This document shows positions 1 through 64,000 of a stretch of DNA of 64,000 nucleotides, one piece after another. The position numbers and the translations under genes are program-made. The stretch's first letter is position 1, and each line of letters begins with the position of its first letter. The notes beneath the pieces are model-generated. The model ran no database searches. It had not been told where the DNA came from and was given only the letters and a program-made list of their open reading frames with translations. Source of the DNA: a bacterium (GTDB lineage: Bacteria > Vulcanimicrobiota > Vulcanimicrobiia > Vulcanimicrobiales > Vulcanimicrobiaceae); NCBI GenBank assembly GCA_021794205.1, contig JAJYRH010000001.1, positions 1 through 64,000 on the forward strand. Direction: 5' to 3'.

Positions 1-120
1 CGCATGAGCCCGTTGCACCATCATTTCGAACTCGGCGGCATGAACGAACTCGAAGTGACGACGCGTTTCTGGGGCATCTCGACGGTACTCGCGGCGCTCG
101 GCTGGTGGATCGCGAAATGA
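1..120 (+). CDS. mraY: MraY, C-terminal end (partial)
   Basis: The window opens inside phospho-MurNAc-pentapeptide translocase, the membrane enzyme that makes lipid I from UDP-MurNAc-pentapeptide and undecaprenyl phosphate. Only the last 39 residues are present. They contain the hallmark [10 protein letters not shown] segment with its triple histidine, then an E-x-x-V-x-x-RFW stretch and a last hydrophobic helix ending in WWIAK. The stop codon TGA overlaps the ATG of murD as ATGA. The position directly before murD is the classical dcw order, which supports the call although most of the gene lies outside the window. Confidence 0.9.
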
Positions 121-1472
121 GCGACGCACCTCAGCGCGCCTTGGTGATCGGTCTCGGGAAGAGCGGCATCGCCGCCTGCGAAGTGCTGCGCGAGCGGCGG
201 TGGGAGGTGCTCGCAACAGACCAATCGCCCGAGCGCATCCCCGATGCGATCGCGCACGTCGCCGCGCTCGGGGTTTCATTCGTCGCGATCGACGCCTTGC
301 TCGACGCGCTCCATGGCGACGAAATCGCGGTGCTCTCGCCCGGCGTTCCGCCGAGCGCGCTCCCGGTCGCGATCGCGTGGGGGAAGGGCTGCACCGTGCT
401 CGGCGAGGTCGAAATCGCCGCCCGCTTCGCGCGAGCGCCGATTCTCGGCGTCACCGGAACGAAAGGGAAATCGACGACGAGTGCGCTGCTCGCGCACCTG
501 TTGCGTGCCGCCGGCAAAAAGGCGGCGCTCGGCGGGAATATCGGCGCTCCCTTGATTCGCGAAGTGCTTCCCGAGGGGCTCGACGCCATCGTCGCGGAGC
601 TCTCCTCGTTCCAACTCGAGAGCATCGATCGTTTCCATCCGCGCGTCGCGGTGCTGCTCAATCTCTCGCCCGATCATCTCGACCGCTACGGATCGATGGA
701 TGAATACGCCTCGGCGAAATTCCGTATCGTCGAAAACGCACGTGCGGGGGATACGCTCGTCGCCAACCGCGACGACCAACGCATTTGGTGTTTCGCGCGC
801 AGCGTTGCCGGGAAAATGACGACGATCGATTTCTCGCTCGTCGATCCCGACGCGCGCATCGCGCTCCGCGGCGAGAGCATCGTCGATACGCGGGCCGGAA
901 ACGTGCTCGCCGAGATCGCCGACGTACCGCTCTTGGGACGGCACAATCTCGCCAACGCGATGGCGGCGCTCGCCGCCGCGCTCGCGTTCGGCGTCGACCC
1001 GCACGTATTTCCGGCGGCGTTGCGTGGCTTCACCGGCATGGCGCACCGCTTGCAGCCCGTCGCCGAGATCGCCGGCGTTCGCTATATCGACGATTCGAAA
1101 GCGACCAACCCCGAAGCGGCGATCGCCGCGCTCGAAGCGTTCGCCGACCCCGTCGTCGCGATCGTCGGCGGGCGCGCGAAAGGGACCGCATTCGGCGCCT
1201 TCGGCGACGCGCTCGCGCGGCACGCGCGTGCGGTGTTGGTGATCGGCGAAGCGGCGGACGAAATGATCGCGGCGGTTGCAGGGCGCGTGCCCTGCGAACG
1301 CGCCGAAACGATCGAAGCGGCGGTGGAGCGCGCGCGCGAACTCGCCCACTCGGGCGACGTCGTCCTGCTCTCGCCGGCCTGCGCCTCGTTCGACATGTTC
1401 CGCTCCGCAGAGGATCGCGGCGAACGATTTGCCGCCGCGGTGCGCTCGCTCGCCGGGGGTTCCCGTGCGTAA
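117..1472 (+). CDS. murD: UDP-N-acetylmuramoylalanine--D-glutamate ligase
   Basis: Cytoplasmic Mur ligase that adds D-glutamate to UDP-MurNAc-L-Ala using ATP. The 451-residue length is normal. An N-terminal Rossmann-like domain carries GLGKSG near residue 13. The ATP loop GTKGKSTT is near residue 115, the metal/carbamoyl-lysine region [12 protein letters not shown] follows near 190, and the C-terminal ligase domain has DDSKATNP and [11 protein letters not shown] chose the ATG at 117, which overlaps the mraY stop, over an in-frame GTG at 105, because ATGA coupling is the rule in this operon. The 3' end overlaps the ftsW start by 8 bases. Confidence 0.95.
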
Positions 1473-2637
1473 CGCCGCGCGCGTCGCGCCGCCGCCGCGC
1501 CTCTCGCGCAAGCCCGAACGGCGCGCCCCGCGCGCCTACGAAAGTGCGCCGCCCGATGCGATTCTCTTCATCAGCGTCGCCTGTCTGGTCGCGATCGGTA
1601 TGGTGATGGTCTTCTCGGCGTCGAGCACGACGGCGTACGCCGTGCATCACGACGTCGCGTATTTCTTCAAGCGCCAATTGATGTGGCTCGGGGTCGGCTG
1701 CGTCGCCGCGTGGGGCGCCTTCCGAATCGATTACACGAAGCTGCGCACCTACGCCCCCGCGCTCTTTATCGCCACCTCGCTCGCGCTGTTCGCGGTGCTC
1801 GTGCCGCATCTCGGGGCGAGCGTGAACGGCTCGCGCCGCTGGCTCGGGCTCTCATCGCTCTCCATCCAACCCTCGGAGTTCGCGAAGCTCACGCTCGTGT
1901 TCTTTCTCGCGGTTCGGCTTGCCGATATGGGCGAGCGCATTCGCTCGTTGACCAGCGGCGTCGTTCCCTTACTCGGCGCGATCTTCGTCGTCGCGTTGCT
2001 GATTCAACGCGAGCCCGATATGGGAACCGCGAGCATCATCGTGGCGATCGGCTTCATCATGCTCTTCGTCGCCGGCGCGCGCATACCGCACCTGCTGATC
2101 GGGATCTTCTCAACCGCGCCCTTCGTCATCTATTCCATCTTCGCGCATTCCTACCAACGCGAACGGATCCTCGCGTTTCTCAACCCGTGGAAAGACCCGC
2201 TCAATTACGGGTTCCATATCGTGCAATCGCTCTACGCGCTCGGCTCGGGCGGCTGGTGGGGCGTCGGCTTGGGTGCCTCCCGCGAAAAATTCTTCTATTT
2301 GCCCGAGCAATACACCGATTTTATTTTTTCGATCGTCGGTGAAGAGCTGGGTTTGATCGGCACGCTCACCGTCGTCGCGCTCTTTCTCGTCTTCGCAACG
2401 CGTGCGGTGAACATCGCGATGCGCGCCGAAGATCGCTTCGGGTATTTTCTCGCGCTGGGATGCACCGCGCTGATCGTCGTGCAAGCCTTCATCAATATCG
2501 GCGTGGTCACGTCGTCGTGGCCGGTCACCGGCGTGCCGCTGCCGTTCATTTCGTTCGGCGGCAGCGCGCTGGTCGTCGATCTCATCGCCGTCGCACTGAT
2601 CGCCAACGTCGGGCGCCGCCGCCGCATAGGGAGTTAG
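1465..2637 (+). CDS. ftsW: Lipid II polymerase / division protein FtsW
   Basis: SEDS-family integral membrane glycosyltransferase that polymerises lipid II during septal peptidoglycan synthesis. About 390 residues from the GTG at 1465, which overlaps murD. A short arginine/proline-rich cytoplasmic tail (about 30 residues) is followed by about ten membrane segments. Family landmarks are visible: VMVFSASS in the first helix, the NGSRRWLG loop near residue 120, the QREPDMGT aspartate segment, and the C-terminal GVPLPFISFGGSAL signature. The open frame extends further upstream but would run through murD, so the GTG is the sensible start. RodA is the alternative, but the position between murD and murG points to FtsW. 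Confidence 0.93.
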   Translation: MRNAARVAPPPRLSRKPERRAPRAYESAPPDAILFISVACLVAIGMVMVFSASSTTAYAVHHDVAYFFKRQLMWLGVGCVAAWGAFRIDYTKLRTYAPALFIATSLALFAVLVPHLGASVNGSRRWLGLSSLSIQPSEFAKLTLVFFLAVRLADMGERIRSLTSGVVPLLGAIFVVALLIQREPDMGTASIIVAIGFIMLFVAGARIPHLLIGIFSTAPFVIYSIFAHSYQRERILAFLNPWKDPLNYGFHIVQSLYALGSGGWWGVGLGASREKFFYLPEQYTDFIFSIVGEELGLIGTLTVVALFLVFATRAVNIAMRAEDRFGYFLALGCTALIVVQAFINIGVVTSSWPVTGVPLPFISFGGSALVVDLIAVALIANVGRRRRIGS

Positions 2638-2640
2638 CGC

Positions 2641-3759
2641 GTGCGCATCCTCTTCGCCGGAGGGGGCACGGGCGGACACATCTATCCCGCGGTCGCCATC
2701 GCGGACGCCGTGCGCGAACGCGATGGAGCGGGCGCGCGTATCGCCTTCGTCGGCACCGCAGATCGCCTCGAAGCGCGCCTCGTTCCGCAGGCGGGATATC
2801 CGCTGCACTGCATCGCGGCGCGCCCGTTGCGCCGCGACCGCATCGGTGCGGCGTTGGGAACGGCGTTCGTCAACGGGTGGGGTGTGCTGCAAGCGTTCGG
2901 CGTGCTGCTCCGCGAGCGCCCGGAGATCGTCATCGCGACCGGGGGCTACGTCTGCTTTCCACTCGTCGTCGCGGCGCGTGCGCTGCGCGCGTTGCGCGTA
3001 TCGCGCGCGAAGATCGCGCTGCTCGAACCCAACGCACAGCCCGGGCTCACCAATCGCCTCCTCGCGCCCTTCGTCGATGAAGTGTGGGGAGCGCTGCCGC
3101 AGGGCGACCCGCGCTTCGGAGCGCGCTATCGCTGTACCGGCGTGCCGATTCGCGGCTCGCTGCGTTCGCTGCCGCCGCGAGCGACGGCGATCGAACGGCT
3201 CGGGCTCGACCCGCAGCGGCGCACCCTGCTCGCGATGGGCGGCAGCCAGGGTGCGCGTTCGCTCAACGACGCGCTCGTCGGCGCGATCGCCGCGGGGCTG
3301 CTCCCCACGGGTTGGCAGGTGCTGCACCTGACCGGCGAGCGCGAGTACGATCGCGTGCGCGCGCGGCTCCCCGCGGCGGCTGCCGGCGCCCTCCGCCCCT
3401 ACCTCGACGATCCCGCCGACGCATTCGCGGTCGCCGATCTGGTGCTCGCGCGCGCGGGCGCCTCGACGCTCGCCGAACTCATCGCGCTCGCTCTGCCGGC
3501 GATCCTGGTGCCCTACCCGCATGCCGCCGAGGGGCACCAAAGCGCGAACGCTCGGGCCCTCGAAGGCGCCGGGGCGGCGGTGACGATCGCCGACGAGGAG
3601 CTCACCGCCGCCTCGCTCGGCGCGTTGCTCGCTCGCATCTGCGCGCCCGAAGCGCTGGCGCGGCTCCGCGCGGCGATTGCGACTTTACGCACCCCCGAGC
3701 CAACGGCGCTGATTCTTGCGCGGATAGCGACGCTCGCGGGGCGAAATACCCAAACGTGA
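2641..3759 (+). CDS. murG: UDP-GlcNAc:lipid I N-acetylglucosaminyltransferase
   Basis: Peripheral inner-membrane GT28 glycosyltransferase that turns lipid I into lipid II. 372 residues from a GTG three bases after the ftsW stop. The N-terminal GGGTGGHIYPAVAIA glycine loop, the second GGSQGARSLND loop near residue 200, and the C-terminal ARAGASTLAEL / LVPYPHAAEGHQ UDP-GlcNAc-binding region are all present and in the standard order. Its TGA overlaps the next GTG (GTGA), so murC translation is probably coupled to it. Confidence 0.95.
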   Translation: MRILFAGGGTGGHIYPAVAIADAVRERDGAGARIAFVGTADRLEARLVPQAGYPLHCIAARPLRRDRIGAALGTAFVNGWGVLQAFGVLLRERPEIVIATGGYVCFPLVVAARALRALRVSRAKIALLEPNAQPGLTNRLLAPFVDEVWGALPQGDPRFGARYRCTGVPIRGSLRSLPPRATAIERLGLDPQRRTLLAMGGSQGARSLNDALVGAIAAGLLPTGWQVLHLTGEREYDRVRARLPAAAAGALRPYLDDPADAFAVADLVLARAGASTLAELIALALPAILVPYPHAAEGHQSANARALEGAGAAVTIADEELTAASLGALLARICAPEALARLRAAIATLRTPEPTALILARIATLAGRNTQT

Positions 3760-5138
3760 GCAAGAGCGTGCGCCGACACTTTATCGGCATCGGCGGAATC
3801 GGAATGAGCGCGCTCGCGCGCATTCTGCTCGCGCGCGGCGAAAGCGTTGCGGGATCCGATCTTGCCGAGAGCGATCTGCTCGAACAATTACGTGCCGAGG
3901 GCGCGCGCATCTACGTCGGCCACGATGCCGATTCGCTCGGCGATGCCGAAGAAGTGATCGTCAGCTCCGCGATCGATCGCGATAATCCGGAGTTCCGCGA
4001 AGCGCGTCGCCGCAAGATTCCCGTGGTCCACCGCGGCGAATTGCTCGCCCGCATCGCGAGCCGGCGCGACGGCATCGCGATCTGCGGAACGCACGGCAAG
4101 ACCACGACCACCGCGATGGTGCACGCAATGTTACGCGCCGGCGGGATCGACGCGGGGCTCGTGCTCGGTGGAATCGATCCGCAGTTGGGACGCAACGCCG
4201 TCGACGGCAGCTCGCCGTGGTTCGTCTGCGAAGCCGACGAATCGGATGGATCGTTTGCATTATTGCAGCCGCGCATTGCGACGATCAATAATATCGAGAA
4301 CGACCATCTCAATTCCGACGACGAACTACCGCGCCTTATCGATGCCTTCGGAGAATTTCTCGGTCGCTTACCCGCCGAGGGTGCGGCGGTCGTCGGCATC
4401 GACAACGCGAACTCGGCCTCGCTCGCCGCCCTTCCGCGCGCGGCGCGCACCATCACGTTCGGCATGACCGCGCTCGCCGATGTGACGGCGGCAAACGTCA
4501 CCTTCGCGGGATTGAGCACGCACTTCGATCTCGTCGTGCGCGGCGAACGCCGCGGCACCGTCACGCTGAACGTGCCCGGCGCGATCAACGTGCTCAACGC
4601 ACTCGCCGCTATCGCCGTCGCCGAAGAGATCGGGGTGCCGTTTGCAGCGGTGGCGACGGGGTTACGCAATTTTTGCGGCGTGCGCCGCCGTTTCGATATT
4701 CTCGCGCGCGGACAACGCCTTACCGTCGTCGACGATTACGCGCATCATCCCACCGCGGTGCGCGCGACGATAGCCGCAGCGCGCAATTACCACTCCGGGC
4801 CGCTCGTGGTGGCGTTTCAGCCGCACCGCTTCTCGCGTACCGGCTATCTCGCGCGCGATTTTGCCGACGCGCTGCGCGGCGCCGACCGCGTCTATCTCAC
4901 GCCGATCTACGCCGCCTCCGAGGCCCCGATTCCCGGCATCAGCGAACGCTCCATCGGCGATCGCCTAAGTGAATTCGGCGTCGACGTTCGCTACGTCGCG
5001 CGCGTCGAAGAGCTCGTCGAACGCATCGAAGACGAATCGCCGCCGGGAACGCTCGCGTTGATGCTCGGCGCGGGCTCCATTACGCGAAGCGCGGCGCTGC
5101 TCGCCGAGCGCGCGATGCCGACGGCGGCACTCCGGTGA
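3756..5138 (+). CDS. murC: UDP-N-acetylmuramate--L-alanine ligase
   Basis: First amino-acid-adding Mur ligase (UDP-MurNAc + L-Ala + ATP). The 460-residue protein starts at the GTG at 3756 inside a GTGA overlap with murG; the longer open frame upstream is only read-through across murG. Visible motifs are the dinucleotide-like GIGGIGMSALA at the N-terminus, P-loop CGTHGKTTTTAM near residue 112, EADESDGSF, NIENDHLN, then DDYAHHPTAVRA and QPHRFSRT in the C-terminal domain. All are textbook MurC. Confidence 0.95.
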   Translation: MSKSVRRHFIGIGGIGMSALARILLARGESVAGSDLAESDLLEQLRAEGARIYVGHDADSLGDAEEVIVSSAIDRDNPEFREARRRKIPVVHRGELLARIASRRDGIAICGTHGKTTTTAMVHAMLRAGGIDAGLVLGGIDPQLGRNAVDGSSPWFVCEADESDGSFALLQPRIATINNIENDHLNSDDELPRLIDAFGEFLGRLPAEGAAVVGIDNANSASLAALPRAARTITFGMTALADVTAANVTFAGLSTHFDLVVRGERRGTVTLNVPGAINVLNALAAIAVAEEIGVPFAAVATGLRNFCGVRRRFDILARGQRLTVVDDYAHHPTAVRATIAAARNYHSGPLVVAFQPHRFSRTGYLARDFADALRGADRVYLTPIYAASEAPIPGISERSIGDRLSEFGVDVRYVARVEELVERIEDESPPGTLALMLGAGSITRSAALLAERAMPTAALR

Positions 5139-6118
5139 GCCTCACGACGGCGTCGAGCATGAAAACGCTGCTCGACGACGACGACCGTGCGATGCTGCGC
5201 GAGATCCTCGCCGATCGCGTCGCATTCGACGAACCGCTCGCGCCGTACACGTCGTGGAAGATCGGCGGCCCCGCCGACGCCTTCGCGCAACTCGAGCGCG
5301 AAAACGAACTCTCCGCCATTCTCACGCACTGCGTGCGCCGCCGCTTGCCGTGGTTCGTCTTGGGAAGCGGCAGCAATCTGCTCGTCGGCGACGGCGGCAT
5401 TCGCGGCATCGTGTTGCGCCTGGGAGGCGATTTTGCGCGCGTCGAGGTGCGCGCGACCGAGGAGTGCGTGCGCGTCGTCGCCGGCGCCTCGGCGTCGATG
5501 GCGGCGATCACCGCGCGCGCCGCGAGTGCGGGCGCCGTCGGCATCGGTTCGTTGGCGGGGATTCCCGGAACGCTCGGCGGTTCGTTACGGATGAACGCCG
5601 GCACCGACCGCGAGATGGGCGATTTTATTCGCGACGTGCGCGTGCAATCGCCGAGCCGCCCCGCACCGCACTCGGTCGACGTGCGCTATTTTTACCGGCA
5701 CACCAGCCTCGCTCGCGACGCGGTGGTAGTGGGAGCCGAACTTGCGTTCGCGCGCGGCGACGCGCACGCCGTGCGCGAGGAGATGCAGGCCCGGCTCGTC
5801 CGCCGCAAACAAACCCAGCCGATCGCGCTCCCCAACGCAGGGTCGTGCTTTCGCAATCCGGAAGGCGATAAGGCCGCACGGCTGATCGAGGCCGTCGGGG
5901 CGAAGGGTTGGCGCGAGGGCGATGCGGAAGTCTCACCGCTCCACGCGAACTTTATTAATAATCTCGGCGCAGCGAGTGCCTGCGACGTCGCAACGCTGCT
6001 CGCACGCGTTCGGCGCGCGGTCTTCGAACGTTTCGATATCGGATTGGAGCTGGAGGTACATCTCGTGGGTGTTTTTATCGATCGCGAATGGGATGGAGGC
6101 CATGGCCGAGTTGCGTAA
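5135..6118 (+). CDS. murB: UDP-N-acetylenolpyruvoylglucosamine reductase
   Basis: FAD-dependent, NADPH-using reductase that makes UDP-MurNAc. 327 residues from a GTG overlapping the murC stop. FAD-binding motifs include SWKIGGPAD, GSGSNLLVGD and GIPGTLGGSLRMNAG; the substrate/proton-donor segment GSCFRNP and the C-terminal HANFI region follow. The first nine residues may be dispensable, because an in-frame ATG occurs at residue 9. murB sits between murC and ddl, as in many dcw clusters. Confidence 0.94.
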   Translation: MSLTTASSMKTLLDDDDRAMLREILADRVAFDEPLAPYTSWKIGGPADAFAQLERENELSAILTHCVRRRLPWFVLGSGSNLLVGDGGIRGIVLRLGGDFARVEVRATEECVRVVAGASASMAAITARAASAGAVGIGSLAGIPGTLGGSLRMNAGTDREMGDFIRDVRVQSPSRPAPHSVDVRYFYRHTSLARDAVVVGAELAFARGDAHAVREEMQARLVRRKQTQPIALPNAGSCFRNPEGDKAARLIEAVGAKGWREGDAEVSPLHANFINNLGAASACDVATLLARVRRAVFERFDIGLELEVHLVGVFIDREWDGGHGRVA

Positions 6119-7046
6119 GGCGCGCGTCGCGGTGGTGATGGGCGGCAAGAGCGCCGAACGCGAGATTTCGATCGCGAGCGGTACGCCCGTCGCGCGTGCG
6201 TTAGGGGCGCTCGGCTACGACGCCCATTCGATCGATTACGACGAACGCTTCATCGACGCGATTCGTACGCTCGCGCCCGACGTCGTCTTCAACGCGTTGC
6301 ACGGCACCGGCGGAGAGGACGGCGAGATGCAGGGCGTGCTCGACCATCTCGGCGTCGCCTATACCGGCAGCGGAATCGCGGCCTGTGCGCTGGCGATGGA
6401 TAAGCACCTCGTCAAGAAACTCTTTGCCGCCGAAGGGCTCCCGACCGCGGCGTGGGATCACTTCGATCTCGACGGCGGCGCGTTGCCCTTGCTGCCGGGC
6501 TCGCTCGATCTTCCGCTGGTGGTGAAGCCGCGCTACGAAGGCTCCTCCATCGGCGTGCGTATCGTCCGCACGCACGAACAATGGAGCGCCGCGGTGATCG
6601 AACTCTCGCGCAGCTACGGTTGCGTGCTCGCCGAAGAATTTATCGCCGGGCGCGAATTTACGTGCGCGGTGTTGGGCGAGGAGGCGTTACCGGTCGTCGA
6701 GATCGTCGCCAATCGCGACGGCTTCTATTCTACCGATGCAAAATACGAACCGGGCGGCAGCACGCATATCGCGCCGGCGAAGATCGACGCCGATCTCGCT
6801 TCGCGCATGCAGATGCTCGCGCTCTCCGCGCACCGATTGTTGGGAATGCGCGATTATTCGCGCACCGATTTTATCGTCAGCGAACAGAACCGCCCGTATT
6901 TATTGGAGATTAACGCGCTGCCGGGGCTCACGCCCACCTCGCTGTTGCCCGATGCGGCGGCCGCCGTGGGGATCGGCTTCGACGCGCTCGTCGAACGGAT
7001 CGTCGGCTACGCGCTCGCCCGGGCGAGGCGCCGTAACGCCGCATAG
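6102..7046 (+). CDS. ddl: D-alanine--D-alanine ligase
   Basis: ATP-grasp ligase making the D-Ala-D-Ala end of the murein stem peptide; its substrate comes from alanine racemase, encoded at 12478-13599. About 314 residues. MGGKSAEREIS at the N-terminus, NALHGTGGEDG near residue 65, KPRYEGSSIGV, the EFIAGREFT segment and the metal/Mg-ATP motif YLLEINALPGLTPTSL are diagnostic. Two in-frame ATGs exist, 6093 and 6102. I prefer 6102 (MAELRKARVAVV), but neither has a clearly spaced Shine-Dalgarno. The gene overlaps the end of murB by 17 bases and appears to be the last gene of the murein run. Confidence 0.93.
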   Translation: MAELRKARVAVVMGGKSAEREISIASGTPVARALGALGYDAHSIDYDERFIDAIRTLAPDVVFNALHGTGGEDGEMQGVLDHLGVAYTGSGIAACALAMDKHLVKKLFAAEGLPTAAWDHFDLDGGALPLLPGSLDLPLVVKPRYEGSSIGVRIVRTHEQWSAAVIELSRSYGCVLAEEFIAGREFTCAVLGEEALPVVEIVANRDGFYSTDAKYEPGGSTHIAPAKIDADLASRMQMLALSAHRLLGMRDYSRTDFIVSEQNRPYLLEINALPGLTPTSLLPDAAAAVGIGFDALVERIVGYALARARRRNAA

Positions 7047-7172
7047 CGTTTCGCTTTCGGCAAATGCGACGTTGGTCGCACGATAAGGCTCCAACCGTAT
7101 GGGAACCTGCAGGGCGGGGCAAGAAGAAGATGCCCCGAGCATTCTATCGTCAAGATATCGACCGGAGGTATC
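7047..7172 (+). promoter_or_regulatory. Leader/intergenic region before citrate synthase
   Basis: This 126-base gap separates the murein operon from the citrate synthase-his genes. It holds two small hairpins: TGCGAC/GTCGCA with a GTTG loop at 7065-7080, and CGGGGC/GCCCCG around an A/G-rich loop at 7115-7137. A strong Shine-Dalgarno GGAGG lies at 7164-7168, four bases before the GTG at 7173. No hairpin is followed by a T run, so a terminator is not convincing, and I see no clean -35/-10 pair. It probably carries the promoter for the next operon. Confidence 0.35.
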
Positions 7173-8342
7173 GTGTCCAGTACGGGTTTAATCGTCGATC
7201 GCGGCCTTGAAGGCGTCGTCGTCGGCAGTACGTTGCTCTCGAACGTCGAGGGAAAAATCGGTCGTCTCACCTACCGCGGTTACGATATCGACGATCTCGC
7301 TCCGAACGCGACCTTTGAAGAGGTCGTGCATTTGTTATTGTTCGGAAATCTTCCGACGAGCGAGGAGCTCGACCACCTGAAACGCGAGATCGGCACCCGC
7401 CGCATGTTGCCCGAGCCGCTGATCGACGGGATGCGTCGCTCGCCGAAGACGGCGTGGCCGATGGATGTGCTGCGCACGGTTGCGAGCGGTTTGGCGTTGT
7501 TCTCGCCGGTCAATCGCGTCGGCGAGCACGTCTCCGACGTCCACACCGCGATCGAATTGATTGCGAAAATGCCGACGATCTTAGCCGCCTGGGATCGCAT
7601 TCGCCGCGACCTCGATCCGATCGAGCCGCGCAACGATCTCTCGCAAGCCGCGAACTTCCTCTACATGCGTACCGGCAAGATGCCTGCCGAAATCGAAGCG
7701 AAGGCGCTCGACACCTATCTCGTTCTGCTCGCCGATCACTCCTATAACGCCTCGACCTTCTCCGCCCGCGTTACCGCTTCGACGCGCGCCGATATCTACG
7801 CCGCCGTCACCGCGGCGCTCGCGACGCTCGAAGGCGATCTGCACGGCGGTGCGGCGAGCGCGGCCTTCAATACGTTGCTCTCGGTCGGCTCGCCCGATCG
7901 CGCGGAGATCTACGTGCGCGACGCGTTGGGACGCGGGGAGCGCATCATGGGCATGGGACACCGCGAATATCGCGTTCGCGATCCGCGCGCGCGCCATCTC
8001 GAAGTGAAGGCGAAAGAACTCTCGGCCTACCGCGGCGATTCGCGCTGGTACGAGATCGCCCGCGCGCTCGAAGAAGCGAGCAATAAGGTGCTCAAGGAGA
8101 CCAAACCCGATAAGAGCATCTACGCGAACGTCGATTTCTACACCGCGCCGTTGCTCGCCGATCTCGGCATGCCGGGCGACGAATTCACGTGCATGTTCGC
8201 CTGCGGACGTATCGCCGGGTGGAGCGCGCACATTCTCGAACAGCTCGGCGACAATCGTTTGATTCGCCCGCAGGCGACCTACGAAGGCCCGGCACCGGGG
8301 CCGTTCGTACCGATCGCCGCGCGACCGGCCGTCAAGCACTGA
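7173..8342 (+). CDS. gltA: Citrate synthase (type II)
   Basis: Condenses acetyl-CoA with oxaloacetate, entering the TCA or glyoxylate cycle. 389 residues, the length of the short Gram-positive/archaeal class. The GTG start is supported by GGAGG four bases upstream. Catalytic regions are visible: LHGGAASAAFN (first active-site histidine), MGMGHREYRVRDPRA (second histidine, CoA contacts) and NVDFYTAPLLADLG (catalytic aspartate), with FACGRIAGWSAHILEQ near the end. 2-methylcitrate synthase is very similar and cannot be excluded. The four-base gap to hisB suggests one transcript. Confidence 0.9.
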   Translation: MSSTGLIVDRGLEGVVVGSTLLSNVEGKIGRLTYRGYDIDDLAPNATFEEVVHLLLFGNLPTSEELDHLKREIGTRRMLPEPLIDGMRRSPKTAWPMDVLRTVASGLALFSPVNRVGEHVSDVHTAIELIAKMPTILAAWDRIRRDLDPIEPRNDLSQAANFLYMRTGKMPAEIEAKALDTYLVLLADHSYNASTFSARVTASTRADIYAAVTAALATLEGDLHGGAASAAFNTLLSVGSPDRAEIYVRDALGRGERIMGMGHREYRVRDPRARHLEVKAKELSAYRGDSRWYEIARALEEASNKVLKETKPDKSIYANVDFYTAPLLADLGMPGDEFTCMFACGRIAGWSAHILEQLGDNRLIRPQATYEGPAPGPFVPIAARPAVKH

Positions 8343-8346
8343 TGCC

Positions 8347-8934
8347 GTGAGCGCCCCGGCGCGCGCGGCGCGGGTGAAGCGAGCGACCAAAGAGACCGAG
8401 ATCGATCTCGAGCTCGATCTCGACGGCGGCGACGTATCGATCGATACCGGAGTCGATTTCTTCGATCACATGCTGCACGCACTCGCGCTGCACGGTGGGA
8501 TGGGAATGAAACTGCGCGCGCGCGGCGACGGCATGGACAACCACCATCTCATCGAGGACGTCGGCATCGCACTCGGCCGTGCGATCTACGAAGCGCTCGG
8601 CGAGAAGCGCGGTATCGCGCGCTTCGGTTCGATCATGCTGCCGCTCGACGACGCGCTCGTCGCGGCGAGCATCGATATCTCCGGCCGCTCGTATCTCAAT
8701 TTTCGGGTCGAATTTTTGCGGAACGACCTCGGCGCGATGCCGACCGAGATGGTCGGCGAATTTTTCCGCGCGCTGAGCGACCACGCGCGCATAACGGTCC
8801 ACCTGATCGCCATGCACGGGCACGTCGCGCACCATCTCTGCGAAGCGACGTTCAAAGCGTTCGCGCGAGCCTTTGCGGCGGCGAAAACGATCGACGGCGA
8901 TAGGATCGCTTCGACGAAAGGGCTGCTGGAATAG
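8347..8934 (+). CDS. hisB: Imidazoleglycerol-phosphate dehydratase
   Basis: Manganese-dependent dehydratase, sixth step of histidine synthesis. 195 residues with a GTG start four bases after citrate synthase. The metal-binding histidine clusters are intact: DFFDHMLHALALHG, DNHHLIEDVGIALG and HVAHHLCEATFKAFARA. This is the monofunctional dehydratase; there is no histidinol-phosphatase domain. Followed after two bases by hisH. Confidence 0.95.
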   Translation: MSAPARAARVKRATKETEIDLELDLDGGDVSIDTGVDFFDHMLHALALHGGMGMKLRARGDGMDNHHLIEDVGIALGRAIYEALGEKRGIARFGSIMLPLDDALVAASIDISGRSYLNFRVEFLRNDLGAMPTEMVGEFFRALSDHARITVHLIAMHGHVAHHLCEATFKAFARAFAAAKTIDGDRIASTKGLLE

Positions 8935-8936
8935 CC

Positions 8937-9545
8937 GTGCCGCCTCGAATCGTCGCGATCGATTACGGCGGGGGCAACATCGGTTCGTTGGTTGGGGCAC
9001 TCCGTCGGCGCGCGATCGAACCGATCGTCACCGACGATCGCCTGGCGGTGCTGGAAGCCGATGCCGCATTTTTCCCCGGCGACGGCGCCTTCGCCGCAAC
9101 GATGCAGGCGCTGCGCGAACGCGGGCTCGATACCGCGATCTACGAGCGTATCGAGCGCGGGCGCCCCTTCTTCGGGATCTGCGTCGGCATGCAGGTGCTC
9201 TTCGAACGATCGAGCGAGTTCGACGGGGCGGCGGGCTTGGGAATTCTGCGCGGTGAGGTCGGCCGCTTCGAACGCGCTCCTCGCTTGCCGCACATGGGGT
9301 GGAATCGCCTGGAACCGACCGCCGCGCACCCGTTGCTCGCCGAGCTCGGCGAGGAAGAGTACGCGTACTTTCTCCATTCGTATCGCGCGCTGCCGGGAGC
9401 GGACTGCATCGCTACGGCGACGCATGGGGAACGCTTTGCGGCGGTCGTCGCGCACGGGGCCGCGGTAGGAACGCAATTCCATCCCGAAAAAAGTCAACGA
9501 ACGGGAGAGAAGATTCTCGACGCATTTCTTGCATCGCTGAACTAA
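8937..9545 (+). CDS. hisH: Imidazole glycerol phosphate synthase, glutaminase subunit
   Basis: Class I glutamine amidotransferase that feeds ammonia to HisF to make imidazole glycerol phosphate and AICAR. 202 residues. The N-terminus has IDYGGGNIGSLVGAL; the nucleophile is Cys82 in GICVGMQ, and the His/Glu pair is in GTQFHPEKS near the C-terminus. GTG start two bases after hisB. Its partner hisF is not in the window, so the his genes are only partly clustered here. Confidence 0.94.
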   Translation: MPPRIVAIDYGGGNIGSLVGALRRRAIEPIVTDDRLAVLEADAAFFPGDGAFAATMQALRERGLDTAIYERIERGRPFFGICVGMQVLFERSSEFDGAAGLGILRGEVGRFERAPRLPHMGWNRLEPTAAHPLLAELGEEEYAYFLHSYRALPGADCIATATHGERFAAVVAHGAAVGTQFHPEKSQRTGEKILDAFLASLN

Positions 9546-9564
9546 CGACGAAAGGAAGCCCACA

Positions 9565-10284
9565 ATGCTCGTCATCCCCGCCATCGATCTCCGCGCCGGA
9601 AAATGCGTGCGCATGGAGCAGGGAGACCCATCTCGCGAAACGACTTACGATGAGGACCCGGTCGCGCGGGCGCGCGCTTTCGTCGCGCAGGGAGCGAAGC
9701 GTCTGCACGTCGTCGATCTCGATGGCGCGTTCGGCTCGGGAGAGAACCTCGCGGCGATCGCCGCGATCTCGCGCGCCGTCGACGTGCCGATCCAGGTCGG
9801 CGGCGGCATTCGCAGCGCCGAACACGCGGCGGCGCGCTTCGAGGCGGGCGCGGCCGAGATTATCATCGGCACGCTCTTCGTCGAGGACGAACGCGTCGCG
9901 CGGCAGATCGTCGGGCGGTACGGCGAGCGCGTGATCGCCGGCATCGACGCGCGCGGCCGCGAGGTTGCGGTACGTGGTTGGCAAGAGCGCACCCCGGTCG
10001 ACCGCGATGCACTCGTGAAGCGCGTCGCGCATTGGGGCGTCCGTCGGGTGATTTTCACCGAGATTCGCCGCGACGGCATGGGTGAAGGCTACGATATCGA
10101 GGCGTTGCGCGAGGTCGCGGCCGCTGCGGAGGTTCGCGTCACCGCGAGCGGCGGTGCGCAGAGCGTCGCCGATTTACAAAAACTGCGCGCCGCCGCCCCG
10201 CCCGCCGTCGATGCCTGCATCATCGGCAGCGCGCTCTACCGCGGCACGATCGATCTCGCAGCCGCGATCGCCGCCGTGGCGTAA
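9565..10284 (+). CDS. hisA: ProFAR isomerase
   Basis: (beta/alpha)8-barrel isomerase of histidine biosynthesis acting on 5'-ProFAR. 239 residues. The start MLVIPAIDLRAGKCVR contains the catalytic aspartate; VVDLDGAFGS, QVGGGIRS, the second catalytic aspartate in the ITEIRRDGMGEG-like stretch near residue 170, and TASGGAQS follow. AAGGAAG lies ahead of the ATG. PriA (bifunctional HisA/TrpF) is the alternative, but nothing in the sequence calls for it. It ends the hisBHA run. Confidence 0.92.
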   Translation: MLVIPAIDLRAGKCVRMEQGDPSRETTYDEDPVARARAFVAQGAKRLHVVDLDGAFGSGENLAAIAAISRAVDVPIQVGGGIRSAEHAAARFEAGAAEIIIGTLFVEDERVARQIVGRYGERVIAGIDARGREVAVRGWQERTPVDRDALVKRVAHWGVRRVIFTEIRRDGMGEGYDIEALREVAAAAEVRVTASGGAQSVADLQKLRAAAPPAVDACIIGSALYRGTIDLAAAIAAVA

Positions 10285-10336
10285 CGAGCGCGGGTCGGTT
10301 TTTCGCGATCTCGCCGCGGATGGTTTTCAGGAAGCG

Positions 10337-10789
10337 CTACGGGCAGAGTGCGGCGAGCAGCTCGTGAGCCGCGGGGCTCGGGGCGGGCGAGTCAAAAATG
10401 TCCTCGAGGACGTAAAACGTTCCATTTTTGCGGAATGCATAGACCTCCAAATTATGTCGTCCCACGGTGCGAGCTAATCCCGTACCGATCGTGTACTCCC
10501 CCGGTTCGCCGCAAATTGTGGAGGGAGCGATTTTGACCGTCGAACCGGGGACTTTCGCTAAAGCGGTGGAGAGCTCTCTCGAGAACTCCTTCGGTTGACA
10601 CCGACAAATTTGATCGTTGGCTACGAGAAGACTCGTGAAGCCCTGTCGATTGGTGCGTTCGTATCGTCGATACTCACCCGCTTGAAGAGGGAGCGCGGTC
10701 CATCCGGGAACCGCCGTTTGAACGCTTGGCGCATTCGTCGAAGCCCCGATAAGGGCTGCCAGCAGGGGAACAAATATCGTTGCGACCAT
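10337..10789 (-). CDS. Secreted protein of unknown function
   Basis: 150 residues with a good Shine-Dalgarno (AAGGAG) before the ATG. The first 18 or so residues form a hydrophobic signal peptide (MVATIFVPLLAALIG). Three cysteines in the mature part (an ICRC pair near residue 60 and one in STICGEPGEY) and the C-terminal cysteine could form disulfides. I recognise no family. It is convergent with hisA and lies downstream of the stalk-domain protein on the same strand, so it may be part of an envelope gene group. Confidence 0.6.
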   Translation of the reverse strand: MVATIFVPLLAALIGASTNAPSVQTAVPGWTALPLQAGEYRRYERTNRQGFTSLLVANDQICRCQPKEFSRELSTALAKVPGSTVKIAPSTICGEPGEYTIGTGLARTVGRHNLEVYAFRKNGTFYVLEDIFDSPAPSPAAHELLAALCP

Positions 10790-10836
10790 CGGTCGCTCCT
10801 TTCAGGTCGTCATCTCTCCGCAAAGCGGCGGGCGGG

Positions 10837-12435
10837 CTAGGTTCTCTGCGGTGCTGCGGTTGCCTTCGGGTGCGGATGCGGCGATGCGTGGTGCGTTGCG
10901 TGCGAACTGCTCGAAGAGTGCGAGGCGCTCGAAGAGTGCGAGCCGCTCGAGGAGTGCGTAGCGTGAACGGCATGTGCCGTGTGCGTCACATGTGCCGTGT
11001 GCGTCACATGTACCGGGTGCGTCACGTGTACGGCGTGCGTGATATGCACCGGGCGTTTGACGCCGCCGCCGTGATGAGGCCTCGCGATGACGGGATGCGT
11101 GGTGGAAACCGGGTGCGCGACGGGAATCGGGTGCGCGATTGGGCCCGGGCGTTTGACGCCGCCGTCGTGATGCGGTTCAGCGATGACGGGATGCGTGGTG
11201 GAAACCGGGTGCGCGACGGGAATCGGGTGCGCGATTGGGCCCGGGCGTTTGACGCCGCCGTCGAATGGCGGTCGCAATGGCGCCGGGGTTCCACCGAGGA
11301 TGCAGCGGCGCCCCGGAGGGCAGTTTCCCGGCGATGGGGTACGCCGACCGATCGGTGGTGAGCTCGTCGGCGACGGTGAGGGCGATGGTGACGGTGACGG
11401 TGACGGTTGCCCCTGGTCGTGACGGCCGTAATAGTTGGGGCCGTAAATCGTGACGAAAATCGAAAATGGCGCTTGATAACGAACGCCGCGCGAATCGACG
11501 TAGAAGCCTTGGATCGGGCAAAATTGGGTGTCGCCGCCGTACGGGAGCTCGACCCATCCGTCGTAGATCTGCGGATCGGCGGCGTTGGGATAGAGCGGAT
11601 AACTCCAACCGTTGTAACAGGCTTGCGCGTAGGCGTAGCCGCCTTCGGGGGCGACCATCTCCACCTCTGCAGAATCTCCCGACGAAAACGTCGTTCCGTC
11701 GAGTGAATAAAATTGAATCTCCGGAAACGACTGTTGATTCGGAAGCGGCGGTTGCGCGGGCTCGGGCGTCGCCACCGCGCCGCTGACGGTGGTGGTAAAA
11801 GCCCAACGCTCGGCTATCGTAGCTCCATTATCGAGCGATATCTCGGCGACGTGATTGCCTTTCGGCAGCGGCGAGCTCGGCAAGTAGAGAATCCCGCGAG
11901 TGGTTCGCTTCGATTGCATCGTTACATCGGTGCCGTCGAGGATCAATCGGATCGCCGAAGCGGCAACTTTGGGAGCGTCGATATTCGCCCCGACGACGGG
12001 GAATGCGGTTGCATTCGCGCTGTAGGGCACCGGAACCAATCCGCTAATCCCCGGCGCGAGCGCGCTCGCCTTCGTGGCGTTTCCGGAAACGAAAACGGCA
12101 TGCCGTGCGGCGCTGTATCGAACGCGTACTTTCAGCGCGTCGGCGATAAAACGCAACGGCGCGTACCCGCGCCCGGCGATGAGTCGCGGTGCGACATCGA
12201 GTGCGGCGCTCTTGGAACCGATCCACGCCGAACGCGAGCCGATCCGAAGGCGAATCGTCGCGCCGCCGGGGGGGCGAACCTCGATTTCGCGTAGCGACGA
12301 GAGGTAGTCGACGCGGCTACCCAGCGCCTGCGAGAGCGCGCGCACCGGCAAGAGCGCGCGTTGGCGAACGACGACGGCGCGGTCGCGCAATGTGCTGCCT
12401 CCGACGATGATTGCAAGGGTAGCGGGGTGAAGCAT
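10837..12435 (-). CDS. Copper-amine-oxidase-N (stalk) domain protein with His/Ser repeat tail
   Basis: 532 residues of extracellular-type sequence. Residues about 18-120 hold two copies of the copper amine oxidase N-terminal stalk motif: RALLPVRALSQALGSRVDY and GYAPLRFIADALKVRVRY. An immunoglobulin-like middle part (about 150-340) follows, then a P-S-P-S linker, two almost identical 32-residue units rich in His, Pro and Val, and a Ser/His-rich end (GSHSSSASHSSSSSH). It is probably a surface or cell-wall binding protein; stalk domains of this kind are common in secreted proteins. Odd: the open frame begins MLHPATLAIIVGG, with only a minimal hydrophobic start and no proper signal peptide, so the true start or export route is unclear. 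Confidence 0.65.
   Translation of the reverse strand: MLHPATLAIIVGGSTLRDRAVVVRQRALLPVRALSQALGSRVDYLSSLREIEVRPPGGATIRLRIGSRSAWIGSKSAALDVAPRLIAGRGYAPLRFIADALKVRVRYSAARHAVFVSGNATKASALAPGISGLVPVPYSANATAFPVVGANIDAPKVAASAIRLILDGTDVTMQSKRTTRGILYLPSSPLPKGNHVAEISLDNGATIAERWAFTTTVSGAVATPEPAQPPLPNQQSFPEIQFYSLDGTTFSSGDSAEVEMVAPEGGYAYAQACYNGWSYPLYPNAADPQIYDGWVELPYGGDTQFCPIQGFYVDSRGVRYQAPFSIFVTIYGPNYYGRHDQGQPSPSPSPSPSPSPTSSPPIGRRTPSPGNCPPGRRCILGGTPAPLRPPFDGGVKRPGPIAHPIPVAHPVSTTHPVIAEPHHDGGVKRPGPIAHPIPVAHPVSTTHPVIARPHHGGGVKRPVHITHAVHVTHPVHVTHTAHVTHTAHAVHATHSSSGSHSSSASHSSSSSHATHHASPHPHPKATAAPQRT
11050..11263. repeat. 96-bp tandem repeat inside the stalk-protein gene
   Basis: An 82-base block at 11086-11167 recurs without a mismatch at 11182-11263, a period of 96 bases (32 codons). 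A shorter partial copy lies at about 11050-11075. In protein the unit is a His/Pro/Val-rich stretch of the form GGVKRPGPIAHPIPVAHPV. The period is a multiple of three, so copy number can change without breaking the frame. Confidence 0.85.
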
Positions 12436-12477
12436 CGTTCGTAAAACGTCTGGAAGCGGTTGCTCGTTACGCGATCG

Positions 12478-13599
12478 CTATAATTCGACGAATCGGCGCG
12501 GGAGCGTCTCGGGTAGCCGAGTGACGATTTCGTAGGAGATCGTCTGGGCCCACCGCGCCCAATCGTCGCCGGCGATCTCGTCGTTCCCGTCGCGCCCGAT
12601 CAGCGTCACCGTCGCACCGACGCCGGCTGCGGGGGCGTGAGTCAGATCGAGCACGGTGGTGTTCATCGCGATTCGTCCGAGAATCGCGCAGCGCGCGCCG
12701 TCGACGAGAAAACTGCCGTTGCCGGAGAGAAGCCGTGGTATACCGTCGGCGTAGCCGAGGGGCAGCACCCCGATGCGCATCGCCCGCGGTGCGTGAAAGG
12801 TGCATCCGTAGCCGATCGCTTCACCGGCTTCGATCTCGCGGGTGACCACGAGTTGAGAACGATACGCGAGTGCGGGGCGCAACGTGATTCCGGAATCGCC
12901 CATCGCCGCGCGGGTCTGTTCCGAGGGCCAGAGACCGTAGAGCGCGATGCCGAAGCGGGCGATGTCGAGCCGCGATTGCGGCCAGAGCATCGCCGCCGCC
13001 GAGGCCGCGATATGGTGTTGCGCCGCCGGAAAGCGCGCGCGCACGCGTTCGCGCGCGATCGAAAAGCGCGCGAGCTGGTACTGGGTGTAGGGAGAGTCGA
13101 TCTCCTCCGCGGCGGCGAGGTGCGAAAAGACGCCGACGATTTCGACATCGCGAACGTTCGCAACGGCGTCGAGCAGCGTATCGCATTGGTTGGGCGCGAT
13201 GCCGAAGCGATTGAGCCCGGTATTGATTTTGAGGTGGACGCGCGCGGTTTTTCCGCAGGCGCGCGCCGCGGCGGCGAGATCGTGCAGGTAGCCGCGTTCG
13301 TCCCAGAGCGGCAATTCGCAATCGTTTTCGAGCGCGGCGCGCAGCGACGACGCGGGAACGGGGCCGAGCACCAGCAGCGGTGCGCCGATGCCGGCGGCGC
13401 GGAGTGCGAGCGCCTCGTCGATCGTGTAGACGCAAAGATAACGCGCGCGCGCTTCGACGGCGCGCGCGACCTCCGGCGCACCGTGGCCGTACGCATTGCC
13501 CTTCACGACGAACGCCGCGTGCGTCGGTGCGACGAGCGCGCTCAGGGCGTCGGCGTTCTCGCGCAGCGCCGCGAGCGAGATTTCGATCGCGCCGTTCAC
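12478..13599 (-). CDS. alr: Alanine racemase
   Basis: PLP-dependent enzyme that makes D-alanine for the Ddl reaction. 373 residues. The PLP lysine is Lys33 in VVKGNAYGHG; the substrate-binding block LKINTGLNRFGI near residue 125 and the catalytic tyrosine near 265 in GYGCTFHAPR are present, followed by LPLGYADGIPR. The GTG start is the plausible one, since the racemase fold begins at residue 3. A membrane-protein gene lies 15 bases upstream on the same strand and may share its transcript. Confidence 0.94.
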   Translation of the reverse strand: MNGAIEISLAALRENADALSALVAPTHAAFVVKGNAYGHGAPEVARAVEARARYLCVYTIDEALALRAAGIGAPLLVLGPVPASSLRAALENDCELPLWDERGYLHDLAAAARACGKTARVHLKINTGLNRFGIAPNQCDTLLDAVANVRDVEIVGVFSHLAAAEEIDSPYTQYQLARFSIARERVRARFPAAQHHIAASAAAMLWPQSRLDIARFGIALYGLWPSEQTRAAMGDSGITLRPALAYRSQLVVTREIEAGEAIGYGCTFHAPRAMRIGVLPLGYADGIPRLLSGNGSFLVDGARCAILGRIAMNTTVLDLTHAPAAGVGATVTLIGRDGNDEIAGDDWARWAQTISYEIVTRLPETLPRRFVEL

Positions 13600-13614
13600 G
13601 CTAGTATCGCGACA

Positions 13615-14103
13615 CTACGCTCGCGCGTCGGTGGAGGCGGGTGTCATCGCCGCGACGATCCACGCGATCGGCAAGCCGAAGAAGACCGTGTGCGCGAGAA
13701 TCTGAAAGATGAGATCGTTCGGCGTCTTGGGATTCTGCAGTACGCCCGCGGCGAGCATGACGACGTCCATCGCGATATAGACCACAACGCCATAAGCGAT
13801 CCCCGAGGGTAGCCAGCGCTTCGCAATAAAGGGTTGCGACGCGGCGACCCAGGCGAAGGCCACTCCCCACACCAGCGAGACCAAGAGGTGGACGATCGCG
13901 CCGTAGAGCGGTGCGAGCGGATCGGCGAGGATCGCTTTCCCCATCGCCGCCATGGCGACGACGCTCCAGAACTGCTGCATCGTGCCGCCTTGGGGGCGCA
14001 CTTGGGTGACGTAGAGGAAGCCGTCGATCAGGATCGCACCGACGAGGCCGGCGAGGATACCGCGGGCGAGGATCGCGGGGTATTGGCGGGTAGTGGGAGG
14101 CAT
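13615..14103 (-). CDS. Small polytopic membrane protein, unknown function
   Basis: 162 residues with four or five hydrophobic helices (near 12-30, 65-85, 98-115 and 135-150) and few charged residues in between. No enzyme motif is visible and I do not recognise a family; some YagU-like or DUF-type inner-membrane proteins look similar. It ends 15 bases before alr on the same strand, which suggests cotranscription. Upstream it is divergent from the OsmC-type gene. Confidence 0.6.
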   Translation of the reverse strand: MPPTTRQYPAILARGILAGLVGAILIDGFLYVTQVRPQGGTMQQFWSVVAMAAMGKAILADPLAPLYGAIVHLLVSLVWGVAFAWVAASQPFIAKRWLPSGIAYGVVVYIAMDVVMLAAGVLQNPKTPNDLIFQILAHTVFFGLPIAWIVAAMTPASTDARA

Positions 14104-14236
14104 GCGGGCGCTCTTCTCCCGGTCGCTCGTTCGCTCCCACTACGCGGCTCGAGGGGGCGGCGCAGGAGTGGGAGAGAGCGAGCGCGTTTCAGTGTAGGAG
14201 TTGTACGATTTCGCACCGCCCGAGAAGGAGAGCGAC

Positions 14237-14680
14237 ATGGCCAACCACGAGGAGCCCCAGCCGACGAAAGTGCGCCTGGAACGGCGCGAGGGCTACGAAT
14301 TTCTCGTTCGCGTCGAAGGGACGAGCGTCCCGGAGTTCATTGCCGAGGAGGGCCCCCCGCTCGGCGAGGCGCGCGGCCCTAGCCCCGATGCGATGCTCGG
14401 CGCGGCGGTCGGCAGTTGCTTGGCTTCGAGCCTGCTGTTCTGCGTCGGAAAGGCGCACGCGTCGCTCGATGGGCTGCGCGCCGACGTCTCGGTTCACAAA
14501 GCGCGCAACGAGCGCGGCCGCCTGCGGATCGGCTCGATCGAGGTCGAGCTCCACGCCGAGATCGCCGAGGAGCACCGCGAGCGCTTCGAACGCTGCCGCG
14601 CGCTCTTCGAGGACTACTGCACCGTCACCGAGAGCGTGCGCCGAGGGATCGCGGTGGAGGTCAAGCTCGGCACCTCGTAG
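14237..14680 (+). CDS. OsmC/Ohr-family protein
   Basis: About 147 residues from the ATG at 14237, chosen because AAGGAG lies just upstream; an in-frame TTG at 14201 is less likely. The family fold is recognisable: SPDAMLGAAVGSCLASSLLF with the first redox cysteine, and the second cysteine in YCTVTESVRRG near residue 128. In Ohr/OsmC proteins these two cysteines reduce organic hydroperoxides. An adjacent Cys near residue 70 and the RIGSIEVEL strand also fit. Whether it is a true peroxidase or a related OsmC-like protein cannot be decided from sequence alone. Confidence 0.8.
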   Translation: MANHEEPQPTKVRLERREGYEFLVRVEGTSVPEFIAEEGPPLGEARGPSPDAMLGAAVGSCLASSLLFCVGKAHASLDGLRADVSVHKARNERGRLRIGSIEVELHAEIAEEHRERFERCRALFEDYCTVTESVRRGIAVEVKLGTS

Positions 14681-14749
14681 TGCACTCGCAAAGAGAACGC
14701 CTGCTTGCCGACGAAGGCGGCCGGACCGAACGAAAGGGAGGCGTTGCCG

Positions 14750-15832
14750 TTGAAGTACCTCGCCCTGAAAAACCGGCTTCGCGTTGCCGTTGTATTCGCG
14801 ATCGCCGCGTACTTCGTAGCTCCGGCGCTGGCGGCGAAGCGCCCCGCGAATTATCTGCAGCGCGCGATGCCGCACCTCGTCGCCACGATGTCGAGCAATT
14901 TCGCTCCGTTACGCGGCAAGCGCACCGAAGCGAACCAGTTCTATGACACGTATGCCGTACGCGTGCTCGCGCTACCGCACGGCACGATCGGACACACCTT
15001 TGCCGCGCCGGGACAACGGGAGTATTGGTCGGCGCACTTCGTGTGGTATTTCCCCCCGACGACGAGTATCGTCCGGGCCTCCCAACTCGCGGCGAGCGAT
15101 CTCGCGCCCGCGCTCAAAGGCTTCACGATGATGGGCGCGCTCGATAAACGCACCGGCGCGACGATTTGGCGGTGGACGGCCTCGAACGGTCGTCGCGTCG
15201 TCGCGTCGCCGTTCGTCGAATCGGCGTCGAGTGCGCGGGCGGCCTCGGTCGGCGTTGCGATTTCGGTTCGCCATTACATCACGTCGCACCATCGCTTCGC
15301 TCTCTACGCGCGCGGCATGACGCCCGCGCAGCGCACGGCCTTTCTCCGCGCGTTCGCGCGCGAAGTCGCCGTCGGGCTGAAAACGGCGCCGACGAATTTT
15401 GCGAGCATTCGCAGGCGCCCGGTTCCCAACGAAGGGGGTAATGCGTTCGGCGCGGCGTTCTATGCGCGGTACGCGAGCTCGTTCCATCTCGCCCAGGCCT
15501 ATTCGAGCTGCCGCATCGACGTCACGCTCTTCCACCCGAACGATGAAAAGAACGATTCGAAATGGATGTTGGGCTGCGCTTCGCCGACGCTCTTCGGAAC
15601 CTCGCTGACCTACGATGCGGTGCGCGCCTCGATCGCTAAGGATCTTCCCGCGAATTACGTTTCGCGAATGAACGACCGCACGCGGCTGGCGACCGTCATG
15701 TCGACGCATCGGACGCGCTGGGATTCGCCCGACGCAACGATTTCGGTCGTTTTAGAAGAAACCGCCGACGATATGTACGCCGGCGGTTTCGATTATACGC
15801 TTACGATCTTTCATTTTCTTCCAAACCAATAG
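14750..15832 (+). CDS. Secreted protein of unknown function
   Basis: About 360 residues. The open frame begins at 14705, but I place the start at the TTG at 14750 because AAAGGGAGG ends eight bases before it and the product then begins with a clean signal peptide (LKYLALKNRLRVAVVFAIAA). TTG at 14744 is also possible. The mature part has scattered aromatic residues and a Cys pair (YSSCRIDVT and MLGCASP) but no motif I know. No operon partner: the next gene is convergent. Confidence 0.55.
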   Translation: MKYLALKNRLRVAVVFAIAAYFVAPALAAKRPANYLQRAMPHLVATMSSNFAPLRGKRTEANQFYDTYAVRVLALPHGTIGHTFAAPGQREYWSAHFVWYFPPTTSIVRASQLAASDLAPALKGFTMMGALDKRTGATIWRWTASNGRRVVASPFVESASSARAASVGVAISVRHYITSHHRFALYARGMTPAQRTAFLRAFAREVAVGLKTAPTNFASIRRRPVPNEGGNAFGAAFYARYASSFHLAQAYSSCRIDVTLFHPNDEKNDSKWMLGCASPTLFGTSLTYDAVRASIAKDLPANYVSRMNDRTRLATVMSTHRTRWDSPDATISVVLEETADDMYAGGFDYTLTIFHFLPNQ

Positions 15833-15856
15833 GCGTATCCCGGAAAGAGGCCGCGT

Positions 15857-16552
15857 CTAGCGCGGGGGCTTGCCGTGGCCGTGCCCGGAATTGCCGTGCC
15901 CGCCGTTACCCTTGCCGCCCTTGGCGGCGTGCTCGTTCGAGGATTTTCCGCGCTCCGATTGCTTCGCGGGGGGAGCGCCGCGATTGCCGCGCATGGCGTG
16001 CGTTACGTTACCACGATGCGCCGAATGCATTTGGCCGACGTAGCTCTGATGGTTCTGCTGCGGCGAGCGCCTGTAGACGCTGCGGTCGTAGTAGACCGAT
16101 CGAACGGTGTGTTGGTCGACGTGTGTGACGTAGGTGTTGTAGAGGAACGTTTTGCCCTGCCACTTCCCGCCGTCGTAGCCTTTGCCGAAATATCCGTGGC
16201 CGTAATTGAGGTTGCCGTAATAGCCGACGGAGTTACCCCAATAACCGGAGTGATAGAGATAGCCGGCCGGCGTTGCCTGCCAGTAGGAAGGTGTCCACAC
16301 GAGCCCCGGGCTCGGTGCGTAGGTCCAGCGCCCGGCGACCCATTGGTACGAGCTGCCGTTCCAGTGCCAGTATCCGGGGATCCACATGGAGTTCGGCGCC
16401 GGCGGTGCGGGCTGCTGATAGGAAGATGACGGAATCGCGGGCGGCGCGATCAGCGAGATGATCTGATTCAGCGTAATCGCCGATGCCGGACGAGGCATAA
16501 AAAATGCGACGACGGCGAAGAGCGCGACGAAAAGTGCGCGTGGGAATTTCAT
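15857..16552 (-). CDS. WXXGXW (YXWXXGXW) repeat secreted protein
   Basis: 231 residues from the ATG at 16552 (MKFPRALF), which gives a textbook signal peptide ending near PRPASA; the longer frame adds 15 non-hydrophobic residues. The mature part has repeated aromatic motifs IPGYWHWNGSSYQWVAGRW and WTPSYW, then YGHGYFGKGYDGGKW, all typical of the WXXGXW repeat family found in envelope proteins. The C-terminal 60 residues are Gly/His/Lys-rich and of low complexity. It is clearly paralogous to the next gene, with the same order of motifs. The molecular role of the family is not known. Confidence 0.8.
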   Translation of the reverse strand: MKFPRALFVALFAVVAFFMPRPASAITLNQIISLIAPPAIPSSSYQQPAPPAPNSMWIPGYWHWNGSSYQWVAGRWTYAPSPGLVWTPSYWQATPAGYLYHSGYWGNSVGYYGNLNYGHGYFGKGYDGGKWQGKTFLYNTYVTHVDQHTVRSVYYDRSVYRRSPQQNHQSYVGQMHSAHRGNVTHAMRGNRGAPPAKQSERGKSSNEHAAKGGKGNGGHGNSGHGHGKPPR

Positions 16553-16673
16553 GGGAGTGCCTACATTCTGGGGATGAACCCCTTTCATGCTTCCCATTAC
16601 GAAGCGATTTCACGCAGAACGAGGACGCGGCCACCCGAACGGATGCCCGCGTCGTTGCCGAACCGATCGCGTT

Positions 16674-17516
16674 TTAGGCGGGAGGCCCGCCGTGCCCGTG
16701 TCCGCCGTGGTCGTTGCCGTGGCCGTGCTGTTGGCCCCCGCCGCGGCTGCCGCGTTGCTGGTTGCCGCCGCGATTGCCGTGCTGCTGCTGGTTCCCGCGT
16801 GGTTGCTGCCGTTGCGGCTGGTAGCGCGGCTGCGGCTGCCGCCGTTGCGGCTGGTAGCGCGGCTGCGGCTGCCGCCGTTGCGGCTGGTAGCGCGGCTGCG
16901 GCTGCCGCCGCTGTGGCTGATAGCGTGGTGGTGGTTGCCGGCGCTGTGGCTGGTAGTGCGGGTTCCGCGGAGCGGCCGCGCGGGTGACGCGTACGAAGCT
17001 CGAGCGCCCTTCCTGCGGGGTGCGACGATAGACGTGGGGATCGTAGTAGACCGCGTTGCCGATGGTGTTGCGATCGACGTGGGTCACGTAACTGTTGTAG
17101 CGGAATCGGTCACCGTCCCACTCGCCGCCATCGTAGCCGCGACCGTAGTAGCCGCAGCCGTAGTTGACGTCGCCGTAATAGCCGACGCTGCGCCCCCAGT
17201 AGCCGCCGTTCCAATAGTAGCCGTTGCCGTCCCAGGCCCAGTAGCCGGGGGTCCAATAGAGGCCGGGTGCCGGGGCGGGGGTCCAGCGGCCGCGTACCCA
17301 GTGGTAGCCTCCGCGATTCCAGCGCCAGTAGCCCGGAATCCAGATCCAGTTCGGAGCCGGCGGAGGCGGCTGTTCGTACGCATAGTAGGGGATGGGAGGA
17401 GGCGGGCTCCCGATCGAGATGCCGATCCCGATATTGATGCTCGCCACCGCCGGGCGTGCCCCTATGAGGCTGAGGGCGAAGATCGCGGCGGTGAGGCCGA
17501 TTGCGAGACGTTTCAT
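16674..17516 (-). CDS. WXXGXW repeat secreted protein with PQRRQ tail
   Basis: 280 residues. Signal peptide MKRLAIGLTAAIFALSLIG ending near AVA, then a glycine/proline linker and motifs IPGYWRWNRGGYHWVRGRW, WTPGYWAWDG and GGYWGRSVGYYGDVNYG. A tyrosine-rich middle (YNSYVTHVDRNT) is shared with its neighbour. The C-terminus carries 11-residue repeats of the form QPRYQPQRRQP, then a Gln/Gly/His-rich end. The two tandem paralogs probably arose by duplication and may form a surface or matrix layer, which is inference. It lies divergent from groES across a 215-base gap. Confidence 0.8.
   Translation of the reverse strand: MKRLAIGLTAAIFALSLIGARPAVASINIGIGISIGSPPPPIPYYAYEQPPPPAPNWIWIPGYWRWNRGGYHWVRGRWTPAPAPGLYWTPGYWAWDGNGYYWNGGYWGRSVGYYGDVNYGCGYYGRGYDGGEWDGDRFRYNSYVTHVDRNTIGNAVYYDPHVYRRTPQEGRSSFVRVTRAAAPRNPHYQPQRRQPPPRYQPQRRQPQPRYQPQRRQPQPRYQPQRRQPQPRYQPQRQQPRGNQQQHGNRGGNQQRGSRGGGQQHGHGNDHGGHGHGGPPA
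16815..16946. repeat. 33-bp tandem repeat in the WXXGXW gene tail
   Basis: Three near-perfect 33-base units (16815-16847, 16848-16880, 16881-16913; only the last base triplet of the third differs), followed by a degenerate fourth. Each encodes an 11-residue Arg/Gln/Pro unit. The period keeps the reading frame, so length variation would be tolerated. Confidence 0.85.
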
Positions 17517-17632
17517 TGCTCTGCTCCTTTGCCGACTTTTCGCAAGGAGTCGGCTACCGGTAAAACGCTTCGGGCGGCTCGCGCGGCACGCCCCGAGGGG
17601 AGTCTAACCAAACTCTCAGCGTGTGAAACCGC

Positions 17633-17661
17633 TTGCACTCGGTCGGGGTCTCTGCTAATAT
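17633..17661 (+). promoter_or_regulatory. Sigma70-like promoter of groESL
   Basis: TTGCAC at 17633-17638 and TAATAT at 17656-17661 are separated by exactly 17 bases, a near-consensus vegetative promoter. It lies just upstream of the CIRCE palindrome, so a transcript would start at or inside the operator, which is the usual groE arrangement. Confidence 0.8.
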
Positions 17662-17669
17662 CCAACAGG

Positions 17670-17696
17670 TTGGCACTCAGATGCTAAGAGTGCCAA
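17670..17696. promoter_or_regulatory. CIRCE operator (HrcA site) for groESL
   Basis: A perfect 27-base palindrome, TTGGCACTC-N9-GAGTGCCAA. The known CIRCE consensus is TTAGCACTC-N9-GAGTGCTAA; here both arms carry the same compensated A-to-G change, so symmetry is complete. It sits between the promoter and the groES ribosome binding site (GGAGG at 17720-17724). HrcA repression of groE is therefore expected. The hrcA gene itself is not in the window. Confidence 0.93.
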
Positions 17697-17731
17697 AACC
17701 CATCTCGAAACACATTTTTGGAGGTTTTTCC

Positions 17732-18037
17732 GTGAACCTGAAGCCATTGGCCGACCGCGTGGTCATCGAGCACGTCGAGCAAGAAGAGAAGAGCGTCGGC
17801 GGCATTTTTCTTCCCGACACCGCGAAAGAGAAGCCCCAGGAGGGGATCGTCCGCGCGATCGGGAGCGGCCGCGTGCTCGACAACGGCACGACTGTTGCAA
17901 TGACCGTGAAGGTCGGCGACCGCGTAATTTTCTCGAAATACTCGGGCAGCGAAGTCAAAATCGACGGCGTCGAGTACCTCATCGTTTCCGAAAAAGACGT
18001 CCTGGCTATCGTCGACAAAGTGCCGGCGCACGCGTAA
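17732..18037 (+). CDS. groES: Co-chaperonin GroES
   Basis: 101-residue lid of the GroEL folding chamber. I chose the GTG at 17732, seven bases after GGAGG; the longer frame would run through the operator. [18 protein letters not shown] opens the protein, the mobile loop [18 protein letters not shown] lies near residue 25-42, and [21 protein letters not shown] follows. The C-terminus (IVDKVPAHA) is slightly longer than usual. groEL follows after 18 bases. Confidence 0.97.
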
Positions 18038-19720
<1,683 letters not shown>

Positions 19721-19750
19721 TTTCGCTTCGCAGCGAAATGCACGTGCGGA

Positions 19751-19786
19751 GCCCCGGCAGCGAACGCTGCCGGGGCTCTTCTTTTC
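19751..19786 (+). terminator. Intrinsic terminator of groESL
   Basis: Perfect 11-base stem GCCCCGGCAGC / GCTGCCGGGGC with a GAAC loop (19751-19776), followed by TCTTCTTTTC. A second perfect hairpin, ATTTCGCT-TCGC-AGCGAAAT, begins at the last base of the groEL stop codon (19720-19739) but has no T run. Confidence 0.88.
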
Positions 19787-19856
19787 TCGGAGCGCGTCGG
19801 AAGGGTGTCGCGCCGGTTTTGGCGTAGGCTGCTCTCCACACGAGAGCGAGGGAGCG

Positions 19857-22037
19857 ATGGAGCGCAGGCCCAGGTTATCTCCGGTGCAGAGTATTGCCGT
19901 GGCGGCTCTCTATCTCGCTGCGTGGGTCGGCAGCGATCTCCTCGGGGCGTTCTATAACGGCTCGCACGGAACGTTTTATCCCTGGTATCTCGGCGCCGCG
20001 CTGACGTTCTACCTGATCTATACCTTCGGGTACGAGTACGCGCCGTTGGCGGTGCTCGCCGAAGTGACTCGCCCGATCCTGTTTCCCGCAACGGCGCATC
20101 TTCCGATGCTCGTCTATCTGGAGTTCGGCGTTCTCGCGGCCGTCGGCTATTCGTTGGTCGTATTGGTACTCAAGCGCCTATTGGCGGTTCGGCTCCCATT
20201 CGTGACCTTCCAAGACGCCGCAAATTTCTGCGGCGTTTCTATCGTTGCGCCCCTTATTCTCGCGTTGATTCCCGGCGCGATTGCGGTCTCGATATTCGGA
20301 GGAGGCTGGCAGCACTATTTGCGCGAGGTCGTGAGCTTTTGGGTCGGGGATACCCTCGGATTGCTCGTCCTCGTTCCGATCCTTGCAACATACTTGACGC
20401 CGCGGATCGTTCACGACCCCGAGGAACCGCCCGCCCCCGTCTACGATATCAAACTGCGCGAGCGGCTCTTGCTCTATGCAACCGTGGTCGGAGCGACGTT
20501 GCTGGGGTACGCCGCCGTGCTCACCGGCGTCAGCGGGGATCCGCTCCGCTACTTCGTCTTCCTTCCCCTCATGTGGATGGCGGCGCGAGGTGGTTTGCGC
20601 CTCGCTATCCCCGGAATCTTCGTGACCGACGCGCTGACCAGCATTCTGAACTATATCTTTCCCACCACGTCGATCCATCCGATCGATCTGCAGACGTTTA
20701 TCGTCATTTCGGCGATCTCGTCGCTCTCCGTCGGCGCGCTCGTCGACCAACGCGCGCGTGCCGAACGGCAGACGCGAGCGCTCGCATTCACCAATTCGCT
20801 CAGCGGTTTGCCGAACCGGCGCGGCCTCGAACGCTGGCTCGATCGTAGCGAGGGCGCGCTGCTGCTCGCGCTCATCGATATCGACCACATGAAGCTAACG
20901 AACGAAGGGCTCACGCGAGCGGCGGGCGACAAATTGCTTCAACGGATCGCCGAACGCTGTAACGATTTTTCCGGAGCGGATTTCGTCGCGCACGTCAGTG
21001 CCGACGAATTTGCGATGGTCGTGCGCGGGGGGATCGAAAGCGCGCAGCAGCTGGGGCAGCGCATCGCCGAGCTTTTCGAAGAACCGATTGCGGTCGAAGA
21101 GCACGAGCTCTACGTCTCGGTCTCGGTGGGAATCGCGTTCGCCGCCGGATACCCGGAATACGAAGACGTGCTGCGCCACGCCGACCTCGCCATGTATCGG
21201 GCAAAACAGGCCGGCCGTAACCGGGCGATCCTGTATACCGAGGATCTCGCAGACGAAAAGCGCACGCTTTCTTTGGCGACGGAATTACACGCCGCGGTTC
21301 GCAATCGCGAGTTCGTCCTCTTCTATCAGCCGATCTTCGAATTTATCGGCGACAATTTGCGGTGCACCGGCGTCGAAGCGCTCCTTCGCTGGAACCATCC
21401 CCGCCTCGGGCTTCTCGAGCCCGCGTCCTTTCTCGATTTTCTCGAAAACATGACGCTCGCCGAACGCGTCGGCCTCTGGGTGCTCGGCGAAGCGGCGCGG
21501 CAAGCTCGCGAATGGCTCGACGCCGACGTCGATCTCCAAGTCTGGATCAATCTTTTCCCGCGTCAGGCGCTCGACCCACGACTACCCGAACACTTAAAAA
21601 CATTGCTCGACGAACACGGGCTCTCTCCATCGCGTTTCGTGCTCGAAATCGTCGAACGCGTGATCGCCGAAGATACGAATGATATCGAGCGCGCGGTGCG
21701 CTCCCTCCACGAACTCGGAACGATGACCGCGATCGACGATTTCGGAACCGGACATTCCTCGCTTGCCCGGTTGCGCGAAGTTCCGGTCGACGTGATGAAA
21801 ATCGATCAAAAATTCGTCGCGCGTTGCGAGATCGACGATAAAGCGAGCGGCGTCGTGCAGGCGGTGCTGAAGATCGCGCAGGAGCTCCGTCTCCGTCCGC
21901 TCGCCGAGGGGATCGAAAACGAAGCACAATTGGAGCGATTACGCTTCTACGGATGTCGCTACGTCCAAGGCTATTTTCTCGCCCGTCCGATGCGAGCCGA
22001 CGATTTCTTCCGCTGGCTGACGGTGACGCGCGTCTAG
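19857..22037 (+). CDS. Membrane c-di-GMP phosphodiesterase (MASE1-like, degenerate GGDEF, EAL)
   Basis: 726 residues. Residues 1 to about 290 hold eight or so membrane helices resembling the MASE1 sensor. A GGDEF domain (about 310-455) begins SGLPNRRG but its signature is HVSADEF instead of GGDEF, so cyclase activity is unlikely. The EAL domain (about 470-720) looks intact: EALLRW, the INL asparagine region, LEIVERV, IDDFGTGHSS, the catalytic lysine in VMKIDQKFV, AEGIENEAQ and QGYFLARPM. It therefore probably degrades c-di-GMP, with the GGDEF part as a GTP-sensing or structural module. Monocistronic, with GAGGGAG before the ATG. Confidence 0.88.
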   Translation: MERRPRLSPVQSIAVAALYLAAWVGSDLLGAFYNGSHGTFYPWYLGAALTFYLIYTFGYEYAPLAVLAEVTRPILFPATAHLPMLVYLEFGVLAAVGYSLVVLVLKRLLAVRLPFVTFQDAANFCGVSIVAPLILALIPGAIAVSIFGGGWQHYLREVVSFWVGDTLGLLVLVPILATYLTPRIVHDPEEPPAPVYDIKLRERLLLYATVVGATLLGYAAVLTGVSGDPLRYFVFLPLMWMAARGGLRLAIPGIFVTDALTSILNYIFPTTSIHPIDLQTFIVISAISSLSVGALVDQRARAERQTRALAFTNSLSGLPNRRGLERWLDRSEGALLLALIDIDHMKLTNEGLTRAAGDKLLQRIAERCNDFSGADFVAHVSADEFAMVVRGGIESAQQLGQRIAELFEEPIAVEEHELYVSVSVGIAFAAGYPEYEDVLRHADLAMYRAKQAGRNRAILYTEDLADEKRTLSLATELHAAVRNREFVLFYQPIFEFIGDNLRCTGVEALLRWNHPRLGLLEPASFLDFLENMTLAERVGLWVLGEAARQAREWLDADVDLQVWINLFPRQALDPRLPEHLKTLLDEHGLSPSRFVLEIVERVIAEDTNDIERAVRSLHELGTMTAIDDFGTGHSSLARLREVPVDVMKIDQKFVARCEIDDKASGVVQAVLKIAQELRLRPLAEGIENEAQLERLRFYGCRYVQGYFLARPMRADDFFRWLTVTRV

Positions 22038-22099
22038 CGAACGTTCCATAACCCGTTCGCAGGTAGGAGTCGAGCCGACGCACGCAAACATCATAGGGC

Positions 22100-23926
22100 A
22101 TGGGCAATAAGGCGGTCAACGATTTCACGATTCGGGTCGCTACGGTCAACGGCTCGGGGAGTCAGTCCTCGAATTTGGTGCTCACGAATGCGATCTTTCG
22201 GCTCGGCGTCCCAGTAGCGCCGAAAAATGTTTTCCCTTCGAATATCGAGGGACTTCCGACGTGGTACGACATTCGAGCGACCGCACGCGGTTATCGTTGC
22301 CGAACGCGAACCATCGATCTCCTCGTCGCACTCAATACCGCCACCTGGACGCAAGACGTCGCGAGCGTTCGCACCGGGGGCGCGATCGTCCACGAAAGCA
22401 GCTACCCGGTCTCCGGGCTCACGCAGCGCGACGACATCACCTATTACGCCGTTCCCTTTACCGAACTTGCGAAGACGCACGTTAAAGACGGCGCGATGCG
22501 CAAGTACCTGACCAATATGATCTACGTGGGCGTGCTCGCCGAGTTGTTGCGCATTCCCGAATCGACGATCGAAGCCGCGCTCGGCGTGCAATTTAAGAGC
22601 AAACCGAAGGCCGCTGCGGCGAACTTGGAGGCGGTACGGGTCGGCTCGGCGTACGCGCGCGAACATCTGCCGCCGTTGGAAAATATCGCGATCGAACCGA
22701 TGACCGGCGCGACCGATGGCCTGTTCTTTATCGACGGGAATCGTGCCGCCGCGCTGGGATGCGTGATGGGCGGTTGCACCGTCAGTGCGTGGTATCCCAT
22801 CACGCCGGCCTCCTCGCTCTGCGAATCCTTTATCGCGCTCTGTGAAAAATACCGTGTCGATCCCGAGAGCGGCGAGCGAAAATATGCAATCGTTCAGGCG
22901 GAGGACGAACTCGCGGCGGTCGGCATGATCATCGGCGCCGGGTGGGCCGGAGCGCGCGCGATGACCGCGACCTCGGGACCCGGAATCTCGTTGATGGCCG
23001 AATACGTCGGCTACGCCTCCTTCACCGAAATACCGGCGGTAATTTTCGACGTGCAACGCGTCGGCCCGTCGACCGGGCTGCCGACGCGAACGATGCAAGG
23101 CGATCTCAGCTTTACCTACACCCTCGGGCACGGCGATACCAAACATCCCGTGTTGTTGCCCGGAAGTGTCGAAGAACTCTACGAAGACGGCATGGCCGCA
23201 CTCGATCTCGCCGAACGGATGCAATCTCCGGTTTTCGTGCTCTCCGATCTCGATCTCGGCATGAATTCCTGGCTGACCAAGCCGTTCGCGTACCCCGAAA
23301 AACCGTTCGATCGCGGAAAGGTTCTTCGCGCCGAGGATTTGAGCGCGCAGCCCGACTGGGGGCGCTATCGCGACGTCGACGGCGACGGAATTCCCTACCG
23401 GACGCTCCCCGGAACCGATCATCCGGCAGCCGGATATTTTACGCGCGGTACCGGACACGACGAAGAAGCGAAATACTCCGAAAATCCCGACGTGTGGCAA
23501 CGCAACCTCGATCGCCTCGCGCGCAAGCACGAGACGGCGCGTACGCTGGTCCCGCAGCCGCTCGTCGAGGAAACGGGGAGTGCGATCGGCATTCTCGCCT
23601 ACGGATCGACGCATCATGCGGTCGTCGAGGCGCGCGATCTCCTTCGCGAAGCGGGGCTGGAGACCGATTATCTCCGGGTACGCGCGCTGCCGCTCGCAGC
23701 CGAAGTGGCGACGTTTATCGATCGCCACGAAACGGTCTACGTCGTCGAACAGAATCGCGACGGTCAATTATTCGGCATCCTTCGCAACGAATTGCTTCCG
23801 GAGCAGATCGCGCGATTGCGTTCCCTCCGGCACTATAACGGCGTTCCGATCGACGCCTCGGCGATCGTCGATCCGGTACTCGAATCGCGACGCGAACTCG
23901 CCCACGCAGGAGGTGCACGTTCATGA
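22100..23926 (+). CDS. korA: 2-oxoacid:ferredoxin oxidoreductase, fused gamma-alpha subunit
   Basis: 608-residue subunit of a two-subunit 2-oxoacid (probably 2-oxoglutarate) oxidoreductase, which converts the oxoacid and CoA to acyl-CoA, CO2 and reduced ferredoxin. The N-terminal 190 residues form the gamma domain (GSGSQSSNLVLTNA at the start). Residues about 200-430 are the pyrimidine-binding domain with GNRAAALGCVMGG, WYPITPASSL and TSGPGISLMAEY, then domain II to the end. The substrate loop (VGPSTGLPTRTMQGDL) is of the KorA/OOR type. The ATG of korB overlaps its stop. Confidence 0.88.
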   Translation: MGNKAVNDFTIRVATVNGSGSQSSNLVLTNAIFRLGVPVAPKNVFPSNIEGLPTWYDIRATARGYRCRTRTIDLLVALNTATWTQDVASVRTGGAIVHESSYPVSGLTQRDDITYYAVPFTELAKTHVKDGAMRKYLTNMIYVGVLAELLRIPESTIEAALGVQFKSKPKAAAANLEAVRVGSAYAREHLPPLENIAIEPMTGATDGLFFIDGNRAAALGCVMGGCTVSAWYPITPASSLCESFIALCEKYRVDPESGERKYAIVQAEDELAAVGMIIGAGWAGARAMTATSGPGISLMAEYVGYASFTEIPAVIFDVQRVGPSTGLPTRTMQGDLSFTYTLGHGDTKHPVLLPGSVEELYEDGMAALDLAERMQSPVFVLSDLDLGMNSWLTKPFAYPEKPFDRGKVLRAEDLSAQPDWGRYRDVDGDGIPYRTLPGTDHPAAGYFTRGTGHDEEAKYSENPDVWQRNLDRLARKHETARTLVPQPLVEETGSAIGILAYGSTHHAVVEARDLLREAGLETDYLRVRALPLAAEVATFIDRHETVYVVEQNRDGQLFGILRNELLPEQIARLRSLRHYNGVPIDASAIVDPVLESRRELAHAGGARS

Positions 23927-24951
23927 CCGCCGCCGCTCAAACACTCAACATCATCGGGCTCGCTCGAGAGGTCTACAAAGGCTCGCCGACCACGCTCTGC
24001 GCGGGTTGCGGGCATAACTCGATTACCAATCATCTCATCAAAGCGCTCTACGACTACGGCGTGCCGCCGCACCGGTTGGCGAAAATGAGCGGCATCGGGT
24101 GTAGTTCGAAGACCCCCGCCTATTTCGTCGACCAGGCGCACGGCTTCAACGGCCTTCACGGGCGCATGCCCTCGGCGGCAACCGGAGCGAAGCTCGCCAA
24201 TCGCGAGTTGATGGTTCTCGGTATCAGCGGCGACGGAGATACCGCGTCGATTGGGCTCGGCCAATACTGCCACATGATTCGCCGGAACGTCGATATGACG
24301 TACATCGTCGAAAATAACGGGGTCTACGGGCTCACCAAAGGGCAGTTCTCCGCGACCGCAGATGTCGGCTCTACCCTCAAACACGGTGGAACCAATACCT
24401 ACACCACGATCGACGTCTGCGGCCTGGCGATCGAACTCGGAGCGACCTTCGTCGCGCGTTCGTTCTCCGGGGACGGAAAGCAACTCGTGCCGCTCTTGGA
24501 GGCGGCGTTCGCACATCGCGGCACGGCGATTCTCGACGTTATCAGCCCCTGCGTGACGTTCAACGACCACGAAGGATCGACCAAGAGCTACGCCTACGTG
24601 AAAGAGCACGACGTGCTCGTGAACGCCCCCGACTTTATCCCGGCGGGGAAAGAGATCGTCGTCGACTACGAACCGGGGACGGTTCAAGAAGTCGAACTCG
24701 ACGATGGTTCGCACCTTTTGTTGCGCAAACTCGACCGCGACTACGACGCGACCGATCGCCTCGGCGCGCTCCGTACGATCCACGAAAGCCGAACGCGCGG
24801 GGAACTCGTCACCGGTCTGCTCTTCGTCAGCGGCGACGAGCCCGATCTCTGCGAGCGCGAACGCATGCCCGCGCGGCCCCTTCGCGATTATGCCGAAGGA
24901 GAGCTCCGCCTGGATCGCGCGACCTTTGCGAAGATCGCAGGCGGAGCGTAG
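23923..24951 (+). CDS. korB: 2-oxoacid:ferredoxin oxidoreductase, beta subunit
   Basis: 342-residue TPP-binding partner of the upstream subunit, translationally coupled by ATGA. Cys26 and Cys29 (LCAGCGHNS), Cys60 (GIGCSS) and a cysteine near 208 (SPCVTFND) match the four [4Fe-4S] ligands of the two-subunit enzymes. The TPP motif is GDGDTASIGLGQYCH...NNGVYGLTKG. No ferredoxin domain is fused, so an external ferredoxin is needed. With citrate synthase (7173) and malate synthase (63291) in the same window it belongs to TCA-type carbon flow. The substrate (2-oxoglutarate versus pyruvate) is inference. Confidence 0.9.
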   Translation: MTAAAQTLNIIGLAREVYKGSPTTLCAGCGHNSITNHLIKALYDYGVPPHRLAKMSGIGCSSKTPAYFVDQAHGFNGLHGRMPSAATGAKLANRELMVLGISGDGDTASIGLGQYCHMIRRNVDMTYIVENNGVYGLTKGQFSATADVGSTLKHGGTNTYTTIDVCGLAIELGATFVARSFSGDGKQLVPLLEAAFAHRGTAILDVISPCVTFNDHEGSTKSYAYVKEHDVLVNAPDFIPAGKEIVVDYEPGTVQEVELDDGSHLLLRKLDRDYDATDRLGALRTIHESRTRGELVTGLLFVSGDEPDLCERERMPARPLRDYAEGELRLDRATFAKIAGGA

Positions 24952-24954
24952 CCT

Positions 24955-25305
24955 TTAGGGCCGGTTGCGTAGCCCTTCGGTGTTCTCGGCGATGCGGAAG
25001 ACCGCAACGATGAACTCGAGGTAGATGCGCGCGGCGATCGATCCGAGAACGAAGATGATCGGCGTGAGAATGATGTGCAGCACGATGCCGCCGAAGCTCG
25101 GCCCTTCGGGTGGGCCGAAGAGCGAGTAGGCAGGAACGAACGCCGAGCCGAGATAGGCGAGCGAGCCCATCGCGACGCCGACGAGTGCGATCACGTAGAC
25201 GATCTGAATGATTTTCGGAGTGATGAATGCGTGAAACGAGAGATCGTAGAGCGCGGAGAGAAAGCCCTTCGCCGCTGCGGATTGGTCCACGGTGATTCTC
25301 CTCAT
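24955..25305 (-). CDS. DUF4282-type membrane protein
   Basis: 116 residues with two long hydrophobic helices (about 33-58 and 75-105). The end, ARIYLEFIVAVFRIAENT, is the typical DUF4282 signature, as is FITPKIIQIVYVIAL for the first helix. The function is unknown. The gene is convergent with korB (three bases apart), and its N-terminal 25 residues are probably cytoplasmic. GGAGAATC precedes the ATG. Confidence 0.75.
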   Translation of the reverse strand: MRRITVDQSAAAKGFLSALYDLSFHAFITPKIIQIVYVIALVGVAMGSLAYLGSAFVPAYSLFGPPEGPSFGGIVLHIILTPIIFVLGSIAARIYLEFIVAVFRIAENTEGLRNRP

Positions 25306-25402
25306 TGGTGTGCGAGTAGTAGGTGAAAATCCGCTTCGCTCGCCGGGTTCGGCAACCTGCAGCCCTAGCAGGGCAGGGCGGCGTTCGCGCTAAGCATCCG
25401 GC

Positions 25403-25882
25403 ATGCCGATCGCACAGTCCGCCCTGAACGAACTCCTGCGTACGACGACCCAGCTGCGCCGAGTCGCGCGTGTCGGCCGCTTCGGCGGCGCGAAGGACGT
25501 TCCGTTCGTGAAGGCGCGCGGGAGCGGAGAGAACAGCCTCGGCGGATTTGCCGATGCGCGGTACGTCGTCTCGGGAACGATGGGCGCCGACGCACGCGAT
25601 ATTCTCGCGGTGCCGCTAATGAGCGGTGGAAGCGGCGGCGATTTTACGGTGTTGGTCTATGCTGCCGACGGGAGCGGCCGGCTTCGGTACGCGGGAAAAG
25701 TCGACTGGGGTGCCGGGCATATCGGCGTGACGATTTCGTATGCATCGATCGTCGTGACCGAACCGATCTATGCCGCAAACGATCCGAACTGCTGCCCGAG
25801 TGCGTATCTCGTCGAGCTCTATCAAATCCGCAAAGGGCGACTCGTTCGCGTCGGTACTGCGAACGTCCCGAAGCCCCGTTAG
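25403..25882 (+). CDS. Hypothetical protein with CCPS motif
   Basis: 159 residues, soluble-looking, with a predicted beta-rich centre (GDFTVLVYAADGSGRLRYAG) and a NDPNCCPSAYLVELYQ motif resembling the Cys-Cys-Pro segment of LppP/LprE-type actinobacterial lipoproteins. No signal peptide is visible with this start, and no strong ribosome binding site, so the true start may differ. No assigned function. Confidence 0.5.
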   Translation: MPIAQSALNELLRTTTQLRRVARVGRFGGAKDVPFVKARGSGENSLGGFADARYVVSGTMGADARDILAVPLMSGGSGGDFTVLVYAADGSGRLRYAGKVDWGAGHIGVTISYASIVVTEPIYAANDPNCCPSAYLVELYQIRKGRLVRVGTANVPKPR

Positions 25883-26094
25883 CCGGTCCGCGATTCTTTC
25901 CCCCGGTTCCCACTCAGAACGCGCCGCAGGAAACTTTCGGTCGATGCCCGCGCCATGCGTGGTTTTTATTAAGAACCCGATGGCCTCGAGTGGCTTCGGT
26001 CACGGCGATACTTACGGCAATGATTTTGGCTCCTTTGGATAGATCGACGTTACCGGATGCGGGAGTGCGTTCCTTAATCGGTAAAGGACGTATC

Positions 26095-26361
26095 GTGAAG
26101 GCGACGGTTTTTGCGTTAGTACTTATTCCAATGGTGATGCTTCCCATCGGGTTGGTCGCTTGCGAGAGCGCTTCCCAGAATAAACTTTCGCTATCGAAAA
26201 CACACGCGCCAGTTCATCGGCCACCGCGGAGTGCACTATCGGGAAGCCATGCCGTTCGCCCGGGCGCTTCGAAAAAACACGAGAACAAACACGAAATAAT
26301 TTTTTTTTTCGCGAACTACCGGACCAATGCTGCTGAATGGGATCGGAGGGAATACCGCTGA
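26095..26361 (+). CDS. Short lipoprotein, N-terminal half of a split gene
   Basis: 88 residues from a GTG preceded by AAAGGAC. The N-terminus is a clear lipoprotein signal: KATVFALVLIPMVMLPIGLVAC, with the lipobox LVAC and Cys23. The rest is Ser/Lys/His-rich. Near the end the frame crosses a run of ten T (26300-26309) and then reads 17 further codons to a stop. One T fewer would join it to the open frame that continues to 26662 and give a lipoprotein of about 188 residues. The locus is A+T-rich compared with everything around it. No family recognised. Confidence 0.5.
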   Translation: MKATVFALVLIPMVMLPIGLVACESASQNKLSLSKTHAPVHRPPRSALSGSHAVRPGASKKHENKHEIIFFFANYRTNAAEWDRREYR

Positions 26362-26662
26362 TATACAATATGCGACTCGTTTCTACGTTCGACCGGTTAA
26401 TGCATATGATGCTCGCGTTCTCATTTCAGGTATGAATAAACATCAGAAATTTGCGAAGGCAACCATAAATGACGGCATCGATGGAATGCTGTACGAACTA
26501 TATGATACGCAAGTTATTGGAAAACATGCCGTAGGGTCGACGACGCGACATGCGAAAGAATTTTGGATCACGTTGAAATTCGGGCACCTCAGGTTTAGAT
26601 GCGGGCCGCCCTATTGCAAGAAAGTAATTTGGGGAGAAACGGTATTCGGCCCGCGTATTTAA
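26327..26662 (+). pseudogene. C-terminal half of the split lipoprotein (or separate small ORF)
   Basis: An open frame runs from 26300 to 26662; its first ATG is 26327. It reads MLLNGIGGNTADIQYATRF and ends with an aromatic, Cys-containing stretch (LRFRCGPPYCKKVIWG). There is no ribosome binding site before the ATG, and the frame opens exactly at the ten-T tract, immediately after a TAA, so it is best read as the continuation of the upstream lipoprotein after a one-base slip. By hand count 26401-26640 is about 44% G+C, far below the rest of the window, which suggests foreign origin. The remnant-like 90 bases after it show no gene. Confidence 0.45.
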
Positions 26663-26750
26663 CCATGGGTTCATCGCTCAATGGGCGTTCCTGGACGCCG
26701 GCAGCAGCGTCGAGTTTCCCCAATCGGCCAAGATGATTGTCGGTTTCCAG

Positions 26751-28079
26751 TTAGCCGATGTCGCGATCGCGCGCGCGCTTGCGCGCGGCGAAGATTGCAT
26801 AGACGGGGAGGCCGCTCGCGATGATTCCCCAGCCGATCAACGTGTCGACCGGTGCCTTGTAGAGTGCGCCCGCGACGATGGCGAACGCGATCGCGGTAAA
26901 AAGCGCGGTCGAATAGGGATGCAGCGGCACCTTCATGCGCGGCTCTTCGGCGCCGCTCCGCGCGTCGCGCGCGCGAATGATGAAGAGCGCGATTCCCGCA
27001 AGCATCAGGAACAGAAAGTCGGCGCTGGTGATATAATTGAGCAATTGATCGTAACTGCGCGAGAGGGTTAACGCGACGACGATCGCCGCCTGAACCAGAA
27101 TCGCGACGATCGGCGCCCCCGTCCGTGGATCGAGCTTTGCGAAGGCGCGAAAGAAGAGGCCGTCGGCACCCATTTGGTAGTAGACGCGCGGCGCGGTGAG
27201 CAATTGATTGCTGACGAATCCGAGTAACGAAAGCGCGACGACGGTGCCGACGATGCGTTGTGCGATCGCTCCGAACGCAACGCGCGCGACATCGGCGATC
27301 GGGGTGGTCGTCGCGGCGAGGCCGGCGATGCCGAGCGCGTGGATCAGCACCGCATTAACGGCGACGTAGATCGCCGTGACGCCCAGCACGCCGAGGGCGA
27401 GCCCGCGCGGTAACGAACGCGCCGGGTCGCGCATCTCCGCCGAGACGTAGGTGCCGGGCCCCCAGCCGAGATACGAAAAGAGCACCGGAAGCATGGCGAC
27501 GCCGAGAAGCCCGAACGAGGGTTGCGGCACGGCGGCGACGGCGGCTGCGGGCGCGTGCGGCGCCGCAAGCGCGATAACGATAAAGAGCGCGAATGCGAGA
27601 ATCTTGGCGAACATGAACGCGTTCTGCGCGTTCGCGCCGGCGCGAACGCCGAGCGCGTTGATCGCTGTAAAGAGCAGCACCGCGGCGATCGCGAGCGCGC
27701 CGAGCGTTGCGGGCGTCGAGGCGATACCGAAGACCGGCGCCGCGTACCCGGCAAACGCGATCGCCGCCGAGGCCGCACCGCCGCTCATCGCGATGAAGAG
27801 CAGCATCCAGCCGAACACGAATGCGAGGGCGGGGTGAAAGGCGTCGCGCAGATAGGCGTAGAGCCCGCCGTCGAGCGGGCGGCGCGCGGCGAGTTCGCCG
27901 AGAACGAGCGCTCCGAGCAAGGAGATCGCGCCGCCGAGAACCCAGGCGCCGAGGATCGCCGGCGCCGTTCCGAGATCGCGCGCGACGACCGATGGCGTGC
28001 GAAAGATTCCCGAACCGATGATACCGCCGATGGTAACGAGCGCTACGTCGAGCGTCCCGAGCCTCCGACGAAGGTTCAC
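26751..28079 (-). CDS. APC-superfamily amino-acid permease
   Basis: 442 residues, about twelve membrane helices. The GTG start at 28079 lies in a GTGA overlap with ispH; the longer frame is read-through across ispH. The first helix carries VTIGGIIGSGIFRTPS, the APC substrate-binding GxGIF motif, and FSYLGWGPGTYVSAEMRDPARSLPRG matches the conserved helix 6-7 region of LAT/SteT-type transporters. The substrate cannot be named. Coupling to ispH is probably just operon packing. Confidence 0.85.
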   Translation of the reverse strand: MNLRRRLGTLDVALVTIGGIIGSGIFRTPSVVARDLGTAPAILGAWVLGGAISLLGALVLGELAARRPLDGGLYAYLRDAFHPALAFVFGWMLLFIAMSGGAASAAIAFAGYAAPVFGIASTPATLGALAIAAVLLFTAINALGVRAGANAQNAFMFAKILAFALFIVIALAAPHAPAAAVAAVPQPSFGLLGVAMLPVLFSYLGWGPGTYVSAEMRDPARSLPRGLALGVLGVTAIYVAVNAVLIHALGIAGLAATTTPIADVARVAFGAIAQRIVGTVVALSLLGFVSNQLLTAPRVYYQMGADGLFFRAFAKLDPRTGAPIVAILVQAAIVVALTLSRSYDQLLNYITSADFLFLMLAGIALFIIRARDARSGAEEPRMKVPLHPYSTALFTAIAFAIVAGALYKAPVDTLIGWGIIASGLPVYAIFAARKRARDRDIG

Positions 28080-29026
28080 GCGCCGGCGGAGGTTTGCAGC
28101 AGCGCGAGCTCTTTCGGCGGAGCGAAGATAATCGCGGGTTCGCGCTCTCCGAAATCGAGGATCCTCGCATCGCCGACGAGTTCGCGAATGCGCTCGACGA
28201 TGCGCGCGACGAGCGTCTCGGGCGATGAGGCGCCGGCGGTGACGCCGATACGAGCGTGCCCGGCGAACCACTCGGCGCGAAGTTGTTCGGTGCAGTCGAC
28301 GAGATAGGCAGCGGCGCCGATCTGTTCCGCGCATTCGCGCAGACGCTGCGAATTCGAACTGTTCTCCGAACCGACGACGACCACGACCTCGACCTCCGCG
28401 GCGAGCGCCTTCACCGCGACCTGACGGTTCTGCGTGGCGTAGCAAATATCGCTGCGTGCGGGCTCGCGCAACGCCGGGAAACGCTCGCGCAGTGCGGTGA
28501 GGATCGCAACCGTATCGTCGAATGAGAGCGTCGTCTGCGTGACGACGGCGACGCGCTCGGGATCGGGAACCGGCACCGAGAGTGCCTGGGCGACATCTTC
28601 AACCAATGCGATGCCGCCGGGAACGTGCCCGAGCGTTCCTTCCACCTCGTCGTGGTTGCGATGGCCGACGAGCAAAACGAAGTAGCCGTCTTTTGCAAAG
28701 CGCAGCGCTTCGAGGTGCACTTTGGAGACCAGCGGGCAGGTTGCGTCGACGATACGGAGCCCGCGTTCGCGCGCCTCCCGTTGAACCGTCGGCGAAACAC
28801 CGTGCGCGCTGAAGACCGCGAGCGCGCCGTTCGGAATCTCGTCGAGCCCCTCCACGAAGACGACGCCGCGCGCGCGGAGCCCCTCCACCACCTCGCGGTT
28901 GTGCACGATTTCGCGGCGCACGTAGAGCGGGGCGCCGTGCGCCTCGATCAGCTGCTCGACGATATCGATCGCACGGTCGACGCCGGCACAGAAGCCGCGC
29001 GGGTTGGCTAAGAGGATCTCGGTCAT
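28076..29026 (-). CDS. ispH: 4-hydroxy-3-methylbut-2-enyl diphosphate reductase
   Basis: Last enzyme of the MEP isoprenoid pathway, making IPP and DMAPP with an oxygen-sensitive iron-sulfur cluster. 316 residues. The three cluster cysteines are in NPRGFCAGVDRA, DATCPLVSKVH and DICYATQNRQ; GSENSSNSQRL and GVTAGASSPE bind substrate. The ATG is close to AGATCC without a strong ribosome binding site. The undecaprenyl carrier needed by the murein operon at the left end depends on this pathway. Confidence 0.96.
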   Translation of the reverse strand: MTEILLANPRGFCAGVDRAIDIVEQLIEAHGAPLYVRREIVHNREVVEGLRARGVVFVEGLDEIPNGALAVFSAHGVSPTVQREARERGLRIVDATCPLVSKVHLEALRFAKDGYFVLLVGHRNHDEVEGTLGHVPGGIALVEDVAQALSVPVPDPERVAVVTQTTLSFDDTVAILTALRERFPALREPARSDICYATQNRQVAVKALAAEVEVVVVVGSENSSNSQRLRECAEQIGAAAYLVDCTEQLRAEWFAGHARIGVTAGASSPETLVARIVERIRELVGDARILDFGEREPAIIFAPPKELALLQTSAGA

Positions 29027-29042
29027 AGGCGAATGGTACAGC

Positions 29043-30089
29043 CTACGCCCCGGGGTTCAGTAAGACCTTGATGGCGCGGCGCTCGTCCATCGCGGCGTAG
29101 CCCTCGGCGACGCGCGCGAGTGGAATGCGGCTATCGAAGACGCGCCCCGGGTGGATTTGCCCGGCGACGCAGGCCGCCATCAGCGTCTCGATATAGGCGC
29201 GCGCCGGGGCGAGGCCGCCGCGGAGATTGAGGTTTTTGAGAAAAATCGAGCGCAGATCGGGCGTCTTGACGTTATGCGGGACGCCGACGTAGGTAACGGT
29301 GCCGCCCGGGGCGGCGGCGGCGATGGCGAGGTTGAAACTCTCTTCGTTTCCAACCGCCTCGACGATCGAGGGCGCTCCGCCTCCGGTGAGCTCGAGCAGG
29401 CGTTCGAGTGTCTGCGGATCGTGGGAATCGAGGCAATCGTCGGCGCCGAACTCGGCGGCGATCTTCAGCCGTTCGGCGTTATGCCCGACGGCGATCACGC
29501 GCTCGGCGCGATGAACGCGCGCGGCCGAGAGCACGGCGCAGAGGCCGACGGCGCCGTCGCCGATGACGACGACAGGGCCGCCGTTGCCGGCGCCCGCAGT
29601 CGTCGCTCCGTGATGCCCCGTCGCCATGACGTCGCAGAGCGTCGCCGCATCGGCGAGCGTGTCGTCGTTCTCCCGCATCCCTTCGTGCATGACCGCGAGC
29701 GTTCCATCGGCGAACGGTACGCGCACGAACTCGGCTTGACCGCCGTTTGCATCGTCGCCCCAGAAGGTTCCGTGCTCGCATGACGTTTGCAAACCGCGGC
29801 GGCAATAGGCGCAGGTTCCGTCGCTGATCGCGAACGGAGCGATCACCGCATCGCCGGGCCGGAGCGTACGGACGGCGCTGCCGATTTCTTCGACGATGCC
29901 GACGAATTCGTGTCCGGTTCGTTCGCCTGGCTCGCGTTCGACGACGCCGCGATAGAACCAGAGATCGCTGCCGCAGATCGCGGCGCGCGTGACGCGTACG
30001 ATGGCGTCGGTCGCTTCGCGAAGCGACGGGTCGGGGACGGTTTCGAGACGCACGTCGCGCGTGCCGTGGTAAACGGTTGCTTTCATCAT
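29043..30089 (-). CDS. Zinc-dependent alcohol dehydrogenase (MDR family)
   Basis: 348 residues, medium-chain dehydrogenase/reductase. Catalytic zinc ligands are in AICGSDLWFYRG and GERTGHEFVG; the nucleotide fold shows GDGAVGLCAVLSAARV near residue 170. The structural zinc loop reads ISDGTCAYCRRGLQTSC: three cysteines are in place but the first is replaced by Asp, a variation seen in some subfamilies. Its start overlaps the stop of the hydrolase gene upstream (30086-30089). The substrate is unknown; threonine or alcohol dehydrogenase type. Confidence 0.83.
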   Translation of the reverse strand: MMKATVYHGTRDVRLETVPDPSLREATDAIVRVTRAAICGSDLWFYRGVVEREPGERTGHEFVGIVEEIGSAVRTLRPGDAVIAPFAISDGTCAYCRRGLQTSCEHGTFWGDDANGGQAEFVRVPFADGTLAVMHEGMRENDDTLADAATLCDVMATGHHGATTAGAGNGGPVVVIGDGAVGLCAVLSAARVHRAERVIAVGHNAERLKIAAEFGADDCLDSHDPQTLERLLELTGGGAPSIVEAVGNEESFNLAIAAAAPGGTVTYVGVPHNVKTPDLRSIFLKNLNLRGGLAPARAYIETLMAACVAGQIHPGRVFDSRIPLARVAEGYAAMDERRAIKVLLNPGA

Positions 30090-30877
30090 CTATCGGAACC
30101 CGCAGCGGCGCCGGGAGGTTGCTCGGCGAGGAAAACCTCGTTGGCAAAGGCCCGGACGATCGCGGTAAAACGCGCGCTCTCGCGTAGCGGCGCGACGTGA
30201 TCCGAACCGAGCACGATTTCGCGACGCGCGTTCGGTGCGCTGCGGAGAAAACGCGCTTCGTCGGAGCGAAAGATCAGATCGTATTCGCCGTTCACGATGA
30301 GCACCGGGCGATGGTAACGCGCGATGAGTTCGCTCTGTCGCAGTCCGTGCGCCGCCATCGCGCTCGTCGAATCGAGGACGCGCGGATCGAAGGGGATGCG
30401 TTCGATCTCCCGCGCCCACTCGTCGCCGACCACCGCATGCAACGAGAACGAGGCGAGCGAGTGATAGATCGGGTGCGGGAGCGCACCCATCGCTTGCGCC
30501 ATAATGCGAAACGGCAGGCGCTTCCATCCGTCGAAATCGTAGGTCGCACCGGCGAGCAGCAACGCGCGGCTCGCGGCGAGATGTTGCGAAAAATATGAAA
30601 CCGCAACGAAACCACCGAGCGAATATCCGACGACGAGGGGCGGCATCGCGCAGGCGTCGACCGCGGCGTCGAGCGCCGCGCTCACGCGATCGGTATCGAA
30701 CGGTTCGTCGACGCGCCCGCCGTGCCCGGGCAAATCGATCGCGACGACGTAATAGCGGTCGGAGAGCGCTCGCGCGTGCCGCTCCCAAATCGCCTTGCCC
30801 AATCGCAAGCCGTGAAGGAAGAGAATCGGCGGTCGGCCGCGCCGCCCGTAGGCGACGATGGTTGAGGCGTCGTTCAT
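30086..30877 (-). CDS. Alpha/beta hydrolase
   Basis: 263 residues from the ATG at 30877; the longer frame adds eight residues only. Oxyanion segment LFLHGLRLGKAIW, nucleophile elbow GYSLGGF near residue 91, acid NGEYDLI near 205 and histidine in GSDHVAPL form a complete triad. Translationally overlapped with the alcohol dehydrogenase, so the two may act in one pathway (for example ester cleavage then alcohol oxidation), which is inference. Substrate unknown. Confidence 0.8.
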   Translation of the reverse strand: MNDASTIVAYGRRGRPPILFLHGLRLGKAIWERHARALSDRYYVVAIDLPGHGGRVDEPFDTDRVSAALDAAVDACAMPPLVVGYSLGGFVAVSYFSQHLAASRALLLAGATYDFDGWKRLPFRIMAQAMGALPHPIYHSLASFSLHAVVGDEWAREIERIPFDPRVLDSTSAMAAHGLRQSELIARYHRPVLIVNGEYDLIFRSDEARFLRSAPNARREIVLGSDHVAPLRESARFTAIVRAFANEVFLAEQPPGAAAGSDR

Positions 30878-30936
30878 GTGCCGACAACCTGCGCGTCCCA
30901 CCTAGGTTTCGCCTGCATGCGGCGAATGAGGTGTCC

Positions 30937-31482
30937 ATGCAACCGATTCACGCGCTCGCTCTCCTTCTCGCGTTCGCGCCTCAACAGACGCCGGTCGCGA
31001 TTCCGACGCAGCCGCCGGTGCTCGCCGCACCGCCGCTCGCACCGTTGCCTAGTGATACGTTGAATAACGGCCCGTGCCTCGATTCGCCGCGGGCGGTACC
31101 GCTCGTCCTGCAGGCTCCGGTGACGGTCGGAAACCAGATCGTCCGCATCGATAAGGTCGTCTCGACCGACTCGATGATGCCCGGTGAGGTCATCGGTTTT
31201 CTCTATACGCTCCAGGACGGCACGACGTGGCTCGGTCAGCGCACGCCCGACTATATGTCCGCTGCCGACTCCCGAGCGATCAACCTCGTGCTCGCCGCCT
31301 CGCGGCTCCCCGCCGATACCGAGACCGCTTTCCCGCCGCAGATGCGCTATGGGGTCGCCACGCACTATCGGCAGTTCTTCCCCGTCCAGATCCAGGCGAG
31401 TGCGCTCTCGGCGCTCCGCGTCCGGATCGACCCCTGCGTGGCGTGGCCCTCGGGGCGTCAGCTCCCCGACCCACGCCTCTGA
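30937..31482 (+). CDS. Secreted protein of unknown function
   Basis: 181 residues from the ATG at 30937 (a GTG at 30931 is also possible). A short hydrophobic N-terminus (IHALALLLAFA) then a proline-rich segment suggest export. Mature part: two cysteines, in NNGPCLDSPR and DPCVAWPSG, could pair. No motif recognised. The gene ends five bases before the CIRCE-like element of hsp20-lon. Confidence 0.55.
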   Translation: MQPIHALALLLAFAPQQTPVAIPTQPPVLAAPPLAPLPSDTLNNGPCLDSPRAVPLVLQAPVTVGNQIVRIDKVVSTDSMMPGEVIGFLYTLQDGTTWLGQRTPDYMSAADSRAINLVLAASRLPADTETAFPPQMRYGVATHYRQFFPVQIQASALSALRVRIDPCVAWPSGRQLPDPRL

Positions 31483-31486
31483 CGGC

Positions 31487-31513
31487 TTAGCACTTGACGC
31501 ATCCGACTGCTAA
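31487..31513. promoter_or_regulatory. Imperfect CIRCE element before hsp20-lon
   Basis: The 27 bases read TTAGCACTT-N9-GACTGCTAA. Against the CIRCE consensus TTAGCACTC-N9-GAGTGCTAA, each nine-base arm has one mismatch and the spacing of nine is exact; the outer six bases TTAGCA/TGCTAA are a perfect inverted repeat. TTGACG (31494-31499) and TATGGG (31517-31522), 17 bases apart, could be an overlapping promoter, which would put the operator on the -35. HrcA control of hsp20-lon is therefore likely by inference. Confidence 0.72.
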
Positions 31514-31533
31514 AGGTATGGGTTAAGGGTGCG

Positions 31534-31923
31534 ATGGAGTTTGTAATTCGAGGGCGCTGCGGGCGTTTCGAACCGAATGCCGACGCCTTCCTCGACGAAG
31601 AGCGGGAGGCGCTCGTCGTCACGCTCGAGGTCGCTGGGGTCGCCCCGGAATCGGTACGATTGGCCGTGGAGGCCGACCGTCTGCTCGTCGCCGGGCGGCG
31701 TTTCGATGCGCTGCCGCAGCGCCGCGGTTCGTTCGTCCTCAAAGAGATTGCCTTCGGCGAATTCGGCCGCGAGTTCACCCTCCCCGTTCCGGTCGATCTC
31801 GAGCGCACCTCGGCGACCTATCTGGACGGGCTGCTCTCCATCGTGCTGCCCATCGCAGCGACTGCGTATATTCCGACCACACGTAACGACGTGCGGATCA
31901 TCGTGCAAAGGATCGTCATCTAA
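31534..31923 (+). CDS. Small heat-shock protein (Hsp20/alpha-crystallin)
   Basis: 129 residues. The alpha-crystallin domain is visible: EALVVTLEVAGVAPESVRLAVEADRL, RGSFVLKEIAFGEFGREFTLP and ATYLDGLLSIVLP (the usual A-x-x-x-x-G-v-L-x-i-x-l-P end). Such proteins hold unfolding proteins for refolding. lon follows two bases later, giving a hold-or-degrade pair under the CIRCE-like operator. The N-terminal arm is short. Confidence 0.85.
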   Translation: MEFVIRGRCGRFEPNADAFLDEEREALVVTLEVAGVAPESVRLAVEADRLLVAGRRFDALPQRRGSFVLKEIAFGEFGREFTLPVPVDLERTSATYLDGLLSIVLPIAATAYIPTTRNDVRIIVQRIVI

Positions 31924-31925
31924 TT

Positions 31926-34400
31926 ATGGCCGCGAAAGCGAAACCCATCGTTCCCGCCGGGCTGCTCGGCATTCTGCCGCTGCAGGAAGCCGTGCTCTTC
32001 CCGAACACCGTCATCCCGCTCGCGGTGGTGAAGAAGCCGGGCATTCGTCTCGTCGAAGAAGCGATTCGCGAGGGTCGCCCGATCGGCTTGACCGTGCTCA
32101 AAGATCGCGAGACCGAGAACCCGGGCCCCGACGACGTCGAGCGCGTCGGAACCATCGGCGTCATTCAGAAGATGCTCAAGGTTCCCGACGGCACGCTCCG
32201 TTGCATCGTTGCCGGCCAATCGGTCTTTCGCATCGAGCAATTCACGCAGAGCGATCCCTATTTGGTCGCCGCATATACGGAATTACCCGATAAGACCGTC
32301 GAGAATGAAGCGCGCGTCGCGATGCATCGCAATCTCGCCGGGCTCTTCCAGAAGCTCCTCTCGTATTTGCCGCAGGCACCGCGCGAGATGGAGATGGAAG
32401 TTCAAAATATCACCGACTCCAACGTGCTGACCTATTTCGTCGCATCGACGATGCGCTTGGAGACCGCCGAGCGCCAGGCGCTTCTCGAAGAACGCGATAC
32501 CGCCAAGCGGATGCGCAAGCTTACGATGTTGCTCACCAAGGAGCTCGAGGTCGTCGAGCTCGGGCATAAGATTCAGGGCGATATCCAGCGCGAGATGGAC
32601 AAGAATCAGCGCGAGTTCTACCTGCGCCAGCAGCTGCGCGCCATTCAGGAAGAGCTCGGAGAGATCGATCCGCAGCTCGCCGAGGTGAACGAACTCAAAA
32701 AGAAAATCGACGAAGCGAAGATGCCCGAGGAGGCGCAAAAGGCCGCCGAGCGCGAGCTCGACCGCCTCTCGAAGGTGCCGCAGGCGAGCCCCGAATACAG
32801 CGTCATCCGCACCTATCTCGACTGGCTCGTACAGTTGCCGTGGAACGTGGCGACCACCGATGCCATCGATATTCGCAAAGCGCGAGAGATCCTCGACGAA
32901 GACCATTACGATCTCGAAAAAATCAAGGATCGTATTATCGAATATCTTGCAGTCGGAAAACTCAAGAATCGTTTGAGCGGCCCGATCCTGTGCTTCGTCG
33001 GCCCTCCCGGCGTTGGAAAGACCTCGCTCGGGCAATCGATCGCCCGTGCGATGGGGCGGAAGTTCGTGCGGCTCTCGGTCGGCGGCGTCCGCGACGAAGC
33101 AGAGATTCGCGGCCATCGCCGCACCTATATCGGCGCGATGCCGGGCACGATCGTGCGCGCGATTCGCGATGCCGGTACGCGCAATCCGGTGATGATGATC
33201 GACGAAATCGATAAAGTCGGCTCCGATTTTCGCGGCGATCCGCAATCGGCGCTCTTGGAGGTGCTCGATCCCGAGCAGAACAAGAGCTATCGGGACCACT
33301 ACCTCGATCTTCCGTTCGACTTGAGCCAAGTGCTCTTCGTGTGCACCGCGAACTCACTGGACACTATCTCTCCGCCGCTGCGCGACCGCATGGAGATCAT
33401 CCAACTCTCGGGCTACACCGAGTTCGAGAAACTGCAGATCGCCAAGCGCTATTTGCTGAAGAAGCAGCGCCTCGCAAACGGCGTCAAGGACGGGCAATCG
33501 CAGATCAGCGATACGGCGTTGCGCGCGATCATCAACGACTACACGCGCGAGGCGGGCGTCCGTAATCTCGACCGCGAGATTGGGACGGTCTTCCGTAAAA
33601 TCGCGCGCAAGGTTGCGGAGAACGCAAAATATAAAGCGCGTGTCAAGCCGGAGAGCCTCGTCGAGTATCTGAAGAAGCCGCGCTTCTTCAACGAAGTGAA
33701 GAAACGCGTCGCTTCGGTCGGGGTCGCGACGGGAATGGCCTGGACGCCGGTCGGCGGCGATATTCTCTTCATCGAGACGCAAGTGATGCCGGGGAGCGGC
33801 AAGGTCGTGTTGACCGGGCAGCTCGGCGACGTGATGAAGGAGAGCGCGCAAGCCGCGGTCTCGTTCCTGCGGTCGCGTTCGAACGAACTCGGGCTCGCCG
33901 AAGATTTCTTCGCCAAGCACGACATCCACATTCACGTTCCCGCTGGCGCGACGCCGAAGGACGGCCCATCGGCGGGCATCGCGTTGGTGACGTCGATCGC
34001 ATCGATGCTCACCGGGAACAAAGTCGACCCGAACCTCGCGATGACCGGCGAGATCACGTTGACAGGTCAGGTGCTGCCGATCGGCGGCTTGAAAGAGAAG
34101 GTGCTCGGCGCGCGGCGCGCGGGGATCTCGAAGGTGCTCTTGCCCAAGCGCAACGAGGTCGATCTCGACGATATCCCCGACGAAGTGCGAACGCAGATGA
34201 CGTTCGTATCGGTCGAGGAACTCTCCGAGGTGCTCGCTCACGCGCTCGGTAAACGCATCATCGCTCCGGTGCCGCTCGGCAACGAGAACCTCAAGCGGAA
34301 CGGTATCGTCGTGCCGATGCCCAAGCGCGGCACCGGCAAGCGTTCGGGAGCGGCGCGAGGGCGCACGAAGATCTCGCCGCGTCCGGCCTCGCGCGCCTAA
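31926..34400 (+). CDS. lon: ATP-dependent Lon protease
   Basis: 824 residues, full-length LonA. N-terminal substrate domain ([18 protein letters not shown]), long helical middle, Walker [16 protein letters not shown] near residue 359, Walker B MMIDEIDK near 423, and the C-terminal protease domain with catalytic serine near 682 ([14 protein letters not shown]) and lysine near 725 ([11 protein letters not shown]). The extreme C-terminus has a basic tail ([17 protein letters not shown]) longer than in E. coli. Coupled to hsp20 upstream. Confidence 0.96.
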
Positions 34401-34410
34401 CGCGCGCTTT
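34391..34410. terminator. Weak hairpin at the lon end
   Basis: GCGCGC-CTAAC-GCGCGC followed by TTT, overlapping the lon stop codon and the end of the convergent SARP-type gene. It may act as a bidirectional stop, but the T run is very short. Confidence 0.3.
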
Positions 34411-35095
34411 CGATCAGATGCGCGATTTCGTAGGCGGGGGTCGCCTGCAATTCGCGCATGAGGGCTCGAGAGTAGGTACGATAGTCGCGTAGCGCGCCGA
34501 GGCGATCGCGGACGACGAGGTGCGAACGAATGAGGACGCTCCACGCGCGTTCGTCGCAATCATCGTATGCGAGGGCGCGGCGAGCGAGGAGCACCGAACG
34601 TTCGATCTCCCCGGCTCCGAGCGCTCGTTCGGCGAGCGTCGTTCTGACGGCTTGCGCGAACTCTTCGAGGCGTCGATAGGTCGGCGCGAGCCACTCAGGG
34701 ATTTCGTAGAGCGCGGCGGCATTCGTCGCGCTCTCGAGCCGCGTTACGAGCTCCTCGCAGGCGTGATGCTCCGGGAGATCCCAGCGCTCGGCGAAGCACC
34801 AGAGGTCGACGCGAACCTCGCCGTCGTCGAGGCGATAGGAGCCCCCGTTGCGCGCGAACAGCTCGTCGCCGAAGCGTCGGCGGAGACGATGGAGCGCGAC
34901 GTAGAGCCGGTTTCGTGCGGTCGCCGTGGCGCTCTGCGGCCAAAGCAGTTCCGTCAAGCGCTCGGCACCGATCCCCCGCCGATGGAGTGCGAGCGCGAGT
35001 AGCAGCTCGCGTTCGCCGCGGGCGAGGGGAAGCCGTTCCTCGCCGCGCCGAGCGTAGCCGGAGAGGAGTTCGAGATGGATTCGTGGGCCGTTCAT
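34397..35095 (-). CDS. SARP/BTAD-type transcriptional regulator
   Basis: 232 residues from the ATG at 35095. The N-terminal 90 residues form a winged helix of the OmpR/SARP kind (ERELLLALALHRRGIGAERL, LLWPQSATATARNRLYVALHRLRRRFGD). The C-terminal 130 residues are a bacterial transcriptional activator (BTAD) helical repeat with ALAYDDCDERAWSVLIRSH. There is no effector domain. It lies 40 bases downstream of the membrane-anchored SARP on the same strand and shares its architecture, so the two probably act together or arose by duplication. Target genes unknown. Confidence 0.8.
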   Translation of the reverse strand: MNGPRIHLELLSGYARRGEERLPLARGERELLLALALHRRGIGAERLTELLWPQSATATARNRLYVALHRLRRRFGDELFARNGGSYRLDDGEVRVDLWCFAERWDLPEHHACEELVTRLESATNAAALYEIPEWLAPTYRRLEEFAQAVRTTLAERALGAGEIERSVLLARRALAYDDCDERAWSVLIRSHLVVRDRLGALRDYRTYSRALMRELQATPAYEIAHLIESAR

Positions 35096-35135
35096 CCTCG
35101 CACCGTACGTCGTGCGACTTACAGAACGGTCACAA

Positions 35136-37235
35136 TCAGGCACTCTCCCGCAACGAACGGTAAAATTCTTCGAATTGCTTGGAGGGTGAGAGCCCGAGCT
35201 CGCGCTCGAGCGCACGGCGGCAGTCAGCATAGGCGCGCTGCGCCGCAGCCGGGTCGTTCGCGGCGAGGAGCGCGCGAATTGCGAGGAGATAGCCGCTCTC
35301 GTCGCAGGGGGCGAGCCGCCGGAGATCGTCGGCGATCGCGAGCGGGATCGAGAGCTCGCCGCGCGCCACCAACGCCTCTCCGAGATCGACGAGCGCATCG
35401 CGCCGAAGGCTCTCCAGCCAGAGGTCGAATTCGGCGAACCATTCGCAGCGCCGGAGGAGTGCCGGGATCTCTGCACTGACGAACGTTCGCAAGCGCTCGA
35501 GTTCGCCGAGATCTCTCGCGCGCGCCGCGGAGCGCAGCTCGTCGATGTCGGTGCGCACCGTCGCTCCCAGCGCGTACTGCCGACGCTCGGCGAGGAGGGT
35601 TCCGGGCGGCAGTTTTTTTCGGAGCCGGGAGATCGTCGTCTGGAGCGCGCTCGCCGCCGCACGTGGATCGCGATCGGGCCAGATCGTGTCGGCGAGGTGC
35701 GCGCTCGAGATCGGCGCGCGATGAAGCGCGAGATAGCAGAGGAGTTCGAGTTCGCGTCCGGTCACTGCAACCGGCGAAGCGCCGAGCAGGACGAGTCCTC
35801 GATAGACGCTTAGATAGAGCGTCTCCCGCGCCGCGTTCGTGGTTTTTGTGGGGCGGAGGATGAGTTGCATCTCGACGACCGCACCGGAACGGTCGCGATC
35901 GACGGAGAGCGTCGCGTCATACTCCCGCAATTCGTTGCGTTGGTTCCGGAGCGCGATCTCCAGCGTCGTGCGCGCGTTCGCGCTCGTTCGGATCGCCGCG
36001 CGCGCCACCTTCGTCATGAGGCCGGCGTTGCTCGCACCGAGAACGTCGGCGATCTGCCTACCGACGAGCTCTTCGTGCGATACGCCGAGTACCGATTCGA
36101 TCGCCGCGGTCGCATAGAGAATGTTGCCGTCGCGCCCGAAGCGTACGACGATTGCATCGATGCTTGAGAGCACGCGTCCCAACGTGCGTTCGAGGCGCAG
36201 GCGGTCGCCGATGGCAAAGGCGAGCAAGACGCACTCGCTTCCGGTCCCGATCTCCGCGCCGTACAGCCCGATCCCGGCGTGCGTGCGAGCGACGTATTGC
36301 CATAACGCGATGCAAACGAAAAATAATAAAATCGGATAGCTCAGTAAAAAATACCGCGCGGGTCGGTAGCCCGCACGCGCGCGCCCGATCGTCGCCGCGA
36401 TGACGAGCACCGATACCAACAACATCGCCGTAATCGGAAGGACGCCGTGCGGGTTGAGATCGATTCCGGTGACGTGTCGGACGACGACGACGAGCGGGAG
36501 ATAGGCCAGTAACACCGCGATTCCGACGAGAAGCAGGCGGTCGATGCGGGGAGCGTACCGCGCCGTTTGGAGGAACGAGCGCGCGAACTGCGCGTAGAGC
36601 GCGATGTTGGGGCCCCAGAGAACGTATTCGATCTCGCCGCTATGCCACGGGCCGAACGGCCATCCGAGTTGCCACAAAAAATCGTTTCGAAAGAGCTGAT
36701 AGAGCACGAGCGAGGCGAGATAGGCAAGATACCAACCGATGAACGGCTCACCCGACATCGCGAAGAGCACCAACATCGTCAGCGCGGTTCCGCCGAGCAG
36801 CCCGAAGTAGAGATAGAGTGGGACGGCTCTCGGTTCGTTGTGAATGACGTATGCGAGCGGCGCCGCGCGAATGCACCCGAGGGGGCGCCCCGTCGCGAAA
36901 ACGCGGACGTAGAACGGGCGCTCTCGCCATGAGTTCGGAATCGTGAGAGCGGGTGGACCGCTATACAGAACGTGTCCCTCGTCGGGGATCTCGTCCTCGA
37001 AGAAACTCCATTCGTTCCCACCGCTTGCGAGCCGATAGGCGAGCGCCGCTCGGCTCCCCGCAGGCGCGAAGAGCTCCCAGGGCCCGCTGCTCCGAGCCGC
37101 CGGAAGCGCGATCTCGCGGAGGACGCTTCCTCGGTCGGGAGCGACGACGCGGGCGCGAACGACCGGTGCGCAAGGGGCGAGCGGCGGAGAAGACCACGCC
37201 ATAGCGAGGGTGAGGAGCAGTGCTGCGGCCGACAT
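35136..37235 (-). CDS. Membrane sensor-regulator: 7TMR-DISM, PAS and SARP/BTAD fusion
   Basis: 699 residues with an unusual order. Residues 1-22 form a signal peptide; 25-135 are an extracellular beta domain like 7TMR-DISM extracellular regions. About seven membrane helices follow (138-345), then a PAS domain (351-460, with LSSIDAIVVRFGRDGNILYAT), a SARP-type winged helix (474-560, GRELELLCYLALHRAPISSAHLADTIWP), and a BTAD domain (560-699). Canonical 7TMR-DISM proteins end in kinase or cyclase domains; here the output is a DNA-binding activator, so DNA binding would occur at the membrane, as in CadC/ToxR-type regulators. The ligand is unknown; sugar or small-molecule sensing is inference. Cotranscribed with the smaller SARP. 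Confidence 0.85.
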   Translation of the reverse strand: MSAAALLLTLAMAWSSPPLAPCAPVVRARVVAPDRGSVLREIALPAARSSGPWELFAPAGSRAALAYRLASGGNEWSFFEDEIPDEGHVLYSGPPALTIPNSWRERPFYVRVFATGRPLGCIRAAPLAYVIHNEPRAVPLYLYFGLLGGTALTMLVLFAMSGEPFIGWYLAYLASLVLYQLFRNDFLWQLGWPFGPWHSGEIEYVLWGPNIALYAQFARSFLQTARYAPRIDRLLLVGIAVLLAYLPLVVVVRHVTGIDLNPHGVLPITAMLLVSVLVIAATIGRARAGYRPARYFLLSYPILLFFVCIALWQYVARTHAGIGLYGAEIGTGSECVLLAFAIGDRLRLERTLGRVLSSIDAIVVRFGRDGNILYATAAIESVLGVSHEELVGRQIADVLGASNAGLMTKVARAAIRTSANARTTLEIALRNQRNELREYDATLSVDRDRSGAVVEMQLILRPTKTTNAARETLYLSVYRGLVLLGASPVAVTGRELELLCYLALHRAPISSAHLADTIWPDRDPRAAASALQTTISRLRKKLPPGTLLAERRQYALGATVRTDIDELRSAARARDLGELERLRTFVSAEIPALLRRCEWFAEFDLWLESLRRDALVDLGEALVARGELSIPLAIADDLRRLAPCDESGYLLAIRALLAANDPAAAQRAYADCRRALERELGLSPSKQFEEFYRSLRESA

Positions 37236-37348
37236 GGGCCTGCGAGCACTTCGTTTTTCCGGAGCGCGCTTCCGCCGTCGAGCTAAGGCGAATGTAAGAT
37301 TCTCCCCCTACGCTGCGTGCACCAATACCGACGGGAGATCGACGAACG

Positions 37349-39001
37349 ATGCAACGCCGTAGCCATCTATTGACCCTCGCGCTCTTCGGAGCGATCGCCG
37401 CCCTTGGAGGGTGCGCCGGCGGCGCGGGTGGGCCGCAGCCCATTCCACCGAGATCGGCGCCCTCCGGCCCCACGACGTTGCTCTTGTTGCCCGCCGGTGG
37501 GCCCGTCGCGCTCCCGACCGCGGGGGGATACTCCGGATCGGTTCAACTTCCGGCGAACGACGCGCCGAGCGGCACGACGATAACGATCGGGGCTTCGAGC
37601 GCTCCGCCGGCGGGAGCGCCGACACCGCAGGCGCTCCGGCGATCGCACGGGGCGAGCACACCGCACTCCGTCGCACGCGCGCCTCAGGCCGCCGCGCTGC
37701 CGACGGTGCTATTCGTTGTAAGTTTTCAAGTTTCGCAGAACGTCACGTTTCAAAGCACGCCGAGTTTTTCGATACAACTTCCCGCCGGAATATCGACCGT
37801 GAACGAATCGTTCTTCATCGCTATCTTCGGTGGTGCGAGCGCGCAGGCACCGTTGCTCGCGACGATCGGGCCGGCTACGGTATCGGGGTCGATATTGACC
37901 TTCAGCGGAAGCGCTTCGCCGCTGACGCTCGACGCGGGGACGACCTACCTCGCCGAGCTCTACGAGATTGCGACCGGCCCCACGGCGACACCCTCGCCGG
38001 TGCCGTCGAGTTCGCCGACCGTTGCACCGAGCGCATCGCCGACGGTCGCGCCGACTGCGACGCCGACGGTTGCGCCGACTGCGACGCCGACGGTCGCGCC
38101 GACTGCGACGCCGACCGTCGCACCCGCGGCGAGCCCCGCTGCCGGGACGCTCTACGAGTTGAGTTACGGCAGTAGCTATACGTTCGGTGCTTTCGCTTCC
38201 GGGGCGAATGGGAACGTCGCTCCGCTCGCAAGCTTTACGGCGGCAATCCAATCGCCGACGGGGATCGCCGTCGATGCAACCGGGCGTGCGTACGTCGTTG
38301 CATACGGTCCGACCGGGACCGAGATCTTCTCGTATGCCTATGGAGCGAGTGGGAATGCGACCCCCTCGTCGACGTTGACGACCGACGCGCACGGCTGGGG
38401 GCTCGCGATCGATCCGACGACCGACGAACTCGTTGCGACCGATGCGAACAACAACATCGTCGAATATTTTGCTCCCGGCGCGACTGGCGCGGCGAGTCCG
38501 GTCAGGACGATTTCGGGGGCGAACACCGGCTTGAACCTCCCCTATCAAGTCGCATTCGACGGCAGCAATAATATCTACGTCGTCAACGGGAACGGCTTCG
38601 GCTCCGTCGTTGAATATGCTGCGGGCGCGAGCGGAAACGCAACGCCGATCGCAACGATCGCCGGAAGCGCAACCGGGCTCGACGGCCCCGAGGCGATCGC
38701 GGTCGATTCGACGGGGCGCGTCTACGTCGGCAATTCGGTGAACGATACGATCACCGTCTATGCGCCCGGCTCGAACGGGAACGTCGTTCCCTCGGCGGTC
38801 ATTCAGGGAGGCACGTACGATTTTCTCATCGACCAGGCGATCATCGCCGTCGATGCGTCGAACGATCTCTACGTCTTCGGCCGCTCGAACGAGATCGAGG
38901 TCTTTGCCCCGGTCACCGGGAGCCCACAGGCGCCGATCCGAACGATAACCGGGAGCTCGACGGGAATCGCGTCGGCAGAGGGAGTCGCAATCGTTCCATG
39001 A
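37349..39001 (+). CDS. Beta-propeller lipoprotein with P-T-V-A repeat linker
   Basis: 550 residues. Signal peptide with lipobox LGGC (Cys22), a disordered linker, a beta-sandwich-like domain (about 100-210), then a Pro/Thr/Ala/Val repeat stretch encoded by 24-bp repeats. The rest (about 270-550) is NHL/SMP-30-like: repeated SPTGIAVDATGRAYV and PEAIAVDSTGRVYVG blades typical of a propeller. The family is common in secreted proteins of uncultured lineages, with no known activity. The last codon overlaps the next gene by ATGA. It is divergent from the membrane sensor, with a 113-base gap between. Confidence 0.75.
   Translation: MQRRSHLLTLALFGAIAALGGCAGGAGGPQPIPPRSAPSGPTTLLLLPAGGPVALPTAGGYSGSVQLPANDAPSGTTITIGASSAPPAGAPTPQALRRSHGASTPHSVARAPQAAALPTVLFVVSFQVSQNVTFQSTPSFSIQLPAGISTVNESFFIAIFGGASAQAPLLATIGPATVSGSILTFSGSASPLTLDAGTTYLAELYEIATGPTATPSPVPSSSPTVAPSASPTVAPTATPTVAPTATPTVAPTATPTVAPAASPAAGTLYELSYGSSYTFGAFASGANGNVAPLASFTAAIQSPTGIAVDATGRAYVVAYGPTGTEIFSYAYGASGNATPSSTLTTDAHGWGLAIDPTTDELVATDANNNIVEYFAPGATGAASPVRTISGANTGLNLPYQVAFDGSNNIYVVNGNGFGSVVEYAAGASGNATPIATIAGSATGLDGPEAIAVDSTGRVYVGNSVNDTITVYAPGSNGNVVPSAVIQGGTYDFLIDQAIIAVDASNDLYVFGRSNEIEVFAPVTGSPQAPIRTITGSSTGIASAEGVAIVP
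38015..38122. repeat. 24-bp tandem repeat encoding P-T-V-A-P-T-A-T
   Basis: Units of 24 bases start at 38015, 38039, 38063, 38087 and 38111 (the last incomplete). The three central copies are identical apart from a C/T change. In-frame period of eight codons; probably a flexible, length-variable linker. Confidence 0.85.
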
Positions 39002-39996
39002 TGCATCGAATCACCGCCGCTCTGCTCGCATCGACGCTCGTGCTCTCCTCGCCGGTGCTCGTTCGCATCGCGGCCCGTGCCTCCGGCGTTCCTAGCTGTC
39101 GCGCCGTTATCGCCGCACCGAGGAGTGCCGAGGGGGGGACGCCGGTAGCGATTCTCGATAAAAGCCTCGCTCCGAAGGGCACGCGGGTAACCTCGCGCGC
39201 CTGGTTCTTCGGCGATGGTTCCGCCGCGTCGGGGCGGAGCGCAAGCGCGCTCGTTCATCACACCTATGCGACGCCGGTCGCGAAAATGACCGAACGCTAC
39301 ACGATTCGCCTCATCCTGAGTTACGCCGACGGCGCGCGGTGTTCGGCGAGCGCGAACATCGAGATTTACAACGGCAAACACGTGAAGGGTTATACGAAGC
39401 TCGATCTCCGCGGAAGTTCCATAACCGTTCGCGATATCGAACCGGTTCCGAACTGCGGGAGTTTTGACGCGACGATGCACTGGCAACCGCAATTCGGCAT
39501 CGAGCGCATGAGTGCCGATGGGCCGCCGAGCTTTCTCCTCTTCGGGAACGCACGCATAAACTCAAAAGGGGCGACCGAAAGCACTCCGTTGCCCGTGGCC
39601 GTCTATCTGAACCTTTCGAGCGCGGTCGTCGGAGCGGCGTCGCCTGCCTACGCAATCGCAAAAATGGTGGCATCGAATCACACGCAATCCTGTTCGAAGA
39701 AGATCGAACTCACCGGATTTGCACGCACCGCAGTTTTCATGCTCCCCTCCGGCTTGGTTACCTTCAAGAACGGGGCGACGAAGCTAAAATGTACGCCGGC
39801 AAACGCCGGAAAGCCGGCGTCGTGCAAGATCGATCCAAGTAAGACGCTCACCGTCGTCGGTTCGGAGACGATCGATAACGTCGTGTTTTTCAACGTCGAT
39901 CTCAAAATACACTTTCCAAAAAAGACCTGCACCTATATCGGTCCGGCGAAGCCTTCGCCGACCGCTCTCCAACAACCGACGTGGTACAAGTGCTAG
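38998..39996 (+). CDS. Secreted protein with PKD-like domain
   Basis: 332 residues, signal peptide MMHRITAALLASTLVLSSP. The segment RAWFFGDGSAASGRSASALVHHTYATP (about 65-95) is the PKD-type W-x-F-G-D-G/H-x-Y signature, followed by FTIRL-like strands. The C-terminal part has paired cysteines (SCSKK, KLKC, SCKID, KKTCTYIG) suggesting disulfides. No catalytic motif. It is read with the propeller lipoprotein (ATGA overlap), so the two probably serve one extracellular function. Confidence 0.65.
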   Translation: MMHRITAALLASTLVLSSPVLVRIAARASGVPSCRAVIAAPRSAEGGTPVAILDKSLAPKGTRVTSRAWFFGDGSAASGRSASALVHHTYATPVAKMTERYTIRLILSYADGARCSASANIEIYNGKHVKGYTKLDLRGSSITVRDIEPVPNCGSFDATMHWQPQFGIERMSADGPPSFLLFGNARINSKGATESTPLPVAVYLNLSSAVVGAASPAYAIAKMVASNHTQSCSKKIELTGFARTAVFMLPSGLVTFKNGATKLKCTPANAGKPASCKIDPSKTLTVVGSETIDNVVFFNVDLKIHFPKKTCTYIGPAKPSPTALQQPTWYKC

Positions 39997-40012
39997 CGGC
40001 GTACGCGCGCTG

Positions 40013-41395
40013 CTATTCGCGAACGTACGAAAGAACGGCGACCGCGATCATCGCGAACGTAAGAATCGCAAAATAGCCGCTCGCGGGAACGAAGGTGCCC
40101 GCAGCGCTCCCCCCGTCGTGTGCGAAATAATAGGCGCCCGCCGTTGCGACGCCGAGCAGTTGCCCGGTCGTGCGCGCGGTGGCGAGCGTTCCTGCGGCGA
40201 TGCCGCGCCGCTCGTGCGGGGCCGAAGACATGATCGCGTTATTGTTGGGTTGCGAGAAGATCGTCGTGCCGATTCCGGTTGCGATCAGTGCGAGAACGAT
40301 CTCTAGCGTCGTAGGAAAGGCCGGAAGGTGGGCGAGCAGCAAGGTGCCGATCGCGACGAGGATCGCGCCCGCCGTCGAGATGTAGCGCGCGGGGAAGCGA
40401 TCGGAGAGCGCGCCGGCGGTCGGTGCGAGCGCGACGTTGAGGGCTGTTAAAGGAACGAGCAGCAACCCCGCTTGCAGCGGCGTCGCGTGCAGCGCGAGCT
40501 GGGCGGTTAACGGCACGAGAAAAACGATTCCCGATTGCGCGATGAAATAACAGAATGCGGCGATCGTCGAGAATGCGAAGATGCGCGAGCGGAAAAGCGT
40601 GAGGTCGAACGTCGGTGCCTTCACGCGGCGCTCCACGAAAACGAAGATCGCGAGCGCGAGAAACGAGAGCGCGATCCACCCGAGCGTCTTCTCGGAGCTC
40701 CATCCCCAGCGGTGCGCTCGCGAGAGCGCGAGCGATAATGCGAAGAGGCCGAAGATCGAGAGCAGCGCCCCGACGGGGTCGAAGCCCTCGCGGCGCGGTG
40801 CGATCGGTTTCAAAACGATGCTGGCGGCGACGAGTGCGAGAATCGAGATCGGTACGTTGATCGCGAAGATCCAGCGCCAATCGCCGAGCGCGATGATCGC
40901 GCCGCCGAGAATGGGGCCGGCGGTGAGGCCGACGGCGACCGCGGCGCCGTTGAGGCCAATCGCGCGACCGCGCCGTTCCGGTGCGACCGATTCGACGATG
41001 AGCGCTTGCGTGCACGCGACGAGCATCGCCGCACCGATCGCTTGGAAGACGCGCATGAAGATCAATGCTTCCAGCGAGGGGGAGAGCGCGCAAAGCAGCG
41101 AGCCCAACCCGAAGATCCCGAAACCCGTTTGATAGACGCGCTTGTGTCCGAAGATGTCGCCGATCCGCCCGAAGAGCACGAGCGTCGATGCCGTGACCAA
41201 CATATAGGCGAGCAAAACCCATTCGGCCTCGTCGACGCCGCGATGGTAGAAACGAGCGATCGTCGGCATCGCGACGTTGGCAATCGACCCGTCGAGCGGT
41301 CCCATCACGGTGCCGAGCATCACCGTCGCGACGGCGTAGCGCGAATAGCGTTCGCTCGCTCGCACGGTCGTAGCGAGCGTACGGAACGAGCTCAT
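40013..41395 (-). CDS. MFS transporter, DHA2 family
   Basis: 460 residues from the ATG at 41395, fourteen hydrophobic helices. Motifs: LDGSIANVAMPTIARFY (motif D1), GRIGDIFGHKRVYQTG (motif A), GAAVAVGLTAGPILGG (motif C) and WRWIFAINVPI. DHA2 members export drugs or other small molecules with protons. Longer upstream open frame is not supported. Eight bases separate its start from the end of cvpA, so it may be part of the phe operon read-through. Substrate unknown. Confidence 0.85.
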   Translation of the reverse strand: MSSFRTLATTVRASERYSRYAVATVMLGTVMGPLDGSIANVAMPTIARFYHRGVDEAEWVLLAYMLVTASTLVLFGRIGDIFGHKRVYQTGFGIFGLGSLLCALSPSLEALIFMRVFQAIGAAMLVACTQALIVESVAPERRGRAIGLNGAAVAVGLTAGPILGGAIIALGDWRWIFAINVPISILALVAASIVLKPIAPRREGFDPVGALLSIFGLFALSLALSRAHRWGWSSEKTLGWIALSFLALAIFVFVERRVKAPTFDLTLFRSRIFAFSTIAAFCYFIAQSGIVFLVPLTAQLALHATPLQAGLLLVPLTALNVALAPTAGALSDRFPARYISTAGAILVAIGTLLLAHLPAFPTTLEIVLALIATGIGTTIFSQPNNNAIMSSAPHERRGIAAGTLATARTTGQLLGVATAGAYYFAHDGGSAAGTFVPASGYFAILTFAMIAVAVLSYVRE

Positions 41396-41402
41396 ACCGC
41401 GC

Positions 41403-41939
41403 TTAGAGCCGGTGACGGTTGAAGAGCGATTTGGTAAATGGTCGTGCGAACCACGGCTCGTGCGCCTGCAACGCCGCGTCGATCTTCGCATCGGGCTGCA
41501 CGAGCATCATCGCCAAGCTCGAGCGGCCGAGATCGCGCCGCAGATCGGGCGAGAGCGGAAAGAAGAGCGCGACGTAGAGCAACAACCAGAGAAAGACGAC
41601 GCCTTTCGCTAAGGCGATGAGCGCACCGATACTACTGTTGAGCAGTCCCAGCCCGGGAAGTTTTGCGACCCGGTCGAGCGCCCACGCGAGCGCCATTACG
41701 ATGGCATATGCGGCGACGCCGGTGAGGAACATGCCGATCACGTGCGCCGATCCCGGGCCGACGTGCGTGAGGTTTTCGATCGCCGTATCGGCGGAGCCGT
41801 TGTAGTACCACGGTGCGAGTAACCCGGCGAAGAGTGCGATCGCTCCGGCGAGTTCGCCGATGAGGCCGCGCCGCCACCCGCGAAAGGCCGCGATGATGAG
41901 AATCGCGCCGATAACGATATCCGGCCAGGAGAAGCTCAC
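41403..41939 (-). CDS. cvpA: CvpA family membrane protein
   Basis: 178 residues, four membrane segments. FSWPDIVIGAILIIAAFRGWRRGLIGELAG is the CvpA N-terminal signature (D-x-x-x-x-x-x-x-x-x-G-x-x-G-x), followed by the GxxLLNSSIGALIALAKG segment. Bacterial CvpA has been linked to colicin V production and envelope stress. GTGA overlap with pheT. In Bacillus the same family also sits near pheST, so this synteny appears conserved. Confidence 0.85.
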   Translation of the reverse strand: MSFSWPDIVIGAILIIAAFRGWRRGLIGELAGAIALFAGLLAPWYYNGSADTAIENLTHVGPGSAHVIGMFLTGVAAYAIVMALAWALDRVAKLPGLGLLNSSIGALIALAKGVVFLWLLLYVALFFPLSPDLRRDLGRSSLAMMLVQPDAKIDAALQAHEPWFARPFTKSLFNRHRL

Positions 41940-44299
41940 CGGCGGACGGTCGCTCCAAGTTCGTCGTGCAAACGTGCGATCGCCGCGTCGATGCGTTCGT
42001 CGACGGCGGTGTCGGTGAGCGTTTCGGATGGGCTCTGCATGGTAATTCGTACCGCAAGGCTTTTCTTGCCGGCGCCGACCTGCGCTCCGCGATACTCGTC
42101 GAAAACGCGAACGCCGACGCAGGTCGCGCCGACCGCCGCGCGAGCGACGCGTTCGACGGCGGCCGCTTCGATCTCGGGGGCGAGGACGAGCGCGAGGTCG
42201 CGATAGGTCGCCGGGAATTTCGAGGGCGGTGCGTACGTGGGTGCGACGTACTCGGGAATCGCGTCGAACGCGAGCGCCGCGAGATAGACGGGGCGTTCGA
42301 GGGCGAAACTCTGCGCGAGATAGGGATGCAGGCGCCCGACGACGCCGAGCTCGCGCCCACCGATGGAAAGCAGCGCGCAGATGCCGGGGTGGAGGAAGCG
42401 ATGCTCGCCGCTCGCGACCGTCACCGCCGCCCCGGTCAGGCGCGAGAGCAGCGCGATCGCGTCACTTTTCACGCGCGCGAAGCCTTCCTCGCGCCACTCG
42501 GGCTGCTCCACGGGATCGGTCGCGCGTGCGAATGCGATCGTCGGCGTTTCGAGCACGCTCCGTTCGTCGCGCGCGAATGCGTGGCCGATCTCGAAGATCG
42601 CCGCGCGTTCGTCGCGCCGCGCGAGATAGGCGAGAAGCCCCGCTTCGAGCGACGCGCGCAAGTACCGTTGCTCTTCGGAGAGCGGGTTCGCAACCTCGAC
42701 GCTGCGCGCACGCTCATCGAGCCCGCCGCGCGCGAGCGTTCCGAGCAGCGATTCGCCGACGAGCGAGTAGGTGAGCACCTCGCGATAGCCGAGTGCCTCG
42801 AGCAAGAACGCGGCCTCGCGCTCGCGCCGATAGCGCGCGCTCGAAACCTCGGTCGCCGGAACGCTGGGCAAGGACTCGGGAATGCGGTCGTAGCCCTCCA
42901 GACGAGCGTACTCTTCGATGAGATCGACGCTTTGTGTCAGGTCCCGGCGCCACCACGGCGGGCGCACGGAGAGCAGCTCGCCGTCGACGGCGACCTCGCA
43001 ACCGAGCGCGCGCAAATGAAAGGCGATGGAATCGGGGGAGGCCGCGATGCCGAGCAGTCGGCGGAGTTCGTGCGACGCAAGCGCGATCTGCGGAGTCGGC
43101 GCGATCTCGCCGCCCGCGACGACCGGTGCGAAGAGCTGCGCGCCGAGCGAAGCGAGGAGCTGTGCCGCGCGTGCGACGCCGGCGTCGGCGAGTGCGGGCG
43201 GAAGCGTCCGCTCGTGGCGCGACGATGCCTCGGTGCGCAACGCGAAGCGCGCGCTCGTGCGCCGGATGCGCGCGCCGACGAAGGTGGCGCCTTCGATCAA
43301 GAGTGCGGTCGTGCTCGCGCGCACCTCGCTCGCGCTGCCGCCTTTAATGCCCGCGAGCCCTTGCGCGGCGTTTTCGTCGGCGATGATGAGCGCGCGTTCG
43401 TCGAGTTCGAGTTCGCGTTCGTCGATCGTCGTCAGTCGTTCGCCGGGTGCGGCATCGCGCACGATGAGGTGCGCGTTCGGGATCGCGTCCGCGTCGTAAA
43501 AATGCAGCGGCTGCCCGATTTCGAGCATGACGTAATTGGAGATATCGACGAGTGCGTCGATCGGGCGCTGCCCGGCCTGTGCGAGCCGGATGCGAATCGC
43601 GCTCGGCGCAGGCGCGACGCGAACGCCCTCGACGCGTTGCGCGACGAAGCGCGTGCAATCGTTCGAACGAAGCTCGATCCGCGGTGCGCGTTCGGTGGGT
43701 GAGGGGAGGCTCGCCGGATTCTCGAACGAGGGTGCGCGCAGCGCGGTGCCGTAGGCGGCGGCGAGTTCGCGCGCGATGCCGAGGACCGACATTGCATCGG
43801 CGCGGTTCGAGGTGATTTCGACCTCGAGAATCGGTTCGCAGAGGCCGAAGGCGGCGACGACGTCGCTACCGAGCGGCAGGCTCTCGTCGAGCTGCATGAT
43901 GCCGTCTTCGAACCATTCCGCAGGCAGCGCGAGCTCCTCGGCGGAGCAGAGCATGCCCTCGGATTCCACGCCGCGCATCTTGCGCGGTGCGATGGTGACG
44001 TGCGGAAGAATCGCGCCGATCTGCGCGACCGGAATCCACTGCCCCGCGGCGACGTTGGTGGCGGCGGTCGCAATGGTCAGCGTCTTTGCCGCACCGATAT
44101 CGATCGTGCAAACCTGCAGACGATCGGCATTCGGGTGCTTTTCGATCGCGGTTATCCGGCCGACGACGACTCCGGTGATGGTCGGTTTGCGTTCGATACT
44201 TTCGACGGGGAAGCCGAGCATCGAGAGTTTATCGGCGATCGCATCGACGTCGTCGGGGAGATCGACGTAGGTGCGGAGCCAGGCGAGCGGAAGACGCAT
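41936..44299 (-). CDS. pheT: Phenylalanyl-tRNA synthetase, beta subunit
   Basis: 787 residues, full length. N-terminal motif LPLAWLRTYVDLP, a tRNA-binding EMAP-like domain (ADRLQVCTIDIGA near residue 60), B3/B4 editing domain near 200-370, B5 domain (PPWWRRDLTQSVDLIEEYARLEGYD), the catalytic-like core, and C-terminal FDX-ACB anticodon-binding domain (PPSKFPATYRDLALVL). It forms an (alpha-beta)2 enzyme with PheS, encoded 15 bases upstream. Confidence 0.96.
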   Translation of the reverse strand: MRLPLAWLRTYVDLPDDVDAIADKLSMLGFPVESIERKPTITGVVVGRITAIEKHPNADRLQVCTIDIGAAKTLTIATAATNVAAGQWIPVAQIGAILPHVTIAPRKMRGVESEGMLCSAEELALPAEWFEDGIMQLDESLPLGSDVVAAFGLCEPILEVEITSNRADAMSVLGIARELAAAYGTALRAPSFENPASLPSPTERAPRIELRSNDCTRFVAQRVEGVRVAPAPSAIRIRLAQAGQRPIDALVDISNYVMLEIGQPLHFYDADAIPNAHLIVRDAAPGERLTTIDERELELDERALIIADENAAQGLAGIKGGSASEVRASTTALLIEGATFVGARIRRTSARFALRTEASSRHERTLPPALADAGVARAAQLLASLGAQLFAPVVAGGEIAPTPQIALASHELRRLLGIAASPDSIAFHLRALGCEVAVDGELLSVRPPWWRRDLTQSVDLIEEYARLEGYDRIPESLPSVPATEVSSARYRREREAAFLLEALGYREVLTYSLVGESLLGTLARGGLDERARSVEVANPLSEEQRYLRASLEAGLLAYLARRDERAAIFEIGHAFARDERSVLETPTIAFARATDPVEQPEWREEGFARVKSDAIALLSRLTGAAVTVASGEHRFLHPGICALLSIGGRELGVVGRLHPYLAQSFALERPVYLAALAFDAIPEYVAPTYAPPSKFPATYRDLALVLAPEIEAAAVERVARAAVGATCVGVRVFDEYRGAQVGAGKKSLAVRITMQSPSETLTDTAVDERIDAAIARLHDELGATVRR

Positions 44300-44314
44300 A
44301 TCGTTTCGAAATCC

Positions 44315-45349
44315 CTATTGTAACTGACGCAAAAATTCGGTCTCGGATTCGATGAGCCGGCGGATATCGTCGATCTCGTAGCGAGCGAGTGCGATGCGCT
44401 CGACGCCGACGCCGAAGGCCCAGCCGCTCACCACGGCGGGGTCGTATCCCACTTCACGTAAAACGTTCGGATGCACCATGCCGGCGCCGCCGATCTCGAT
44501 CCACCCCGAGCCGCCGCACATGGAGCAACTCTCGCCGTTTCCTTTGCACTTCGGGCAGGTGGTGTCGACTTCGGCGCTCGGTTCGGTGAACGGAAAGAAC
44601 GAGGGACGGAAACGCACGCGTTGGTCGGGGCCGAAGAGCGAGCGAGAGAGATGCGCGAGCGCGCCCTTGAGATGCCCGAAGTGAATGCCTTCGGCAACGA
44701 GGAGCCCTTCGACTTGATGGAACTGAAAGAGGTGACGCGCGTCGACGGCGTCACGGCGATAACAGCGCCCGGGGGCGAGGATCGCGACCGGCGGACGATG
44801 TTGCTGCATCGTGCGAATCTGCATCGGCGACGTATGCGGGCGCAGCAAGAGTTCGGGGGTGATGAAGAATGAATCGAAGCCCTCGCGCGCGGGATGATCG
44901 GCGGGGATATTGAGCGCGTCGAAGGCGTAGTAACTCGGTTCGACTTCATCGCCGAGCACCGTCGCGAAGCCGAGCCGCCCGAATGCGTCGGCGATCTCGT
45001 CGACGATGCGGCGCACGGGATGGATCGACCCGAGCGAAGCTTCGGGCGCGGGAAAGGTGACGTCGATGCGGCGCTGGAGTTCTTCGTCGAGCGCGCCGCG
45101 AGCGAGGCGTGCCTTCGCATCGTCGAGCAGCGCCTCCATCCGTGCGACGGCATCGTTGATGAGTTTTCCGGCATCGGGTCGTTCGGCGGGCGGAAGCGCG
45201 CCGATCCCGCGGCGGACGAGCGTGACTTCGCCGTTCCGTCCGAGAAAACGTACGCGGAGTTCTTCGAGAGCGGCGATGTCGTTCGCCGCATCCGCACCGG
45301 CACGAAGCCGCTGCGCCAAGTCATCGAGTTGTGGTTGGAGTGCGCTCAT
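44315..45349 (-). CDS. pheS: Phenylalanyl-tRNA synthetase, alpha subunit
   Basis: 344 residues. Coiled-coil N-terminus, class II motif 1 (GSIHPVRRIVDEIADAFGRLG), motif 2 (GRCYRRDAVDARHLFQFHQVEG) and motif 3 (GWAFGVGVERIALARY). Between motifs 2 and 3 a four-cysteine zinc-ribbon-like insert, TCPKCKGNGESCSMCGGSGW, matches the Gram-positive (Bacillus) type of PheS. An intrinsic terminator lies 30 bases upstream, suggesting attenuation. Confidence 0.96.
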   Translation of the reverse strand: MSALQPQLDDLAQRLRAGADAANDIAALEELRVRFLGRNGEVTLVRRGIGALPPAERPDAGKLINDAVARMEALLDDAKARLARGALDEELQRRIDVTFPAPEASLGSIHPVRRIVDEIADAFGRLGFATVLGDEVEPSYYAFDALNIPADHPAREGFDSFFITPELLLRPHTSPMQIRTMQQHRPPVAILAPGRCYRRDAVDARHLFQFHQVEGLLVAEGIHFGHLKGALAHLSRSLFGPDQRVRFRPSFFPFTEPSAEVDTTCPKCKGNGESCSMCGGSGWIEIGGAGMVHPNVLREVGYDPAVVSGWAFGVGVERIALARYEIDDIRRLIESETEFLRQLQ

Positions 45350-45379
45350 CGCTCCCTATCGTCGTCGGTATCGTCGGGC

Positions 45380-45417
45380 AAAAAAAGGCACCCGGTCGTT
45401 TCATCATACCGGGCGCC
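45380..45417 (-). terminator. Intrinsic terminator/attenuator before pheS
   Basis: Read on the minus strand: GGCGCCCGGT, an 11-base loop, ACCGGGTGCC, then seven T. Ten base pairs with one G-U wobble. It lies between the YqzL-like gene and pheS, 30 bases before the pheS ATG. It could terminate most transcripts from the promoter upstream, so pheST would depend on read-through or antitermination. No T-box is visible. Confidence 0.85.
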
Positions 45418-45446
45418 AAACGTTCTTTTCTAATGCTTTTCTGTCG

Positions 45447-45548
45447 TCAGCCGTGGCTCGGAGTCGGGTGTGTCTTTCGGTATGCGAGGTAGGCGCCAAT
45501 CGATCCGGTGTTGGCAAAGAGCTTCCAGAACAATTCGGAGGTAGCCAT
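45447..45548 (-). CDS. YqzL-like small protein
   Basis: 33-residue gene. The product, MATSELFWKLFANTGSIGA followed by YLAYRKTHPTPSHG, has the F-W-K-x-F-x-x-T-G-S-I-x-A-Y-L-x-Y-R pattern of the YqzL-like family known from Firmicutes. The start is ATG with AAGGAG 12 bases upstream, a long spacing. A possible extended -10 (TG-G-TATGCT on the minus strand, 45612-45617) lies 60 bases upstream. The family has no known role. Because it is followed by a terminator before pheS and contains two Phe codons, a regulatory leader-peptide role is an alternative. In Firmicutes the family is usually found near recO and glyQS, so the position before pheST is unusual. Confidence 0.65.
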   Translation of the reverse strand: MATSELFWKLFANTGSIGAYLAYRKTHPTPSHG

Positions 45549-45662
45549 GAGGCGGTGAGTCTCCTTTACACGAAGCATTCCGACAAAAGACCCGTTAAAT
45601 GGGGCTCCCAGAGCATACCATGCGACTTTTCTCTGGGGAAGTCTTGACTTTTTGCTTCGAAA

Positions 45663-46469
45663 CTACTCTCTTGACAAGCCCCCCGCGAGCCCCCGCCCTT
45701 CTCCTGCCGCCCCCAGCTCGTAGAGGGCGATCGCCCCGGCGACCCCGGCGTTGAGGCTCTCGGCGCGCCCCGGCATGGGGATCGCGGCGAGCTCCCGGCA
45801 GAGGGGGGCCCAGCGCCCCAGGCCGTGCCGTTCGTTGCCGACCGCGAGCAGGCGCGCTCCGCGGTGCGGAAAGCCGGAGAGCGGGCTCCCTTCGGCGCTC
45901 AGGCCGATCGTCAGGGTCGGCTGCTCGGCGAGCCTGGCGGCGAGTTCGGGGGGTGAGATGCGGGCGAGCGGAAGGCGGAAATGCGCTCCCATCGCCGCTC
46001 GGACGAGCTTCGGATGGTGCGGATCGACGCCGAGGTCGCCGAGCAGCGCACCGGTCGCGCCGAAGGCCTCCGCCGCGCGGAGCAGGGTCCCGGCATTGCC
46101 CGGGTCGTTGAGATCGGCGAGGAGCAGCGCGAGGCCGCGACGGGCGAGAACCGCCGCCGGCTCGGCCTGAATCAGCGGGACCAGCGCGAAGATCCCCGGC
46201 GGATTTTCGAGATCGGAGAGGCGCTGCGCGGAGCGCTCGTCGAGCAATTTGAGCGGCACGCCCTCGGCGTGGGCGGCGGCGAGTTGCGGCTCGCGCTCGA
46301 AGGCCTCCTGGGTGGCGTAGATCGCGGCGAGCGCGACCCCACTCCGCCGTGCCTCTTCCAGCAGCGTCGCGCCCTCGACGAGGTAGAGCCCCCGTTCCGC
46401 GCGCCCCTCCGGGCGCGCGAGTGCGACGAGCGAGCGGAGCTCGGCACTGTGGCGGCCGAGAAGTTCCAC
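45663..46469 (-). CDS. TrmH/SpoU family RNA 2'-O-methyltransferase
   Basis: 268 residues. The N-terminal substrate-binding domain is followed by the SPOUT knot motifs: DLNDPGNAGTLLRAAEAFGA (motif 1), VGNERHGLG (motif 2) and IPMPGRAESLNAGVAGAIALYE (motif 3). Methylates a ribose in rRNA or tRNA with SAM; the exact site is not predictable (RlmB-like is possible). In Bacillus ysgA of the same family lies directly before pheST, matching this layout. Confidence 0.88.
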   Translation of the reverse strand: MELLGRHSAELRSLVALARPEGRAERGLYLVEGATLLEEARRSGVALAAIYATQEAFEREPQLAAAHAEGVPLKLLDERSAQRLSDLENPPGIFALVPLIQAEPAAVLARRGLALLLADLNDPGNAGTLLRAAEAFGATGALLGDLGVDPHHPKLVRAAMGAHFRLPLARISPPELAARLAEQPTLTIGLSAEGSPLSGFPHRGARLLAVGNERHGLGRWAPLCRELAAIPMPGRAESLNAGVAGAIALYELGAAGEGRGLAGGLSRE

Positions 46470-46471
46470 GC

Positions 46472-46687
46472 CTAGCGTTTCGCTCGCAGCATCGCCCAGC
46501 GGCGCGCCACGACGTAGAGAATCGCAGCGATGACGCCGGCGGCGGTGTCGGCGACCTTGTCGTTAAAATGATGGGGAACGAGATAGATGTTCAGCAGCAG
46601 CAGCGCGATGGCGAAGACGACGAGAAAGCCGAGAAGCCATGCGATCTCGACACCGATCGAGGAGTTGTTCGGAGCGTTCTGTTTCAC
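46472..46687 (-). CDS. Small two-helix membrane protein
   Basis: 71 residues with two hydrophobic helices (about 12-35 and 47-62) and a basic C-terminus (RRWAMLRAKR). Two bases before the methyltransferase gene, so the two are cotranscribed. No family recognised. It is divergent from the Nudix gene across 42 bases. Confidence 0.55.
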   Translation of the reverse strand: MKQNAPNNSSIGVEIAWLLGFLVVFAIALLLLNIYLVPHHFNDKVADTAAGVIAAILYVVARRWAMLRAKR

Positions 46688-46729
46688 GATAGTGCCGAGA
46701 GTACGAGGCCCGCGCCGCCGATTCCGTTA

Positions 46730-47365
46730 ATGCTCGCTCCTACGATGGGAAATGTTGCGGATGAAGGCGCCGGCGCGAGCCCGGTCGTCGAATCGAGCGA
46801 GGAGCGCTATCGCGGCCCGGTCTTTCGCGTGCGCACCGATCTGCTGCGCTACGCCGACGGGCATCGCTTCGCCTGCGATGTGGTGGAGCACCCGGGATCG
46901 GTCGCGATCGCGGCGATGCTCGGCGAGCGCGAGGTGTTGTTGGTGCGGCAATATCGCCATCCGTTGCGCGCGACGATGTGGGAGATTCCGGCGGGAAAAT
47001 GCGAGCCCGGCGAGAGCCCGCTCGAAGGCGCAGCGCGCGAACTCGCCGAGGAGACGGGTTATCGCGCCGCGCGCGTCGAGCTGCTCGCATCGGTCGCGAT
47101 GACGCCGGGCTTCTGCGACGAAGTGCTGCACCTCGTTCTCGCGCGCGATCTCACGCCGGGCGCGCAGTCGCTCGATGATGACGAGCGCATCGCGGTGCGC
47201 ACGGTGACGCTCGACGAGGCGATGACGATGGTGCAACGCGGCGAGATCGCCGACGCGAAGACGCTGCTCGCGTTCCTCTGGTTGCGAGAGATCTCTCTGG
47301 GCTCGAGGGTGGGCTCCTCCGGTCGCTCGCCGCTTACGGGGTTACCGAGAAATTCGGCGGAGTAA
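46730..47365 (+). CDS. Nudix hydrolase, ADP-ribose pyrophosphatase type
   Basis: 211 residues from the ATG at 46730 (ATG at 46745 also possible). The Nudix box GKCEPGESPLEGAARELAEETGY matches the consensus (G-x5-E-x7-R-E-L-x-E-E-x-G-Y). The preceding VLLVRQYRHPLRATMWEIPAG and the MTPGFCDEVLHLVLA region are those of ADP-ribose pyrophosphatases, which split ADP-ribose to AMP and ribose-5-phosphate. The C-terminal end overlaps the convergent lipoprotein gene by 32 bases, so the last few residues may be spurious. Confidence 0.88.
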   Translation: MLAPTMGNVADEGAGASPVVESSEERYRGPVFRVRTDLLRYADGHRFACDVVEHPGSVAIAAMLGEREVLLVRQYRHPLRATMWEIPAGKCEPGESPLEGAARELAEETGYRAARVELLASVAMTPGFCDEVLHLVLARDLTPGAQSLDDDERIAVRTVTLDEAMTMVQRGEIADAKTLLAFLWLREISLGSRVGSSGRSPLTGLPRNSAE

Positions 47366-49118
47366 TGACGAGATCGTACGCGTCATAGAGGTTCGTGCCC
47401 TCGATGGCGACCGCCGGTGTGCTCGAACTCGTGATCGGCGGAGAGAACTCGAGCAGACCGCCATCGTACCCGCCCCCGTACACGTTCGTGACATAGAGAT
47501 TGCCGCTGGTGTCGAACCCGATGCCCCACGGATCGTAACTCGTCGAGCCTCCGCCGACCGGCATGGATATCGAGACCGCCGGAGCTTCGCCCGTGGTAAA
47601 GGGCTTCGTAAACTCTTCGATAGAGCCCTCACTCTTGGCTCCCCCACCATCGTTTGCGACCCAGAGGTTTCCGCTCGCATCGAGAGCCGTGCCGTAGACA
47701 TAGCTCACGCCGTTGGTGAGCGTTGCGGCCGGAGTGCTCGCGCCGGTCAGCGGCAGCGAGAAGACGTCGATAGCCGTGGACTCGCCAACGACAAGCGTAT
47801 TGCCCGAGATCGTGAGACTATACGGCAACGCTGTGGTTTTGACGGTGACGGGAGTGCCGGAATAGGGTGGAGCGAACATCACCACGTCTGCGCTGCCTTG
47901 ATTGCCTAAATAGAGGTTGTTGCTCGCATCGAAGGCCACCCCATAGGGGGTCGAGAGCCCGCTAGCGGATATCGCGGTCGGGGCAGCGGTCGCGGAGAAC
48001 GGTGAGGGATAGAGCGAGCCTGGCGAGCCGCTGGTGTTCGCCAATGCGAGGTCACCGTTTGGTGCGACGGCGATCTGGTAAGGATTGTTGCCGCCGAGGC
48101 TATTCGTTACCACCGCATTCGTATAGGGAGGTGGGATCTCGATCACCGTCGCCGGATTGCTATAACTGGCGGCAAAGACGTTCCCGCTTGCATCCTCGGT
48201 GAGCAAGAATGCGTTGCCCAAGGGGATCGTCTCGGCCGGCGCCTGAGTCGAGCTCGTGAGCGGCAGCGAATAACCAAGCACATTGCCGTCGGAATAGTTC
48301 GCAAGCATCGCCGTCCCACCCCTCTGCGTTACCGTCACGGCCGAAGGGAGCGAGCAGACTGCGCCGCTCTGCGTGCAGGCGTTGCTCTCGCCAGTTGGGT
48401 AGCTCGCCGTGATATTGATGCTCTCCGTGCCGTCGACCACGGGCGAGGCGGCAGCGAATGCAATCCGGTTCGGCGCACTCGTGCTCGGTTGCGTAATCGC
48501 TGCGACGGCGGGGCCGGAGCCTTGGCTCGCGGTAAAGGTTGGTGCACCCGCACCGACGATGAAGTTGCCGTCGGCGTCCTTCGCGAGGACATCGACGGCA
48601 TCGCTTCCGGCGCTCAGGACGACGATCGACGTGGGGATGCCACTCAAGGTCAGCGACACCACGTTGTTCTGATTCGCAACGACCGTAAAGGCGACGCTCT
48701 GCGCCGTGGAGAGGGCGTTGCCGGTCCCATTCGGGCCGTCATAGGTCGTGATCGAGGCGGTATAGGCACCGGCCGCCAGACTCAGTTGCAGCGTGCAGGT
48801 CGTGCTCGCTAACGAGCTCGTGCATCCCGTAGAGCTCGCAGTCAGTCCGACGCTCTCGCTCAGGACGGGGGTCGCCCCCTGCAGCACGCTGATCGTCATC
48901 GATTGCGTTGCCGGAGAGACGTACGCCGGGCTCCGCCCCGTCGATGCCGTTGATTTTGGTACCACGACGGAGAAGCGCACCGCGCTCTTGCCGGCGCTCG
49001 TCGGTGACTGAGCGGCGGGCAGCGATGGGGCAGATCCCCCGGCGCTACCGCCGCAGCCCGAGAGAAACGCGAAAGACCCGGCGATCGCTACAAGACGTAA
49101 ACTAAAGGAACGAAACAC
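47334..49118 (-). CDS. Propeller-like lipoprotein of unknown function
   Basis: 594 residues from a GTG preceded by AGGAGG. Lipobox LSGC (Cys22) after a good signal peptide. The N-terminal half is an immunoglobulin-like beta region (VRFSVVVPKS, TMSISVLQGA-like strands, CTLQLSLAAGAYT); the C-terminal half carries NHL-like propeller repeats: FDASNNLYLGNQGSADV, LDASGNLWVANDGG and FDTSGNLYVTNVYGG. Similar in build to the lipoprotein at 37349, so a paralogous family of surface proteins is present in this genome. No function assigned. Confidence 0.72.
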   Translation of the reverse strand: MFRSFSLRLVAIAGSFAFLSGCGGSAGGSAPSLPAAQSPTSAGKSAVRFSVVVPKSTASTGRSPAYVSPATQSMTISVLQGATPVLSESVGLTASSTGCTSSLASTTCTLQLSLAAGAYTASITTYDGPNGTGNALSTAQSVAFTVVANQNNVVSLTLSGIPTSIVVLSAGSDAVDVLAKDADGNFIVGAGAPTFTASQGSGPAVAAITQPSTSAPNRIAFAAASPVVDGTESINITASYPTGESNACTQSGAVCSLPSAVTVTQRGGTAMLANYSDGNVLGYSLPLTSSTQAPAETIPLGNAFLLTEDASGNVFAASYSNPATVIEIPPPYTNAVVTNSLGGNNPYQIAVAPNGDLALANTSGSPGSLYPSPFSATAAPTAISASGLSTPYGVAFDASNNLYLGNQGSADVVMFAPPYSGTPVTVKTTALPYSLTISGNTLVVGESTAIDVFSLPLTGASTPAATLTNGVSYVYGTALDASGNLWVANDGGGAKSEGSIEEFTKPFTTGEAPAVSISMPVGGGSTSYDPWGIGFDTSGNLYVTNVYGGGYDGGLLEFSPPITSSSTPAVAIEGTNLYDAYDLVITPPNFSVTP

Positions 49119-49245
49119 GTAACCCCTCCTGACGAGACGCTTGCGTACGCCGTGTTCTTAGGGCCAACGAATATCTCCTCTTGGTGTCCATCTGCGCGAA
49201 GTGAGGCTTCACTGATGCGCGATCGACAAATGCGCCGCTGCGCGG

Positions 49246-49965
49246 TTAGAGCAGTCGCACTCGACCGCTTGCCAGATCGTAGAGCGCGCCGACGACGCGC
49301 AGTTTCCCGGAGCGAACGGCCTCTGCGACGATCGCCGAGCGGTGCGGTAATGCGGCGACATTCTCGCGCACGTTCGCGACGATCGCATCGTGCAGCCAGT
49401 CACCGGAGTGCGTCTCGCTCGCTTTGGCGGCGGGGACGAGCGCGCGCACGAGCCCGGAGATGTGCCCCGGCGGCATCGCCCCGCTCTTGACGTTCTCGAG
49501 CGCCGCTTTCACCGCCCCGCACTCCGAATGTCCCATCACCACGATCAGCGTCGATTTGAGGACGGCGACCGAGTATTCGATCGAACCGATGCCGTTATCG
49601 TCGAGAAAATTTCCGGCGATGCGCACGCCGAAAATATTGCCGGGTTCTTCATCGAAGACCGTTTCGACGGGGACGCGAGAATCGGAGCACGAGAGCACGA
49701 TCGCGTACGGGCTCTGGCCGTGCGCGAGCGCGGCACGACGCTGGGTGAGCGGCGGGCAGATGGGGTGCCCGGCGACGAAGCGGGCGTTTCCCGCCATCAG
49801 CCGTTCGAGGCCGGCCTTCGCGTCGGCGGCCATCGGCGGCGGCGCGGCGCCCGCTGCGTCGGCGACGCCGACGACGGTGGGAAGCGCGAGCGCGCCGGCG
49901 GAGATGCCGAGAGCGGCCCGTGCGAGGAACGACCGGCGGTCGGTGCGAGCGAGTTCGTGGTGCAC
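49246..49965 (-). CDS. Tat-exported beta-carbonic anhydrase
   Basis: 239 residues. A twin-arginine signal (TDRRSFLARAALGISAGALALP) comes first, then the beta-carbonic anhydrase domain from about residue 50. The zinc site is intact: SCSDSRVP near 92, HSECGAVKAAL near 146-150, with the Asp/Arg dyad in CSDSR. Such periplasmic enzymes convert CO2 and bicarbonate. GTG start with GAGGAGG. Not obviously linked to its neighbours; it may supply bicarbonate or control pH in the envelope. Confidence 0.88.
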   Translation of the reverse strand: MHHELARTDRRSFLARAALGISAGALALPTVVGVADAAGAAPPPMAADAKAGLERLMAGNARFVAGHPICPPLTQRRAALAHGQSPYAIVLSCSDSRVPVETVFDEEPGNIFGVRIAGNFLDDNGIGSIEYSVAVLKSTLIVVMGHSECGAVKAALENVKSGAMPPGHISGLVRALVPAAKASETHSGDWLHDAIVANVRENVAALPHRSAIVAEAVRSGKLRVVGALYDLASGRVRLL

Positions 49966-50015
49966 GGGAACCTCCTCAAAAGCGAGCGCGTACTGCGGAG
50001 CTGCTTTAGGGATAG

Positions 50016-50050
50016 AAAAAGCCCCACCTGCAACGCGTGCGGGTGGGGCT
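50016..50050 (-). terminator. Intrinsic terminator of infC-rpmI-rplT
   Basis: On the minus strand AGCCCCACC, a short loop, GGTGGGGCT, then TTTT. Nine perfect pairs. It starts 20 bases after the rplT stop and ends the ribosomal operon. Confidence 0.85.
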
Positions 50051-50069
50051 AGGAATACGCCGATCGAGG

Positions 50070-50429
50070 CTAGGCGCTGACCGCTTTTTTGGCGACCGCG
50101 AGCAGCGAGCCGAAGGCCGCGCTGTCGTTCACGGCGAGATCGGCGAGCGCTTTGCGATTGAGCGCGACGCCCGACTTTTTCAAGCCGTTCATCAGCATCG
50201 AATAGCTCATGCCTTCGCGCCGGGCCGCCGCGTTGATACGGCTGATCCAGAGCGAACGAAAATCGCGTTTGCGGACGCGACGATCGCGGAACGCGTAGGC
50301 AAGGGAGTGGAGCAGCGCTTCGTTCGCAACGCGATAGTTGCGACGACGCGCGGCGCGGAAGCCCTTGACGAGCTTCATGACCTTGCGGCGATGTTTGAGG
50401 CCGTGAACGCCGCGTTTAATGCGTGCCAT
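50070..50429 (-). CDS. rplT: 50S ribosomal protein L20
   Basis: 119 residues, standard length. RIKRGVHGLKHRRKVMKLVKGFRAARRRNYR is the conserved basic N-terminus and RDRRVRKRDFRSLWISRINAAAR the core. L20 binds 23S rRNA early in assembly and, in known bacteria, represses its own operon. GGAGG precedes the start. Confidence 0.97.
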   Translation of the reverse strand: MARIKRGVHGLKHRRKVMKLVKGFRAARRRNYRVANEALLHSLAYAFRDRRVRKRDFRSLWISRINAAARREGMSYSMLMNGLKKSGVALNRKALADLAVNDSAAFGSLLAVAKKAVSA

Positions 50430-50444
50430 CTGTGAAGAGCCTCC

Positions 50445-50651
50445 TTACACCAAATACGGGATCGTCGGCGCTAGGCGCTTGAGATCGCCCTTAAACGTCG
50501 GTTGATCCTTGCGGAAGTTACGTTTGCGCTTACGCGTTTTCTTCGAAAGGATGTGACCGCAGCCGCTAAACTGGTGTCGGTGCATCACTTTCCCGGTCCC
50601 GGTTATCTTTACTCGCTTCGCCGTTCCGCGGTGGGTTCGAATCTTTGGCAT
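50445..50651 (-). CDS. rpmI: 50S ribosomal protein L35
   Basis: 68 residues (family 64-66). MPKIRTHRGTAKRVKITGTGK and the C-terminal KGDLKRLAPTIPYL are typical. AAGGAG sits ten bases upstream, inside infC; the first 86 bases of the gene overlap the end of infC in another frame. Confidence 0.95.
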   Translation of the reverse strand: MPKIRTHRGTAKRVKITGTGKVMHRHQFSGCGHILSKKTRKRKRNFRKDQPTFKGDLKRLAPTIPYLV

Positions 50652-51261
50652 GATCGGTAGACTCCTTGGGTTGCTCAGCGTTCGCAGTCGGTACAGGCGG
50701 TTGGGCGCGTTCGTGCTCCTTCATCGAGGAGTACTTCGGCGGTCCCGTCGGCGTCGCGCGCGGCGCTAAAATCATAAACATATTTCGGCCTTCGAGTTTG
50801 GGTTCGCGTTCGAGAAGCGCGAGAGGCATCATATCCTCCACCATGCGATCGAGCAAACGCTTTCCGAAACCCTGATACGTAATTTCCCGGCCACGGAACA
50901 TAATCGTTACTTTAATTTTGCTTCCATCGAGCAAGAGGCGTTCGGCCATGCGGGCCTTGGTCTCGTAATCGTGTTGCTCGATTTTGGGGCGCAACTTCAC
51001 TTCGCGTAGATCGACGTGACGCTGCTTTTTACGGGCGTCCTTATCTTTTTTCGCTTGTTCGTATTTGAGCCGTCCGAAATCGCCGATCTTGCAGACCGGA
51101 GGCTGCGCGTTTGGCGAAATCTCGATAAGATCGAGCCCTGCGGTGCGCGCTCGCGAGAGCGCTTCCTCAGTCGGCATGACGCCGAGCTGCTCGCCGTTGT
51201 CATCGATGACGCGGACCGATCGAATGCGGATTTGTTCGTTGACGCGTAGCGGTCGTGCTAT
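50566..51261 (-). CDS. infC: Translation initiation factor IF-3 (AUA start, extended C-terminus)
   Basis: IF-3 with the usual core LRVNEQIRIRSVRVIDDNGEQ at the N-terminus, and FRGREITYQGFGKRLLDRM in the C-domain. No ATG, GTG or TTG stands at the right place. AGGAG (51273-51269) is followed by seven bases and then ATA (51261), which would give (M)ARPLRVNEQ; ATC at 51267 is only one base from AGGAG. Rare start codons are known for infC and underlie its autoregulation. The C-terminal tail is long and charged (about 55 extra residues, EQPKESTDHAKDS) and runs 86 bases into rpmI. The frame starting at 51435 is too long to be real. Confidence 0.85.
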   Translation of the reverse strand: MARPLRVNEQIRIRSVRVIDDNGEQLGVMPTEEALSRARTAGLDLIEISPNAQPPVCKIGDFGRLKYEQAKKDKDARKKQRHVDLREVKLRPKIEQHDYETKARMAERLLLDGSKIKVTIMFRGREITYQGFGKRLLDRMVEDMMPLALLEREPKLEGRNMFMILAPRATPTGPPKYSSMKEHERAQPPVPTANAEQPKESTDHAKDSNPPRNGEASKDNRDRESDAPTPV

Positions 51262-51275
51262 GGCGATACTCCTAG

Positions 51276-51372
51276 TCGAAAAAACGAAGAAAGGCCGCCG
51301 GAGCGACCTCACATCAACGGAACCTACCGTCGGTTCCCTCTCGTGAAGACCGGATCGCCCGCAGGCATCCGG
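51276..51372 (-). promoter_or_regulatory. Structured infC leader
   Basis: Three hairpins on the minus strand upstream of infC: CCGGAT/ATCCGG (51372-51350), GGAACC/GGTTCC with a GACGGTA loop (51337-51319), and GGTCGC-TCCG-GCGGCC (51308-51293) followed by TTTCTTCGTTTTTT. The last looks like an attenuator ending just before the Shine-Dalgarno. infC leaders in other bacteria are bound by L20. An L20-type control here is inference. Confidence 0.5.
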
Positions 51373-51478
51373 TGAGTGCCCCCTTCCGGGAGCGCTGCTT
51401 CGGCTCGGAGAGGATAGCACGGCGGAGGGCGCCATGCAAGCGAGGATTGGGCAGCGGCGCCCTCCGGGAGCCGGGTTC

Positions 51479-51772
51479 TTAGGTGAGGTAGGCTCGTTCG
51501 AGGCGCTCGAGGCGGCTATCGACGCCGATGCGCCAGCGCTGCAGCCCGGCGACCTCGCCGGAGATCGAGGTTAGCCGGGTCTCGACGCCATCCAGGCGAG
51601 CCTCGACGCCATCCAGGCGAGCCTCGACGCGGTCGAGCCGGCTCTCGACGCGGTCGAGACGGAGTTCGACGCGCCCGAGTCGGGTTTCGACCATGGCGAA
51701 GCCGGCGACGACCGCCCCGTGGAGGTCGAGGACGGCGGTCATGATCTCGCGAGGGCTCGGCTCTGCATCCAT
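51479..51772 (-). CDS. Short coiled-coil protein with heptad repeats
   Basis: 97 residues from the ATG at 51772. Residues about 28-70 are a chain of heptads of the form RLDRVESRLDRVEARLDGVE, a strongly predicted coiled coil, encoded by 21-bp DNA repeats. The rest is helical (EIMTAVLDLHGAVVAGFAMVE). No domain is recognised. It may be a structural or scaffold protein. Open frame extends into the degV start on the other strand but that part is unlikely to be coding. Confidence 0.5.
   Translation of the reverse strand: MDAEPSPREIMTAVLDLHGAVVAGFAMVETRLGRVELRLDRVESRLDRVEARLDGVEARLDGVETRLTSISGEVAGLQRWRIGVDSRLERLERAYLT
51581..51685. repeat. 21-bp heptad-coding repeats
   Basis: Five 21-base units from 51581; the first two (51581-51601 and 51602-51622) are identical, the others diverged. 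One unit encodes one heptad of the coiled coil, so length changes by whole heptads. Confidence 0.75.
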
Positions 51773-51902
51773 GTTGAGGAGCGTAGCGTACGCCGATTGC
51801 CGGAAGGCTTCCTCGGTGCGACCGATCCGTGTCGGGGCTCCCTGGCATGATAGGCGAGCCGAACGGGCGAAACGAGCGGGCGCGGCGTGGGGAGCGCCAA
51901 CT

Positions 51903-52751
51903 ATGGCTACAGCAATTATCACCGACAGCGCAGCCGATATCTCGGCCGGCCAGGCCAGGGAGTTCGGCGTGGAGGTGGCGCCTCTCTGGATCCATATCGA
52001 CGGCGAGCGTCTTCGCGACGGCATCGATATCACGCGCGCGAGTTTCTACGCACGCATGGCTGCGGCGAAGGACCTGCCGAGTAGCGAACCGCTCGACGCC
52101 GCGGGCTTCACGGCGATTTTCTCCAAACACGTCGACAAGGGCGATGAGTGCGTCGTTCCGATCGTTTCGAGCAAGCTTTCGAAGACCTACGAGAACGCGT
52201 TGGCGGCGGCATCGCGCTTCGCCGGGAAGGTGCACGTCATCGATAGCGGGACGCTCTCGGGTGGGTTGCTGTTGCTCGCCTACGTGGCCGGCGAGATGGC
52301 GAAAAAAGGCGCGAGCGCGAAGGATATCGTCGCCGCGCTCGAGCGCGGAAAGAGCACGCAGAACGGCTATCAGATCATGCCGACGCTCGAATTTCTCGGG
52401 CGCAGCGGCCGGCTCAACAAGGCGATCGTCGCGTTGGGGACGGTGCTGAAGGTCAATCCCATCCTGCAGGTGCGCGACGGCGTCGTCGAGACCGCCGGAC
52501 AGACGCGAACTTTCGATAAAGCGAAAGAACTCATCATCGATATCGCGACGCGACACGTTACCGACGTTGCGGCGACGCGCTTCGCAATCGGTCACACCCA
52601 CGCTCCCGAACTCGCCGATGAGATGGCGAAGGCGTTGCACGAAAAACTCGCGTTGCCTCCGAAAACCTTCATCGTTCACGAAGTCGGCCCATCGGTTGCG
52701 GTCAACGTCGGGCCCGGGGCGATCGCGATCTTCTCGCTGACCGGGATCTAG
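51903..52751 (+). CDS. DegV family fatty-acid-binding protein
   Basis: 282 residues from the ATG at 51903, with GGGGAG upstream. Family signatures: ITDSAADISAGQARE at the start, SSKLSKTYENALAA near 90 (fatty-acid headgroup binding), DSGTLSGGLLLLAYVAGEM, and the LEFLGRSGRLNKA segment. DegV (FakB-type) proteins bind fatty acids for phosphorylation by FakA; fakA is not in the window. Confidence 0.88.
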   Translation: MATAIITDSAADISAGQAREFGVEVAPLWIHIDGERLRDGIDITRASFYARMAAAKDLPSSEPLDAAGFTAIFSKHVDKGDECVVPIVSSKLSKTYENALAAASRFAGKVHVIDSGTLSGGLLLLAYVAGEMAKKGASAKDIVAALERGKSTQNGYQIMPTLEFLGRSGRLNKAIVALGTVLKVNPILQVRDGVVETAGQTRTFDKAKELIIDIATRHVTDVAATRFAIGHTHAPELADEMAKALHEKLALPPKTFIVHEVGPSVAVNVGPGAIAIFSLTGI

Positions 52752-52843
52752 ACCGACGGCGACGCAGGGCTTCCGCGGGGCGCGCGGGCGCTCGCGCGGG
52801 GGCGCAAACGGAGCGGACGGCCCTCACGCCGAATCCGAGGGCG

Positions 52844-53431
52844 ATGAGCGAGATTCAAGATCGTAGCGGGGCACGCCAGCCCGAACTCTTTTCCCCGGAG
52901 CGCGCGGCGCGGCTCGACGACCCAGCCCGGGAGGCGTATATGCCTGCCGCGGCGATCGTTTCGCGGCTCGAGGTGCCCGAGGAAGGGCGCGTGATCGATC
53001 TTGGCGCCGGAACCGGCCGATACACCTTCGCGATTGCGAAGGCGCACCCCGATGCGTTCGTCGTCGCCGTCGATACCCAGCCGGGTTTCGTGCGAATCAT
53101 TGCCGAGCGTTGCCTCGAAGGCAAGTACGATAACGTCGTCACCGGCGATACGCCCGCCGGCCCTCCCGCCGATCGCATTTTGTTGCTGAACGTGCTCCAC
53201 GAGATGAGCGATCTCGATCTCAATCCCGTGCGCGCCGCACTCTCGCCCGAGGGATGGATGCTCGTCATCGATTGGGAGGGTGCCCTCGATCGCCCCGTCG
53301 GCCCCCCGCGCGAGCACGCGCACACGCGCGACGAAGCGATCGCGCGTCTGCAATCGCGTGGATTTACGCGGGTCGAGCCGATCGACGCGCCGGAGTTTCC
53401 CTACCACTTCGTCCTTCGCGCGAGCCTGTAG
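52844..53431 (+). CDS. Class I SAM-dependent methyltransferase
   Basis: 195 residues. Motif I VIDLGAGTGRYTFAI near residue 51, the acidic loop VVAVDTQPGF, and LLLNVLHEMSDLD as motif IV; the last strand ends YHFVLRASL. The N-terminal ARLDDPAREAYMPAAAIVSRL resembles ArsM/UbiE-like methyltransferases. The substrate is unknown. It begins about 90 bases after degV on the same strand. Confidence 0.8.
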   Translation: MSEIQDRSGARQPELFSPERAARLDDPAREAYMPAAAIVSRLEVPEEGRVIDLGAGTGRYTFAIAKAHPDAFVVAVDTQPGFVRIIAERCLEGKYDNVVTGDTPAGPPADRILLLNVLHEMSDLDLNPVRAALSPEGWMLVIDWEGALDRPVGPPREHAHTRDEAIARLQSRGFTRVEPIDAPEFPYHFVLRASL

Positions 53432-53466
53432 CAGGGAGCCGCCCGCCGAGCGCGTACCGCGTTCGG

Positions 53467-55326
53467 ATGCGCACTTTGCTGATTCGAGGCCTCGGCCTCT
53501 CCGCGTTGCTGTGTTCGTTCGCCGTCGCGTCCTCATCGGCCGCGACCCAACCGATCCAGCTTCAACTCGATGCGCGGCAAGCGCCGACGCAGAACGTCGT
53601 GTTCACGCACGAAATTATCCCCGCCGCCCCGGGGCCGATGACGCTTTATTATCCCAAGTGGATTCCCGGCGAACATCAACCGGTCGGACCGATTGCGAAC
53701 GTCGCGTCGTTGGTCATTACCGCCGGCGGTAAGCGCATCGCCTGGCGACGCGACCCGCTCGATATGTTCGCATTCAAATTCAACGTGCCGGCGGGTGCCG
53801 ATGCCGTCGACGTGCGCTTCACCTATCTCGGCGCGACGTTCGGACATTACTCGTCCTCGCGTTTGGCGACGCATAATCTTTTCGTAACGACGTGGAACCA
53901 GAATCTGCTCTATCCGTCGACCGGAACGATTCAAGACACGTTTTTTAAGCCGTCGATCGTGCTTCCCGGGCCGACGTGGAAATTCGCCACCGCGCTGACC
54001 GGCGCGCAACGCTCGGGCGACACCGTGACGTTCGACGAAGTATCGCTCGAACACCTCATCGATTCACCGCTCGACGCGGGAACGCACGTCTATCGGAAAC
54101 GTATTTGGCACCAGGGAACGGCGAGCGCCTACCTCAACGTCTTCGCCGATACGCAGCACGAAGCGAATTCCGCCAAAATCGGCGAACCGCATTACGCCAA
54201 GCTCGTTCGCGAAATGATGGCGATGTACGGGGCGCGCCATTGGCGCAACTATAATTTTTTGTTGACGCTCTCCGACCAGATGCCCGGTGAGGGAATCGAA
54301 CATCACGAATCGAGCGACGACGGCGAGACCGGTTCGTATTTTCTCAACCATAAAACGTTCGTGCGCGGTGGCGATTTGCTCTCGCACGAATTCAACCACT
54401 CGTGGGACGGCAAGTATCGCATGCCGGCGGGGCTTTACCCCGATAACCTGCAAATTCCGTATGACGACTCGCTTTTGTGGGTCTACGAAGGCATGACCCA
54501 ATATTACGGCGACGTCATGTCGTTCCGCGACGGCATTCGCCCGGCGAAGGAGTGGCCCGATCAGGTGGCGGCGATGTACGCGTACTACGATAACGAACCG
54601 GGGCGCCTTTGGAGGACGCTCGGCGATACCGCGACCTCGGCGCCCTTTCTCTATGCGGCGCCGTACGGCTATAACGCGGAGCGTCGCAGCGTCGATTTCT
54701 ACGTCGAAGGCGCGCTCATGTGGCTCCGTGCCGATAGTATCATTCGCGCGAAAACGAACGATAAGAAATCGCTCGATACCTTCGCGCGCGAGTTCTTCGG
54801 CGGCAAGACCACCGGGCCGATCGTCGTTACCTACACGCGTAAAGACATCATTGCCGGACTCAATAAGGTCTTACCGTATAACTGGACCGCCTTTTTCCAT
54901 ACGTGGATCGACGACATCGCCCCGCATCCGGCAAACGGATTTACTCCCGACGGATGGAAGCTGGTCTATACCGCAAAGCCGACTATTTGGGTGCCGAAGA
55001 ACAACTTCTGGTATTCGATCGGGCTCGCGGTCAACCACGGCCGCATCGGTGACGTACGGTTCGGCTCGCCGGCTGCCGTGGCAACCCTGGGGATCGATAC
55101 CACGATCGTCGCCGTCGACGGCCGCGGGTATTCCGCAGCGGTTCTCGCGCGAGCGATCTCCGACGCCGCCAAGAGCAAAGCGCCGATCGACCTTCTCGTC
55201 GAACATAGCGACGTCTATCGTTCGGTCCAAATTCACTACACCGGCGGCCTTCGTTATCCGCATTTGGTGCGCATAAAGGGCGTGCCGGATCGGCTCTCGC
55301 AGGTCGTCAAACCCTATACGAAGTAG
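53467..55326 (+). CDS. Secreted M61-family metallopeptidase with PDZ domain
   Basis: 619 residues from the ATG at 53467, with a signal peptide (LLIRGLGLSALLCSFAVASS). M61 glycyl aminopeptidases have an N-terminal beta domain (YYPKWIPGEHQPVGPIAN) and the zinc site LLSHEFNHSWDGK (HExxH) with the third ligand Glu in VYEGMTQYYGD; both are present near residue 310-355. The C-terminus (GRIGDVRFGSPAAVATLGI) is a PDZ-like domain. Probably periplasmic or secreted peptidase. It lies directly before a small membrane protein. Confidence 0.88.
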   Translation: MRTLLIRGLGLSALLCSFAVASSSAATQPIQLQLDARQAPTQNVVFTHEIIPAAPGPMTLYYPKWIPGEHQPVGPIANVASLVITAGGKRIAWRRDPLDMFAFKFNVPAGADAVDVRFTYLGATFGHYSSSRLATHNLFVTTWNQNLLYPSTGTIQDTFFKPSIVLPGPTWKFATALTGAQRSGDTVTFDEVSLEHLIDSPLDAGTHVYRKRIWHQGTASAYLNVFADTQHEANSAKIGEPHYAKLVREMMAMYGARHWRNYNFLLTLSDQMPGEGIEHHESSDDGETGSYFLNHKTFVRGGDLLSHEFNHSWDGKYRMPAGLYPDNLQIPYDDSLLWVYEGMTQYYGDVMSFRDGIRPAKEWPDQVAAMYAYYDNEPGRLWRTLGDTATSAPFLYAAPYGYNAERRSVDFYVEGALMWLRADSIIRAKTNDKKSLDTFAREFFGGKTTGPIVVTYTRKDIIAGLNKVLPYNWTAFFHTWIDDIAPHPANGFTPDGWKLVYTAKPTIWVPKNNFWYSIGLAVNHGRIGDVRFGSPAAVATLGIDTTIVAVDGRGYSAAVLARAISDAAKSKAPIDLLVEHSDVYRSVQIHYTGGLRYPHLVRIKGVPDRLSQVVKPYTK

Positions 55327-55338
55327 GGAGCGCTTAGG

Positions 55339-55860
55339 ATGGAACAGCAACCCGAAGAACGCGAAGTCCTCGAACATGGCGGGCGCGTCGGCACCTTCGA
55401 TCGCTTCGCCGCCGTTCTCGCGCTCGGCGAACGGATCATGTTCGCGTTCGTCGGGTTGCTGTTATTCGTCGCCGCCGTCGCATTGGCGATTCACGGCGTT
55501 CGCGAGGCGATCGCGCTCTTTACGGTCGCCGGCGATTCGCTAATTGCGACGACCGCACACTTCATCGATCTCATTCTCCTCATCCTGATGATCTCCGAAA
55601 TCACCTATACGGTGGTCATCTCGATTCGCGGACGAGGCCTATCGGCGATTCCATTTCTGTTGATCGCAATCATCGCGACGGTGCGTCGCGTGTTGGTCAT
55701 CACCATTCAAGAGATCCATCCCGCCGCGCCGAAAGGGCTGACGTGGATTTCGAAGAGCAGCGTCGATTTGTTGGCGCTCTCGCTCGTCTGCGTATTGTTC
55801 GTGGTTGCGATTATCGTATTGCAACGCCGGCCGGGTGCGGCCCGACTACCGAAGGAATGA
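55339..55860 (+). CDS. PsiE-like membrane protein
   Basis: 173 residues with four membrane helices (about 32-55, 65-95, 100-120 and 135-160). The helix-2 to helix-4 region with ISEITYTVVIS and IATVRRVLVITIQE resembles the phosphate-starvation-inducible PsiE family. Role unknown. 12 bases after the peptidase gene, so likely cotranscribed. Confidence 0.55.
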   Translation: MEQQPEEREVLEHGGRVGTFDRFAAVLALGERIMFAFVGLLLFVAAVALAIHGVREAIALFTVAGDSLIATTAHFIDLILLILMISEITYTVVISIRGRGLSAIPFLLIAIIATVRRVLVITIQEIHPAAPKGLTWISKSSVDLLALSLVCVLFVVAIIVLQRRPGAARLPKE

Positions 55861-55868
55861 TGCGGCGG

Positions 55869-57485
55869 TCACAACTGGCCGCTCGCGGCGCTCCGTCCCT
55901 TCCGGTCGAGTTCGCGCTCGCGTAACTCCACGCGACGGATTTTCCCGGAGCGCGTTTTCGGTAGATCGGCGACGAATTCTATTTCACGGGGATACTTGTA
56001 GGGCGCGGTGACGCGTTTGCAATGCTCCTGCAGTTCGGCGACGAGCGCGCCGTCGGCGGTGTAGCCGGGGCGCAACACCACGAATGCCTTCACGATATTC
56101 CCGCGATCGACATCCGGGCTCCCGACGACGGCGGATTCCGCTACGGCGGGATGTTCGAGCAGCGCGCTCTCCACTTCAAACGGACCGATCCGATAGGCTC
56201 CCGAAGAAATAACGTCGTCGGCGCGTCCGACGAACCAAAAATATCCGTCGGCATCGACCCGCGCGCGGTCGCCGGTAAGATACCATTCGCCGCGTCGGGT
56301 CGCAGCCGTCTGCTCTTCGTCGTGGAAGTAGCCTTTGAAGAGCGTCGGCGGGTCGCCGCGCAGACCGATATCGCCGACGACATCGGTCTCGCAAGGGCGC
56401 CCGTCTTCGTCGACGACGGCGACGTCGTGCCCGGGCGTCGGGCGCCCCATCGCGCCGACGCGCACTTCGTCACCGGGAAGGTTTGCGACGAGCAACGAGT
56501 TCTCGGTCTGTCCGTAGCCATCGAATATCGTGAGCCCGAACGCCTCGTTCCATCGTTCGATCACCTCGGGATTGAGTGGTTCTCCGGCGCTGACGCAGTG
56601 GCGTAGTCGCGGCATTCTCCAGCGCGTTCCGAGATCGTCGCGTTTGGCTTCGAGCCGATACTCCGTCGGCGCTTGGCAGAGCACGGTGACGCCGAGATCG
56701 CGAATGAGGTCGAGGCGCTCGGCGGGATCGAAACCGCCGTCGTGCATGACGATCGCGCTGCCGCAGGACCATGGCCCGAGCAAGACGTTCCAAAGAGATT
56801 TCGCCCAACCCGTCGCCGCGGTGCTCCAGACCAAATCGTCGGGCTTGCAATCGAGCCAATAACGAGCCTGCATGCGCTTGGCAAAACTATACGCGCGGTC
56901 GTGGACGACGCCTTTGGGATCTTTCGTCGTGCCGCTGGTATAAATGATGTAACTCCACTCGTCGCTGCGCGCGTCGATACCCGGTAGCGGCTCCGCTCGC
57001 TCCGCGCGCGCATCGAGGCGCTCCCATCCATCGCTCTCCGCCTCACTGAGGTAGTAGCGTTCGCAGGTAACCGCGTCGGCGCGTATTTCGTCGATCTCGC
57101 TTTGGTTGCTCGCGCACGCCACGATCGCCCGTACGGCCGCGTGATTCGCGCGGTAGAGGAGATCTTTCGCGCGCAACTGCTCCGCGCAGGGAATGGCGAC
57201 CGCGCCGATTCGGTCGAGTGCGAGCATGGTGAAGAGCCAGGCGGGCCGCTTCGGCAGTGCGACGAGAACGCGGTCGCCGCGTCCGATTCCGCCTTCGGCG
57301 AAAACGCGCGCGTAGCGCTGCGATGCGATCGAGATCTCGCTAAACGAAAACGTACGTCGGCTGCGGTCGTTGTCGATAAAGACCAACGCGCGCCGATCCT
57401 GGCGCGCGAGAGCGTCGACGACGTCGCGCGCGAATGAAAACTGCTGCGGAACCTCCCAGCGGAAATCCTCGCGCCGAGCGGTCAC
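55869..57485 (-). CDS. AMP-forming acyl-CoA synthetase
   Basis: 538 residues. ANL-superfamily motifs: YIIYTSGTTKDPKGVVHD (A3), DGYGQTENSLLVANLPG (A5), YLTGDRARVDADGYFWFVGRADDVISSGAYRIGPFEVE (A7-A8), and the catalytic lysine in LPKTRSGKIRRVELRE near the C-terminus. Medium-chain acyl-CoA or acetyl-CoA synthetase-like; the acid is not predictable. Its GTG overlaps the stop of the transaminase gene (GTGA), so they are coupled. Confidence 0.9.
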   Translation of the reverse strand: MTARREDFRWEVPQQFSFARDVVDALARQDRRALVFIDNDRSRRTFSFSEISIASQRYARVFAEGGIGRGDRVLVALPKRPAWLFTMLALDRIGAVAIPCAEQLRAKDLLYRANHAAVRAIVACASNQSEIDEIRADAVTCERYYLSEAESDGWERLDARAERAEPLPGIDARSDEWSYIIYTSGTTKDPKGVVHDRAYSFAKRMQARYWLDCKPDDLVWSTAATGWAKSLWNVLLGPWSCGSAIVMHDGGFDPAERLDLIRDLGVTVLCQAPTEYRLEAKRDDLGTRWRMPRLRHCVSAGEPLNPEVIERWNEAFGLTIFDGYGQTENSLLVANLPGDEVRVGAMGRPTPGHDVAVVDEDGRPCETDVVGDIGLRGDPPTLFKGYFHDEEQTAATRRGEWYLTGDRARVDADGYFWFVGRADDVISSGAYRIGPFEVESALLEHPAVAESAVVGSPDVDRGNIVKAFVVLRPGYTADGALVAELQEHCKRVTAPYKYPREIEFVADLPKTRSGKIRRVELRERELDRKGRSAASGQL

Positions 57486-58702
57486 GTCGCAGCGTCGAAC
57501 GCGGCGAGCGCGTCCTCCAGGCGTTCGAGAAAGAGCGCGATCTCCGTATCGGCGATCACCAACGGCGGTGCGATGCGCAAGACGCGTTCGTGCGTGTCTT
57601 TGGCGGCGACGCCGCGTTCGAGCAGTGCGTATGCGAGCGGACGCACCGGTCGGTCGAACTCGATGCCGACGAGCAATCCGCGCCCGCGTACGTCGCGGAT
57701 CGAGGGCGATTTGAGCGCGCGCAAACCCTGCATGAGTTTCGCTCCGGAATAACGCGCCCGTTCGGGCAGCCGTTCTTCCACGAGTACCTCCATCGCGGCG
57801 ATCGCTACGGCGCTCCCCAACGGGTTGCCGCCGAAGGTGCTGCCGTGGTCGCCGGGCTGGAAGAGCGACATCAAGGCGCGGTCGGCGAGTATCGCCGACA
57901 CCGGATAGACGCCGCCGCCTAGCGCTTTCCCAACGATGAGAATGTCGGGTTTGATGCCATCGTGATCGAGCGCCATCATCGCGCCGGTGCGTCCGAATCC
58001 CGTTTGAATTTCATCGCCGAGGAACAGCACGTCGTGTTCCTTGCAGATCGCCCACGCGCGCTTGAGGTATCCCTCGGGAGGAACGATCACGCCGCCCTCG
58101 CCCTGAATCGGTTCGATCAGCATAGCGCAGGTATTCGGACCGATCGAACGCTCCAGTGCGTCGGCATCGCCGTAGGGAACCAGAACGAATCCCGGCGTAT
58201 AGGGGCCGAACGAACGGCGGTATGCCGGTTCGCTCGACGCGCTGATCACGGTCGTCGTGCGTCCGTGGAAATTATTGGTAAAAACGATAATCTCGGCGCG
58301 CTCCGGCGGTATGCCTTTGACGTCGTATCCCCAGCGTCGCGCGAGTTTGATCGCGGTCTCCACCGCTTCGACGCCGGTGTTCATCGGCAACGCCATCTCG
58401 AAACCACAGAGTTGGGTCAGGCGTTCGAGGAAAATGGGTAACCGATCGTTGCGCATCGCACGCGAAGTGAGGGTTACGCGCCCCGCCTGTTCGACGAGCG
58501 CGGCGACGATGCGCGGATGGCAGTGCCCTTGGTTGACCGCGGAATAGGCGCTGATGCAATCGAGATAGCGTTTCCCTTCGACATCGGTCAACCAGCAGCC
58601 GCCGGCTTCTTCGACGACGAGATCGAGCGGATGGTAATTGTGCGCCCCGTAATGATCTTCGGCATCGATGAGGCTCCGGGAACTTCGGTCGCTCGTTTTC
58701 AT
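57482..58702 (-). CDS. rocD: Ornithine aminotransferase (class III)
   Basis: 406 residues. The N-terminal NYHPLDLVVEEAGGCWLTDVEGKRYLDCISAYSAVNQGHCHP is the ornithine aminotransferase signature; the PLP lysine is in ILIVGKALGGGVYP and the EPIQGEGG and LFLGDEIQTGFGRTG motifs are intact. Converts ornithine and 2-oxoglutarate to glutamate semialdehyde and glutamate, an entry to proline. The coupling with an acyl-CoA synthetase is not an obvious pathway. A 104-base gap separates it from the divergent hydrolase genes. Confidence 0.87.
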   Translation of the reverse strand: MKTSDRSSRSLIDAEDHYGAHNYHPLDLVVEEAGGCWLTDVEGKRYLDCISAYSAVNQGHCHPRIVAALVEQAGRVTLTSRAMRNDRLPIFLERLTQLCGFEMALPMNTGVEAVETAIKLARRWGYDVKGIPPERAEIIVFTNNFHGRTTTVISASSEPAYRRSFGPYTPGFVLVPYGDADALERSIGPNTCAMLIEPIQGEGGVIVPPEGYLKRAWAICKEHDVLFLGDEIQTGFGRTGAMMALDHDGIKPDILIVGKALGGGVYPVSAILADRALMSLFQPGDHGSTFGGNPLGSAVAIAAMEVLVEERLPERARYSGAKLMQGLRALKSPSIRDVRGRGLLVGIEFDRPVRPLAYALLERGVAAKDTHERVLRIAPPLVIADTEIALFLERLEDALAAFDAAT

Positions 58703-58806
58703 ACTCTCGAACTCTTTAACGCCACGTGTGTTTACCGCGGTGCGCGGGAATGCCGGGGCGCGTTTCCATCCGGCATTCGAGGAACACTTGCTCGTAGGAG
58801 TTAAGG

Positions 58807-59706
58807 ATGCTCGCTGTGTCGCCCTCCTGCACCTCCGCCCCCACCGATCGAGAGCGCGCTCTCGTAGCGGCTCCGACGCTGCGACATTTACTGCAGTTCG
58901 ACGGCCCCTCGATCGGCGAACGCTCGCGGAGCTTTTTTCTTCTTCCCGAGCGACCGAACGGGCGTGCGGCGCTGCTCCTCCACGGCCTTACCGCGAGCCC
59001 CGGGCAGATGGAGCGCCTCGCACGGAGCCTTGCCGAACTTGGGTTTGCGGTCGTCGTACCGAGGCTGCCTCGGCACGGCCGGAGCGATCGGCTCACGCGC
59101 GCGCTCGCCGAGCTCGATGCCGCCGAGTTGCAGGAGCGAACGGCGCTCGCGTTACGGGCGGCGCGCGAGCTCGCCCCGCTCGTAACGGTCGTCGGATTCT
59201 CGCTCGGCGGCACGCTCGCCCTTCGCCTCGCACACGATGAAGATCTCGAACGCGCGGTAGCGATCGCGCCTTTTCTCGGCTTTTCATGGTTGCCCAATCG
59301 CATCGCGCCGCTGCTGACGCGTGCGATGCTGCGGTTGCCGAACGCATTTGCTTGGTGGGATCCGATCGCGCGCGAACGACAGATGCCGGCGCACGGATAT
59401 CCGCGGTACAGCACGCACGCCGTCGCGCGTGCGTACGGGCTGGCGAGTGCGTTGCTCGCCGACGCTCGCGAATCGCCGCCGCGGACGCGCGATATCGTTG
59501 CGGTAACGAACGATCGCGAAGCGGCGGTCAACAACCGCGCGATACGGCGGTTGCTCTCGGCGTGGAGCGCTTCGGGTGCGAGCGGCGTTCGCAACGAACG
59601 TTTGCGCGGACTTCCGATCTCGCACGATATAGTCGAGCCGGAGCGGCATCCCGAGCTCGCCGATCGCGTCTTTCCGCAGTTGTTGAAGATCGTCGACGAT
59701 CGATGA
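58807..59706 (+). CDS. Alpha/beta hydrolase (first of a tandem pair)
   Basis: 299 residues. ALLLHGLTASPGQMERLARSL, the proline-rich RLPRHGRSDRLTRAL cap, nucleophile GFSLGGTLALRLAHD near residue 136, and a C-terminal ISHDIVEPE histidine. The acid is probably an Asp in AVTNDREAAVNN. Carboxylesterase-type, probably for short or medium esters. The next gene begins inside its stop and is a paralog with the same spacing of motifs. Confidence 0.75.
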   Translation: MLAVSPSCTSAPTDRERALVAAPTLRHLLQFDGPSIGERSRSFFLLPERPNGRAALLLHGLTASPGQMERLARSLAELGFAVVVPRLPRHGRSDRLTRALAELDAAELQERTALALRAARELAPLVTVVGFSLGGTLALRLAHDEDLERAVAIAPFLGFSWLPNRIAPLLTRAMLRLPNAFAWWDPIARERQMPAHGYPRYSTHAVARAYGLASALLADARESPPRTRDIVAVTNDREAAVNNRAIRRLLSAWSASGASGVRNERLRGLPISHDIVEPERHPELADRVFPQLLKIVDDR

Positions 59707-60581
59707 ACGATCCTTTTCAGGAGGGTCTCGTCGCGCTCGCGCGATTGCAAGCGCTCGACGGCTCCGGCATTTTGCCGGCCGCTCGCACCCAGGCGTGGCT
59801 GCACGGCGAGCGGCGCCCGCTCTGCGTCGTGCTCCTTCACGGATTGACGAATAACCCGGCGCAATTCTCCGCATTCGCTCCGGCGCTGCACGCGCGAGGA
59901 GCGAACGTGATCGCGGTGCGCTTGCCGCACCACGGCGAGAGCGACCGGCTCACCAAGAAGCTCGCGCGTTTACGGAGCGCGGAACTCGTCGCGACGCTCG
60001 ATACGGCGCTCGAGGTCGCCGGATTATTGGGAGAGCGAGTCGCCGTAATGGGGCATTCTACCGGCGGTACGCTCGCCGCCTACGGAGCGCAGTTTCGCAG
60101 CGGCATCGCGCTCGCCGTTCCGGTCTGTCCGGGCTTCGCGGTTCTGCGCTTTTCGCGCCCGGTGAGCCGCGCGATCATGCTCGGCGCGCGAATCGTTCCG
60201 AACGTGAATATCTGGTGGGATCCGGAATTACGCGAACGTTTCCGCCCCACGGCGGCGTATCCACGCTTCCCGACCCGCGCGGTCGCCGCAGTCATGCGGA
60301 TCGCCGACGCCACCTTTCGTGCCGCACGTCGCTCGGCGCCGCTCGCCGAAAAGATTCGCGCCGTCGTCGTCGCGCGCGACCCGGCGGTTAACAATGTAGC
60401 GACGCAGCGGCTCGTCGAAAGTTGGCGCGAACGCGGTGCCGACGCGAACTACGAAGAGTTGGTCACCGATCCGCTCAACCACGATCCCTTCGATCCCGAT
60501 TCTCCGCGCGCGCGCATCGAGCAAAGCTACCCAACGCTGCTCTCGATCTTCGACGATTACCTTGGTGGATCGGCGCCGTGA
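59703..60581 (+). CDS. Alpha/beta hydrolase (second of a tandem pair)
   Basis: 292 residues from the ATG at 59703, overlapping the previous stop (ATGA). It repeats the pattern: VVLLHGLTNNPAQFSAFAPAL, RLPHHGESDRLTKKLARL, nucleophile GHSTGGTLAAYGAQF, ARDPAVNN with the acid, and LNHDPFDPDS with the histidine. The pair arose by duplication. Substrates unknown. Overlaps the glycosylase start by GTGA. Confidence 0.75.
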   Translation: MNDPFQEGLVALARLQALDGSGILPAARTQAWLHGERRPLCVVLLHGLTNNPAQFSAFAPALHARGANVIAVRLPHHGESDRLTKKLARLRSAELVATLDTALEVAGLLGERVAVMGHSTGGTLAAYGAQFRSGIALAVPVCPGFAVLRFSRPVSRAIMLGARIVPNVNIWWDPELRERFRPTAAYPRFPTRAVAAVMRIADATFRAARRSAPLAEKIRAVVVARDPAVNNVATQRLVESWRERGADANYEELVTDPLNHDPFDPDSPRARIEQSYPTLLSIFDDYLGGSAP

Positions 60582-61153
60582 GCGAACGGATCGTTCGATG
60601 CGCCTGGGCGACGAGCGCCCTTTCGATTCCGTATCACGACCACGAGTGGGGATTCCCGTCGCACGACGACCGACACCTTTTCGAGATGTTGGTTTTGGAG
60701 GGCGCGCAGGCGGGCTTGAGTTGGGAGACGATTTTGCGAAAGCGCGCGTGCTATCGACGCCGATACAAAAACTTCGACTCCGTACTCGTCGCGCGCTTCG
60801 GCGCGCGGCAGATCGAAGCGATGATTGAGGATGCGGGTTTGGTACGCAACCGGTTGAAGATCGAATCGAGCGTTCGAAACGCACGGTTGTTTTTGGACCT
60901 CGCACGCGAGCACGGCACCTTCGCGAGATGGCTCTGGGGGTTCGTCGGCGGATCGCCCGTGGTGACGCGGCGCGCTCGCGGCGAGAAACTCCCCGCGAGT
61001 ACCGAACTCGCGGAGCGCGTCAGCAAAGAAATGCGAGCGCGAGGCTTCCGCTTCGTCGGCCCGACGATCGTCTATTCCTATCTTCAAAGCGTTGGATTGG
61101 TCGACGATCATAGCATCGATTGTTTTCGCGCGCAGGGAACCCCGGTGCCATAG
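60578..61153 (+). CDS. tag: DNA-3-methyladenine glycosylase I
   Basis: 191 residues. Removes 3-methyladenine from alkylated DNA. Start is the GTG in GTGA with the hydrolase. Motifs: IVRCAWATS (Cys ligand), IPYHDHEWGFPSHDDRHLFE (His ligand), LEGAQAGLSWETILRKR, and near the end LVDDHSIDCF (His and Cys), together forming the structural zinc site. Coupling with two hydrolases is unusual and probably only positional. Confidence 0.93.
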   Translation: MSERIVRCAWATSALSIPYHDHEWGFPSHDDRHLFEMLVLEGAQAGLSWETILRKRACYRRRYKNFDSVLVARFGARQIEAMIEDAGLVRNRLKIESSVRNARLFLDLAREHGTFARWLWGFVGGSPVVTRRARGEKLPASTELAERVSKEMRARGFRFVGPTIVYSYLQSVGLVDDHSIDCFRAQGTPVP

Positions 61154-61172
61154 CAGAAGGCGGCGGTTTATA

Positions 61173-61976
61173 ATGAAACGACTATTTCTCATAGCTACCG
61201 CGCTTTTTTGTGTTGTCGGGTTCGCGTTATTCCCGGCGCGGGACGCGCGCGCAGGAGTGACGCGCGTTGGCATCGGTGCGGCGGCGATGATCGGAACGCA
61301 TCGCGAGTTTCTAGGTATTAAAGCGACGGGCATCGTCATCGAGCCAGCGCTCCGTATTTCTCATCGAATCGGTCGCTTTACGCTGGTGGGCGAAGGCGTG
61401 TCGACGCTCGGCCCAATCGACGCGTCGGGGACCAACTCTCCCTTACAAAGCATCGAGTTGTCGTATGTAAACTTCGTGCTGCGGTATCATCTCTCACATT
61501 CGATGACCTTCGGCGTCGGCGAGAGTATCTACAATCAGCTTTCGACCTATCAATATAATTTTGGGACGATATCGCCGCCGCCGAACTTTTCCTACCTAGT
61601 GGGATCGATCGCCAGAGAGCGTACTCGGGCGGTCGGTGCGCGTTTCGAATTACGTGACGAGTTGTATCGTTCGCAGCGAACGCATCTGGAGGCGTTACTC
61701 GCGGTGAACCCGCGCCTAACGGCACGTTGGACGAATTCCACCGTTCTTCTCTATTCAAACGGACCCTCGCGGGCGCTGCCGTCGAATTTTGTTATTCCCG
61801 AAGCGGGGTCGCAGATCGACGCATCGATCGAGAACAGCGTGCGCGAGCGCCGCTACACGCTGGCGTACGGGCTTCGCTACGTCAATCTCTCGATGGACTT
61901 CCCCAATCACCTACTCGCCGATCGCAACGCCTTCGTGATTCCCTTCGTCGGCATCTCGCGCACCTTCGGCCACTAG
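61173..61976 (+). CDS. Outer-membrane-type secreted protein
   Basis: 267 residues from the ATG at 61173, with signal peptide KRLFLIATALFCVVGFALF. The mature part alternates hydrophobic and aromatic positions as in an outer-membrane beta-barrel: FTLVGEGVSTLGP, LSYVNFVLRYHLS, YTLAYGLRYVNLSMDF, and the C-terminus ends FVGISRTFGH. No function or family recognised. The ATG is preceded by GGTTTATA, not a clear ribosome binding site. Confidence 0.55.
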   Translation: MKRLFLIATALFCVVGFALFPARDARAGVTRVGIGAAAMIGTHREFLGIKATGIVIEPALRISHRIGRFTLVGEGVSTLGPIDASGTNSPLQSIELSYVNFVLRYHLSHSMTFGVGESIYNQLSTYQYNFGTISPPPNFSYLVGSIARERTRAVGARFELRDELYRSQRTHLEALLAVNPRLTARWTNSTVLLYSNGPSRALPSNFVIPEAGSQIDASIENSVRERRYTLAYGLRYVNLSMDFPNHLLADRNAFVIPFVGISRTFGH

Positions 61977-62008
61977 GAGCGCCGCATCGCGGGGCGAAGG
62001 GCTCGTAG

Positions 62009-62485
62009 ATGCTCGCATCGCTCGCGCTGGTGGCGGCGGTCGCCGCCCCGGCAAAATCCTCAAACGCCTTCCTCACCGATTTCGCCGGTTCGTGGCGCTG
62101 TAGCGCGAAGGGCGAGACGCCCTCGCTCTGGCGGATCGGGCGCGTCCCCGGTAGCCGCTGGGTCCGCGTCGATTGGGGGATTCGCCCCAACGGCCTCCCG
62201 AGCGGGAGCGCTTTCGTCGGATATATCCCCTCCCGGGGGATCTGGCTCTATCGCGATTTTCACGGCGGCGGCAGCTACGCGAATATGCACGGCACGCGCG
62301 CGAGCGACGGAACGTGGACCTGGAACGGTCCGTTTTATCCTTACGCCGCGCCGCGTGGAAGCGCCCCGTTATTGGGCCGCATTACGTGGAAGCGTAGCGA
62401 TGCGAGGCACGTTCTACGCACCTTCGCATCGTACGACCGCGGCACTCTGGTGCCGCACGGCGGCGACACCTGCACCGCGCAGTAG
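62009..62485 (+). CDS. Secreted lipocalin-like protein, unknown function
   Basis: 158 residues, start MLASLALVAAVAAPAKSS. A hydrophobic signal is followed by a beta-rich part (FAGSWRCSAKGETPSLWRIGRVPG, SAFVGYIPSRGIWLYRDFHGG, WNGPFYPYAAPRG) with two cysteines (one near 31, one near the C-terminus) that may pair. Its Trp-rich small-barrel look resembles DUF1579-type or lipocalin-like domains but no family is certain. Convergent with the cytochrome gene. Confidence 0.5.
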   Translation: MLASLALVAAVAAPAKSSNAFLTDFAGSWRCSAKGETPSLWRIGRVPGSRWVRVDWGIRPNGLPSGSAFVGYIPSRGIWLYRDFHGGGSYANMHGTRASDGTWTWNGPFYPYAAPRGSAPLLGRITWKRSDARHVLRTFASYDRGTLVPHGGDTCTAQ

Positions 62486-62488
62486 ATC

Positions 62489-62983
62489 TTACTTGGCGAC
62501 CGCTTTCACATCGGCGACGGTCACCGGACTCGCCGAATTTCCCCACGACGAACGAACGTAGGAGATAACTGCGGCGATATCCGCATTCGAAAGCGTCGTT
62601 CCCCACGGCGGCATCATGCCGTTGTAGCTCTTGCCTTTCACCACGATCGCGCCTTGAAGGCCGTATTTGACGATGTGAATGACCTTCGCTTTGGCGCCCA
62701 TGACGGTGGGATTGCCCGCGAGCGGCGGGAACGCTCCGGCGACGCCTTCGCCGGTCGCTTGGTGGCAACTCGCGCAATTCGTGTTATAGACCGAGGCCCC
62801 AGCGGCATTCGCCGCGGGTGCGGCGCTCGTCGCCGCCATCGGACTGCCGGCCGGGGAGGCGGCGGCCGAACTTTGCGGCGCGCTGCTTGCCGAGGATGAA
62901 GAACTACTCGTGTTCTTCGAGCATGCGGAGAGGGCGAACAGCAAGCCCGCCGCAACGAAACCGATTTTTCGGAGTGAACTCAT
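62489..62983 (-). CDS. Lipoprotein cytochrome c
   Basis: 164 residues. Signal peptide with lipobox LSAC (Cys21), a long Ser/Ala/Pro linker, and a class I cytochrome c domain from about residue 64: heme motif CASCH in VYNTNCASCHQATGEGV, axial Met probably in SYNGMMPPWGTTLSN. Carries electrons at the outer face of the cytoplasmic membrane. A serine-rich linker of this sort is common in anchored cytochromes. Confidence 0.82.
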   Translation of the reverse strand: MSSLRKIGFVAAGLLFALSACSKNTSSSSSSASSAPQSSAAASPAGSPMAATSAAPAANAAGASVYNTNCASCHQATGEGVAGAFPPLAGNPTVMGAKAKVIHIVKYGLQGAIVVKGKSYNGMMPPWGTTLSNADIAAVISYVRSSWGNSASPVTVADVKAVAK

Positions 62984-63290
62984 ATTCTATCGGCGCTCCT
63001 TTACGCTCGGTACCCCTACGCGCCGCTACGGCGATTTGCCTGCCGACGGCGCGATCGGCGCGCATGAATAATCGTGGCGAACGCTCGAAGCAATCGCTCC
63101 GATCGTTCCGCTCGGGCTTCGAAAGAGCCGTATGGGAAGGTCGTCTTCATACGGCATTCCCAGTGGTTTTGAAAACGTGCGACGATGCGTCGGCGCGCGG
63201 TGGATCGACGAGCATCGGTCGCGCGCGCGATCTGCTACGAGCGGTTCGGGAGCGCCGGGAGAAGCTTAACCTCTCCCGGACCGGTGCGTG
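62984..63290. other. 307-base intergenic region between cytochrome c and malate synthase genes
   Basis: No supported gene. It contains the 29-base inverted repeat GCCGTATG-N13-CATACGGC (63127-63155), with eight-base arms and a 13-base spacer, and further downstream a second hairpin listed separately. The bulk presumably holds the promoter of the cytochrome gene; I see no convincing -35/-10 pair. The perfect arms are large enough for a dimeric regulator site or an RNA hairpin. Confidence 0.45.
63255..63279 (-). terminator. Hairpin after the malate synthase gene
   Basis: CCGGGAGA-AGCTTAACC-TCTCCCGG, eight perfect pairs, about 12 bases after the stop of the minus-strand gene. It has no T run on either strand, so it may be only a processing or stability hairpin. 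Confidence 0.4.
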
Positions 63291-64000
63291 CTAGCGGGGG
63301 TCGAAGGCGCCCGTCAGGATCATCTGCTCGGCGAGCAGACGCGCGCGACGATACCGGGCGATCTCTTCGCGCGAACTCTGCGGCGGGAGCGCCGCGAGAA
63401 TGACGTCGAGCTCTTCGTCGAATGCATCGGCGAGCGAGCGCGGCGTATACTCTCCCGGGAAGCGCAGGCGCTGCGCGATCATCAACCGATAGATGCGATC
63501 GGTTGCGAGATCTTCCATGTATCCGTCGATCAAGCTCGCGCCGCGCCCGTCGAGCACGCCCTTGCGGTAGCGAATGACCGTGCGAATCGCGGCGCGCGTC
63601 CCTTCGATCGTCGTCGCGCCGACGCCGATCGGCGCGGGGCGAAGATCGGGGTGGAGATCGGCTCCCGGGGTGACGAACGAGAGTTGATTCGGCTCGGGAA
63701 ATTGCGCGACGGCGATCGCGTTTTGGTCGGGGTGCCCCGTCCACGCCCCGTCCATACCGCAGCTCGCTTCGTTGCGCTTATCGCGTTCGAGCGCGTCGAG
63801 CGCGCGAGCGTTGAGCTCGGCATCTTCGCGGCTGGGGTAGAGCGCGGTCATCCCGCCGATTGCGAGAACGCCGCGCCGGTGGCAGATCTGCGGTAAGAGC
63901 GTCCGGAGATTTTGGAAAAATGCGACGTCGTGCGGAATCGTATTGCGGTCGGGCAAAAGCCAGTGGGGATCGTTGAGATTGAAGTGGATCAACGAGGCCA
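63291..64000 (-). CDS. aceB: Malate synthase A-like, C-terminal part (cut at window edge)
   Basis: About 236 residues of the 3' end; the 5' end lies beyond 64000. The piece begins ASLIHFNLNDPHWLLPDR and continues LPQICHRRGVLAIGGMTALYPS, then DKRNEASCGMDGAWTGHPDQ, matching the CHkRG, GGMxA and D-G-x-W-x-x-H-P sections of malate synthase A. The final 120 residues are helical with a C-terminal end in ILTGAFDPR. The glyoxylate shunt condensation of glyoxylate and acetyl-CoA is the likely reaction, but citrate-lyase-like relatives exist. The TTG at 63992 is an internal codon, not a start. Confidence 0.75.
   Translation of the reverse strand, partial: ASLIHFNLNDPHWLLPDRNTIPHDVAFFQNLRTLLPQICHRRGVLAIGGMTALYPSREDAELNARALDALERDKRNEASCGMDGAWTGHPDQNAIAVAQFPEPNQLSFVTPGADLHPDLRPAPIGVGATTIEGTRAAIRTVIRYRKGVLDGRGASLIDGYMEDLATDRIYRLMIAQRLRFPGEYTPRSLADAFDEELDVILAALPPQSSREEIARYRRARLLAEQMILTGAFDPR

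Follow-up and report, generated by a model that had tools for sequence, protein, structure and literature searches.

The window, i.e. the whole stretch of 64,000 nucleotides analysed in this study, comes from an uncultured Eremiobacterota bacterium. It contains a small heat shock gene (hsp20) followed by the gene for the ATP-dependent protease Lon, and a palindrome lies in front of the two genes. The features of this region are as follows.

31487..31513, + strand: predicted CIRCE-type HrcA operator, TTAGCACTT-N9-GACTGCTAA, from sequence match and conservation in genus and family
31499..31504, + strand: upstream promoter-like element GCATCC, within the CIRCE spacer; invariant in 10 genus members and part of a family motif
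31520..31524, + strand: downstream promoter-like element GGGTT; invariant in 10 genus members and part of a family motif
31525..31529, + strand: candidate ribosome-binding site AAGGG, proposed from the sequence
31534..31923, + strand: hsp20, small heat shock protein of 129 aa (PF00011, E 2.5e-13)
31926..34400, + strand: lon, ATP-dependent protease La of 824 aa (PF02190, PF00004, PF05362; TIGR00763 over cut-off)

Lon is complete according to TIGR00763. Only 2 nt separate the stop of hsp20 from the start of lon, and co-transcription of the two genes is therefore expected. Hsp20 is 90-98% identical in nine named relatives, all of which are MAGs and three of which are labelled Candidatus Eremiobacterota. 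Upstream, a reading frame of the same orientation stops at 31482, four bases ahead of the palindrome, and a three-base substitution pattern in genus mates suggests that it is a real gene. A terminator of this upstream gene was considered and rejected, as no terminator-like site was found before hsp20-lon.

The letters at 31487-31513 are TTAGCACTTGACGCATCCGACTGCTAA. A sequence-only reading of this DNA had described them as agreeing with the CIRCE consensus (TTAGCACTC-N9-GAGTGCTAA) at 16 of 18 arm positions, with a spacer of exactly nine bases and a distance of 20 nt to the hsp20 ATG at 31534, and all of this was borne out on re-reading. The two mismatches are C to T at the ninth base and, in the right arm, G to C. 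The right half GACTGCTAA, counted here as a mismatch, is common in hrcA's own operators in several genera of the family, so that the only unusual part is the ninth left-arm base. In the 64-kb window just two CIRCE matches occur at three or fewer mismatches, namely the hsp20-lon and groE sites, and dinucleotide shuffles of the window gave a mean of 0.01 such matches. The 2.2-Mb assembly contains three of them: groE (C5:17670), hsp20-lon (C5:31487) and fmdB (C23:14313). A reversed-pattern control gave two matches in the same assembly at this threshold; a match of this quality is thus weak by itself, and the argument comes from conservation and not from the bare match. With a matrix trained solely on groE and hrcA operators from this family (30 distinct sites), the hsp20-lon site scored 22.8, second in the window, and the next best position scored 8.4. 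The value sits slightly under the range of the training operators (23.2-31.3), and none of about 19 million Markov-simulated positions scored as high. The hsp20-lon palindrome is not a chance sequence. It is located before a heat-shock operon, where it overlaps a conserved promoter-like pair.

Orthologues of hsp20 were found in 92 of 99 genomes of the family, and the best upstream CIRCE match was scored at 90 loci. At every locus with a long enough contig, lon was observed next to hsp20 in the same orientation. Within the genus the arms, the spacing and the 20-nt distance to the ATG are identical in all 10 genomes, own included. Across the family CIRCE-like sites with at least 13 of 18 matches precede hsp20-lon in 63/90 genomes, and the arm-match scores are bimodal, with 13-18 matches in these genomes and 11 or fewer in 27/90. 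With a threshold of 10 bits, the groE/hrcA-trained matrix detects sites in 61/90 hsp20-lon upstream regions, covering 28 of 35 genera, against 0/90 for reversed controls. In a sister family of the same order (f2), all four hsp20-lon operons contain CTRTCACTC-N9-GAGTGCTAA. Conservation before orthologous operons was the check that the sequence-only reading had proposed for its HrcA operator, and that interpretation is supported by these comparisons. The losses are identifiable. The site is lost or eroded in seven genera and in part of an eighth. Genera g3, g17, g20, g21, g32 and g35 have it absent or eroded; in g5 the palindrome is eroded in G009 and G010 and absent in G008, G011, G012 and G019, and g18 keeps a weak 14/18 site under the matrix threshold. 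Linkage of hsp20 and lon extends to f3, a more distant family, yet no CIRCE was found in any hsp20 upstream region examined there, and CIRCE sites occur elsewhere in all f3 genomes examined for hsp20. As the site is missing in several genera and in f3, CIRCE control of hsp20-lon is therefore dispensable. The simplest history consistent with these counts would be a gain in the ancestor of the order and losses afterwards.

Most hsp20 operators have an imperfect left arm, and in most genera the two arms are asymmetric. Asymmetry of this kind, at a site where HrcA binding is predicted, could also be expected if the palindrome were maintained for a different regulator whose site overlaps it. However, a matrix built from groE and hrcA operators alone detects the hsp20-lon site, and its half-site is common to the operators of hrcA itself, so that a regulator other than HrcA is very improbable.

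The promoter-like pair GCATCC-N15-GGGTT belongs, by upstream alignment, to a family-wide ECF-like motif GNAWCC-N15-GKGTY. The strict motif is present in 57/90 hsp20 upstream regions against 0.0009 of shuffled ones, a count which is descriptive because the motif was discovered in the same sequences, and in 0/88 fmdB and 0/24 hrcA upstream regions. The sister family f2 gives independent support: three of four operons there have the strict motif and the fourth is one base off. The sequence-only reading had instead proposed TTGACG-N17-TATGGG as the overlapping promoter. This can be read at 31494-31522, but genus mates have TTAATG for its first box and TACGGG or CCCGGG for its second, a sigma-70 scan did not report it, and it was given up. 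The conserved GCATCC-N15-GGGTT is the better candidate for the hsp20-lon promoter. A sharing of the ECF-like promoter with groE was likewise rejected, as the strict motif is found in 9/29 groE upstream regions, mainly of own genus, and is not general; groE instead has a conserved TTGCAC...TAATAT-like promoter.

CIRCE was found in three registers around the hsp20-lon motif. In 32 genomes of 12 genera it begins 12 bases before the motif; in 17 genomes of 10 genera it begins 13 bases after the motif, and in the sister family f2 this distance is 33 bases. That the fixed register differs between clades indicates more than one event of operator placement or movement, and it makes this promoter a clear natural example of such repeated events. 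At +13, the ninth position of the left CIRCE arm coincides with the first G of the downstream element, and this explains the imperfect left arm there. The registers also bear on the idea that the palindrome has no regulatory role and is either a side effect of the promoter or a chance sequence. The overlapping promoter motif is likewise conserved, and up to three reversed-pattern control matches occur per genome at 3 mismatches, as such an idea would have it. Yet the palindrome takes three different positions around the same promoter, and five g5 genomes in which it is eroded or missing retain the promoter motif upstream of the ATG. A palindrome without regulatory function is hardly credible.

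HrcA (PF01628) was found in 91/99 genomes of the family and in 6/9 genus mates. In relatives the gene is arranged as hrcA-dnaJ-rsmE and has its own CIRCE; in genus mate G035 (hrcA at L138 7040-8161) acs, on the opposite strand, comes first and is followed by hrcA, dnaJ and rsmE, with the CIRCE directly upstream of hrcA. A PF01628 profile search of own assembly gave no match, and the same was true for three of the nine genus mates. This would fit a relic, i.e. an operator lying idle in a species without hrcA. But the 6-kb acs-hrcA-dnaJ-rsmE stretch of relatives found nothing in own assembly beyond one spurious match of 55 bases, and no full-length dnaK was found in it. Because dnaJ, rsmE, acs and dnaK are missing together with hrcA, and because such genes are hardly dispensable and contig breaks at hrcA or close to it occur in several genus mates, the absence is probably a gap in a 90%-complete MAG and not a loss. 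Loss of hrcA in own species is disfavoured for the same reason, and the gene would be expected outside the assembled contigs of own strain. Moreover, the arms are intact at all three own-genome CIRCE sites, without the erosion seen in g5. An idle operator is thus unlikely, though somewhat less so than the other two alternatives. It is, on the other hand, very likely that 31487-31513 is an HrcA operator (CIRCE) which represses the promoter of the two-gene hsp20-lon operon.

Further predicted members of the regulon are groESL, hrcA-dnaJ, a second hsp20 (in genus mates) and a gene for an FmdB zinc-ribbon protein. Two sites were found before the groESL operon.

17632..17658, + strand: second, degenerate CIRCE-like site CTTGCACTC-N9-CTCTGCTAA, from matrix and upstream comparison
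17670..17696, + strand: CIRCE of the groESL operon, TTGGCACTC-N9-GAGTGCCAA, from pattern and matrix match

The sequence-only reading had called the groE CIRCE perfect. It is a perfect palindrome, yet it is two bases off the consensus. The degenerate site lies 38 bases upstream of it and overlaps the likely sigma-70 promoter TTGCAC...TAATAT, and similar sites are present in 28/29 groE upstream regions. A side observation on groES concerns genome G024 of genus g7, which has, besides its own divergent copy, a groES with 98% identity to the genus g1 gene (L273, G024:C104; comparison of L269-L276); either MAG contamination or transfer could account for it.

The CIRCE at C23:14313 in own genome is 18 nt before the FmdB-type gene (TIGR02605, PF09723), and the groE/hrcA-trained matrix detects fmdB operators in 66/88 genomes of 26 genera. 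In these operators TTGAC (-35) is placed inside the CIRCE spacer and is followed by TATACT-like -10 boxes, and by its sequence the fmdB promoter is a plain sigma-70 promoter. The fmdB CIRCE (L003 1228-1527, that is C23:14040-14339; loci L162-L251) is mostly 18-23 nt before the gene. In other genus members a CIRCE also precedes a second, canonical hsp20 followed by a cysD-like gene (L265 1501-1929, G035:C8:37420); no site of this kind was found in own assembly.

In Bacillus subtilis and most bacteria the HrcA/CIRCE regulon consists of groESL and hrcA-grpE-dnaK-dnaJ, and the feedback of GroEL on HrcA is established in B. subtilis. HrcA is active when folded with the help of GroEL and inactive when GroEL is busy, according to Mogk et al. 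(1997) as cited in PMC7737663. By this scheme, in the unstressed cell HrcA, kept active by GroEL, would occupy the palindrome and stop RNA polymerase. Occlusion is the expected mode of repression, with the operator lying over the hsp20-lon promoter: RNA polymerase would be blocked because the operator covers GCATCC in its spacer and a part of the promoter spacer. Under stress, such as heat, misfolded proteins would occupy GroEL and HrcA activity would be lost. Consequently, hsp20 and lon would be released along with groESL, hrcA-dnaJ, the second hsp20 of genus mates and fmdB, which would link chaperonin, DnaJ, holdases and Lon in one circuit. Lon and Hsp20 could in turn lower the load on GroEL, and repression would be restored. 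As the HrcA-type switch is conserved in relatives, one heat-shock repressor probably governs the folding, holding and degrading of proteins jointly. The prediction is that the chaperonin, a holdase and the main protease of quality control are coupled within one feedback loop by a repressor titrated by GroEL. It concerns a little-studied and largely uncultured phylum, and its conservation evidence extends across 28 genera.

Like the regulon of the B. subtilis type, the present one has a repressor of the same family, a palindrome with N9 spacing, groE and hrcA as members, and an operator beside the promoter. It differs from that type in the addition of hsp20-lon, the second hsp20 and fmdB, and in the position of hrcA, which is with dnaJ-rsmE and not with grpE-dnaK. 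The sequence-only reading had anticipated an expanded HrcA regulon, and this stands for own lineage; its parts have precedents elsewhere (PMC5138195, PMC7737663, PMC3179173). HrcA control of lon is known from Mollicutes, where the regulon comprises dnaK, dnaJ, clpB and lon and where CIRCE sites with two or fewer mismatches are treated as functional (PMC5138195, PMC4245973, PMC7737663). In Mycoplasma pneumoniae a rise of the HrcA targets on Lon depletion was reported, in line with the feedback outlined above (PMC7737663). CIRCE controls lon there as it is predicted to do here, but Mollicutes are an unrelated phylum and hsp20 with lon is not mentioned in these papers. For an hsp20-type gene the precedent is hsp16 of Lactobacillus acidophilus, which similarly has a CIRCE in front, although that is a sequence prediction only and without lon (PMC3179173). 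In delta-proteobacteria groESL is the only constant member of the HrcA regulon (PMC545781). No paper describing hsp20-lon or fmdB under HrcA was found among the open-access papers searched, and a search of these for an FmdB-HrcA link also gave none. The fmdB gene acquires a testable connection to protein quality control.

The hsp20-lon promoter has its own parallels. EcfG/ECF stress promoters consist of GGAAC or GCAAC, N16 and CGTT (PMC7083833). GNAWCC-N15-GKGTY resembles them in its upstream box and in a GTT-like downstream box; it departs from them in a spacing about one base longer, in permitting T in the AAC triplet, and in being overlapped by a predicted HrcA operator. An ECF-like stress sigma factor could be reading this promoter. 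We tentatively put forward, with somewhat less than even confidence, that the hsp20-lon promoter is double-keyed across the order, in that its activity requires both the presence of an ECF-like stress sigma factor and the removal of HrcA, that operators were installed at least three times in different registers, and that FmdB was recruited. If so, the FmdB zinc-ribbon protein would be a new part of the chaperone response. A second occurrence in the window lends the motif itself independent support. GCAACC-N15-GGGTT is found on the minus strand at 30122-30097, 7 nt upstream of the ATG that starts a zinc alcohol dehydrogenase gene (29043-30089), and GCAACC-N15-GGGTY is present in 8/8 relatives checked, with a spacer of varying sequence. 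The alcohol dehydrogenase gene and hsp20-lon probably have the same alternative promoter.
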